A DNA stretch of 38,482 nt, from the NCBI GenBank assembly GCA_022800815.1, contig JAAWRC010000032.1, positions 1-38,482 of the forward strand, given 5' to 3'. Source of the stretch: Lachnospiraceae bacterium. Lineage in GTDB: Bacteria > Bacillota > Clostridia > Lachnospirales > Lachnospiraceae. Below the pieces are notes generated by a model. That model searched no databases, was not told the origin of the DNA, and saw only the letters and a program-made list of their open reading frames with translations. The position numbers and the translations under genes are program-made. Positions within the stretch are counted from its first letter, which is position 1. Each line of letters opens with the position of its first letter. Below, one piece after another: positions 1 to 38,482 of this stretch.

Positions 1-101
1 GCCTTCTGCGGTTCTGGGCTTGCTGGAACGCTTGGCGCAGTAGGCTTTGAACGGACATATTGGCAGAATATTCTCGTAAATTTATGTTTCGCAATTGCCC
101 G
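1..101. mobile_element. Right part of a miniature inverted-repeat element (cut by window edge)
   Basis: This stretch aligns with the right half of the complete element at 20790-21005. Both share TTGGCGCAG-Y-AGGCTTTG (32-49 here, 20935-20952 there) and the terminal GTTTCGCAATTGCC (86-99 here, 20990-21003 there). The distance between the two shared words is 54 versus 55 nt. The middle is diverged and the left end lies outside the window. No transposase is visible. It ends about 30 nt before a broken antitoxin gene. Confidence 0.7.
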
Positions 102-131
102 TACTCTTTTAAGTACAGAAAGGAGCGTATT

Positions 132-367
132 ATGATCGCTACAAGGCAAATGGATGTGAGGACAAATATAAAAAATATTTTGATATGGCGTTTAATGGGG
201 AACCAGTAATTGTTTCACGAAAAGAAAATAAAAATGTCGTGATCATTTCCGAAGAAGAGTACAATGAGCTGGCAAAGGCTAAAAGAAATGCGGAATATCT
301 GGAAAAATTAAACAGGGCAGACGAGCAAATAAGGACGGGGCATTGCAGGGGACATTATACAGACTGA
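132..367 (+). pseudogene. Frameshifted Phd/YefM-type antitoxin, orphan
   Basis: The N-terminus is read from the ATG at 132 (MIATRQMDVRTNIK) and the rest from another frame after about position 176 (YFDMAFNGEPVIVSRKENK, then VVIISEEEYNELAK). Joined, they give the usual start of a YefM/Phd antitoxin: a short DNA-binding N-terminal fold followed by the conserved EEEYNEL helix. The two frames meet at a run of six A (170-175), where seven would keep the frame open, so one A seems lost. The C-terminus stops after RTGHCRGHYTD, shorter than typical toxin-binding tails, and no RelE/YoeB-type toxin follows; a terminator comes at once. The ATG has an AAGGAG ribosome binding site 5 nt upstream. A sequencing error in the A run, or programmed slippage, cannot be excluded. 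Confidence 0.7.
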
Positions 368-398
368 TGGCTGTTTCTTACTACAACAGCCATTTTTT
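367..398 (+). terminator. Intrinsic terminator after the antitoxin remnant
   Basis: ATGGCTGTT (367-375) pairs with AACAGCCAT (385-393) around a 9-nt loop, and six T follow (393-398). The 5' arm overlaps the stop codon of the antitoxin remnant. Confidence 0.8.
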
Positions 399-428
399 GC
401 TTTCCGGGAATAAGATATCCAAACCGGC

Positions 429-458
429 GCATACTGACTGTAAGGATCGGGCATTGTC
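429..458 (+). promoter_or_regulatory. Candidate forespore (SigG/SigF-like) promoter for spoVAD
   Basis: GCATA (429-433) and CATTGTC (452-458) are 18 nt apart. This resembles the SigG pattern of a GNATR -35 and a CATNNTA -10, with one mismatch in the -10. The spoVA genes are under SigG in Bacillus subtilis. No good SigA promoter is seen here, but the match is short and may be chance. Confidence 0.3.
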
Positions 459-502
459 ATAGGGGGCAGCCTGAGCAAAACAGACAGAAAGAGGGAAAAT
501 CC

Positions 503-1528
503 ATGACGGGAAGCAAATTTCAGCGGGGAAAGGCCAGCATTGCCTTTGAGGAGGGGCCCCAGATCATCGGACAGGCCTCGGTGGCCGGAAAAAAAGAGGG
601 AGAAGGGCCGCTTGCGGCTTATTTTGACGTGATTGAGCCGGATCCCATGGTGGGATGCGACAACTGGGAGGCGGCGGAGAGCGCTCTCCAGAAAGAGGCG
701 GCGGACCTGGCTATTGAGAAGGCCGGACTGGTGCGCACGGAGATCCGTTATCTGTTTGCCGGGGATCTGTTGGGGCAGCTCATCGCCACCTCCTTCGGCA
801 CGGTGGATCTGGAAATTCCCGTCTTTGGACTTTACGGGGCCTGTTCCACCATCGGGGAGGCCCTCTGTCTGGGGGCCATGACGGTGGAGGCGGGATATGC
901 GGAATATACCATGGCCATGGCCTCCAGCCATTTTGCCAGTGCGGAGAAGCAGTTCCGTTTTCCTCTTGAGTACGGAAACCAGAGGCCCCTCTCCACTACC
1001 TGGACCGTTACGGGCTGCGGCTCTTTTATTCTGGGAAAGAGAGGCGGAAAGGTTCGGGTCACCGGCATCACACCGGGGAAGATTGTGGACATGGGGCTTA
1101 AGGATTCCATGAACATGGGAGCCTGTATGGCTCCGGCGGCCTGCGACACCATCTGCCGGAATCTGGAGGACTTTGACAGGGAGCCAAAAGACTATGACAA
1201 GATTATCACCGGGGATCTGGGAGAAGTGGGACAAAAGATCCTCCTGGATTTTGTAAAAAGCCGGGGATACGAGATTGAAGGCCGGCACATGGACTGTGGT
1301 ATTGAGGTTTTCGACAAGGAAAGCCAGGATACTCACTCCGGCGGAAGCGGCTGCGGCTGTTCGGCCATCGTGCTGGCGGCCTACATCCTGCCGAAGCTCG
1401 CCTCCGGGGAGTGGAAACGGGTACTGTTTTTGCCCACGGGGGCGCTCCTCTCCAGCACCAGCTTCAACGAGGGGCAGAGCGTGCCGGGCATCGCCCACGG
1501 GGTGGTTCTGGAACACTGTAGTGAATAA
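503..1528 (+). CDS. spoVAD: Stage V sporulation protein AD
   Basis: SpoVAD is a soluble thiolase-fold protein that binds dipicolinic acid and takes part in its uptake into the forespore with the membrane proteins SpoVAC and SpoVAE. The 341-residue product is full length for the family. It shows the conserved segments GLYGACSTIGEAL, GNQRPLSTTWTVTGCGSF, DSMNMGACMAPAA and THSGGSGCGCSA, and ends in the typical LLSSTSFNEGQSVPGIAHGV. The start is the ATG at 503, preceded by AGAGGG at 7-9 nt. Usually spoVAC, spoVAD and spoVAE are adjacent. Here neither partner flanks the gene: upstream is a terminator and an antitoxin remnant, downstream a convergent glycosyltransferase. It may be a separated or second copy whose partners lie elsewhere. 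Confidence 0.93.
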   Translation: MTGSKFQRGKASIAFEEGPQIIGQASVAGKKEGEGPLAAYFDVIEPDPMVGCDNWEAAESALQKEAADLAIEKAGLVRTEIRYLFAGDLLGQLIATSFGTVDLEIPVFGLYGACSTIGEALCLGAMTVEAGYAEYTMAMASSHFASAEKQFRFPLEYGNQRPLSTTWTVTGCGSFILGKRGGKVRVTGITPGKIVDMGLKDSMNMGACMAPAACDTICRNLEDFDREPKDYDKIITGDLGEVGQKILLDFVKSRGYEIEGRHMDCGIEVFDKESQDTHSGGSGCGCSAIVLAAYILPKLASGEWKRVLFLPTGALLSSTSFNEGQSVPGIAHGVVLEHCSE

Positions 1529-1579
1529 ATGAGGGATTAAATGAAAAATTAATGAGGGATAATAGGGGGCTGCAGGCGT

Positions 1580-2572
1580 TCAGTCAATTCCCATCTGGCT
1601 GAGCGCCTGATCTGTCATCAGGGAGTATTCATGCCAGAGGTAGTAGTATTCCGCCTGGCCGAATTTCAGCTCCTTCAAAGAACGGGAAGCGGGACTTGCC
1701 AAAAATCGTTTGGCAGGGAACGGATAGGAGACGGTCCAGGGCTTGGGTGCGCCTGCGAAATGGACAATGGCCGGATCATAGTCCGGTTTTTTCTGCATCC
1801 GGTCGAAATACCACAGGCAAAAATTATAAGGCATGTGCCAGATATCCGGGAACCGGTCAAAATCATAGTACCGGACATTTCCCACAAATGCGGCGGAAAA
1901 AAGCCCCTGATCTCCCCAATAAGCTTTCTTTTCTCCATTTCCTCCGACAATTCGGTTAACTTCCTCGGCAAGCACGCAAAACTCATCCAGTGTCAGACCG
2001 TTTTGCCGCAGCTTTTCCAGATTGATCATGTAAGAGCCGGTATTAAAGATGCCGCGGAGAATATAGGGAAGGCAGTTTTCCCAGTCGCCCAGGTCGTCCG
2101 CCTGATAGGGGGCCAGGCGATTCGCTTCCAGCTTATAGGAGATGCCGGTTGCGATCAGCGCATTGTCCTGAAAGTCATAGTGGTAATAGGGAGAAATGTC
2201 TCCGACAACCATGGTATCCCCTGCATCCAGATACAGGATACGGGAAACCGTTTCCGGCAGCAGCAGGTGTGCGCAGGCGGAATAATAAGCTTCCTTGGCC
2301 CAGCCGCCGTATTTTGCCAAAAGGAGGAAGGGCTCTGGGTCGGGGACGGGAACGGGATGAAACGTGAGGTTGGGGAAGGATTCACAGAGGGCGTGAAGCG
2401 TTTCCAGATGTTTTGTAGAGATATCGCTGTATAAAAGATAGAAATCAATCTGTGCGGCGGACAGGTTGCGGGAGATGGTCATGAGGTTCACTGCCAGATA
2501 GGGAGCCAGATTGTCGTCACAGGAAGTCAGGATATGATACCTGGGGGGGGTATTTGAAAAAACAGTATTCAT
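1580..2572 (-). CDS. Glycosyltransferase family 8 protein
   Basis: This 330-residue protein belongs to the GT8 family of retaining, nucleotide-sugar-dependent transferases that build surface glycans. Evidence is the N-terminal YHILTSCDDNLAPYLAVNLMTI, the metal-site region ILYLDAGDTMVVGDISP (a DAGD variant of the usual DxD), NTGSYMINLEKLR, DQGLFSAAF, and the C-terminal metal/sugar motif HFAGAPKPW. The start is the ATG at 2572-2570, with GAGAGG 9 nt upstream; an in-frame ATG 15 codons earlier lacks such a site. The gene stands alone on the minus strand and is convergent with spoVAD. Codons 8-10 contain an uninterrupted run of eight C (2550-2543), where slippage would destroy the frame. The acceptor cannot be predicted. 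Confidence 0.88.
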   Translation of the reverse strand: MNTVFSNTPPRYHILTSCDDNLAPYLAVNLMTISRNLSAAQIDFYLLYSDISTKHLETLHALCESFPNLTFHPVPVPDPEPFLLLAKYGGWAKEAYYSACAHLLLPETVSRILYLDAGDTMVVGDISPYYHYDFQDNALIATGISYKLEANRLAPYQADDLGDWENCLPYILRGIFNTGSYMINLEKLRQNGLTLDEFCVLAEEVNRIVGGNGEKKAYWGDQGLFSAAFVGNVRYYDFDRFPDIWHMPYNFCLWYFDRMQKKPDYDPAIVHFAGAPKPWTVSYPFPAKRFLASPASRSLKELKFGQAEYYYLWHEYSLMTDQALSQMGID

Positions 2573-2607
2573 GGAAAAAGACCTCTCAAATATAAGATAT
2601 TTTTGAC

Positions 2608-2636
2608 AGTTTAGCACAGCCTTCGGCAGAATGCAA
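2608..2636 (-). promoter_or_regulatory. Candidate promoter of the GT8 gene
   Basis: On the minus strand TTGCAT (2636-2631) is followed after 17 nt by TAAACT (2613-2608). Transcription would start near 2601, about 30 nt before the GT8 start codon. Confidence 0.5.
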
Positions 2637-2665
2637 CAGGTAATGTGGCCGAAAATATGTTTGGC

Positions 2666-2709
2666 TTATAAAATTTAGCTAAACTTATTATCAATTTATA
2701 AAATTTAGC
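2666..2709. repeat. Two 14-bp direct repeats upstream of the kinase promoter
   Basis: TTATAAAATTTAGC occurs at 2666-2679 and again, perfectly, at 2696-2709. The copies are 30 bp apart start to start, close to three helical turns, and end 8 bp before the -35 box at 2718. The position suits an activator or repressor that binds one DNA face. The flanking TTTAGCTAAA (2673-2682) is itself palindromic at the first copy. Confidence 0.65.
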
Positions 2710-2717
2710 AAAAACGG

Positions 2718-2746
2718 TTGACATCTCACAAAAAGCGGCATATAAT
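2718..2746 (+). promoter_or_regulatory. Consensus SigA promoter of the kinase operon
   Basis: TTGACA (2718-2723), a 17-nt spacer and TATAAT (2741-2746) match the vegetative consensus in every position. Start would be near 2753, about 90 nt before the kinase start codon. Confidence 0.85.
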
Positions 2747-2750
2747 AACG

Positions 2751-2779
2751 GCACCGTCACATCAGGCGGTGCTTCTTTT
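2751..2779 (+). other. GC-rich 5' leader hairpin of the kinase mRNA
   Basis: GCACCG (2751-2756) can pair with CGGTGC (2767-2772) and is followed by TTCTTTT. It would lie at the very 5' end of the transcript. It could be a stabilising 5' hairpin or a weak early terminator. Confidence 0.4.
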
Positions 2780-2844
2780 CGGGGATTCCCCCGATGATTC
2801 CATAAAATAAAACTTAAAATGACAAGTTATTGCGGGGTGAGGCC

Positions 2845-4560
2845 ATGGCCTGTGTGCCTGGGGATATTCTTTATAAGACTTACAGGATTTTGGACGTGTT
2901 GGGAAAAGGCGGAAGCGGCACGGTGTATCTGGTGCGCCATGAGCGCAGCGGAAGGCTCTGGGCCGTGAAGGAGATTGCAAAAGAGGAAAATCATCTGATC
3001 ATGGAGGCGGAGCTTTTGAAAAAGCTTCGGCATCCGGGGCTTCCGGCCGTGGGAGACATTCTGGAACAGAATGGGATGTTTTATCTGGTGATGGATTACA
3101 TCGAGGGAAAGTCCTTAAGGAGACTTCTGGAAGAGGAAACCCGTTTCAGCCAGGAGCAGGTGGTGGCATGGGGAATTGAGTTGTGTGGGGTTCTGGAATA
3201 TCTGCACACCAGGACTCCCTCTGTGATCTACCGGGACATGAAGCCTTCCAACGTGATGCGGCGGGAGGACGGAAGCCTAGTGCTGGTGGATTTTGGAACG
3301 GCCAGGGAGAGGAAGGAGGAGGCCGAGGGAGACACGGTCTGGTTGGGAACCAGGGGCTATGCGGCTCCGGAGCAGTACGGAGGACATGGGCAGACCGGCC
3401 CGGAGACGGATGTTTACGGACTTGGCGCAGTACTATACCACCTGCTGACCGGTCGCAGCCCGGCGGATCCGCCCTATGGATTTGTGCCGATTCGAATGGT
3501 CCGACCGGAGCTTTCCGGCGGTCTGGAGAAGATTCTTGCATGCTGCACCAGGGATAATCCGGAAGAGCGGTATCATTCCTGCGGAGAGCTTGCCTGGTCC
3601 CTGGAGCATTACCGGGAGCTGGACGAAGCTTTTATTCGGCAGAAAAAGAGAAGAAGGCGGATTTTTGTGGTTTGCGCCGTCGCCACGATGACGGCTTTCG
3701 TGGGAAGTCGGACCATGGCCTTGTTGGAACGGAGGGCCATTGCAGGCACCTATCAGGCTCAGCTTGCGGAGGCGGAGGGGGCCGTTCACAGAGAGGATCG
3801 GCTGGAAGCGTGCAGGAGGGCGATCCGCCTGGAGCCGGGGCTTGCGGAGGGGTATCGTTGCCTGATGAAAATTTTTTTGGAAGACGGCACATTTTCGGCG
3901 GAAGAAGAGCTTGTCCTGCGGGAGGTACTGAATGAAAGACTGGATGGAGGCGGGCGCATTCTGGACCGGCTTCAGAAAAATGAGACAGAGTATCAGAAGG
4001 CGGCCTATGAGATCGGGCAGGCGTACTTTTACGATTACGAGGGGACGGACGGGAAGCGGGCCTCCGCCAGATGGCTTTTGGCGGCGGCGCAAAGTGGAGA
4101 AGAAGGCGGACTTTCCGGGAGGGAACTTTTGCGTGCGGAGGTTCTCAGCCGGATCGCAGGATATTATGACGGGCTGGATATTCAAAAAAGAAACGGGGAC
4201 AGCGAAGCTTCCTACGAGGAGTACTGGCAGGATCTGGAGACCCTTGGCAGACAGGAACTTGAAGCGGGAGATAACAGGGTCACGGCGCTTTTAGCGGACC
4301 GGGAGCTGGTAGTGGGACTTGCCCTTCGGACGAAACAGTTTAAAACGGCGGGAATCGATGCCGATTCCATGGAGACGGCTCTTTTGCGGGTGCGAAACAG
4401 GCTGCGGGTATGGGAGAGGGAACCGGACCGGTCGGAATATGAATCGCAGCTGAAACGGGACGTGCGGGAGGGGCTTTTAACGGCCGGCCGTGCGGTCGAG
4501 GCGGCCTTTGCGGATACGGAGTCGTGGGAGGAGGAAGAACATGGGACAGGAAATGATTGA
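2845..4560 (+). CDS. Membrane-anchored Ser/Thr protein kinase
   Basis: The 571-residue protein has a cytoplasmic Hanks-type kinase domain at about residues 10-260. All key elements are present: glycine loop GKGGSG (20-25), ATP-anchoring K42, alpha-C E56, catalytic loop YRD131MKPSN136 (Tyr replaces the usual His of HRD), D149FG and APE174-176. A run of Arg/Lys precedes one membrane segment near residues 272-290. The remaining 280 residues, outside the membrane, are Glu-rich and helical, with a TPR-like stretch (CRRAIRLEPGLAEGYRCLMKIFL); PASTA repeats are absent. The ATG at 2845 is chosen because GGGG lies 7 nt upstream; a TTG at 2830 has no such site. It overlaps the next gene by 20 nt, so the two are probably co-translated. 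Its substrates are unknown and no PP2C phosphatase is nearby. Confidence 0.88.
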   Translation: MACVPGDILYKTYRILDVLGKGGSGTVYLVRHERSGRLWAVKEIAKEENHLIMEAELLKKLRHPGLPAVGDILEQNGMFYLVMDYIEGKSLRRLLEEETRFSQEQVVAWGIELCGVLEYLHTRTPSVIYRDMKPSNVMRREDGSLVLVDFGTARERKEEAEGDTVWLGTRGYAAPEQYGGHGQTGPETDVYGLGAVLYHLLTGRSPADPPYGFVPIRMVRPELSGGLEKILACCTRDNPEERYHSCGELAWSLEHYRELDEAFIRQKKRRRRIFVVCAVATMTAFVGSRTMALLERRAIAGTYQAQLAEAEGAVHREDRLEACRRAIRLEPGLAEGYRCLMKIFLEDGTFSAEEELVLREVLNERLDGGGRILDRLQKNETEYQKAAYEIGQAYFYDYEGTDGKRASARWLLAAAQSGEEGGLSGRELLRAEVLSRIAGYYDGLDIQKRNGDSEASYEEYWQDLETLGRQELEAGDNRVTALLADRELVVGLALRTKQFKTAGIDADSMETALLRVRNRLRVWEREPDRSEYESQLKRDVREGLLTAGRAVEAAFADTESWEEEEHGTGND

Positions 4561-7500
4561 GAGCTTTCACAGATGGGAGGTGATACTGGGAGTGGTTGGA
4601 ATGTGTGGGACCGTGCTGCTTGCGGTTCTGTTTTGGAAATTCCGGTATGGGACCTTTCTGGCAGAGCGGTTAAAAAACAGAAGAGAAAGGCGAAAGCGGC
4701 TTCGGGACGGGACGGCCCTTCTTCTGGCGGCGGCGCTTCTTGCTCCACCTGCCGGAACCCTGGCGGCGGAGGTATCGGGCCTTCCTGTTTCTGTGAACGG
4801 GACTGCCGCCGGGAGGGTGTCCGTGACGGTTGAGGGAGATTCGGTCAGACCGAATGTCTACCGGGATACGGCGGTAGCGGAAATTACTTTTCAGGAGAAG
4901 AATTTTGACGAAGAGAGCGTTTCCGTGACGGTTGGTGACGAGACGGGGCGGGAGACCAGGATTACCTTTGAGGACGGCAGATGGAGAGGGTTGTCCGGGC
5001 TGGGAGAAGGCGTTTTGGAGGTGATTCCCTACGGGAGGACGGAGACTGGAGGGGAAGATGCCGCAGAGACATTGCTTCCGGGGGAGAATGCGGAGCGATG
5101 GTTCCTGGACAGCGAGGAGGGGGTTTTGGAGCACACGGAGGAGCGGACGGTGAAAATGCGGCTGCGTTTCCCGAAAGAGGGATGCTTTGTGATCCGGCAG
5201 GCGGTCTGCAGGGATTTGGCGGGAAATATATCCGAGCTTTCGGAGCCGATTCCCGTGACCATAGACCGGACGCCGCCGGCACTGCAGATGGTTCTTCCGG
5301 GGGAGGAACTGGTCCATGAGGGATATTACGGCCACCCGATAACCGTCTGGCTCTATCTGAAGGAACACAATTTTAAGGAGGAGGAGGCGGAAGGGCTTCC
5401 GCAGGTCATTCTGGAGACCAGAAAAAAGGGGGTGGAAGAGAACGGAGAGGGAGGAGAACCGTATGCGGAGAAGACGATTGCCGCAGAAGGGATGTGGGAG
5501 GCGGCTTCCGAAAAGGGAAGTGATTGGTATAAACTGCCGATCAGCGTGACGGAGGACGGAAACTATCGGCTCAGGGTGTCCTACGCAGATCCGGCGGGCT
5601 GGCCCCTCTCGGCGGAAAGCCGGGCGGAACAGGAGTTCACCGTGGATGCGACGGCACCGGAATTCGGGGCCATCACCGTCATGGGGGAAACCTGGAAGGC
5701 GTTTATGGAGCAGGTTACCTTTGGTCTCTATTCCTCCGACGAGGAGGCGGTGATTTTGGAGGGGGGAGACAGTGTTTCCCCCGTGGAACCGCTCCGCTAT
5801 TTTTGTGCGGACAGGGAATTGACGGAACATGACCTGCAGGGGATTGGAGAGGAGCAATGGAAAGAGGGGGACAGCCTGGTGCTCGTACCGGATCTCAAAA
5901 CGGTGATCTATCTGAAAGTGACGAATTATGCCGGACTCAGCAGTTATTTTAATTCTTCCGGACTGGTAATCGAAAACAAGGGCCCGCTCATCTCCCTGTC
6001 ACCCCGGGGGGAGGCTTGGGCCGAGAGCGGTATTTACCGGGGAGACGTGGAGCTTTCAGTTGCACTTGAGGAACCGGAGGAGACGGGAGTCGCCTCCGGC
6101 CTGAGACGGGCATCCTATGTGCTGGAAGCGGAGAGAGGGGGGACGAGAGCGCTTATTCGGGAAGGAATTTTGTTGGACGAAACGGCGGGGACGGGAGGGA
6201 CCGGGAGTCTTAAAAGCTGGCAGGACGGAGTGCTTTTGCGAGCGGCCGAATACGACGGAGAAGTTTTGTGGTTTACGGTTTTTGCGGAGGACATGGCCGG
6301 GAACCGGTCGGAGAAGGACATCTGCCTTTCTATGGACCAGACGGCCCCGAAGCTGCAGATTACCTATGGGGGAGAGCGGCCGGAAAACAACAGTTACTAT
6401 AATCAGGAACGAAGGGTGCGGCTTACCATAGAGGAGGCGAATTTTTCCGAGGAGCGGGTGTGGATTGCGGTTACCAACACGGACCGGGTCCTTCCGGAGA
6501 TTTCCGGGTGGAGTCACAGCGGAAACCTGCATAGTTGTCAAATCACCTTTTCGGAGGATGGAGATTATACCTTTTCGGTCAGATGCGAGGATCTGGCGGG
6601 GCACAGGTCGGAGAAAAAAGAGGAGGATTTTACCATAGACCGGACGCCGCCGAGGGTTTCCGTGGAATTTTCGGAGGAAGGTCGCACGGAGGACGGCAGA
6701 TATTACCGGGCGCCGGGTACACTTGAGATCACGGTGGAGGAGCACAACTTTAATCGGGAGCGGGTTGTGGAGGAAATGACGGCTCTGCTTGACGACGGCG
6801 GGAACGGACGTTGGAGGGCGGAGAGCTTTGACAGCCGGGGGGACATTCACACGGCGTCCCTGCCTTTTTCCGAAGACGGAGAGTATCGTTTCTCTCTGAC
6901 CTGTACCGACCAGGCCGGAAATGCAGACGGGGAAGAGACGAAAGCGGTGTTTTCGGTGGATCGGACGCCGCCGTCCATAGAGATTCTCGGGTTGGAACCC
7001 AACTCAGCCAATCGTGGGGAGGTTGAAGCCGAGATTCGGTTTGTCGACAAACGCCTGAAGCCGGAGTCTGCGTCGGTGGAGCTCTCCCGGCTGGACGGGA
7101 AGGGAAGGGGGAAGGAATATCAGTACCAGGAGCTTTTGGGGGACGGCGGAGTCGTGATAAAAACGCTTCTTCCGGAGAACTTTCCGGGAACGGAGGAGGT
7201 GGACGGTCTGTACCTGTTGCGGGCGGCGGGGACGGACCGGGCCGGGAATCGGACCGAGCGGGAGCTTTCGTTTTCCGTCAACCGGTATGGCTCTGTCTAT
7301 GCGGCTGTGGGAGAGACGAAGGAATGGCTGTGTGCGGGGGAATATCCCTATCTGCCCGAGGAGCGGGAGGTGGTTATTCGGGAATACAATGTGGACCCGG
7401 TAGAAGACTTTCAGGTGTCTTTGGGCAGAAACGGAGTGGTTTCCCTGCTCACGGAAGGGAAAGGTTTTCGGAGGAACGCACTTTCGGAACAATCGTCCTC

Positions 7501-8152
7501 TGCCGGATGGCGGGTGTATGAATACCGGATTCCCAAGGAAGTATTCAGGCTGGAAGGGGATTATGAGCTTCTGTTTCATTCTGCGGATCGGGCGGGAAAC
7601 CGGGTGGGAAACGAGTTCGCCAGAAATGGGGAACGGGAGAGGGTGTTTGCCTTTTCCGTGGACAAAACTGGTCCGTCGGCCGTCCTCTCCGGGGCGGAGG
7701 ACGGGGGACGTTACCGGGCGGATGGCTTGGAGGTGTTTCTGGATATCTGCGACAACATGCGGCTTCAGAAGGTGGAGGTGAGAACGGAGGAAGGAAAAAG
7801 CTGCTATGAGGGGGAGGAGTTGGAACAGCTATTCTCGAAGGAGGGTCTCAGGGTAAAACTCCCGAAGACGGATGACTGGCAGACCCTGGAGCTTTATGCC
7901 GAGGATGCTGCAGGAAACGGGTTGGAGCTTGGAAACGGTCGGGAGACGGGAGCCCCCGGATGTCTGAAATGGGAATTTCTGATAACCTCCGACCGGTGGA
8001 TTCAGCTTTGCAAGGATCCGGTCCGGTTTGCGCTGTTTCTGTTTTTTGCCGGGGGAATCTTTGTGGCGGCGGGCTTCCTGGCGGCATACCGAGGGCGGGT
8101 AAAAAAAGAAATTGACAGGCTTCGGACCATGGTCAAACAAAAGCTTTTATGA
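4541..8152 (+). CDS. Large membrane-anchored Ig-like-repeat surface protein
   Basis: This 1203-residue protein starts at the ATG at 4541, behind GGAGGAGG and inside the end of the kinase gene. A first hydrophobic segment (about 13-33) and a basic stretch precede a second, signal-like segment (about 58-76), then a large outer region and a C-terminal membrane helix (about 1163-1182) with a basic tail. The outer region repeats a bacterial Ig-like pattern. A Y-x-D-x-AGN-x-S turn (e.g. CRDLAGNISE, FAEDMAGNRSE, CEDLAGHRSE, CTDQAGNADG, SADRAGNRVG) is followed by a linker strand TIDRTPP, TVDATAP, SMDQTAP, SVDRTPP or SVDKTGP at about 100-residue spacing, giving at least six or seven domains. No enzyme motif, cell-wall sorting signal or choline-binding repeat is seen. 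The overlap with the kinase suggests it is a partner, sensor or substrate of the kinase. Confidence 0.8.
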   Translation: MGQEMIESFHRWEVILGVVGMCGTVLLAVLFWKFRYGTFLAERLKNRRERRKRLRDGTALLLAAALLAPPAGTLAAEVSGLPVSVNGTAAGRVSVTVEGDSVRPNVYRDTAVAEITFQEKNFDEESVSVTVGDETGRETRITFEDGRWRGLSGLGEGVLEVIPYGRTETGGEDAAETLLPGENAERWFLDSEEGVLEHTEERTVKMRLRFPKEGCFVIRQAVCRDLAGNISELSEPIPVTIDRTPPALQMVLPGEELVHEGYYGHPITVWLYLKEHNFKEEEAEGLPQVILETRKKGVEENGEGGEPYAEKTIAAEGMWEAASEKGSDWYKLPISVTEDGNYRLRVSYADPAGWPLSAESRAEQEFTVDATAPEFGAITVMGETWKAFMEQVTFGLYSSDEEAVILEGGDSVSPVEPLRYFCADRELTEHDLQGIGEEQWKEGDSLVLVPDLKTVIYLKVTNYAGLSSYFNSSGLVIENKGPLISLSPRGEAWAESGIYRGDVELSVALEEPEETGVASGLRRASYVLEAERGGTRALIREGILLDETAGTGGTGSLKSWQDGVLLRAAEYDGEVLWFTVFAEDMAGNRSEKDICLSMDQTAPKLQITYGGERPENNSYYNQERRVRLTIEEANFSEERVWIAVTNTDRVLPEISGWSHSGNLHSCQITFSEDGDYTFSVRCEDLAGHRSEKKEEDFTIDRTPPRVSVEFSEEGRTEDGRYYRAPGTLEITVEEHNFNRERVVEEMTALLDDGGNGRWRAESFDSRGDIHTASLPFSEDGEYRFSLTCTDQAGNADGEETKAVFSVDRTPPSIEILGLEPNSANRGEVEAEIRFVDKRLKPESASVELSRLDGKGRGKEYQYQELLGDGGVVIKTLLPENFPGTEEVDGLYLLRAAGTDRAGNRTERELSFSVNRYGSVYAAVGETKEWLCAGEYPYLPEEREVVIREYNVDPVEDFQVSLGRNGVVSLLTEGKGFRRNALSEQSSSAGWRVYEYRIPKEVFRLEGDYELLFHSADRAGNRVGNEFARNGERERVFAFSVDKTGPSAVLSGAEDGGRYRADGLEVFLDICDNMRLQKVEVRTEEGKSCYEGEELEQLFSKEGLRVKLPKTDDWQTLELYAEDAAGNGLELGNGRETGAPGCLKWEFLITSDRWIQLCKDPVRFALFLFFAGGIFVAAGFLAAYRGRVKKEIDRLRTMVKQKLL

Positions 8153-8158
8153 TAGAAT
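8130..8158 (+). promoter_or_regulatory. Candidate promoter of xylB
   Basis: TGGTCA (8130-8135), 17 nt and TAGAAT (8153-8158), with an extended -10 TG at 8150-8151. It overlaps the end of the Ig-repeat gene. The -35 is weak. Confidence 0.35.
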
Positions 8159-8193
8159 AGTCCTAACAGCTTGAATGGATGGAGGGAATGGGA

Positions 8194-9717
8194 ATGAACT
8201 ATCTAATCGGTATTGATTTGGGGACTTCTGCGACGAAAACCGTATTGTTTGATGAAAATGGAACGGTAATCGCATCGGCATCGAAGGAGTATCCGATGTA
8301 TCAGCCGCAGAACGGCTGGGCGGAGCAGGAGCCGGAGGACTGGAAGCAGGCGGCGCTTGCGACGATTGCGGAGGTGGTGAAGAAATCCGGGGTGGACAAG
8401 GAGGAGATCAGGGGACTGGGGATTTCCGGACAGATGCACGGCCTAGTCATGTTGGACGAGGATAACCGGGTGATCCGCCCGTCCATTATCTGGTGCGACC
8501 AGCGGACGGCGAAGGAATGTGAGGAGATCACGGAGAAGGTGGGGGCAAAGCGGCTGATTGAGATCACGGCCAACCCGGCCCTGACCGGATTTACGGCTTC
8601 CAAGATTCTGTGGGTGAGAAATCACGAGCCGGGGAATTATGCAAGGTGCCGTCATATTTTGCTGCCGAAGGACTACGTTCGCCTGATTTTGACAGGAGAA
8701 TATGCGACGGAGGTGTCGGACGCCTCCGGAATGCAGCTTCTCGACGTGCCGAACCGCTGCTGGTCCGACGAGGTGCTTGAAAAACTGGAGATCGACAAGG
8801 CGCTTCTGGCAAAGGTCTACGAGTCTCCAGAGGCAACGGGGACGATCCTGCCGGAGATTGCGGACCTTACCGGCCTTTCCGAGAAAACGGTGGTGGTCGG
8901 CGGAGCCGGCGACAATGCAGCGGCGGCCGTGGGAACGGGAGTGGTCCGGGACGGGAAGGCCTTTACCACCATCGGGACCAGCGGCGTGGTGTTCGCCCAC
9001 AGCAAAAACGTGACCATCGACCCCAGGGGCAGGGTTCACACCTTCTGCTGCGCCGTTCCCGGATGCTGGCACGTGATGGGCGTGACCCAGGGGGCCGGGC
9101 TTTCGCTCCAGTGGTTCCGCAACAATTTCTGCCGGGACTACATGGAGAAGGCAAAGAGAGAGGGCTGTGATGCCTATGATTACATCAATCGGGACGTGGA
9201 GGAGACTCCGCTGGGGGCAAACCGTCTGATCTATCTGCCCTACCTGATGGGGGAGAGGACACCGCACCTGGACCCGGACTGCCGCGGTGTGTTTTTTGGA
9301 CTTTCGGCGATTCATACCAGGAAGGACATGCTCCGGGCGGTCATGGAGGGGGTATCCTATTCCATGAAGGACTGCAATGACATTCTGAAGGAGATGGGCG
9401 TGGAGGTTGCGGACATGATGGCCTGCGGAGGAGGCGGGAGAAGCGCCGTGTGGCGCCAGATGCTGGCGGACATGTACGGATGCACCGTAAAGACCGTGGC
9501 CGCCAAGGAGGGTCCGGCGCTCGGCGTGGCGATTCTGGCAGGCGTGGGCGCAGGGATCTACGAGAGCGTGGAGACGGCCTGTGACCGGATGATTCACACG
9601 GACAAGTCCTGCGACGCAATTCCGGAACATACGGAGAAATACAATGCGTATCATAAGATCTATAAGAATCTGTACGGCTGCCTGAAGGAGCAGTACGGGG
9701 AGCTGGCGAAGCTGTAG
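8194..9717 (+). CDS. xylB: Xylulokinase (FGGY family)
   Basis: This protein probably phosphorylates D-xylulose with ATP to xylulose 5-phosphate, feeding pentoses into the pentose phosphate pathway. The 507-residue length is normal. Visible motifs are the N-terminal phosphate-binding IGIDLGTSATKTVLFD, GISGQMHGLVMLD, the substrate region WCDQRTAKE, GAGDNAAAAVGTGV and the C-terminal FGGY ATP signature around ACGGGGRSAVWRQM. Start is the ATG at 8194 with GGAGGG 7 nt upstream; the ATG at 8179 has no spacing for one. No xylose isomerase or transporter lies beside it, so the substrate assignment rests on the family only; another ketopentose is possible. A terminator follows directly. Confidence 0.88.
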   Translation: MNYLIGIDLGTSATKTVLFDENGTVIASASKEYPMYQPQNGWAEQEPEDWKQAALATIAEVVKKSGVDKEEIRGLGISGQMHGLVMLDEDNRVIRPSIIWCDQRTAKECEEITEKVGAKRLIEITANPALTGFTASKILWVRNHEPGNYARCRHILLPKDYVRLILTGEYATEVSDASGMQLLDVPNRCWSDEVLEKLEIDKALLAKVYESPEATGTILPEIADLTGLSEKTVVVGGAGDNAAAAVGTGVVRDGKAFTTIGTSGVVFAHSKNVTIDPRGRVHTFCCAVPGCWHVMGVTQGAGLSLQWFRNNFCRDYMEKAKREGCDAYDYINRDVEETPLGANRLIYLPYLMGERTPHLDPDCRGVFFGLSAIHTRKDMLRAVMEGVSYSMKDCNDILKEMGVEVADMMACGGGGRSAVWRQMLADMYGCTVKTVAAKEGPALGVAILAGVGAGIYESVETACDRMIHTDKSCDAIPEHTEKYNAYHKIYKNLYGCLKEQYGELAKL

Positions 9718-9735
9718 GGCAATCGGGAAACCGTG

Positions 9736-9772
9736 CGGCCCGGAGCCTGTCGTCTCCGGGCCGTCATATTTT
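9736..9772 (+). terminator. Terminator of xylB
   Basis: CGGCCCGGAG (9736-9745) pairs perfectly with CTCCGGGCCG (9754-9763) around 8 nt; TCATATTTT follows. It lies between convergent xylB and argH and might serve both. Confidence 0.75.
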
Positions 9773-9832
9773 GACAAATGCGCATTTCCTGCAGCTTTTC
9801 ATCTCCTGCGACTTCTCACGTTCCGGGCAGAG

Positions 9833-11206
9833 TTACGCTTCCAGCATCTTCCTGTACCCCTCGGCCGTCTTCCTCATCACGGAGGGGCCGGGAGCACCCA
9901 GGGTGGTGCGTCTCTCCACGCAGGTCTTTAAACTGATGGCCTCATAGATATCCTTCTCAAATACGGGGTTGATGGCCTTATATTCTTCGAGACTCATTTC
10001 GTCCAGGGAAATCCCCCTGTCCAGGCAGTAAAGCACCAGCCTCCCGATGATCCCGTGGGCGTCGCGGAAGGGGATCCCGCGGTTTACCAGGTAGTCTGCC
10101 GCATCGGTGGCGTTGGTAAAGCCGTTCATGGCGCTTCTCTTCATGGTTTCCTTGTTGAATTTCATGGTGGCCAGCATGCCGGTAAACAGGGCAAGGCAGC
10201 CCTTGGTGGTGTCGATGGCGTCGAATACAAGCTCCTTGTCCTCCTGCATGTCCTTGTTATAGGCCAGGGGGAGCCCTTTCATGGTAGTCAGAATGGAGGT
10301 GAGTGCGCCGTAAACCCGCCCTGTCTTGCCTCTCACCAGCTCTGCGATATCCGGATTTTTTTTCTGGGGCATGATGCTGCTTCCCGTGCTGTAAGCGTCG
10401 TCCAGCTCCACGAACTGATACTCGTTGGAATTCCAGAGGATGATTTCCTCGGAAAAACGGCTCAAATGCATCATGATTGTAGCCATGGCGCCGCAGAGCT
10501 CGATGAGGTAATCCCTGTCGGACACGGAATCCATGCTGTTTCGGGTGGCACAGTCAAAATCCAGCAGGGAGGCCGTGTATTCCCGGTCCAGGGGATAGGT
10601 GGTCCCGGCCAGGGCTCCCGCACCGAGGGGGCAGGTGTTCATCCGCTTCCGGATGTCCGAAAGACGGCTTCTGTCCCGGAGAAACATTTCAAAATAGGCG
10701 CCGAAATGATGGGCGACCGTCACCGGCTGGGCCTTCTGCAGGTGGGTGAAGCCGGGCATGTAGGTTTCCAGATTTTCCTCGATGACGACCAGGACGGTCT
10801 GTAAGAGTTCTTTTACGAGGGCGTCCAGAGCGTTTATTTCGTCACGGACGTAGAGCTTCATGTCCAGGGCAACCTGGTCGTTGCGGCTCCGTCCGGTGTG
10901 GAGCTTTTTGCCCGCATCGCCGATGCGGGAGATCAAGGCCGCCTCCACGAAGCTGTGGATGTCCTCGGCGGCGGGGTCGATGTTCAAGGTACCGCCTTCT
11001 ATGTCTGAAAGGATCCCCTCCAGACCGGCGACGATCTGCTCCCGCTCCGACTCTGTCAGGATGCCCTGCTTTGCCAGCATGGTGACATGGGCGATGCTCC
11101 CGCAGATGTCCTGCCTGTAAAAACGCTGATCAAAGGAGATGGAAGCGTTAAACTGGTTGACCAGGGCGTTTTCTTCTTTGGTGAAGCGACCTCCCCATAA
11201 TTTCAT
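9833..11206 (-). CDS. argH: Argininosuccinate lyase
   Basis: It cleaves argininosuccinate to arginine and fumarate, the last step of arginine synthesis. The 457 residues show the family start [20 protein letters not shown], the [20 protein letters not shown] segment, [15 protein letters not shown] and the fumarase/lyase superfamily signature [12 protein letters not shown]. The start has AGAGG 9 nt upstream. argG is not in the window. The gene begins 27 nt after the YfhO-type gene, with no terminator between, so it is likely transcribed with the two glycosylation genes; that neighbourhood has no metabolic logic and may be a read-through arrangement. Confidence 0.96.
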
Positions 11207-11233
11207 GATTGTATTCCTCTCTTTCCGGTAGTT

Positions 11234-13915
11234 TTAATGGTTTTTGGCTGATGTCTCAGATTTCCCGTCCGCTTCTGTCGGCCGCTCCGGAGAAGCCTGC
11301 ACTTGCGGTGGCTCTGCCGGTGAAGGCTGGGTGTCAGGCGGACTTGTCGATGCCCTGGAAGCCGGTGCCGGGGTCTCCGCCTGCGGCTCCCCGGGGCGCT
11401 CCGCCCTCGGGCTAAAATCCGCCGCCGCAGACTTTGGCCGCCTGTCCAGGGTGCGGGTGGCGAACACCAAGAGCGCAAGAAGGACGGCTGAGACGGCGGA
11501 AATGAGAAGACCCGCACGCAGCCCCTCCGGTCGGTAGGAGAGCTCGATGGAATGCACCCCTGCGGTCAACGGCACTGCCAGCATGGTGTCGGCGAAAAGC
11601 GTCGGTTCCGTCTCCACGTTGTCCACCTTGAGCGTCCATCCCTTTTCATAGGGAATGGAGGTGTAAAGAAGGCCGTCGGAGGAGGCCGTGACCCGGCCGA
11701 TAACCGAGGTGTCCGTGTAATGGTCAACGATCAGGGGCTGTGCGTTCAGGGCGTCGGTCAGGGCCTGGAGGTTTTCCAGATCCAGTCGGTATGCCTGGGC
11801 GGTAAAATTCTGATCATCCTGTTTGGTGGTCAGGGTGACATAGGCTCCGGCCTCCAGCCGGCCGAGGTCTAGGAAAAATCCCCGGTTCACATTGGAAAAA
11901 TCCTTGGTGGACGAGCCGTTTGAAAAGGTTACGTCCTTGATGGAGGAGTTGGTCACGTCAAGGAAGTAAAAACCAGTCTCCGGAACGGACAGGGTGTACT
12001 CCCCGGTGGAGGAGGAGCCGCCGGAGACGGCATGAAGGATATCACCGCAGCCGACCGCCGCCGCAAAGGAATTCTGAGCGGATGCCGGGTCGTGAGCCTG
12101 GTAGTTCCAGCCGGACGCCATGTCGGAGGGAAGCATAAAGCCGACGGGGAGGCTGAACCGGTTTTCATAGAGGGTCACATTCCCGTCGGTGCGGAGGGCG
12201 GAGTAAAGCTCGCTGTCCAGCTCATTGACGGACAAGGTATATTTCACTCCAAGCAGGGAGGCGGAGAGCGGCGTTGCGCCGGTGAAGCTGTAGGAATTGG
12301 TGTTTCCCTCCAGCCCAAGCGCCTTATAGAGATCCGTCAGATGGGCGTTGGCCGTGGAGGAGAACAGGGAGGCGGAACGGTAATCCGCCAGGGCGGCGTC
12401 GTTTTTCGTCTTCCTGGGCTCCTTTTCCATACGGAACAGGCTGGTATCCTCCATTTCGATCGCCCTCGCCAGTGTGCGGAACGAATCCTGATTTTCCAGA
12501 TAGGAGCTGCGGCTCACGGTGGTAATGCTGGTGACGGCCGTGTTCATGCTGGCCTCTATGGCGATCAGGGTCACGGCGAGGATCGCCAAGGCCGGGGCGC
12601 AGGCCTTCCGGTTTTTATGGTAATACAGGAGCAGGGCGTAAAGTCCCACGAAAAAGAGGGTGACATAATAGATTTTAAAATCAAAGGTTTCTTCCGTGAT
12701 GATGGCCTCGCAGAGGAAAACGAAGATCACGATGCCCCAGAAGCTTCCGGAAAGCTGGGCCCTGGTATTGGCCCGCAGGTATCGGTATGCCTCGTAGCAC
12801 ATGGTAAGAAGCAAGGTGATATAGAGGAAGGACTGGCGGGCCGGAAGGCTGTTCGGAAAATGGAATCCGTGCCAGACAAAGTTCGGAATGTTTAAGGAGA
12901 AACCGATCAGCATGATAAAGAGCAGGACGCCCTTTACGATCTTCTCCTTCCCGGAAATTCTTTTGTTTGTCATATAGAGAGGAAGTAGCAGAAGGACGGC
13001 GACTCCACAGTAAATGTTGGGGTGATGGTCCAGGCCGATCTCCACCTCCACGTTGACAAAATGGCGGGCCAGCATTTGAAAACAGGAAAAATAGGAACTC
13101 AAGGTCTTGGGGATGCTGACGTCCCCGGAGGCGGTCAGCCGCAGGGCGGAGAGAACCGGGATCAGCAGACAGGCGGCCAGTCCGCCCGCCAAAAGGGAAT
13201 AAATCCCGAAGTTGAAGCAGCGTTTCAGAAACCGGCGCCGGTCCGGCTTCATAATGAGCAGAGCAACAAAATAGAGCACCATGTAAATACACGTCATGAT
13301 GGAGATGTAGTAGTTGCTCAGGATGGATAGGGCCAGAGTCAGGCAGTAGAGGAGGCAGTTGTCCTCCTCCACCAGGCGTTCCAGCCCCAGGATTGCGAGG
13401 GGGGCCAGAATCAGACAGTCCAGCCACATGATGTTCCAGCTGTAGGCGGCCATATAGGCGGATAGCGCATAAAAGATGGCAAAAAAGGAAATCCCCAGGT
13501 CCCTTGTCTTAAAATGGCGGCTCAGATAGAAGCAGAAGGCGAGCCCTGAGAGACCGATCTTTAAGACGATCAGATAGGTCATAAACTCGATGAGCAACCC
13601 TTGGGGAACCAGGAAAACCAGCCAGTTTGCGGGGCTGGCAAGATAGTAGGCGTAAAGGGCCGTGAAATTGGAACCCATCCCGATATTCCAGGAGTAGGAG
13701 AGGCTTCCTCCGTGTTTGAGCTTCTCCATGAATTCATTCATGAAAGGAGCGTACTGGTGATACATATCCGTCCGAAGAAAACTGTTGTCTCCAAAGGGAA
13801 AAATCCGTCTTTGGATAAAAATCCCGATCATGATGACGACCGGTATGAAAAAGGAGAGGAGAAAGGGGGCTTTCTCCAGCCAGGTGGTTTTTTGTCTGAG
13901 ATGCTTTCCTGTCAT
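11234..13915 (-). CDS. YfhO-family multi-pass membrane protein
   Basis: The 893-residue protein begins with a cytoplasmic basic N-terminus and a first helix, followed by the YfhO signature FGDNSFLRTDMYHQYAPF and an outer-loop motif YSWNIGMGSNF. A dozen or so hydrophobic segments run to about residue 480, then an outer soluble domain, a further helix near 815-835 and a Pro/Ala/Ser/Glu-rich tail of about 65 residues. YfhO of B. subtilis acts with the undecaprenyl-phosphate sugar transferase CsbB to glycosylate lipoteichoic acid outside the membrane. Here the gene starts one base after the stop of a CsbB-like gene, so the same two-component logic is likely. The acceptor polymer is not known. The low-complexity tail is not typical of the family. 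Confidence 0.82.
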   Translation of the reverse strand: MTGKHLRQKTTWLEKAPFLLSFFIPVVIMIGIFIQRRIFPFGDNSFLRTDMYHQYAPFMNEFMEKLKHGGSLSYSWNIGMGSNFTALYAYYLASPANWLVFLVPQGLLIEFMTYLIVLKIGLSGLAFCFYLSRHFKTRDLGISFFAIFYALSAYMAAYSWNIMWLDCLILAPLAILGLERLVEEDNCLLYCLTLALSILSNYYISIMTCIYMVLYFVALLIMKPDRRRFLKRCFNFGIYSLLAGGLAACLLIPVLSALRLTASGDVSIPKTLSSYFSCFQMLARHFVNVEVEIGLDHHPNIYCGVAVLLLLPLYMTNKRISGKEKIVKGVLLFIMLIGFSLNIPNFVWHGFHFPNSLPARQSFLYITLLLTMCYEAYRYLRANTRAQLSGSFWGIVIFVFLCEAIITEETFDFKIYYVTLFFVGLYALLLYYHKNRKACAPALAILAVTLIAIEASMNTAVTSITTVSRSSYLENQDSFRTLARAIEMEDTSLFRMEKEPRKTKNDAALADYRSASLFSSTANAHLTDLYKALGLEGNTNSYSFTGATPLSASLLGVKYTLSVNELDSELYSALRTDGNVTLYENRFSLPVGFMLPSDMASGWNYQAHDPASAQNSFAAAVGCGDILHAVSGGSSSTGEYTLSVPETGFYFLDVTNSSIKDVTFSNGSSTKDFSNVNRGFFLDLGRLEAGAYVTLTTKQDDQNFTAQAYRLDLENLQALTDALNAQPLIVDHYTDTSVIGRVTASSDGLLYTSIPYEKGWTLKVDNVETEPTLFADTMLAVPLTAGVHSIELSYRPEGLRAGLLISAVSAVLLALLVFATRTLDRRPKSAAADFSPRAERPGEPQAETPAPASRASTSPPDTQPSPAEPPQVQASPERPTEADGKSETSAKNH

Positions 13916-13916
13916 G

Positions 13917-14966
13917 TCACAAACTGCCTTTCCTGTTGTTGTCGTACTGCCTTTCGTTTGCCGGAACCCCCGTCAGGTCCGCTTTTGAAGCTGTCCTGTC
14001 TGCGCACCGCCGGTTTTCCGGCCCGATTTCCGTCCGGCTTGGCAGATTGTGGGTTTTCACGATATAGATGGGGCGGTCCTTCGCCTCCATGTAAATATGA
14101 GCAATGTACTCGCCGAGGATCCCGATGGAGAGCTCGATGATTCCGCCCAGAAACAAGACGGCGCAGAGCGTCGTCACGTAGCCCGGCACGTCGACCCCGA
14201 AGATCAAAGTCTGAATCAGGGTCGCAATGATATAGACAAAGGCGACGATGGAGATCAGAAACCCCATGCCGGACACCAGGCGGAGCGGGGAGATGGAGAA
14301 GGAGGTAATCCCGTCAACGGCATATTTTAAAAGCCCTTTAAAGCTCCATTTGGTCGTGCCGAGGGTTCGCTCCACGTTTTCATAAGGATACCATTTGGTC
14401 TCATAGCCGACCCAGGCGAAGATTCCCTTGGAGAAACGCTCCACCTCGGACAGTTCCAGAATGGAATTTACCATCTGCCTGGTCATGATGCGGAAGTCCA
14501 CGGCGTCCTGCGGCATTTTTACGTCGGACATTCGATTGCTGACGTGGTAAAACAGATTTGAGAACATACTGCGGATGCGGCGCTCCCCTGCGCGGGTGGT
14601 CCGTCTGGCGGCGGCGCAGTCGTAGCCCTCCTCGATCCCCTTCATCATTTCCGGAATCATGGCCGGAGGGTGCTGTAAATCCGCATCCATGATGATCACC
14701 AGTTCTCCGGTGGAATGGGAAAGGCCGGCGAACATGGCGGCCTCCTTGCCGAAATTTCTGGAAAAAGAGAGGTAGCGGACATTTTCATGGGCCCCAGCCA
14801 GGGCCACAAGCTTGTCTAAGGTGGAATCACGGCTGCCGTCGTCCACGAAGAGGTAGGTAAACCGATAGCCTGCCATGGAAGAGACGATCCCTTCCGTAAC
14901 CTGATAAAAGGTTTCCAGGACCTCCTCCTCGTTGTAGCAGGGAACGATAATATCAACAGAACGCAT
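13917..14966 (-). CDS. Polyprenyl-phosphate glycosyltransferase, GT2 (CsbB/GtrB-like)
   Basis: The 349-residue protein has an N-terminal GT-A domain of the dolichol-phosphate-mannose-synthase type. Evidence is VDIIVPCYNEEEVLETFYQV, FVDDGSRDSTLDKL, SFSRNFGKEAAMFAGL, the metal-binding IIMDADLQHPP, and KWSFKGLLKYAVDGITSFS. Two C-terminal membrane helices follow (about 240-262 and 272-295), then a basic tail. Such enzymes move a sugar from a nucleotide donor to undecaprenyl phosphate on the inner membrane face. A YfhO-type transferase starts one nucleotide after this stop codon, fitting a CsbB/YfhO surface-glycosylation pair. A GtcA-type flippase is not in the window. The start has AAGGAG 7 nt upstream. 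Confidence 0.88.
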   Translation of the reverse strand: MRSVDIIVPCYNEEEVLETFYQVTEGIVSSMAGYRFTYLFVDDGSRDSTLDKLVALAGAHENVRYLSFSRNFGKEAAMFAGLSHSTGELVIIMDADLQHPPAMIPEMMKGIEEGYDCAAARRTTRAGERRIRSMFSNLFYHVSNRMSDVKMPQDAVDFRIMTRQMVNSILELSEVERFSKGIFAWVGYETKWYPYENVERTLGTTKWSFKGLLKYAVDGITSFSISPLRLVSGMGFLISIVAFVYIIATLIQTLIFGVDVPGYVTTLCAVLFLGGIIELSIGILGEYIAHIYMEAKDRPIYIVKTHNLPSRTEIGPENRRCADRTASKADLTGVPANERQYDNNRKGSL

Positions 14967-15003
14967 AAAAGTTCTCCTTAAGTTCCTTAAAGTGTGCTAT
15001 GCT

Positions 15004-15031
15004 TATATATTGTAGTATACACGGAAGTAAA
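15004..15031 (-). promoter_or_regulatory. Candidate promoter of the GT2-yfhO-argH operon
   Basis: On the minus strand TTTACT (15031-15026), 16 nt and TATATA (15009-15004), about 38 nt before the GT2 start codon. Confidence 0.4.
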
Positions 15032-15147
15032 AGTAAATGAAGAAAAATTTAAAAAATTATGTATAAAATCAATGGAAACCGAATACACATAGTATTAGCC
15101 TTAAAATGGCAGAGGAGGACGAAGCACAAGTGAAAGGAGAAATACGA

Positions 15148-15774
15148 ATGTCAGAGAAAATCATGGAAAACAACAAGGTCACGGTGATCGGCGAGATCAT
15201 ATCCGGTTTTACCTTCAGCCACGAGGTGTTCGGGGAGGGGTTTTATTTAATGGACATCTCGATCAACCGTCTCAGCGAACAGACGGACATTATTCCGCTT
15301 CTCATTTCGGAAAGGCTGATCGACATTACCGGCGATTATACGGGAATGCTGGTGGAGGCATCGGGGCAGTTTCGCTCCTATAATCGCCACGAGGGAACGA
15401 AAAACCGGTTGGTCCTGTCGGTGTTCGTGAGAGAGATCGCATTCGTGGAAGAATTCGGGGACTACACGAAAACCAATCAGATTTTTCTGGACGGATACAT
15501 ATGCAAAGCCCCCATCTATCGGAAGACTCCGCTGGGGCGGGAGATTGCGGACCTTCTGGTGGCGGTGAACCGTCCCTACGGGAAATCCGATTACATTCCC
15601 TGCATCGCCTGGGGGCGGAACGCCAGATATGCGTCAGGCTTTGAGGTGGGAAGCCGTATCTGTGTCTGGGGCCGGGTGCAGAGCCGGGAATATGTAAAGC
15701 GTCTTTCTGAGACGGAAAGCGAAAAGCGGGTCGCCTACGAGGTATCCGTGAGCAAGCTGGAGTGGATGGAATAG
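15148..15774 (+). CDS. SSB-like OB-fold protein
   Basis: The 208-residue product resembles the single-stranded DNA-binding protein family. The C-terminal half has the SSB pattern NQIFLDGYICKAPIYRKTPLGREIADLLVAVNRPYGKSDYIPCIAWGRNARYA followed by GSRICVWGRVQSREY. The N-terminal half (NNKVTVIGEIISGFTFSHEVFG, then VEASGQFRSYNRHEG) looks like a second, diverged OB fold. A canonical SSB has one OB fold and an acidic DDDIPF-type tip that recruits partners; this protein ends in SKLEWME and has no such tip. It is therefore probably a secondary SSB-like protein rather than the replication SSB. The start is the ATG at 15148 with AAGGAG 8 nt upstream; the ATG at 15106 lacks one. Confidence 0.72.
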   Translation: MSEKIMENNKVTVIGEIISGFTFSHEVFGEGFYLMDISINRLSEQTDIIPLLISERLIDITGDYTGMLVEASGQFRSYNRHEGTKNRLVLSVFVREIAFVEEFGDYTKTNQIFLDGYICKAPIYRKTPLGREIADLLVAVNRPYGKSDYIPCIAWGRNARYASGFEVGSRICVWGRVQSREYVKRLSETESEKRVAYEVSVSKLEWME

Positions 15775-15860
15775 GGAGGCCGGGGCGTGATCCGGGGCAC
15801 TTTTGGCAGGATCGTCAGGCCGGACGTCTTTTGGATACAATGCCTCCGCATGAATAAAAG

Positions 15861-15889
15861 TTGCAATATTTGGGAAACAGTGGTAAAAT
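15861..15889 (+). promoter_or_regulatory. Candidate promoter of the adenosyltransferase gene
   Basis: TTGCAA (15861-15866), 17 nt, TAAAAT (15884-15889), about 35 nt before the start codon at 15925. Confidence 0.55.
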
Positions 15890-15924
15890 AGCAGGAAATA
15901 CGTGGTTGAACCTGGAGGATGGCC

Positions 15925-16434
15925 ATGAGAAAAGGGATTGTTCAGGTCTTGTGCGGAGAGGGCCGGGGAAAAAGCGCCTGTGCCATAGGACTGGCGGTCA
16001 GGGCGGTCGGACGCAACAAGAACATCGTTATCATCCAGTTCCTGAAGGGAAAAAACGAGGAGAGCGAGATCAGCAGACGTCTGGAGCCGGAGATCAAGGT
16101 GTTTTCCTTTGAAAAGTCGGAAAAGCATTACTGTGACCTGAGTGAGGAGGAACGGCAGGAAGAAGCGGCGAACATGCAGAACGGCGTGAATTTTGCCAAG
16201 AAGGTGCTTTCCACCCGCGGCTGTGACATTTTGATACTGGATGAGATTCTGGGGCTGGTGGACTGCGGAGTCATTGAGGCCGCAGACATTGCGAGGCTTC
16301 TGGAAGCCCGGGCGGAGGACGTGGACGTCATCATGACCGGAATCGTATTTCCGGAGGAGTTGTTCCCCTGCGTGGACCGCATTTCCAGGATCGATCCGGT
16401 GGAGGTGAAGGGGGACGGCCATAATCTTGTCTGA
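15925..16434 (+). CDS. cobO: Cob(I)alamin adenosyltransferase, CobO/BtuR type
   Basis: This P-loop enzyme transfers adenosyl from ATP to cob(I)alamin or cobinamide to make the coenzyme form of B12. The 169 residues are normal for the family. The phosphate loop reads CGEGRGKSACAIGLAVRAVG (residues 10-29), with GEGRGKS in place of the common GNGKGKT. QFLKGK and the Walker-B-like DILILDEILGLVDCG follow, then VDVIMTG and the short C-terminus. GGAGG stands 6 nt before the ATG at 15925; the ATG at 15919 touches it and is unlikely. No other corrinoid gene and no B12 riboswitch is near, so it probably serves salvage. Confidence 0.88.
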   Translation: MRKGIVQVLCGEGRGKSACAIGLAVRAVGRNKNIVIIQFLKGKNEESEISRRLEPEIKVFSFEKSEKHYCDLSEEERQEEAANMQNGVNFAKKVLSTRGCDILILDEILGLVDCGVIEAADIARLLEARAEDVDVIMTGIVFPEELFPCVDRISRIDPVEVKGDGHNLV

Positions 16435-16487
16435 CTGCACCGGGAACGGGAGAGTCGTAAAAGTTTGTTTTTGACGAAGATGAATGG

Positions 16488-16516
16488 TTGACAACACGAA
16501 ACAATCGTGCTATGAT
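16488..16516 (+). promoter_or_regulatory. Promoter of the dapA-dapB operon
   Basis: TTGACA (16488-16493), 17 nt, TATGAT (16511-16516); transcription would begin just before the lysine riboswitch. Confidence 0.8.
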
Positions 16517-16519
16517 GTC

Positions 16520-16718
16520 CGAAAGAATTGAATAACCAATGTAGAGGTTGCGTTTTTCATCAGTATTCCGGTTGATATGTACAGGCATAGGGGAAACCGG
16601 GGGAAAGGGGAAAGCGCCGAAGGAACGAATAGCCTGGATAGGAGTTCCTGGGCATATGGTGAACAATCATATGACTGTCATCCGACAGGATGGAGCGCTA
16701 CTTTATGAATGATTCGAT
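16520..16718 (+). ncRNA. Lysine riboswitch (L-box)
   Basis: Conserved L-box words occur in order: GTAGAGGTTGCG (16541-16552), CAGTATTCCGG, GGGAAAGGGGAAAGCGCCGAAGG around 16601-16623, TCCTGGGCATATGG (16646-16659), CATATGACTGTCATCCGACAG, and the closing GGAGCGCTACTTT (16692-16704). The outer helix is formed by about 16520-16534 with 16703-16718. Lysine binding would favour the terminator at 16756 and shut off dapA-dapB. Ends are approximate. Confidence 0.92.
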
Positions 16719-16755
16719 ACGTGCCTGACTGCGGGGTATCAATCTGGAATTCAAG

Positions 16756-16781
16756 AAGCTGGCCCTCCGGCCAGCTTTTTT
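16756..16781 (+). terminator. Riboswitch expression-platform terminator
   Basis: AAGCTGGCC (16756-16764) pairs perfectly with GGCCAGCTT (16769-16777) around a 4-nt loop and runs into six T (16776-16781). It stands between the L-box and dapA. Confidence 0.9.
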
Positions 16782-16945
16782 GATGCACACGCCCGTGCTG
16801 AGGAAATATGTCGCAGATGCGACGCACGGGCGGCACAACGAGTAGGGAAAAAGCTCTTCCCCACTCGATTGCACATGGGCGGGAGCGCTTCGGCAGAGCG
16901 GAAAATGATATCGCATTTAAGAAATTTAAGAAGGAGGAAAAACAA

Positions 16946-17836
16946 ATGGCAGTATTTAAAGGTGCGGGCGTGGCGATCGTCACTCCGTTTTTCGAGGACG
17001 GGACGGTAAATTACGATAAGCTGACGGAGCTTTTGGAGGAGCAGATCGCAGATGGAACGGACAGCGTGATTATTTGCGGGACGACGGGAGAGGCTTCCAC
17101 CTTGAGCCACGAAGAGCATCTGGACGTGATCGGGCATGCGGTGAAGGTGGTGAACGGGCGGCTCCCCGTCATTGCGGGAACCGGCTCCAATAGCACCGAG
17201 ACGGCGGTGTATCTTTCCGTGGAGGCGGAAAAGAGAGGGGCGGATGCGCTGTTGCAGGTGACACCTTATTACAACAAGGCGACGCAAAAAGGGCTGGTCG
17301 CCCATTTTACGGCGGTGGCGGAGGCGGTGAAGCTGCCCATAATCCTGTATAACGTGCCCGGCCGTACCGGTTGCAACATCCTTCCGGAGACGGCGGTTTA
17401 CCTGGCGAAAAACGTGCCGAACATCGTGGGAATCAAGGAAGCCAGCGGGAATATCTCCCAGATCGCAAAGCTGGCGCAGCTTGCGGACGGCTGCATTGAC
17501 ATTTATTCCGGCAACGACGACCAGGTGGTGCCGATTCTTTCCCTGGGCGGTATCGGCGTGATTTCCGTTCTTTCCAACGTGGCCCCGAGACAGACCCATG
17601 ACATGGTCATGACTTATCTGAACGGGGACGTGGCAGAGAGCAGGAGACTGCAGCTTGAGGCGCTGCCACTTGTGGACGCCCTGTTCTGCGAGGTGAACCC
17701 GATCCCGGTCAAGACGGCCATGAATCTGATGGGGAAGGAATGCGGTCCCCTTCGCGGCCCCCTGTCCCCCATGGAGTCCCAGAACGTGGAGCGTTTAAGG
17801 AAGGCCATGGCGGACTACGGACTTGGACTGGCATAA
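16946..17836 (+). CDS. dapA: 4-Hydroxy-tetrahydrodipicolinate synthase
   Basis: It condenses pyruvate with aspartate semialdehyde, the first committed step towards diaminopimelate and lysine. In a spore former the same pathway also supplies dipicolinate, the ligand of SpoVAD. The 296 residues show GVAIVTPFFEDGTVNYDKL, CGTTGEASTLSHEEH, YYNKATQKGLVAHF, the catalytic Tyr in LYNVPGRTGCN, the Schiff-base Lys in VGIKEASGNI, and SGNDDQVVPILSLGG. The ATG at 16946 has AAGGAGG 8 nt upstream. It is preceded by a lysine riboswitch and followed by dapB after 21 nt. Confidence 0.96.
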   Translation: MAVFKGAGVAIVTPFFEDGTVNYDKLTELLEEQIADGTDSVIICGTTGEASTLSHEEHLDVIGHAVKVVNGRLPVIAGTGSNSTETAVYLSVEAEKRGADALLQVTPYYNKATQKGLVAHFTAVAEAVKLPIILYNVPGRTGCNILPETAVYLAKNVPNIVGIKEASGNISQIAKLAQLADGCIDIYSGNDDQVVPILSLGGIGVISVLSNVAPRQTHDMVMTYLNGDVAESRRLQLEALPLVDALFCEVNPIPVKTAMNLMGKECGPLRGPLSPMESQNVERLRKAMADYGLGLA

Positions 17837-17857
17837 ACACACGAGGAGGTGGATGGT

Positions 17858-18613
17858 ATGACACGGGCGATTATGCATGGCTGCAACGGCCATATGGGAC
17901 AGGTGATCACCGGACTGGCGGCAGGAGACGAGGAGCTTGAGATCGTGGCAGGCATCGATCTGTCGGATCACGTTAAAAATACCTATCCGGTATTTTCGTC
18001 CCTGGAAGACTGCGACGTGGAAGCGGACGTCATCATTGACTTTTGTTCGGCGAAGGCCGTGGACGGCCTGTTGGACTACGTCGTAAAAAAACGGATTCCG
18101 GCGGTGATTTGCACCACCGGCCTCTCGGAGGAGCAGGTGGCGAGGGTGAAGGAGGCTTCTGCTTCCGTGGCGGTGCTCAAGTCGGCAAACATGTCCCTGG
18201 GCATCAACATGCTCTTGAAACTTTTGAAGGAAGCGGCCCTTACGCTGGCACCGGCGGGGTTTGACATGGAGATCGTGGAGCGGCATCACAACCAGAAGGT
18301 GGACGCCCCCAGCGGCACGGCCCTGGCGCTGGCGGATTCCATGAACGAAGCGCTTGATCAGGCATACTCTTATCGGTACGACCGTTCCGGAGTGCGGGAG
18401 AAGAGGAGGAAGACGGAGATCGGCATCAGCGCCGTCAGGGGTGGAAACATTGTCGGGGAGCACGAGGTGATCTTTGCCGGAACCGACGAGGTCATCGAGT
18501 TTAAGCACACGGCGTATTCCAAGGCGGTGTTTGCCAAGGGCGCCATTGAGGCAGCGAAATTCCTGGCGGGCAAACCGGCCGGCTTTTATGAAATGAGCGA
18601 CGTGATCGGCTGA
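17858..18613 (+). CDS. dapB: 4-Hydroxy-tetrahydrodipicolinate reductase
   Basis: It reduces the DapA product with NAD(P)H to tetrahydrodipicolinate. The 251-residue protein has the N-terminal Rossmann motif IMHGCNGHMGQVI, DFCSAKAV, CTTGLSEEQ, the catalytic segment VERHHNQKVDAPSGTAL and GEHEVIFAGTDEVIEFKH. The ATG at 17858 follows GAGGAGGTGG at suitable spacing; an ATG at 17849 is too close to it. It is the second gene of the riboswitch-controlled dapA-dapB operon. No clear terminator is seen after it. Confidence 0.96.
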   Translation: MTRAIMHGCNGHMGQVITGLAAGDEELEIVAGIDLSDHVKNTYPVFSSLEDCDVEADVIIDFCSAKAVDGLLDYVVKKRIPAVICTTGLSEEQVARVKEASASVAVLKSANMSLGINMLLKLLKEAALTLAPAGFDMEIVERHHNQKVDAPSGTALALADSMNEALDQAYSYRYDRSGVREKRRKTEIGISAVRGGNIVGEHEVIFAGTDEVIEFKHTAYSKAVFAKGAIEAAKFLAGKPAGFYEMSDVIG

Positions 18614-18776
18614 ACGGATTTGTCCGGGCCGGCGGGAGCATTTTGGAAAAAAATGGAACATTAGTTTTTGTCTTTCTTGCACATATTATAGGTAGAAACT
18701 GCTGAGGAACGGCGATTTTGTCTGCGAACAGCGGGATCTGCGCAATTAACAATATGTGTAAGAAGGAGAGAACGCA

Positions 18777-19145
18777 ATGAAAAGAAAAGGCTTTTTGACG
18801 ACGGCGGTTCTCGTGTTTGCCGTCTGTCTCTGCCTCGCCGGCTGCGGGGACGGGAAGAAGGACGACAAGGGAACCAGCAACGGGGCCGAGACCCATGAGT
18901 CGGCGACTGACGGGACCGGCGGAACCACCGACAAGAACAACGGTCAGACTGGTTCCGAGACAAACGGAAGCGACAGCAGCACGGGGGCCACGAGAGGGGC
19001 GGGGACCGACGGAACGAACGGGACCGGCGGAACCAATGGCACCGGAACCGACGGCGTGCTGGACGACATGGGGGATGACGTCAGCAAGGCCGTGGACGAC
19101 ATGGGGAACGACTTGAGCCGCGGGCTTGAGGATGCGGCGGAATAA
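18777..19145 (+). CDS. Small low-complexity lipoprotein
   Basis: The 122-residue product begins with a lipoprotein signal: basic MKRKG, a hydrophobic core and the lipobox LAGC (Cys at residue 22), so it should be lipid-anchored on the outer membrane face. The middle (about 24-92) is a Thr/Gly/Asn/Asp-rich spacer with GTGGTNGTGTDG-like repetition and no fold. The last 30 residues form an acidic helix with the duplicated pattern DDMGDDVSKAVDDMGNDLSRGL, probably the functional tip. The start has AAGGAG 8 nt upstream. The gene is monocistronic and ends at a strong terminator. Its role is unknown. Confidence 0.8.
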   Translation: MKRKGFLTTAVLVFAVCLCLAGCGDGKKDDKGTSNGAETHESATDGTGGTTDKNNGQTGSETNGSDSSTGATRGAGTDGTNGTGGTNGTGTDGVLDDMGDDVSKAVDDMGNDLSRGLEDAAE

Positions 19146-19180
19146 GGGCCAAAAGCAACACGGGTCTTAAGCGGCTGAAA

Positions 19181-19229
19181 AAAGAATCCGGGAGGCGGGC
19201 GGGAAAACCCGGCCTCCGGGATTCTTTTT
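19181..19229 (+). terminator. Terminator after the lipoprotein gene
   Basis: AAGAATCCGGGAGGC (from 19182) pairs with GCCTCCGGGATTCTT (to 19226) with one mismatch; five T end the structure. The A run on the other side could let it work on both strands. Confidence 0.8.
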
Positions 19230-19250
19230 GCGTTTTGGCACATTTTGCGG

Positions 19251-19279
19251 TTGCGTTATTAATGGCCTTATATTATAAT
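19251..19279 (+). promoter_or_regulatory. Promoter of the purF operon
   Basis: TTGCGT (19251-19256), 17 nt, TATAAT (19274-19279), 78 nt before the purF start. No purine riboswitch or clear PurR box is seen between them. Confidence 0.65.
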
Positions 19280-19357
19280 TTACTACGTATTTCAAGAATG
19301 ATTTGCAGGCTGGTTGCGGGCGGCCGGATGACAGCACCCGGGGAGAGGATGACATTT

Positions 19358-20785
19358 ATGAGAGAATGGCCGGAACAGGAGGAGAAGCCGCGCGAGGAAT
19401 GCGGGGTATTCGGGGCGTATGACCTTGACGGGAACGACGTGGCCCACAGTATCTATTACGGGCTTTTAGCCCTCCAGCACAGGGGGCAGGAGAGCTGCGG
19501 CATTGCGGTCAGCGACACGGAGGGGCCCAAGGGGCGGGTGAAGGTCAAAAAGGGCATGGGGCTCGTCAACGAGGTTTTTACGGCGGAGGGCATTTCCTCT
19601 CTCGACCATGGGAACATCGGCGTCGGCCATGTCCGTTATTCCACGGCGGGAGCCAGTACCGGGGAGAACGCCCAGCCGTTAGTGCTCAATTACGTAAAGG
19701 GAACCCTGGCCCTTGCACACAACGGAAATCTGGTGAATGCGCCGGAGCTTAAGAGGGAGTTGGAGTATGACGGGGCGATTTTCCAGACCACCATCGACTC
19801 GGAGGTGATGGCCTATCACGTCGCCAGGGCGAGAGTCCGGTGCGGTTCCGTGGAGGAGGCCGTGAAAACGGCCATGAAGAAGATCCGGGGCGCTTATTCC
19901 CTGGTGATCATGAGCCCGAGGAAGCTGATTGGCGTCCGGGATCCCTTTGGATTCCGCCCCCTCTGCATGGGTAGGAGGGAAAACACCTGGTTTCTGGCCT
20001 CGGAATCCTGCGCCCTGGACACGGTGGGAGCGGAATTCGTGCGGGACGTGCGGCCGGGGGAGATCGTGTGCATCACGAAGGACGGTATCCGCTCGGACCG
20101 GCTGGATTCGGCGAGGGAGGCCAGATGCGTCTTTGAATATATTTATTTTGCAAGGCCCGATACGAGAATAGACGGCGTCAGCGTCTATCATGCCAGGATG
20201 GCGGCCGGGCGTTTTCTGGCGAGGGATTATCCGGCGGAGGCAGACCTGGTGGTGGGCGTTCCGGAGTCCGGCAATGCGGCGGCCCAGGGGTATGCGGAGG
20301 AGTCGGGCATCCCTTACGGGACGGCCTTTGTGAAAAACGGCTACGTGGGACGGACCTTCATAAAGCCCAGCCAGAAAAACCGGGAGTCCGGCGTGCAGGT
20401 GAAGCTCAACGTGTTAAAAGAGGCGGTTGCGGGAAAGCGAATCGTCATGGTGGACGATTCCCTGGTGCGGGGGACCACCTGCGGCAGGATCGTGAAGATG
20501 CTCCGGGCCGCAGGGGCAAGGGAGGTCCACGTGCGGATATCCGCCCCGCCCTTTCTCCATCCCTGCTATTTCGGGACGGACATCCCTTCCGAGGATCAGC
20601 TGGCGGCCCATGACCGGACCGTGGAGGAGATCCGGCAGGAGATCGGGGCGGACAGTCTTGGATATCTCAAACTGGAGCGGCTTCCCGGGATGGTGGAGGG
20701 ATTATCCATCTGTGCGGCCTGCTTTGATGGCGATTATCCGGTTGCGCCTCCGAGGGAGGACATCCGCGGAGAGTATATAAAATAA
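19358..20785 (+). CDS. purF: Amidophosphoribosyltransferase
   Basis: It makes 5-phosphoribosylamine from PRPP and glutamine, the first step of purine synthesis. The 475-residue product starts with a 14-residue propeptide; cleavage would expose Cys15 of ECGVFG as the glutaminase nucleophile. Other marks are the glutamine site HVRYSTAGAS, AHNGNLVN, the PRPP loop IVMVDDSLVRGTT, and four Cys (CVFEYIYF, HPCYFG, SICAACF) at the positions of the iron-sulfur ligands of the Bacillus-type enzyme. The ATG at 19358 lies 9 nt after GGGGAGAGG; the ATG at 19349 touches that site. It opens a purF-purB-purA-HAD run, now interrupted by an inserted element. Confidence 0.95.
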   Translation: MREWPEQEEKPREECGVFGAYDLDGNDVAHSIYYGLLALQHRGQESCGIAVSDTEGPKGRVKVKKGMGLVNEVFTAEGISSLDHGNIGVGHVRYSTAGASTGENAQPLVLNYVKGTLALAHNGNLVNAPELKRELEYDGAIFQTTIDSEVMAYHVARARVRCGSVEEAVKTAMKKIRGAYSLVIMSPRKLIGVRDPFGFRPLCMGRRENTWFLASESCALDTVGAEFVRDVRPGEIVCITKDGIRSDRLDSAREARCVFEYIYFARPDTRIDGVSVYHARMAAGRFLARDYPAEADLVVGVPESGNAAAQGYAEESGIPYGTAFVKNGYVGRTFIKPSQKNRESGVQVKLNVLKEAVAGKRIVMVDDSLVRGTTCGRIVKMLRAAGAREVHVRISAPPFLHPCYFGTDIPSEDQLAAHDRTVEEIRQEIGADSLGYLKLERLPGMVEGLSICAACFDGDYPVAPPREDIRGEYIK

Positions 20786-20789
20786 GAAA
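20778..20789 (+). repeat. Left target-site duplication of the inserted element
   Basis: TAAAATAAGAAA (20778-20789) recurs exactly at 21004-21015 on the other side of the element. The outer 2 nt overlap the element end at the right copy, so the true duplication is 10-12 bp. The left copy includes the purF stop codon. Confidence 0.75.
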
Positions 20790-21005
20790 TAGGCAATTGC
20801 GAAACCGCAAAACCATGGAAAGGATTCTGACAATTGCATCCTGGAAAAGCCCTCTGCGCCATAGAAACGAGAACATGGAAAGCAGGAAGGCCCATGCCCG
20901 ACCGCTTTCCGTGCTTATGGACTCGTTGGAATGGTTGGCGCAGCAGGCTTTGGATGGATCAATTGTCAGAATCCACTCAGCAATTCCACGTTTCGCAATT
21001 GCCTA
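20790..21005. mobile_element. 216-bp palindromic miniature inverted-repeat element
   Basis: Terminal repeats TAGGCAATTGCGAAAC (20790-20805) and its exact complement (20990-21005) are 16 bp and perfect. Inside, GGATTCTGACAATTG (20822-20836) is matched exactly by its complement at 20960-20974. The centre pairs imperfectly too (CTGCGCCA and AACGAG against their complements), so the whole element is one long hairpin. Flanks carry a 10-12 bp direct repeat. It holds no convincing gene, and a related fragment lies at 1-101. It sits between purF and purB, lengthening their gap from about 27 to 253 nt, and would fold in the purF-purB mRNA. Confidence 0.85.
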
Positions 21006-21015
21006 AAATAAGAAA
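21004..21015 (+). repeat. Right target-site duplication of the inserted element
   Basis: Exact copy of 20778-20789. Removing the element and one copy restores a short purF-purB spacer. Confidence 0.75.
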
Positions 21016-21038
21016 AGATTATGGGAGAGGGGATCATT

Positions 21039-22472
21039 ATGACCTACGACAGATACCAGAGTCCCTTGTCGGAGCGCTATGCCAGCAGGGAAATGCAGTA
21101 CATTTTTTCTCAGGATAAGAAGTTCCGGACCTGGAGGAAATTGTGGATCGCCCTGGCGGAGGCGGAGCACGAGCTGGGACTCCCGGTCACGAGGGAGCAG
21201 ATCGAGGAGCTTAAGGCCCATCAGGACGACATCAATTACGAGGTGGCGAGACAGAGGGAGAAAGAGGTGCGCCACGACGTCATGTCCCACGTGTACGCAT
21301 ACGGGGTTCAGTGCCCGAAGGCGAAGGGGATTATCCATCTGGGAGCCACGTCCTGCTACGTGGGAGACAACACGGACGTCATCCTCATGACGGAGGCCCT
21401 CCGGCTGGTGCGGAAGAAACTGGTCAACGTGATGGGCGAGCTGGCGGCCTTTGCGGACCGGTACAAGGCCCAGCCCACCCTGGCCTTCACCCACTTCCAG
21501 CCGGCCCAGCCGACGACCGTGGGCAAGCGGGCGGCCCTCTGGCTGCAGGACCTGACCCTGGACCTGGAGGACGTGGACCACGTGCTGGGGACCATGAAGC
21601 TCCTCGGCTCCAAGGGAACCACCGGGACCCAGGCCAGCTTTCTGGAGCTTTTTGACGGAGACCATGAGAAGGTCAAAGAGGTGGATAAAAAGATTGCGGA
21701 GAAAATGGGCTTCGACGGCTGCTACGCCGTGTCCGGCCAGACCTATTCCAGAAAGGTGGACAGCCGGGTTTTAAACGTGCTGGCGGGGATCGCCCAGAGC
21801 GCCCACAAGTTTTCCAATGACATCCGGCTTCTTCAACATTTGAAGGAGGTGGAGGAGCCCTTTGAGAAAAGCCAGATCGGTTCCTCGGCCATGGCTTACA
21901 AGCGGAATCCCATGCGCAGCGAGCGGATGGCGTCCCTGGCGGATTACGTGATGGCCGACGCCATGAATCCCATGCTGGTGGCCTCGACCCAGTGGTTCGA
22001 GCGGACCCTGGACGATTCCGCCAACAAGCGTCTCAGCATTCCGGAGGGTTTCCTGGCTGTGGATGGAATTCTGGATTTATATTTGAATGTGGTGGACGGT
22101 CTGGTGGTATATCCCAAGGTCATCGAGAAGCGGCTCATGTCGGAGCTTCCCTTCATGGCCACGGAAAACATCATGATGGATGCGGTGAAGGCCGGCGGGG
22201 ACAGGCAGGAGCTTCATGAGCGGATCCGCACCCTGTCCATGGAGGCCGGGAAGAACGTGAAGGTGAACGGCCTGGACAACAATCTTTTGGAGCTGATCGC
22301 CGCCGACCCGGCGTTTAACATGAGCCTGGAGGAGCTTAAGAAGACCATGGAGCCGGCCCGGTACGTGGGCCGGGCACCGGAGCAGGTGGAAGAATTTCTC
22401 GCAGAGGTCATCCGGCCGATCCTGGAGGAAAACAGGGAGCTTCTCGGGGTGAAGGCGGAAATCAACGTATAA
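21039..22472 (+). CDS. purB: Adenylosuccinate lyase
   Basis: It removes fumarate from SAICAR and from adenylosuccinate, two steps of AMP synthesis. The 477-residue length is typical of the long PurB form. Key segments are SPLSERYASREMQYIFS, IIHLGATSCYVGDNTD, the general-acid region THFQPAQPTTVGKR, and the flexible catalytic loop signature QIGSSAMAYKRNPMRSE. The ATG at 21039 has GAGAGGGG upstream; an in-frame ATG at 21021 lacks a site. The gene follows the inserted element, so its mRNA must read through a long hairpin or use another promoter. It is 17 nt upstream of purA. Confidence 0.96.
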   Translation: MTYDRYQSPLSERYASREMQYIFSQDKKFRTWRKLWIALAEAEHELGLPVTREQIEELKAHQDDINYEVARQREKEVRHDVMSHVYAYGVQCPKAKGIIHLGATSCYVGDNTDVILMTEALRLVRKKLVNVMGELAAFADRYKAQPTLAFTHFQPAQPTTVGKRAALWLQDLTLDLEDVDHVLGTMKLLGSKGTTGTQASFLELFDGDHEKVKEVDKKIAEKMGFDGCYAVSGQTYSRKVDSRVLNVLAGIAQSAHKFSNDIRLLQHLKEVEEPFEKSQIGSSAMAYKRNPMRSERMASLADYVMADAMNPMLVASTQWFERTLDDSANKRLSIPEGFLAVDGILDLYLNVVDGLVVYPKVIEKRLMSELPFMATENIMMDAVKAGGDRQELHERIRTLSMEAGKNVKVNGLDNNLLELIAADPAFNMSLEELKKTMEPARYVGRAPEQVEEFLAEVIRPILEENRELLGVKAEINV

Positions 22473-22489
22473 GTTAGGAGGAGAAAACA

Positions 22490-23770
22490 ATGGTAAGAGC
22501 GATCGTAGGAGCCAACTGGGGCGACGAGGGAAAGGGAAAAATCACGGACATGCTGGCCGAAGAGTCTGATATCATCATCCGGTTTCAGGGCGGCAGCAAT
22601 GCCGGCCACACCATCATCAATGACTACGGTAAATTTGCGCTGCACCTGCTTCCCTCCGGCGTGTTTTACGGCCATACCACCAGCATTATCGGAAACGGCG
22701 TGGCCCTCAACATTCCGTATCTGTTAAAGGAAATTAAGGAGCTGGAGGAGAAGGGCGTGCCCACCCCGAAGATTCTCGTCTCCGACCGGGCGCAGATCAT
22801 GATGCCTTACCATATGCTTCTGGATGCCTGCGAGGAGGCCCGCTTGGCGGGGAAATCCTTCGGCTCTACAAAGTCCGGCATCGCTCCCTTCTACTCCGAC
22901 AAATATGCCAAGATCGGGTTCCAGGTCAGTGAGCTGTTCGGCTGCCCGACGGCCCTAAAGGAAAAGGTGGAGAATGTCTGCACCCTGAAAAACGTGATGC
23001 TCACGAACCTGTATCATCAGCCGCCCCTCGTGCCGGAGGAGGTGTATGGGACGCTGATGGAGTACAAGGAGATGATCGCACCCTACGTGTGCGATGTTTC
23101 TGCCCATCTCTGTCAGGCGAGGAAGGAAGGAAAAAGGATCCTTTTGGAGGGACAGCTCGGTTCCTTGAAGGATCCGGATCACGGGATCTATCCCATGGTG
23201 ACCTCCTCCTCCACCCTGGCGGCCTACGGTGCCATTGGGGCGGGGATCCCTCCCTATGAGATCACGAACATTACCACCGTCGTGAAGGCGTATTCCAGTG
23301 CGGTCGGTGCGGGAGCCTTTGTCAGCGAGATCTTCGGGGAGGAGGCGCAGGAACTCAGAGACCGGGGCGGCGACGGCGGGGAGTACGGCGCAACCACGGG
23401 ACGGCCCAGGAGGGTGGGCTGGTTCGATGCGGTGGCCAGCCGCTACGGCTGCAGGATTCAAGGAGCAACGGAGGTGGCTCTGACGGTCCTTGACGTGCTG
23501 GGATATCTGGATGAGATCCCCGTCTGCGTCGGCTATGAATTTGACGGGAAGGTCACGAGGGATTTCCCGGTGACCTCCATGCTGGAGTACTGTAAGCCGG
23601 TTTACAAAAAACTTCCCGGCTGGAAATGCGATATTCGCGGCACCCGCAACTATGAAGAGCTTCCGGAAAACTGCCGGAACTATATTGATGAGATCGAGAG
23701 GGAGCTTGGCGTGCCGGTGACCATGGTGTCCAATGGTCCCGGAAGAAGCGAGATTATCCGGAGGAAATGA
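22490..23770 (+). CDS. purA: Adenylosuccinate synthetase
   Basis: It joins IMP and aspartate with GTP to adenylosuccinate, the substrate of the PurB encoded just upstream. The 426-residue protein has the N-terminal GTP/IMP loop VGANWGDEGKGKITDML, GGSNAGHTI, the conserved SGIAPFYSDK and LLEGQLGSLKDPDHGIYPMVTSS regions, GATTGRPRRVGWFD and the C-terminal guanine-site VSNGPGR. TAGGAGG lies before the ATG. The stop overlaps the start of the next gene by 4 nt. Confidence 0.97.
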   Translation: MVRAIVGANWGDEGKGKITDMLAEESDIIIRFQGGSNAGHTIINDYGKFALHLLPSGVFYGHTTSIIGNGVALNIPYLLKEIKELEEKGVPTPKILVSDRAQIMMPYHMLLDACEEARLAGKSFGSTKSGIAPFYSDKYAKIGFQVSELFGCPTALKEKVENVCTLKNVMLTNLYHQPPLVPEEVYGTLMEYKEMIAPYVCDVSAHLCQARKEGKRILLEGQLGSLKDPDHGIYPMVTSSSTLAAYGAIGAGIPPYEITNITTVVKAYSSAVGAGAFVSEIFGEEAQELRDRGGDGGEYGATTGRPRRVGWFDAVASRYGCRIQGATEVALTVLDVLGYLDEIPVCVGYEFDGKVTRDFPVTSMLEYCKPVYKKLPGWKCDIRGTRNYEELPENCRNYIDEIERELGVPVTMVSNGPGRSEIIRRK

Positions 23771-24387
23771 TGATACGTACGTTGATCTTTGACATCGGGA
23801 ACGTGCTGGCAGATTTTAACTGGAGGGGCTACCTGGACGGCTGGACGCTTCCGAAGGAGGAAGACGGGATCGTGGAGCGGACGCTGTTCATGAGCCCCAT
23901 GTGGAAGGAAGTGGACCGGGGCAGCCGTTCGGACGAAGAGCTTCTGACGATCATCTGCCGGGAAGCGCCGGCCCATGAGGAGCTGATCCGGCGAATTTAC
24001 GCCGGGGCGGGTGCGGCGGTGCAGGAATACGCCTATGCGCCGGGGCTGCTGAGACAGTTAAAGGAACAGGGGTATGGAATCTACATCCTCTCCAACTATG
24101 GAAAGACATTTTATGAAGAACGGAAACCTTATTTCCATTTTTTGGAATATACGGACGGACAGGTGATCTCCTATCAGGAAAAGCACGTGAAGCCGGAGCC
24201 GGAGATTTACGAGACCCTGCTTACCAGATACGGGATCTGCCCGGAGGAGACGGTCTTTTTCGACGATCTTGCAGCCAATCTGGAGGCGGCGGAAGAATTC
24301 GGCATTCATACGGTGCGGGTGACCGGGTATGAATCCATTCGGGAAGGGCTTTTGCGGTTTGGGATTGGGATCGGGCCGCAGCCCTGA
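23767..24387 (+). CDS. HAD-superfamily phosphatase (YihX-like)
   Basis: The 206-residue protein carries the HAD motifs: I, LIFDIGNVLADF (the Asp nucleophile present, the second Asp replaced by Asn); II, YILSNYGKTF; III, the Lys in KHVKPEPEIYETLL; IV, VFFDDLAANLEAAEEFG. A helical cap lies between motifs I and II. The IFDIGNVL pattern places it with the YihX sugar-1-phosphate phosphatase group; the substrate is not predictable. ATGA overlap with purA indicates co-translation, so a nucleotide or phosphosugar substrate linked to purine metabolism is possible but unproven. Confidence 0.8.
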   Translation: MMIRTLIFDIGNVLADFNWRGYLDGWTLPKEEDGIVERTLFMSPMWKEVDRGSRSDEELLTIICREAPAHEELIRRIYAGAGAAVQEYAYAPGLLRQLKEQGYGIYILSNYGKTFYEERKPYFHFLEYTDGQVISYQEKHVKPEPEIYETLLTRYGICPEETVFFDDLAANLEAAEEFGIHTVRVTGYESIREGLLRFGIGIGPQP

Positions 24388-24426
24388 CGGGTGCGGCCCG
24401 CTGATATGCCTGGCGGGGGGGCGGCC

Positions 24427-25119
24427 TCAAAGATTCCGGAGAACCTGCAGGGCCAGTCCGTCGACGATCAGTTCAAAATGCTCCTGGTAATAAGCCTCGC
24501 TGGCGAGGGTGCTCTTTATGCGGGAACCGAATTCGGACAGCGTGTTGAGCACCCTGGCAAAGTCCTCGTCCCGGTAGCCCTGGCGGCTGATGGTCAGAAC
24601 GTATTCGCCGGAAACCGGATTCCGGTAGAGACAGTTATGGCCGTCAAAGGAACCGTCGAGCACCCTGGCGGCTCTGGAAACCGCATCCAGGGAGGAAAAG
24701 CGGAACATGCGCATCCCGTCGGCGGGAGTCTCCCCGGAGTCGGCGGGAGGTGCGGCGGGTTCCAGGGCCGACGCCCCTTCCAGCGTGAGGGGAGATGCAG
24801 CATCGGGGAGGATCTCTCCCTCCTCCTCGGAACCGGGAGAAAATTTGGCAAAGCGGGTGTCCAGTTCCTCCGGGTCGTCCACCTTCGTGATGATCAGGAT
24901 GATGCTGTCGCCGGACAGGGGAATGGCTTCCACCATCAGCGGATTGTCCTCGGCGTCAAAACCGAAATCGTTGAAGGCCTGCTGCATCATTTCCCGAAAC
25001 AGGCTGCGGGCCCGGATGCTTCCGTAGGCCAGTTCTCCGAGATTGAGCTGGCGGTCCGCCAGGTCGCTGCTGTTCAAGGTGCAGCGGATCTGGTTTTCAT
25101 TGATTTTTTCTATCTTCAA
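24427..25119 (-). CDS. mecA: Adaptor protein MecA
   Basis: MecA hands substrates to the ClpC ATPase. In B. subtilis it holds ComK for degradation. The 230-residue product begins MKIEKINENQIRCTL, the conserved N-terminal domain (about 1-88). A Pro/Ala/Glu-rich linker follows (about 95-135), then the C-terminal ClpC-binding domain (MFRFSSLDAVSRAARVL to the end). The start codon is TTG (25119-25117): the family N-terminus begins exactly there, no in-frame ATG is near, and AGGAAG lies upstream. No comK is in the window. It is monocistronic with its own promoter. Confidence 0.9.
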   Translation of the reverse strand: MKIEKINENQIRCTLNSSDLADRQLNLGELAYGSIRARSLFREMMQQAFNDFGFDAEDNPLMVEAIPLSGDSIILIITKVDDPEELDTRFAKFSPGSEEEGEILPDAASPLTLEGASALEPAAPPADSGETPADGMRMFRFSSLDAVSRAARVLDGSFDGHNCLYRNPVSGEYVLTISRQGYRDEDFARVLNTLSEFGSRIKSTLASEAYYQEHFELIVDGLALQVLRNL

Positions 25120-25157
25120 TTGCGCTCACTTCCTGTTTTAGAATTATAGCTGGGTTT

Positions 25158-25186
25158 AGTATATACAATAAGGCGGCAGATGTAAA
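25158..25186 (-). promoter_or_regulatory. Promoter of mecA
   Basis: On the minus strand TTTACA (25186-25181), 17 nt and TATACT (25163-25158), about 40 nt before the TTG start. Confidence 0.65.
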
Positions 25187-25218
25187 GAGTCATTTTCAGG
25201 AAGAGGAAGAATTTCTTC

Positions 25219-25247
25219 TTGAAAATTTCCAGAATTTGTATTATGAT
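25219..25247 (+). promoter_or_regulatory. Candidate promoter of the 86-residue protein gene
   Basis: TTGAAA (25219-25224), 17 nt, TATGAT (25242-25247), divergent from the mecA promoter. Confidence 0.55.
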
Positions 25248-25333
25248 GAAAAAGAAGCAGCACTTCATGCGTTTTCGTGTGCCCGGTCGGGCGGATTACT
25301 CCCATGGAAATTATAAAAACAGGAGAAAGGATC

Positions 25334-25594
25334 ATGAAAAAGAAAAAGTTTACAAAGGAGGAGCGGGTGCGTTACGATGCTCTTTTGAAGCAGATGAGGC
25401 GCTATGAGAAAGAGGGCGTGGAAATCACGCTGTCCGGCAAAAGGCGTTCGCCGAAGGAAATCGCCTCGGCCTGTGCGGTCCGGGAGCACGGCTGTTACAT
25501 GGGCGACTACATATGGGATGAAAAGGGAACTTTGTCAGAAATACGCTATGATAAAATCGGACGGGAAGCCGACGGTGAAAAGAAAAGATCATGA
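25334..25594 (+). CDS. Small basic protein of unknown function
   Basis: The 86-residue product starts MKKKKFTKEERVRYDALLKQM and is Lys/Arg/Glu-rich, with a predicted helix over residues 7-28. A more ordered part follows: SGKRRSPKEIASACAVREHG, CYMGDYIWDEKG and ISEIRYDKI-like residues. No signal peptide or membrane segment is seen. Three ideas fit the composition (nucleic-acid binding, a small regulator, a lineage-specific orphan), and none has direct support. GGAGAAAGGA precedes the ATG. It has its own promoter and lies between mecA and the GH18 gene. Confidence 0.65.
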   Translation: MKKKKFTKEERVRYDALLKQMRRYEKEGVEITLSGKRRSPKEIASACAVREHGCYMGDYIWDEKGTLSEIRYDKIGREADGEKKRS

Positions 25595-25686
25595 AAACCG
25601 GCGGATAGCCCACATTTTTCACACACGGGGTTAATTCTTAAAATTCTCTGATTTTTTTACCAATCTCCGTTTCCCAACGAAAAATA

Positions 25687-25695
25687 TGATATACT
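25687..25695 (+). promoter_or_regulatory. Extended -10 promoter of the GH18 gene
   Basis: TGATATACT: an extended TG followed by TATACT (25690-25695), about 63 nt before the start codon. No good -35 is present. Confidence 0.4.
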
Positions 25696-25757
25696 GAACC
25701 TTGAGAAAACAGTGGTGTTTTGACAATTGGATGCACACTGGAATACGAGGTACGGAT

Positions 25758-27647
25758 ATGACAGAGCTTCGCAGAACTTATGAGAAAAGAACCGGCCGGC
25801 CGCCGGAGGGACAGAATCTGAACCGGGAGTATGACCGGCCCCCCCGCTGGCAGGAAGGCGGCGGCAGCAGAAAGAAAAAGGGACGGAAAAGACGTTCCCG
25901 GAAAGGATTGTTTGCGGCCGTCCTGTTGTCTGCGGCCGCCCTTTTGGCCGTTTTCCTCTTATACCGGAGGTTTGGCCCGGGGACGGTCTGGGCCGATTAT
26001 GCGGAGGTTTACGGTGCGGGTGCGGAAGCGACCGTGGTCTTTGGCAACGGAGTCCGGACGGAGGGAACGGCCGTGACCAGAAACGGGAGAACGTATCTGC
26101 CGGAGGGGCTGGCGGCGGGGGCCGACGGCAAGTGGTATCACAGCGACGAGGGGCTGCTTCTTTATTCCCTGGCCAACGAGACGGTGGCCATTGCGCCTTC
26201 CTCCCATACCTATACCGTCGGGGGAAGGACGACGGATGCGGGATACGAGATCTGTTATGAAGAAAACGGGATCTTTTATATATCTGCGGATTTTATGGCG
26301 GATTTTTCCGGGATCCAGGTCACGTCCTTTCCGGCGGACGAGGCAAAGAATCTCCCGGCCAGGATATTTCTGGACGGAGGAGGAGGCCGCCGGGAACGGG
26401 CGGAAGCCTCCGGGGCGACGGCGGTCCGGGTGCTGGCGGGGAAGAAAAGCCCGATCCTCACAAAAACCAGAAAGGGAGACCGGCTTTTGATCATGGACAG
26501 CGTGGATGACTGGACCAGGGTGCGCACCGCAGACGGGTTCGTGGGTTACCTGAAAACGAAATATTTAAAAAACCGTGAGGAATATGAGTGGAGTCAGACG
26601 GGGGCGCTTCCGGAATATACCTCCGTGAGAATTCCCGGACCGGTTTGTCTCGCATGGCATCAGGTGTTCTCAGCGGAGGACAACGGAAAGCTTTCGGAGT
26701 ATCTGGAGGGGACGGACGGCCTGAACGTGCTGGCACCCACCTGGTTTTCCGTGACGGACAACCAGGGGAACATGAGCTCCCTGGCGGACAGGGCCTATGT
26801 GGAGGAAGCCCACGGACGGGGGTTCAAGGTATGGGGCCTGGTGGATGACTTTGACGTGAACGTGGATGATTTTTTGCTTCTCGCCTCCACGCAGGCCAGA
26901 AATCATTTGGTAGACGGACTCATACAGGCGGCTTCCGATTACGGCCTGGACGGAATCAACGTGGATTTTGAGAGCGTGAAGGAGGAGAGCGCCCCGCATT
27001 TTCTTCAGTTTATCCGGGAACTCTCCATTGCCTGCCGTCTGGCGGGGCTGACGCTCTCAGTTGACAACTATGCGCCGTCCGGGGGACGATCCTGGTATGA
27101 TCTGAGGGAACAGGGCCAGGTGGCGGATTACATTATTATCATGGGCTATGACGAGCATTACAAGGGGTGCTGCGCAGGGACCAACGCCTCCCTGGGATTT
27201 TCGGAGCAGGGAATTGTTTCCACTCTGGACTACGTGCCGAAGGAGAAGGTCGTCAACGCACTGCCCTTCTTCATGCGGGTGTGGCAGGAGACGCCGGAGG
27301 AACATGCGGGGGCGGACGATAAGCTCTACGATGACGGGATGTCCGTGTACGAAGGCCGGTATGCCAGGGATTCCAGGGCGGTCGGCATGGATGCGGCGAA
27401 GAGCCTGCTTTCGGAACATGGCGTGACGCCTGAATGGCAGGAGGAGCTGGGACAGTATTACGGGCAGTACGAGGCGGACGGCTCCACCTGGCGGATCTGG
27501 CTGGAGGATGCGGAGTCCATAAGGCTGAAGCTGGAAAAGGTGACCCGGCATGGCATTGCGGGAGCGGCTTTCTGGAAACTGGGACTGGAATCGGCTGACG
27601 TGTGGCCGGTGGTGGTGAAATGGAAAGAGGGGATGCCCGGATGGTGA
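25758..27647 (+). CDS. Membrane-anchored GH18-family protein with SH3-like domain
   Basis: The 629-residue protein has a basic, Pro/Gly-rich cytoplasmic N-terminus, one membrane helix (about 50-69), a region like a copper-amine-oxidase N-terminal/stalk domain (about 80-215), an SH3-like domain (about 217-275) and a C-terminal glycoside hydrolase family 18 barrel (about 290-629). The catalytic signature reads DGINVDFE with D398, D403 and general acid E405. DNYAPSG, YIIIMGYDEHYKG and the late AAFWKLGLE strand also match. The family group resembles YaaH/YdhD-type cell-wall or cortex N-acetylglucosaminidases, so peptidoglycan or a related glycan outside the membrane is the likely substrate. It overlaps the next gene by 7 nt. 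Confidence 0.85.
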   Translation: MTELRRTYEKRTGRPPEGQNLNREYDRPPRWQEGGGSRKKKGRKRRSRKGLFAAVLLSAAALLAVFLLYRRFGPGTVWADYAEVYGAGAEATVVFGNGVRTEGTAVTRNGRTYLPEGLAAGADGKWYHSDEGLLLYSLANETVAIAPSSHTYTVGGRTTDAGYEICYEENGIFYISADFMADFSGIQVTSFPADEAKNLPARIFLDGGGGRRERAEASGATAVRVLAGKKSPILTKTRKGDRLLIMDSVDDWTRVRTADGFVGYLKTKYLKNREEYEWSQTGALPEYTSVRIPGPVCLAWHQVFSAEDNGKLSEYLEGTDGLNVLAPTWFSVTDNQGNMSSLADRAYVEEAHGRGFKVWGLVDDFDVNVDDFLLLASTQARNHLVDGLIQAASDYGLDGINVDFESVKEESAPHFLQFIRELSIACRLAGLTLSVDNYAPSGGRSWYDLREQGQVADYIIIMGYDEHYKGCCAGTNASLGFSEQGIVSTLDYVPKEKVVNALPFFMRVWQETPEEHAGADDKLYDDGMSVYEGRYARDSRAVGMDAAKSLLSEHGVTPEWQEELGQYYGQYEADGSTWRIWLEDAESIRLKLEKVTRHGIAGAAFWKLGLESADVWPVVVKWKEGMPGW

Positions 27648-28408
27648 GCGTCTGGATTTTTCGGGCCGATGACGGGCGGACCGGGAAGGAACGGATTTTG
27701 GCGGCGGTCCGTCTTGCAGGACATGCCGGCGACGAGGAAAAAGTCGTGGAGGATGCGGCAGAGACCCCGGCCTGGCGGGTTGGCCGGACGGAGCGGGGAA
27801 AGCCCTATTTTCCCGAGCAGCCGGGAATTCATTTTTCCATCAGCCACAGCGGGGAGCTCTGGGTCTGCGCCCTTGGCGAAAGCCCCCTGGGGGTGGACGT
27901 ACAGAAGTGTGTGAAAAAGAGAGGGGAGAGCGACCGGGAGGCGGCTGGACGCTTTGGACGGATGGCGAGGCGGTTTTTCCATCCACGGGAGGCGGACTGG
28001 GTCGAACGGGATCCCGGCCAGCGGTTTTTTCGGATCTGGGCCGCCAAGGAGAGCTACGTAAAATATACGGGTGAGGGGATCGGGGCCGGATTTGACCTAT
28101 TTTGCACGGTGCCGCCCCCCGAAACGGAGGAACGGGAGGCTGCCGGGGCGGAGTCGCAGACGGTCCGCCGGGAGGGGTGGGACGGAAAAGTCCAAGTGCC
28201 ATTCGAGGCGGGACGGGATGCGGAACGCTGGGAGGCCGCCGGGCCGGATTGGGCCGAGGAGCACTGGAAAGCGTCCGGATCCTGGTTTTATGCCAGAAAG
28301 CTGCCGGGCGGATATGAGCTCTGCGTCTGTAGCGGACCGCAGAAAGAATTCATACAGATTCGATATTTTGATGAAATATCAGGCAACAATGGACATAAAT
28401 GCGAATAA
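27641..28408 (+). CDS. Sfp-type 4'-phosphopantetheinyl transferase
   Basis: Such enzymes load the phosphopantetheine arm of CoA onto carrier proteins. In the 255-residue product the three family motifs are visible: GKPYF (53-57) with HFSISHSG (64-71), the magnesium-binding LGVDVQ (83-88), and FFRIWAAKESYVKYTGEG (129-146), including the WxxKES catalytic core. After this comes a Glu/Arg/Gly-rich stretch (about 160-215) that looks inserted or disordered. The ATG at 27641 overlaps the GH18 gene and has GAGGGG 9 nt upstream. No carrier protein, polyketide or peptide synthase is in the window, so the client is unknown; it could also be the general Sfp of the cell. Confidence 0.82.
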   Translation: MVSVWIFRADDGRTGKERILAAVRLAGHAGDEEKVVEDAAETPAWRVGRTERGKPYFPEQPGIHFSISHSGELWVCALGESPLGVDVQKCVKKRGESDREAAGRFGRMARRFFHPREADWVERDPGQRFFRIWAAKESYVKYTGEGIGAGFDLFCTVPPPETEEREAAGAESQTVRREGWDGKVQVPFEAGRDAERWEAAGPDWAEEHWKASGSWFYARKLPGGYELCVCSGPQKEFIQIRYFDEISGNNGHKCE

Positions 28409-28504
28409 AACTGATAGATGAAATATTATTTTTTGGGTTTATACAATCCATACAATTTAAAAAAGTGGTATAGTGAGAAATTCTCTAAAACATACAAGTT
28501 AGGC

Positions 28505-28533
28505 TTGACAGCCTGATGGATTCGATGTACTAT
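28505..28533 (+). promoter_or_regulatory. Promoter of the aldolase gene
   Basis: TTGACA (28505-28510), 17 nt, TACTAT (28528-28533), 58 nt before the start codon at 28592. Confidence 0.7.
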
Positions 28534-28591
28534 GAACACATGAAGCTATCTGTTAAAGACGTGGTAAAGGAAGATTAGGAGGAAGTACACT

Positions 28592-29455
28592 ATGTTAATG
28601 AACATGGCCGATTTGCTGGCAGTTGCCAACGAGCACAATTTCGCTGTTCCCGCTTTCAACGTGAGCAGCAACATGATCCTGAAAGGCGTGATGCACACCT
28701 GCGAGGAGATGCAGGCTCCCGTGATCATCGCCATCCACCCCGACGAGCTGGAGTTTGTGGAGGACAGCTTTGTCAAGGCGGTGATCGAGGAGGCTCACAA
28801 GGCAACCGTTCCCGTATGCATCCATCTGGATCACGGTTCCAAATTCGAGCAGATCCTGCGGGCGATTCAGGACGGCTTTACCTCTGTCATGATCGACGGT
28901 GCGCATCTTTCCCTGGAGGAAAACATTGCGATCACGAAGAAGATCGTCGAGGTCGCCCACCCGGTGAACGTGTCCGTGGAAGCGGAGCTTGGCACCATCG
29001 GCACGGCTGACGATTACGGCGAGGCAGGCTCCAAGGAGATCATCTATACGGAGGTTGACGATGCGGTGCGTTTCATCAAGGAGACGGACATTGACTGCCT
29101 GGCGATCGCCATCGGTACGGCCCACGGCCTGTATCCCAAGGACAGGAAGCCGAAGCTGGCCCTGGACAGGCTGAAGGAGATCAAGGCGAGCGTGAGCATT
29201 CCTCTGGTACTGCACGGCGGTTCCGGCAACCCTGACGAGGAGATTGCGCAGTCCGTGAAGCTTGGTGTCAACAAGATCAACATCTCCAGCGACATCAAGG
29301 ACGCCTTCTATCAGGAGTGCCGCAAGGTGCTTGAGGACATGGGTCTCCGCGAGCCCATGGCGATTTATCCCAAGTGCATCGAGGCCATGAACGAGGTGGT
29401 CCGCCACAAGATCAACCTGTTCGACGATGCGGACAAGGTGAAATATTACAAATAA
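28592..29455 (+). CDS. Class II ketose-bisphosphate aldolase
   Basis: This zinc enzyme most likely splits fructose 1,6-bisphosphate or tagatose 1,6-bisphosphate into two trioses. Its 287 residues show catalytic D80 and zinc ligand H81 (HLDHG), SVEAELG (about 128-134), zinc ligands H178 (GTAHGLY) and H208 (LHGGSG), the phosphate loop GSG, and NISSDIKDAF (the NxxTD position). Length and the NMADLLAVANEHNFAVPAFN start fit FbaA/GatY/KbaY, which sequence reading alone cannot separate. It has a strong promoter and AGGAGG site and stands alone, which favours a highly expressed glycolytic role. Codon use is visibly more biased to C-ending codons than in its neighbours. Confidence 0.88.
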   Translation: MLMNMADLLAVANEHNFAVPAFNVSSNMILKGVMHTCEEMQAPVIIAIHPDELEFVEDSFVKAVIEEAHKATVPVCIHLDHGSKFEQILRAIQDGFTSVMIDGAHLSLEENIAITKKIVEVAHPVNVSVEAELGTIGTADDYGEAGSKEIIYTEVDDAVRFIKETDIDCLAIAIGTAHGLYPKDRKPKLALDRLKEIKASVSIPLVLHGGSGNPDEEIAQSVKLGVNKINISSDIKDAFYQECRKVLEDMGLREPMAIYPKCIEAMNEVVRHKINLFDDADKVKYYK

Positions 29456-29487
29456 GGCCGGAAGCGTATTTTTGCGGCAGACGGACA

Positions 29488-29530
29488 AGAGGGGCCGCCC
29501 CTGGATGAGAATCCACGGGGCGGCCCCTCT
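29488..29530 (+). terminator. Strong hairpin after the aldolase gene, no U-tract
   Basis: AGAGGGGCCGCCCC (29488-29501) pairs perfectly with GGGGCGGCCCCTCT (29517-29530); the loop can add GGAT/ATCC. No T run follows (GCGTGC), so it may protect the mRNA 3' end or terminate with factor help rather than be a classic terminator. Confidence 0.55.
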
Positions 29531-29645
29531 GCGTGCAGGTATGTGGCGGAAACGGGTCGTCATGATTTAATATGATAAAAGATTATAATTTTTTCCGTGA
29601 TTGTGGTAAAATAATGAAGAGTAGTTACAGGGAAAGGAGAAAAGG

Positions 29646-31010
29646 ATGAACACGGTATCGGAGAGATTGGACGCCATGGAGCCGGAATTGATTGCGGCGC
29701 TTAAACGCCTGGTTGCCATTCGCAGCGTGGAGAACCCCGGGGAGGGCGGGATGCCCTTCGGCCTGGGAGTGCAGAGATGTCTGGAGGAAGCTCTGCAGAT
29801 CGGACGGGAACTGGGCTTTGAGACGGTCAACATGGACAACGTGGTCGGCTGGTGCGAATACGGAAGCGGGGAGGAGATGGTGGCGGTGCTCGGACATCTG
29901 GACGTGGTGCCCGAGGCGGACGGCTGGGAGTATCCCCCCTACGGGGCGCAGGTCGTGGGAGATAAAATCGTGGGCCGGGGGACCACCGACGACAAGGGCC
30001 CCCTGGCGGCGGCCCTGTTTGCGCTGAAGGCGGTCAGGGAGGCGGGGATTCCCCTGAAACGGCGGATCCGGATTCTTTTTGGCACCAACGAGGAGTCAGG
30101 GTCCGCAGACATGAAATACTATTTGGATCACGGCGGGGAGATTCCGGTGGCGGGCTTTACGCCGGACGGGGAATATCCCTTGATCAACGGGGAGAAGGGC
30201 ATCGTCAACGAAGACTATGAACGGACCATGGCGCAGACGGGGATTTTTCGCCTGATCCGCCTGGAGGGCGGCGTTGCCGCCAACGTGACCCCGGATTTTG
30301 CCGTGGCGCAGGTGGCCGGGCCGGAGGGATATGAACCGCCGGAGGCGGAAAAAATCTGCGTGACGAAGACGGAGGGAGGTTGGAGAATTGAGGCCGGGGG
30401 CGTGTCGGCCCACGGCAGCCAGCCGGAAAAGGGAGAAAACGCCATCGGCCGGCTGGCACTTTATTTGAACCGTCTTCCCTTTGAGGGGGATGCGGCCGGG
30501 ACGCTTGCCTTTCTGGCGGAGAAGATCGGCATGGACTGTTTCGGGGCGAAGCTGGGGGCGGATCTCAGGGACGAAATTTCGGGAAATCTGAGCTTTAACC
30601 TGGGCGTCATTTCCGGGGACGAAGAGCGGGTCGGCGTGAAACTGAATTATCGGTATCCGGTGACTTTCGAGGTGACGGACTGCCAGCCGAAGGTGCAGAG
30701 GGCCTTTGAGGAGGCCGGATGGGTCCGGACGGCTCAGAGGCACATGCCAAAGCTTTATATTCCGGAGGACGCACCGTTGGTGCGGTCCCTGCTCAAGGTT
30801 TACCGGGAGGCGACGGGGGACATGTCCGCACCCAAGGTCATCGGCGGAGGCACCTACGCCAAGGAAATTCCGAACATTCTGGCCTTCGGCCCCATATTTC
30901 CAGGGGATGAGATGACGGAGCACCGTCCCAACGAGTACATTACTGTGGGGCGGCTGATGGAGAATGCAAAGATAATCGCCGGCGCCATGGTCGAGCTGGC
31001 GGCGGAGTGA
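29646..31010 (+). CDS. PepV-type M20 dipeptidase
   Basis: A di-zinc peptidase of the PepV/Sapep group that would cleave dipeptides in the cytoplasm. In 454 residues it shows H84 and D86 (VLGHLDVVPEADGWEYPPY), D115 (GRGTTDDKGP), the catalytic glutamates E149-E150 (FGTNEESGS), and the zinc His near the C-terminus in EMTEHRPNEYI. The GVSAHGSQPEKGENAI segment belongs to the lid/dimer domain. AAAGGAG precedes the ATG. It is 73 nt upstream of a dipeptide epimerase gene on the same strand, and the pair could process cell-wall dipeptides: epimerise D-Glu-containing dipeptides to L,L forms, then hydrolyse them. Confidence 0.88.
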   Translation: MNTVSERLDAMEPELIAALKRLVAIRSVENPGEGGMPFGLGVQRCLEEALQIGRELGFETVNMDNVVGWCEYGSGEEMVAVLGHLDVVPEADGWEYPPYGAQVVGDKIVGRGTTDDKGPLAAALFALKAVREAGIPLKRRIRILFGTNEESGSADMKYYLDHGGEIPVAGFTPDGEYPLINGEKGIVNEDYERTMAQTGIFRLIRLEGGVAANVTPDFAVAQVAGPEGYEPPEAEKICVTKTEGGWRIEAGGVSAHGSQPEKGENAIGRLALYLNRLPFEGDAAGTLAFLAEKIGMDCFGAKLGADLRDEISGNLSFNLGVISGDEERVGVKLNYRYPVTFEVTDCQPKVQRAFEEAGWVRTAQRHMPKLYIPEDAPLVRSLLKVYREATGDMSAPKVIGGGTYAKEIPNILAFGPIFPGDEMTEHRPNEYITVGRLMENAKIIAGAMVELAAE

Positions 31011-31083
31011 ATCAAATTGTAGGTATGAGGAAGACGGGGAAAAGGAAGATGCGGCGAGGAAAGAAAAAGAACGGAGGCAGAGC

Positions 31084-32181
31084 ATGAAGATTACAGAAAT
31101 CAGGCTGGGGAAGATCTCGGTTCCCCTTCGGGTTCCCTTTAGGACGGCCCTTCGCAGCGTGGACAGCGTGGAGGACGTGATCGTGGAACTTCACACGGAC
31201 ACGGGGGCCGTCGGTTACGGGGAGGCGCCGCCGACGGGCGCAGTCACGGGGGACACGACGGGTGCGATCATCGGGGCGGTGAAGGACCATATCGGGAGGA
31301 GCCTGATAGGCCGGGAGGTGGACGAGTTTGAGGACTTGCTGGGGACGGTGCAGTCCTGCGTCGTGAAAAACACCAGCGCCAAGGCGGCGGTGGACATGGC
31401 GCTGTGGGACCTGTACGGACAGCTTTACAAGATTCCCGTGTACAAGCTCCTCGGCGGAGCCCGAAAGCGCATCGTGACGGACATCACCATCAGCGTCAAT
31501 TCTCCGGAGGAGATGGCGAGGGATGCGAAGGACGCCCTGCGCCGGGGCTATGACTGCCTGAAGGTGAAGGTGGGGGTGAATCCGGCCCTGGACGTGGAGC
31601 GTCTGGCGGCGGTCCGTCAGGCCGTGGGGGACGGGGCGTGCATCCGCATCGACGCCAACCAGGCCTGGGGCCCCAAGGAGGCGGTGCGGATTTTAAACCG
31701 GATGCAGGAGCGGGGGCTGGCGATCGAGCTTGTGGAGCAGCCCGTTCCCGCCCATGATTTCGAGGGCTTAAAATACGTGACGGAGCACAGCTACGTCCCG
31801 GTTCTGGCGGATGAGAGCGTGTTCTCTCCGGAGGACGCCGTGAAGCTCATGACCATGAGGGCGATGGATTTCATCAATATCAAGCTGATGAAATGTGGGG
31901 GACTCTACAATGCTCTGAAGATCGCTTCCGCAGCGGAGATTTACGGCGTGGAATGCATGATCGGCTGCATGCTGGAGGCGAAGGTTTCCGTCAATGCGGC
32001 GGTGGAGCTGGCCTGTGCCAGGAAGATTATCACGAAGGTCGATCTGGACGGGCCGGTGTTATGCAGGGAGGACCCGGTCATCGGCGGAGCCTCGTTCGAC
32101 GGGAAGGCAATCACGGTCTCCGACGGGCCGGGGCTTGGAATCCGGGGTTTCGAGCCGGGGAGCCTTACCTACCTTACCTGA
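31084..32181 (+). CDS. Dipeptide epimerase (enolase superfamily)
   Basis: The 365 residues follow the L-Ala-D/L-Glu epimerase pattern. An N-terminal capping domain precedes a barrel with the acid/base KVK pair (K160, K162), magnesium ligands D190 (RIDANQAW), E218 (LVEQP) and D243 (LADES), and the second base K267 (NIKLMKCGG). The DxD-type substrate motif of this group cannot be placed with certainty, so other dipeptides are possible. Such enzymes recycle murein peptides. AACGGAGG precedes the ATG. The upstream PepV-type dipeptidase supports a dipeptide role. Confidence 0.87.
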   Translation: MKITEIRLGKISVPLRVPFRTALRSVDSVEDVIVELHTDTGAVGYGEAPPTGAVTGDTTGAIIGAVKDHIGRSLIGREVDEFEDLLGTVQSCVVKNTSAKAAVDMALWDLYGQLYKIPVYKLLGGARKRIVTDITISVNSPEEMARDAKDALRRGYDCLKVKVGVNPALDVERLAAVRQAVGDGACIRIDANQAWGPKEAVRILNRMQERGLAIELVEQPVPAHDFEGLKYVTEHSYVPVLADESVFSPEDAVKLMTMRAMDFINIKLMKCGGLYNALKIASAAEIYGVECMIGCMLEAKVSVNAAVELACARKIITKVDLDGPVLCREDPVIGGASFDGKAITVSDGPGLGIRGFEPGSLTYLT

Positions 32182-32229
32182 TTTTCACAGACCGGCAAAG
32201 GCCGGGGGAGAATCGGTCCGTTCGCTCTA

Positions 32230-32258
32230 TTGACACGGCGGGCAAATGATGATAAGAT
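32230..32258 (+). promoter_or_regulatory. Promoter of the cysteine leader-cysK-cysE operon
   Basis: TTGACA (32230-32235), 17 nt, TAAGAT (32253-32258). Transcription would begin near 32265, about 23 nt before the leader start codon. Confidence 0.7.
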
Positions 32259-32287
32259 GCATTTATAAAAGCGAGAGGAGAACGGAC

Positions 32288-32386
32288 ATGAGAAAGACTT
32301 GTTGTAAAAACCTGTGTTGTCGCCGGATGCTGCTTTACCGGATATGCTGTGTGACAGGATGTTGCAACAGGTCTTGTTGTATTTGA
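32288..32386 (+). CDS. Cys-rich leader peptide of the cysK operon
   Basis: A 32-codon ORF starts at ATG 32288, 7 nt after GAGAGGAG, and stops at TGA 32384. It codes for ten Cys in five adjacent pairs (residues 5-6, 10-11, 20-21, 25-26, 30-31); the start reads MRKTCCKNLCCRRMLL. Eight of the ten are TGT codons. Other residues are mostly Arg, Lys, Asn, Leu. It lies alone between a strong promoter and a terminator 27 nt after its stop, followed by cysK. This is the layout of an amino-acid-specific leader peptide: ribosomes short of Cys-tRNA should stall in it. A free Cys-rich metal-binding peptide is the alternative, but the RNA pairings argue for a leader. Confidence 0.82.
   Translation: MRKTCCKNLCCRRMLLYRICCVTGCCNRSCCI
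32294..32375 (+). promoter_or_regulatory. Helix that would lock the antiterminator segment (anti-antiterminator)
   Basis: AAGACTTGTTG (32294-32304), containing the first Cys-Cys codons, pairs with CAACAGGTCTT (32365-32375) over 11 positions with one G-U. It encloses 32332-32344 in its loop and crosses the antiterminator pairing, so the two exclude each other as simple secondary structures. A ribosome stalled at codons 5-6 (32300-32305) would open it. Confidence 0.6.
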
Positions 32387-32423
32387 ATATTTTGTCCATG
32401 GAATTGTTGTGTATCCGGAAAGC
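32332..32423 (+). promoter_or_regulatory. Antiterminator pairing of the cysteine leader
   Basis: GCTTTACCGGATA (32332-32344, codons 15-19 of the leader) can pair with TATCCGGAAAGC (32412-32423) with only one bulged A. The second segment is the 5' arm of the terminator, so this helix and the terminator are alternatives. Confidence 0.68.
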
Positions 32424-32448
32424 TTGCGGTATGGCTTTCCGGATTTTT
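32413..32448 (+). terminator. Attenuator terminator before cysK
   Basis: ATCCGGAAAGC (32413-32423) pairs perfectly over 11 bp with GCTTTCCGGAT (32434-32444) around a 10-nt loop; five T follow (32444-32448). It lies after the leader ORF and before the cysK ribosome binding site. Confidence 0.85.
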
Positions 32449-32494
32449 GCGTTGTTGTGAGAAAATGATCCGAAAAAGAAAGAGGGAAATGAAA

Positions 32495-33427
32495 ATGGCA
32501 GGTTATTATAAGGGAACTTTGGGACTGATCGGGAATACTCCGCTGGTCGAGATCGTAAATATGGAAAGGGAGCTGGGGCTTGGGGCGACGGTGCTGGTGA
32601 AACTGGAATATTTGAATCCGGCCGGGAGCGTGAAGGACCGGGTGGCAAAGGCGATGGTCGAGGATGCGGAGAGACGGGGATTGTTAAAGGAGGGTTCCGT
32701 GATCATCGAGCCAACCTCGGGAAACACCGGGATCGGCCTGGCGGCCATTGCGGCGGCGAAGGGCTACCGGATCATCCTGACCATGCCGGAGACCATGAGC
32801 GTGGAGAGGAGGAACATCCTGAAGGCCTATGGGGCGGAGATCGTATTGACGGAAGGCGCGAAAGGGATGAGGGGGGCCATTGAGAAGACGGAAAGGCTGG
32901 CGGAGGAGATTCCGGACGCCTTCCTTCCCGGACAGTTTGCAAATCCGGCGAACCCTGCGGCCCACAGGGCTTCGACGGGACCGGAGATCTGGAGGGACAC
33001 GGACGGAAAGGTTGATATCTTCATTGCGGGGGTTGGCACAGGCGGCACCCTCACCGGGGTTGGAGGATATTTGAAAGGGCAGAATCCGAATGTTCGCATC
33101 GTGGCCCTGGAACCCGCAGCCTCTCCGATTCTCTCGGAAGGAAGGGCGGGGGCTCACGGGATCCAGGGAATCGGTGCCGGGTTCGTCCCGGAGACTCTGG
33201 ACACTTCGGTGTACGACGAGATCTTTCTGGCGGGGACGGAAGAAGCCATTGCGGCGGCAAAGCTTCTGGCCAGAAGAGAGGGAATTCTGGTGGGAATTTC
33301 GGCGGGAGCTGTGCTCCACGGGGCCATCCAGCTGGCGAGGCGGCCGGAAAATGCGGGAAAGATAATTGTCGCCCTGCTTCCGGATTCGGGAGACCGGTAT
33401 TATTCGACCCCGCTGTTCACGGAGTAA
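32495..33427 (+). CDS. cysK: Cysteine synthase (O-acetylserine sulfhydrylase)
   Basis: It makes cysteine from O-acetylserine and sulfide with PLP. The 310-residue protein shows the N-terminal [11 protein letters not shown], the PLP lysine K47 in NPAGSVKDR, substrate loop [19 protein letters not shown], the phosphate loop GTGGTLTG and the C-terminal [12 protein letters not shown]. Start is the ATG at 32495 with AGAGGG 8 nt upstream. The reading frame is open back to the leader stop codon. cysE follows after 10 nt, giving the classical pair of serine acetyltransferase and sulfhydrylase under the leader attenuator. Confidence 0.95.
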
Positions 33428-33437
33428 GGAGGATTAT

Positions 33438-34430
33438 ATGGGAAAGATCATTGAAAAAGAGATTGAGGGCATTGCGGCGGCCATCCTGGAGGATTACCGG
33501 ATTGAGCGGGCCGTTGACCGGATCGACATGTTTAAACAGCCGGATAAGCAGGAGATCGTGAAGATCATAAGCGGACTTTTGCAGATCGTGTATCCGGGCT
33601 ACTATTTTGACAAGACCTACAAGATCTATGGCATCGGACACAAGATGTCGGTGAAGGTGGAGGACGTGATCTACCATCTGAACAAGCAGATCAGGCTGGC
33701 CCTGCAGTTTGCGGCCGGGCGGGACGGGACGGGAGAAGCCGTGCGGATGGATGCCGCAGCGGAATCGGAACACAATGCGGAAGACGAGTCCCAAAAGATC
33801 GCCGTGGCGTTTTTTAAGCGCATCCCGGCGGTGCGGGCGGTATTGGAGACGGACGTGGAGGCGGCGTTTCAGGGGGATCCGGCGGCGAAAAGCCGGGAGG
33901 AAATCATCATGGCCTACCCGGGGCTCTATGCGATCACCGTGTACCGCCTGGCCCACGAGCTGTTTCTATTAAAGGTGCCTCTGATCCCCAGGATCATGAC
34001 GGAGCATGCCCACGGTATCACGGGGATCGACATCCATCCGGGAGCCACCATCGGGAATTATTTCTGCATCGACCACGGCACCGGCATCGTGGTCGGGGAG
34101 ACGGCCATCATCGGCGATCACGTGAAGATCTACCAGGGAGTGACCATCGGTGCGCTGTCCACTAGGAACGTGGAGAAGATGAGGAATGCGAGACGGCATC
34201 CGACCATCGAGGACAATGTCACCATTTATGCGGGGGCCTCAATCCTGGGGGGCGAGACCGTCATCGGGGAGAATTCCGTGATCGGCGGCAGCGTGTTCAT
34301 CACTTCGTCCATTCCGGCAGACACGAAGGTGAACATGAAGAATCCGGAATTGAAGTTCCGGCCCAATTCCGGGAATGAATTGAAGGTCCAGGAGTTTTCT
34401 CAGAGCGAGGAGTGGTATTATACGATATGA
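33438..34430 (+). CDS. cysE: Serine O-acetyltransferase (EpsC-type)
   Basis: It acetylates serine from acetyl-CoA to O-acetylserine, the substrate of the CysK encoded just upstream. The 330 residues comprise a long helical N-terminal domain (about 1-185) and a left-handed beta-helix of hexapeptide repeats. Catalytic-site residues are seen in ITGIDIHPGATIGNYF and the CIDHGTGIVVGETA segment (H213), followed by IYQGVTIGALS and the IEDNVTIYAGASILGG turns. The length fits the longer EpsC-type enzymes rather than the 270-residue enterobacterial CysE. TAAGGAGG precedes the ATG. No terminator is clear after it. Confidence 0.93.
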   Translation: MGKIIEKEIEGIAAAILEDYRIERAVDRIDMFKQPDKQEIVKIISGLLQIVYPGYYFDKTYKIYGIGHKMSVKVEDVIYHLNKQIRLALQFAAGRDGTGEAVRMDAAAESEHNAEDESQKIAVAFFKRIPAVRAVLETDVEAAFQGDPAAKSREEIIMAYPGLYAITVYRLAHELFLLKVPLIPRIMTEHAHGITGIDIHPGATIGNYFCIDHGTGIVVGETAIIGDHVKIYQGVTIGALSTRNVEKMRNARRHPTIEDNVTIYAGASILGGETVIGENSVIGGSVFITSSIPADTKVNMKNPELKFRPNSGNELKVQEFSQSEEWYYTI

Positions 34431-34456
34431 GGCCGCACATTTGACAGAATCCTTTA

Positions 34457-34485
34457 TTGCTTTTATGGGCAAATTTCGATATAAT
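34457..34485 (+). promoter_or_regulatory. Promoter of xpaC-telA
   Basis: TTGCTT (34457-34462), 17 nt, TATAAT (34480-34485), 98 nt before the start codon at 34584. Confidence 0.65.
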
Positions 34486-34583
34486 CATAAATGCATACCA
34501 ACAGGCGGTCCGCCGCCCCGGTCCGGACTTGCCGGCACGGGGGCGGTGAACCGGGAGACAGGTCCGTAAAAGGAGACGGCACA

Positions 34584-35882
34584 ATGAAGGAAGACTGGCG
34601 GGATCTGGGAAATCACATCTGCAATATCGTGCAGGACGCCGTCAATTCTCAGGATTTCCGAAAATTAAATCAGACCATAAAAAATACCATAAGCGATGCG
34701 GTGGACGACGTGGCCGAGAGCTTCCGGTTCCAGCCGGGGAAACATGTGACGGGGAGCAGCCGGACGACGGGAGGCCGCCCCTTCTCCGGGCGGCCGGGAG
34801 GCGGGGCGGCGGGAACCGGCAGCTTCCGGCAGCCACCGGCCTCGTATGGCAATCCGGCGCTTTTTGCGGGGCGGCAGGCGGCCGTGACCCGTGCGGGAGG
34901 GGTGGCCCTCTCTGTCTGCGGCGGCGTTCTCGGCGTGGGCACGGGGCTGGCCCTGGCGGTGCTGGGGGTCTTAAGCTTTTCCGTCGGCCATCTTTTGGGC
35001 TTCGCCATTGCGGGGGGCATCCTGGTCCCTGTTTTTGGCGCCGGGCTGGCGATGTCCGTGATCGGTTCCGGAAAATGTTCCATGGTGAAGCGGTTCCGCA
35101 GCTATGTGGCGGGATTTAGGGGGCGGACTTACTGCGACATCAGGGAGCTTTCAAAAAACGTGGGCAGGAGCCGGGCCTACGTGGTGAAGGACATTAAACG
35201 GATGATCGAGCGGGGCTGGTTCCTGCAGGGACATCTGGACGACGGGGAGACCTGCCTCATTGCCGACGATGCCACCTATGCCCAGTACCGGGAGACCATG
35301 AAGCGGGCGGAGACCATGGAAGCAGATGAGGAGCGGCGGGAAGAGCGGGCGAAATGGGCCGCAAAGGCCGACGGGGCGACGGACGATCCGGAGATCGGAA
35401 TGCAGGGTGGACGGGCCTCTGCGGACGGCCGGACGCTGACGCCGGAGGCGGAGGCGGTCGTGACGGCCGGGAGGGATTACGTGCGGAAGATCCGTGCCTG
35501 TAACGAGGCGATTCCCGGCGAGGAGATCTCGGAGAAGATCTCCCGCATGGAGCTTGTCATCGCACGGATTTTTGAACGGGTGGAACGGCATCCGGAGAAC
35601 ATAGAGGATATTGAAAAGCTGATGGATTATTATCTCCCGACGACGGTGAAGCTTTTGGAAGCCTACGCAGAGCTTTCGGCCCAGCCGGTCCAGGGAGAAA
35701 ATATAAAAAGCTCCCAGAGGGAGATCGAAGCCACCCTGGATACCCTGAACGAGGCCTTTGAGCGGCTGTTTGACAGCTTGTTTCAGGAGACCGTGTGGGA
35801 CGTTTCGACGGACATTTCGGTGTTAAAGACGCTTCTCGCCCAGGAGGGGCTTTCGGAGGGCGGGCTTAACAGAAAAAACTGA
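34584..35882 (+). CDS. XpaC-family membrane protein
   Basis: The 432-residue product matches the family named after 5-bromo-4-chloroindolyl phosphate hydrolysis (XpaC), whose true function is unsettled. It has an amphipathic N-terminus (WRDLGNHICNIVQDAV, then KLNQTIKNTISDAVDDV), a Gly/Pro/Arg-rich linker (55-95), and two adjacent membrane helices (about 105-130 and 133-160). A small winged-helix-like domain follows (181-228, CDIRELSKNVGRSRAYVVKD then MIERGWFLQGHLDD). The C-terminal helical domain (about 285-432) holds the family motif region YVRKIRACNEAIPGEEIS and YYLPTTVKLLEAYAEL. AAGGAG precedes the ATG. telA follows after 20 nt, the same order as xpaC-yaaN in B. subtilis. Confidence 0.82.
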   Translation: MKEDWRDLGNHICNIVQDAVNSQDFRKLNQTIKNTISDAVDDVAESFRFQPGKHVTGSSRTTGGRPFSGRPGGGAAGTGSFRQPPASYGNPALFAGRQAAVTRAGGVALSVCGGVLGVGTGLALAVLGVLSFSVGHLLGFAIAGGILVPVFGAGLAMSVIGSGKCSMVKRFRSYVAGFRGRTYCDIRELSKNVGRSRAYVVKDIKRMIERGWFLQGHLDDGETCLIADDATYAQYRETMKRAETMEADEERREERAKWAAKADGATDDPEIGMQGGRASADGRTLTPEAEAVVTAGRDYVRKIRACNEAIPGEEISEKISRMELVIARIFERVERHPENIEDIEKLMDYYLPTTVKLLEAYAELSAQPVQGENIKSSQREIEATLDTLNEAFERLFDSLFQETVWDVSTDISVLKTLLAQEGLSEGGLNRKN

Positions 35883-35902
35883 CGGAAACAGGAGGATGAA
35901 TC

Positions 35903-37048
35903 ATGGAGAACCAGTGGGACATGCCGGCGGAGGGGCCGGTGCTGACCTTGAACCCCTTTGCGGAGAAACCGGTGGAGCCGAAGGTACCGGCGGCACCCGA
36001 GCCGCCTGCATGGGACGACAGCATGCTCTCGGAGGCGGAGAAAAAGATGGTGGATGATTTTGCCGGACAGATCGACCTGTCGGATTCGGCGGCGGTCCTC
36101 CAGTACGGGGCGGGCGCACAGAAAAAAATGGCGGACTTTTCCGAGGCGGCGCTGAACAACGTGAGGACCAAGGACCTGGGGGAAGTCGGGGAGCTGCTCT
36201 CCGGTGTGGTGACGGAGCTGAAAAGCTTTGATGAGGAGGAGGAGAAGGGCTTTCTGGGATTTTTCAAGAAATCCTCCAACAAAATGACAGCGATGAAGGC
36301 GAAATACGCCAAGGCTGAGGTCAACGTGGACCGGATCTGCAAGGTTCTGGAGGGCCATCAGGTGCAGCTTTTAAAGGATGCGGCCATGCTGGACAAGATG
36401 TACGAGCTGAACCTGACGTATTTCAAGGAACTTTCCATGTACATCCTGGCCGGGAAGAAAAAACTCCATGAGACGGAGCATGCGGAGCTTCCGGCGCTGC
36501 TTAGGAGGGCGGAGCAGACCGGGCTCCCGGAGGACGCCCAGGCGGCCAGGGATCTGGACGCCCGCTGCAAGCGGTTCGAGAAAAAGCTGCATGACCTGGA
36601 GCTTACCAGGATGATCTCCATGCAGACGGCGCCTCAGATCCGCCTAGTGCAGGACAATGACACGGTTATGGTGGAAAAAATCCAATCCACCATTGTCAAT
36701 ACGGTGCCTCTGTGGAAAAACCAGATGGTGCTTGCCCTCGGTGCGGCCCATTCGGCCCAGGCGGCTGAGGCGCAGCGGAAAGTGTCAGACATGACCAACG
36801 AGCTGCTTAAGAAGAATGCGGCGGCTTTAAAGACGGCGTCCGCCGAGGTGGCGAGGGAAGCGGAGCGGGGGATCGTGGACATGGAGACCCTGCGGACGAC
36901 CAATGAGACCCTGATCTCCACGCTGGACGAGGTACTGCAGATCCAGGCGGAGGGCCGCAGGGCCAGAGCCGAGGCCGAGACGGAGATGGGACGGCTGGAG
37001 AATGAGTTAAAGGCCAAGCTTTTGGAGATGGCGGGCGGCAGGCCGTAG
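35903..37048 (+). CDS. TelA-family (toxic anion resistance) protein
   Basis: The 381-residue protein belongs to the TelA/YaaN/YceH family, named for tellurite resistance, with a broader link to cell-envelope stress. It is soluble and almost all helical. A Pro-rich N-terminus (about 1-45) is followed by coiled-coil segments. Family landmarks are QIDLSDSAAVLQYGAGAQKK, GFLGFFKKSSNKM, MLDKMYELNLTYFKELSMYI, LTRMISMQTAPQIRLVQDND, IQSTIVNTVPLWKNQMVLAL, and the final TLRTTNETLISTLDEVLQIQ. AGGAGG precedes the ATG. It is the second gene of the xpaC-telA operon, so both products probably act together at the membrane. Confidence 0.9.
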   Translation: MENQWDMPAEGPVLTLNPFAEKPVEPKVPAAPEPPAWDDSMLSEAEKKMVDDFAGQIDLSDSAAVLQYGAGAQKKMADFSEAALNNVRTKDLGEVGELLSGVVTELKSFDEEEEKGFLGFFKKSSNKMTAMKAKYAKAEVNVDRICKVLEGHQVQLLKDAAMLDKMYELNLTYFKELSMYILAGKKKLHETEHAELPALLRRAEQTGLPEDAQAARDLDARCKRFEKKLHDLELTRMISMQTAPQIRLVQDNDTVMVEKIQSTIVNTVPLWKNQMVLALGAAHSAQAAEAQRKVSDMTNELLKKNAAALKTASAEVAREAERGIVDMETLRTTNETLISTLDEVLQIQAEGRRARAEAETEMGRLENELKAKLLEMAGGRP

Positions 37049-37076
37049 GCCTGGCTCCTGCCCTGGACGTCGGTTC

Positions 37077-37595
37077 TCAGTCTTTCATCAGGCGCTGCAT
37101 GATAATGGAATAGAGAGGCTGGCTTTCCTGACTCCAGCGGCTGCACATGTGCTCCGCCTGTTCCTTGTCGGGAACGGAGAGATTGATCTCCAGAAGCTGG
37201 CCCTTTCCTTCCAGGATGGCACAGTGGACGACGTAGTCCTGATTGGGGGACCTGTCGTAATCGGCCACCAGGCTGATCTCGTCGCGTAGCCGCACCCGGT
37301 TGTCCTGCAGATATGCGTCAATGTCCTCAATGATGGCGGAAGAGATCTTCTTGCCGAAAAAGGAGAGGGTCTGCTCCCCCTCCCTTGTAATTTCATACCG
37401 GGAGGTCTTTCTGCCGGACTCTAGCTTCACCAGATGGGATTCCTCCAGCTCGGACAGGGCCTGTTTCAGCGTGAAATAGGTAGTGTATTCCTTGTTCAGG
37501 AAAAAGTCGGAGATCTGGGATCCCGCCAGAGGAAATTTCACCTGCTTCAACATATATAAGACCATCAGTTTGTACAAGGTAAGTGGTTCGGACAT
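37077..37595 (-). CDS. DUF4364-family winged-helix protein
   Basis: The 172-residue protein matches DUF4364, a family common in Clostridia. The N-terminal part (about 1-75) is a winged helix similar to PadR-type regulators: LYKLMVLYMLKQVKFPLAGS, YFTLKQALSELEESHLVKLE and the wing SRYEITREGEQTL. The C-terminal half (about 80-172) is a helix plus an alpha/beta domain (VVHCAILEGKGQLLEINLSV). The ATG at 37595 has GGAGGG 8 nt upstream; a farther ATG at 37643 lacks a site. It is divergent from uridine phosphorylase, with its promoter in the gap, so it might act on either gene. Target and ligand are unknown. Confidence 0.82.
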   Translation of the reverse strand: MSEPLTLYKLMVLYMLKQVKFPLAGSQISDFFLNKEYTTYFTLKQALSELEESHLVKLESGRKTSRYEITREGEQTLSFFGKKISSAIIEDIDAYLQDNRVRLRDEISLVADYDRSPNQDYVVHCAILEGKGQLLEINLSVPDKEQAEHMCSRWSQESQPLYSIIMQRLMKD

Positions 37596-37646
37596 GCTTG
37601 CTACCCTCCGGATAAAATCGTTTTTTGCCGAAAATTGTTCCATTCC

Positions 37647-37675
37647 ATCATACCAAGATTGGGGGGCGAAATCAA
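37647..37675 (-). promoter_or_regulatory. Promoter of the DUF4364 gene
   Basis: On the minus strand TTGATT (37675-37670), 17 nt and TATGAT (37652-37647), about 52 nt before the start codon. No clear promoter is seen for the opposite strand. Confidence 0.6.
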
Positions 37676-37717
37676 GTTGTAAATTTTTCTTGGGATTTTC
37701 TGAAAGGAGGAGTTCTT

Positions 37718-38476
37718 ATGGAAAAAATGTATCACATCGGACTTGACGACAGCCATGGCGCCAGGTATGCGATCCTTCCGGGGGATCCGGGGCGGGTGGA
37801 GAAGATCGCCGCTTATCTGGAGAACGCCAGGTTCCTTGCGCAGAACAGGGAATATACCACCTGGATCGGCGAAGCTTCGAGGGAGAAGGTCCTTGTCATG
37901 TCCACGGGGATGGGAGGCCCGTCCACGGCCATCGGTGTGGAGGAGCTTTATCAGACCGGGGTCCGGACCATGATCCGGGTGGGAACCTGCGGCGGCATGG
38001 CAGAAAAGGTGATGGGCGGGGACCTGGTCATTGCGAACGGAGCCATCCGCATGGAGGGAACTTCCAAAGAATATGTGGATCTTGCATTCCCGGCGGTGGC
38101 GGACTTTGAGGTGACGGGAGCGCTCCGCCAGGCGGCGAAGGAGCTGGGGGCGAACTTCCATCTGGGCGTCGTCCAGTGCAAGGACAGCTTTTACGGACAG
38201 CATAGTCCGGAACGGATGCCCTGCGGGAGAGAACTTCTGGATAAGTGGGACATGTGGATCAAGGCCGGATGCCTGGCCTCAGAGATGGAGAGTGCGGCCC
38301 TCTATATCGTGGCCCAGGTCCTTGGTGTCCGCGCCGGTTGCGTGTTGAACGTCATCTGGAACCAGGAGCGGAAAAAGATGGGACTTTCCGATCCCCACTG
38401 CCACGATACGACCCTGGCGGTCCGGACGGCGGTCCGGGCGGTGGAGCTTTTGATTGAGGAAGAAAAGAGGCTATAG
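37718..38476 (+). CDS. udp: Uridine phosphorylase
   Basis: It cleaves uridine with phosphate to uracil and ribose 1-phosphate in pyrimidine salvage. The 252-residue protein has the nucleoside phosphorylase family-1 segments YAILPGDPGRVEKIA, the phosphate site MSTGMGGPSTAIGVEEL, RVGTCGGM (signature), DLVIANGAIRMEGTSKEY, CKDSFYGQHSPERMP and the ribose-binding ASEMESAALYIVA. The CKDSFYGQHSPE and GLDDSHGARYAILPGDP segments favour uridine over purine nucleosides. AAAGGAGG precedes the ATG at 37718. It is divergent from the DUF4364 regulator gene. The end of the gene forms part of a hairpin at the window edge. Confidence 0.9.
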   Translation: MEKMYHIGLDDSHGARYAILPGDPGRVEKIAAYLENARFLAQNREYTTWIGEASREKVLVMSTGMGGPSTAIGVEELYQTGVRTMIRVGTCGGMAEKVMGGDLVIANGAIRMEGTSKEYVDLAFPAVADFEVTGALRQAAKELGANFHLGVVQCKDSFYGQHSPERMPCGRELLDKWDMWIKAGCLASEMESAALYIVAQVLGVRAGCVLNVIWNQERKKMGLSDPHCHDTTLAVRTAVRAVELLIEEEKRL

Positions 38477-38482
38477 CCTCTT
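38465..38482 (+). terminator. Probable terminator of udp (cut by window edge)
   Basis: AAGAGGC (38465-38471) pairs with GCCTCTT (38476-38482) around TATA. The hairpin overlaps the stop codon; any following T run is outside the window. Confidence 0.5.

Follow-up and report, generated by a model that had tools for sequence, protein, structure and literature searches.

Ribosome-mediated attenuators of the trp and his type in enterobacteria combine a short ORF containing control codons with a protector (1:2), an antiterminator (2:3) and a terminator helix (3:4). For Firmicutes, the control of cysteine genes is usually told as the work of CymR and T-boxes. Polycysteine leader ORFs upstream of cys operons were reportedly described for mycobacteria by Canestrari in 2020, and an ilv leader attenuator is said to exist in Listeria. 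According to the available parts of the respective publications, the Cys codons of actinobacterial cys leaders lie near the stop codon, with Mycobacterium regions lacking a conserved terminator hairpin (PMC1262725); the uORFC-8-2 motif before cysS in Rhodobacterales comprises tandem Cys codons and a terminator-like stem with a U run (PMC8632094); a His leader of hisS/hisZ in bacilli replaces a T-box (PMC2965389); and Staphylococcus aureus has a BCAA leader (PMC5794164). Among the matches listed from the open-licence literature on leaders and attenuation, in the parts available, none concerned a Cys leader in Clostridia or Lachnospiraceae; the Firmicutes leaders of bacilli, S. aureus and Listeria are also amino acid leader peptides, but for other amino acids.

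The locus described here is part of the window, i. e. the whole 38,482-nt stretch of DNA that was analysed. In front of cysK and a cysE-like gene it contains a Cys-rich leader peptide ORF which, judging from sequence and folding models, very probably belongs to a ribosome-mediated transcription attenuator that reads charged tRNA-Cys. The resemblance to the trp and his attenuators lies in the short control-codon ORF and in the 1:2, 2:3 and 3:4 helices; the differences lie in the likely read-out of cysteine, the Lachnospiraceae-type genome and an antiterminator 5' arm that is encoded within the leader and keeps a constant spacing to the core Cys codons. Unlike the mycobacterial sORF, the leader is not leaderless, as it has a Shine-Dalgarno (SD) sequence and 29 nt between the predicted -10 box and the ATG. 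It shares runs of Cys codons before a cys operon with the mycobacterial and actinobacterial leaders, which are thought to be cysteine-responsive, but combines an SD-led ORF and early Cys codons with an intrinsic terminator and an antiterminator (compared with the accessible part of PMC1262725). Tandem Cys codons in a uORF and a terminator-like stem with a U run are also found in uORFC-8-2, which differs in phylum, gene (cysS), the usual position of its Cys codons (14-15) and its two stems, and for which the available part of PMC8632094 makes no mention of a CCRM-like core. An earlier note on this DNA had spoken of a different, little-described system. No Rfam family matches, and no report from Clostridia was found in the partly available literature. 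In its predicted workings the device resembles classical trp/his-type ribosome-mediated attenuation; it is neither a T-box nor a leaderless mycobacterial sORF.

The cysteine leader upstream of cysK and cysE

The locus comprises the following features, in which the helices are predicted pairings.

32230..32258, + strand: putative sigma-70-type promoter, TTGACA-17-TAAGAT, TG before the -10
32276..32280, + strand: Shine-Dalgarno AGGAG of the leader ORF, 7 nt 5' of ATG 32288
32288..32386, + strand: Cys leader ORF, 32 codons plus stop (from sequence and homologues)
32294..32307, + strand: protector helix, 5' strand, codons 3-7 (partner 32362-32375)
32318..32341, + strand: class core, codons 11-18, Cys Arg Arg Met Leu Leu Tyr Arg (from pattern match and leader comparison)
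32332..32347, + strand: antiterminator outer helix, 5' strand (partner 32409-32423)
32348..32362, + strand: antiterminator middle helix, 5' strand (partner 32387-32400)
32362..32375, + strand: protector helix, 3' strand (partner 32294-32307)
32363..32369, + strand: antiterminator inner helix, 5' strand (partner 32375-32381)
32375..32381, + strand: antiterminator inner helix, 3' strand (partner 32363-32369)
32387..32400, + strand: antiterminator middle helix, 3' strand, past the stop codon (partner 32348-32362)
32409..32423, + strand: antiterminator outer helix, 3' strand, overlapping the terminator 5' arm
32413..32448, + strand: intrinsic terminator hairpin (32413-32444) and U-tract
32489..33427, + strand: cysK, cysteine synthase A (TIGR01139, 432.9 bits, cut-off 350.95)
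33438..34430, + strand: cysE-like serine O-acetyltransferase (best NCBIfam model TIGR01172, 160.9 bits, below the cut-off of 210.65)

The promoter, SD, 32-codon ORF with five Cys-Cys pairs and terminator before cysK-cysE, all of which the earlier note had pointed out, were found in the sequence as described. The ORF at 32288-32386 reads MRKTCCKNLCCRRMLLYRICCVTGCCNRSCCI and contains ten Cys as five pairs, while the 3' end of the class core within it (32318..32341) forms the CCGG of the antiterminator arm. The pairs follow a period of five residues (5, 10, 20, 25, 30); residues 15-16 are Leu-Leu, and the periodicity looks as if it stemmed from a 15-nt repeat. In the terminator, described before as a perfect 11-bp hairpin, 11 perfect pairs are indeed present and are joined by one wobble to give 12 pairs around a loop of 8, followed by a T run. 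Translation of cysK may start at ATG 32489 or ATG 32495, as read by eye. A scan of the whole window against Rfam returned a lysine riboswitch (RF00168, 107.8 bits, 16534-16708) as the sole gathering-level match; it is located upstream of ORFs that read as dapA- and dapB-like.

Conservation was analysed in 11 genomes of the genus, own genome (G000) included, five of which gave a cysK match at E 1e-60 or better. A homologous leader is present in 4/4 genomes, again including G000, whose cysK shows at least 78% identity, and in these cysK-ortholog genomes the Cys-pair ORF, the helices and the terminator have been retained together, in line with the expectation of the earlier note. The fifth genome carries two more distant cysK copies (65 and 61% identity), both without the leader. 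A profile of the four peptides recovered the leader once in each of the four genomes and gave no further confident match in the genus (remaining hits E 0.54-0.55). Among the four congeners, 22/32 residues of the peptide are invariant, and the promoter (TTGACA in 4/4, with a -10 of TAAGAT or TACGAT), the SD (AGGAGAA in 4/4), the post-stop segment and the terminator, situated between leader and first gene in 4/4, are likewise kept.

The synonymous sites of the leader are frozen relative to those of cysK. Between G000 and G005, synonymous changes affect 1/29 conserved codons in the leader and 117/259 in cysK (Fisher 3.5e-6), with a dN of 0.054 and a dS of 0.053 for the leader and a dS of 1.21 for cysK. 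The corresponding counts are 3/22 and 143/246 for G000 and G006 (6.4e-5), and 5/24 and 126/253 for G005 and G009 (0.009). This pattern at the sequence level points to an RNA constraint on the leader besides the constraint on the peptide.

A fifth homologue emerged from a peptide-profile search of 397 family genomes, in which, besides the own leader, one strong match was obtained in another genus (G326:C12, E 3e-10). Five others at E 0.002-0.009 (G352, G375, G202, G221 and G055) were dropped as weak, and a hit in G465 because it is inside a coding gene. The G326:C12 leader (L204) reads MTKNCCKNLCCCRMLIYRIYCVIRCSSRLCCA and has kept promoter, SD and antiterminator; a shorter hairpin, read by eye, precedes TTTTTT, and the full-length fold prefers the antiterminator. 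Its early Cys pairs are intact, and pairs 20-21 and 25-26 are each down to one Cys. Instead of cysK, the operon 3' of this leader encodes two permeases, an ATPase and a binding protein, whose best PDB matches are 1xt8 (8e-72) and 2yjp (1.4e-67), followed by the next at 8.6e-36. We take 1xt8 and 2yjp to be cysteine-binding proteins; the PDB table names say only amino acid. For the ATPase, the best NCBIfam model is the L-cystine TcyN model, below its cut-off. The operon thus presumably encodes a cysteine-type ABC transporter, with the ligand assigned by resemblance to 1xt8/2yjp. The own cysK of G326 (L129) has no Cys leader within 350 bases upstream. About 6 kb from the leader-transporter locus, an ORF at 295-1215 of L210 reads as TnpB-like.

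Competing helices and the position of the ribosome

The 241-nt leader folds with a z of -2.82, and none of 200 shuffles was as stable (0/200). In a transcript that ends at the terminator loop, the fold of the four congeners is one long antiterminator, in which codons 15-28 pair with codons 30-32, the post-stop segment and the terminator 5' arm. Its outer, middle and inner helices contribute 15, 14 and 7 pairs, i. e. 36; the pairing of 32332-32344 with 32412-32423 proposed in the earlier note exists, but represents only the outer helix of a structure with three times as many pairs. In shorter transcripts that lack the terminator 5' arm, the protector forms between codons 3-7 and about codons 25-30; if codons 3-7 are kept unpaired in the calculation, transcripts of 90 to 126 nt from the ATG lose 4 to 14 kcal/mol. 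Here too, the helix first seen between 32294-32304 and 32365-32375 is real in the folds but longer, joining 32294-32307 with 32362-32375 through 14 pairs. For the full transcript, protector plus terminator is the best fold in the four congeners. Of the elements of an attenuator, the locus has an SD-led short Cys-codon ORF upstream of an operon, an intrinsic terminator, and an antiterminator that is conserved and mutually exclusive with this terminator.

Aligning the five homologues, 99.2% of antiterminator cells are paired, compared with 32-52% when the strands are slid by 1-3 columns; for the protector, the values are 88.6% and 34-54%. The close homologues provide one double change in the antiterminator and one in the protector, without excess over column shuffles in these five sequences (79 and 307 of 500 as high), because they are few and close. 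Compensatory changes, which had been named beforehand as a check on the helices, are therefore thin at this distance but do appear in the antiterminator helix of the wider class (see below).

As a null, leaders were synonymously recoded with the codon usage of five window genes, which was applied to all homologues. When the ribosome stalls at codon 5, the terminator arm is sequestered more strongly than in recoded leaders in 5/5 homologues (p 0.007-0.040), with p 0.007-0.079 against recoded leaders whose UTR was shuffled too. The protector is seen in the folds of all five homologues; against the recoded null it reaches p 0.066 in G000, 0.053 in G006 and 0.033 in G009, and is not above it in G005 (p 0.62) or G326 (0.44). 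In terms of overall stability, the stalled RNA exceeds the null in G000 (0.007) and, with shuffled UTR, in G009 (0.033); it does not do so in the remaining homologues of the five, and the difference is clear only in G000.

When a ribosome was masked in the folds, positions at codons 5-12 favoured the antiterminator most. The 2:3 pairing was scored in five homologues for the pre-arm state, i. e. a transcript that ends before the terminator 5' arm. It amounts to 0-0.01 in four homologues and 0.05 in the fifth if no ribosome is present, to 0.42-0.96 in 5/5 for a stall at codons 5, 6, 10 or 11, to a mixed 0.12-0.96 at codons 12-15, to 0-0.25 at codons 20-26, to 0-0.33 at codons 30-31 and to 0-0.01 at the stop codon. 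In transcripts of four homologues that include the arm, its upstream pairing reaches 0.98-1.00 when the ribosome stalls at codons 1-12, falls to 0.30-0.90 for codons 13-25 and returns to 0.88-1.00 for codons 26-33; stalls towards the 3' end of the ORF are thus ambiguous, as the arm is again paired with the leader there. For the window leader, the values at codons 5-11 hold at footprints of 10-18 nt past the A site, and, depending on the footprint, the ribosome begins to cover the arm at a codon between 12 and 16.

In a transcript with the arm but no ribosome, the equilibrium lies on the side of the antiterminator (0.98-1.00, four tested). An equilibrium-only model for termination without translation was rejected, since naked RNA with the arm prefers the antiterminator, and kinetic trapping by the protector would be needed for the same reason. 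The earlier proposal that a lack of translation leads to termination accordingly fits the pre-arm state (2:3 pairing of 0-0.05) but not the equilibrium after synthesis of the arm. The stall site placed by the earlier note at codons 5-6 is kept in five homologues and yields the antiterminator in the model, but the site conserved in the class is probably codons 10-11(-12). Overall, its three-way attenuator read by ribosomes on Cys codons gains support from conservation and, within the limits of a model, from the masked folds.

The switch could operate as follows. With ample cysteine, the ribosome would pass the early Cys codons, and the antiterminator arm would be held off either by the ribosome or by the protector that joins codons 3-7 to about codons 25-30, so that the terminator could form and transcription would stop near 32448. 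With scarce Cys-tRNA, a ribosome waiting at the early Cys codons (5-6 or 10-11) would block the protector and leave the antiterminator arm, from about codon 16, uncovered. The long antiterminator could then capture the terminator 5' arm, and cysK-cysE would be transcribed. Translation of the ORF, Cys-specific stalling and the operation of the switch in vivo are what we infer from these folds.

A wider class of cysteine leaders in Lachnospiraceae

On the basis of sequence comparison, the window leader belongs, as a divergent branch, to a wider class that precedes cysteine and sulfur genes and has (C)CCRM[LF]xxR as its core. Typical class cores resemble MCCCRMLFSR, with CCRRMLLYR as the window counterpart; only the short core is common to all members, and the rest of the peptide varies. 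When 397 family genomes were searched with a covariance model built from the five homologues, 170 of them had matches at E 0.1 or less. Besides G000 and G326:C12, ten of these matches (L230-L239) were read, and G326:C15 scored 1.1e-4. Eight of the ten are Cys leaders, and L236, which is the same site as L255, is also one; L238 did not read as a Cys leader.

The strict pattern TGYYGYCGNATGNTNNNNNNCCGG, searched in 387 family genomes, produced 29 matches in 27 genomes, and the reversed pattern 2. Leader ORFs account for 19 of the 29, in 19 genera of 334 sampled, and 17 of these 19 have an SD-led start called by script; the other 10 showed no leader on inspection and outnumber the 2 matches obtained with the reversed pattern. 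What follows the leader is a cysteine- or sulfur-type gene in 18/19 and a GST-like gene, 0.7 kb away, in one. These first genes resemble O-acetylhomoserine sulfhydrylase in 10 cases (9 over the TIGR01326 cut-off), encode a binding protein or ABC permease in 4, are cysK in 2, and are MetQ-like and cystathionine lyase/synthase-like in one case each, the latter two below cut-offs. For one class binding protein, 2yjp and 1xt8 are the two PDB sequences at E 1e-40 or better; the ligands of the others are assigned tentatively by resemblance. The covariance model alone contributed three further leaders, in front of binding proteins (L230, L239) and a GST-like gene (L234). In L230, L254 and L263, the gene that follows the leader is a fusion, encoding a family-3 solute-binding domain together with an NlpA/MetQ lipoprotein domain in a single reading frame. 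The GST-like genes after Cys leaders in L240 and L234 (Pfam GST_C_2) would tie a thiol-transfer enzyme to cysteine supply.

With a slightly looser core pattern, 80 named contigs were scanned. In eight of them the core lies within a short ORF preceded by an SD, and in all eight the arm has an exact 9-nt complement further downstream; cysK follows at 0.25 kb in one and at 1.5-1.7 kb in seven, and in 7/7 of the latter contigs the intervening gene is an O-acetylhomoserine sulfhydrylase (metY) over the TIGR01326 cut-off. L045 is a ninth locus with the core. Arg next to the core Cys is encoded by CGA in 18/19 leader matches and by CGG in the window, and CTG (Leu) takes the place of this codon in L041, L045, L052 and L064. 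CGA is a hard-to-decode codon, and it may add to the ribosome pause at this position.

A complementary view starts from cysK. Among 195 cysK loci, scanned up to 350 bases upstream, 15 have an SD-led Cys-rich ORF, compared with 0 on the reverse strand and a mean of 0.75 (at most 3) in 20 shuffles. The Cys-rich ORFs of L038, L051 and L141 were set aside since their DNA reads as part of an upstream coding gene, as were L146 and L177, which resemble what we take to be FeoB-associated Cys-rich membrane proteins and not leaders; the ORF of L012, among the 15, is doubtful as a leader. The leaders of L041 and L045, absent from this strict scan, were found by a separate search. Most cysK genes of this sample are thus not directly preceded by a Cys leader; in some cases the leader stands in front of metY instead. 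Complementarity between leader and terminator is higher in 11 cysK loci with a Cys leader, four close homologues among them, than in 27 with a terminator and no Cys leader (p 8.8e-5). L066, L070, L107 and L114 carry Cys-rich leader ORFs and a terminator before cysK without the CCRM core; they fold less clearly, L066 showing no antiterminator, and are perhaps independent inventions or diverged members.

The geometry of the class was compared in 27 elements. In 23, the leader arm forms a run of at least 9 pairs with a terminator 5' arm located 65-92 nt further downstream; the runs of L244, L246 and L256 are shorter, and L265 is without a convincing partner. After L265, L246 and L244 had been dropped, 24 rows remained for covariation. 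Beside CCGG, the pair types are GC 23 and AU 1 at +2; AU 8, GC 15 and GU 1 at +4; CG 16, UA 2 and UG 6 at +5; and AU 17, GC 3, UA 2 and unpaired 2 at +6. The partners were chosen to pair, which biases the paired percentage, and the evidence resides in the joint change of pair types; read in this way, the aligned sequences show compensatory changes in the antiterminator helix across the class in four columns. Own partners score 26.65 and swapped ones 22.93, a difference reached by 0/5000 permutations (p 2e-4), with the own partner top-scoring in only 4/26 rows. In masked folds of 26 elements with a footprint of 16 nt, arm-leader pairing is 0.96 and 0.95 when the ribosome waits at the first and second core codon, drops to 0.62 at the next codon and to 0.47 and 0.41 beyond it, and is 0.86 at the stop codon and 0.93 without a ribosome. 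In this model, the core Cys codons would be the last positions that spare the arm at a footprint of 16 nt; a shorter footprint shifts this edge by at least one codon, as calculated for the window leader only. In 33 elements, the helix that joins the Cys core to the post-arm segment and corresponds to the protector is also stronger than in mononucleotide shuffles (median z -0.94, p 1.9e-4), with z below -1 in 15/33 and above 1 in 3/33.

Alternative readings and implications

Sequence and computation establish the leader ORF, its possible helices, their conservation and the operon context, and other explanations have to be measured against these. Conceivably, the ORF makes a functional Cys-rich peptide for metal or redox binding and the terminator merely sets the level of cysK, as the five-residue period of the Cys pairs and the 22/32 residues invariant in four congeners might suggest. 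We regard this as improbable, given that the synonymous sites are as frozen as the others (dN 0.054, dS 0.053), which argues for RNA constraint, that other class members share the short core only, that two of the Cys pairs are reduced to a single Cys in L204, and that a Pfam search of the leader peptide returned no hit. A similarly small chance is given to a general translation sensor, in which any slow-down on the leader, and not cysteine in particular, leads to read-through. The masked folds are compatible with such a sensor, as they depend on ribosome position alone; against it stand the placement of the Cys codons where a stall matters and the cysteine- or sulfur-type genes that follow 18/19 leader matches, the 19th being GST-like.

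Slightly less likely still is the control of cysK by another known device, i. e. a T-box, a riboswitch or a CymR-type Rrf2 repressor. The own genome does possess ten T-box matches, four of them over the cut-off, and two Rrf2 proteins over the cut-off. The window leader itself has no Rfam match at the gathering threshold and, up to E 1, only a chance snoRNA match; nor was any Rfam match obtained at the homologue leaders scanned or in 20 class loci. A T-box at the cysK leader was rejected, as the RF00230 covariance model has no match there. An additional repressor may act at the cysK promoter.

With the ribosome-mediated attenuator as the preferred reading of the locus, the class as a whole probably, though with less certainty than the single leader, represents a leader-peptide cysteine regulon in place of T-boxes or a repressor. 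It would form one undescribed class, defined by (C)CCRM[LF]xxR, in which the position of the Cys codons lets a waiting ribosome just leave the CCGG arm free. In many Lachnospiraceae genera, members of this class would have been shuffled to sites in front of cysK, metY-cysK, cysteine-type ABC transporters, MetQ and further sulfur genes. The core provides a short motif for finding the regulon elsewhere and predicts the position of the ribosome stall. Cysteine is a sulfur source in the gut and a precursor of hydrogen sulfide, and a Cys-specific class with fixed codon-arm spacing would give some Lachnospiraceae another way of sensing it.
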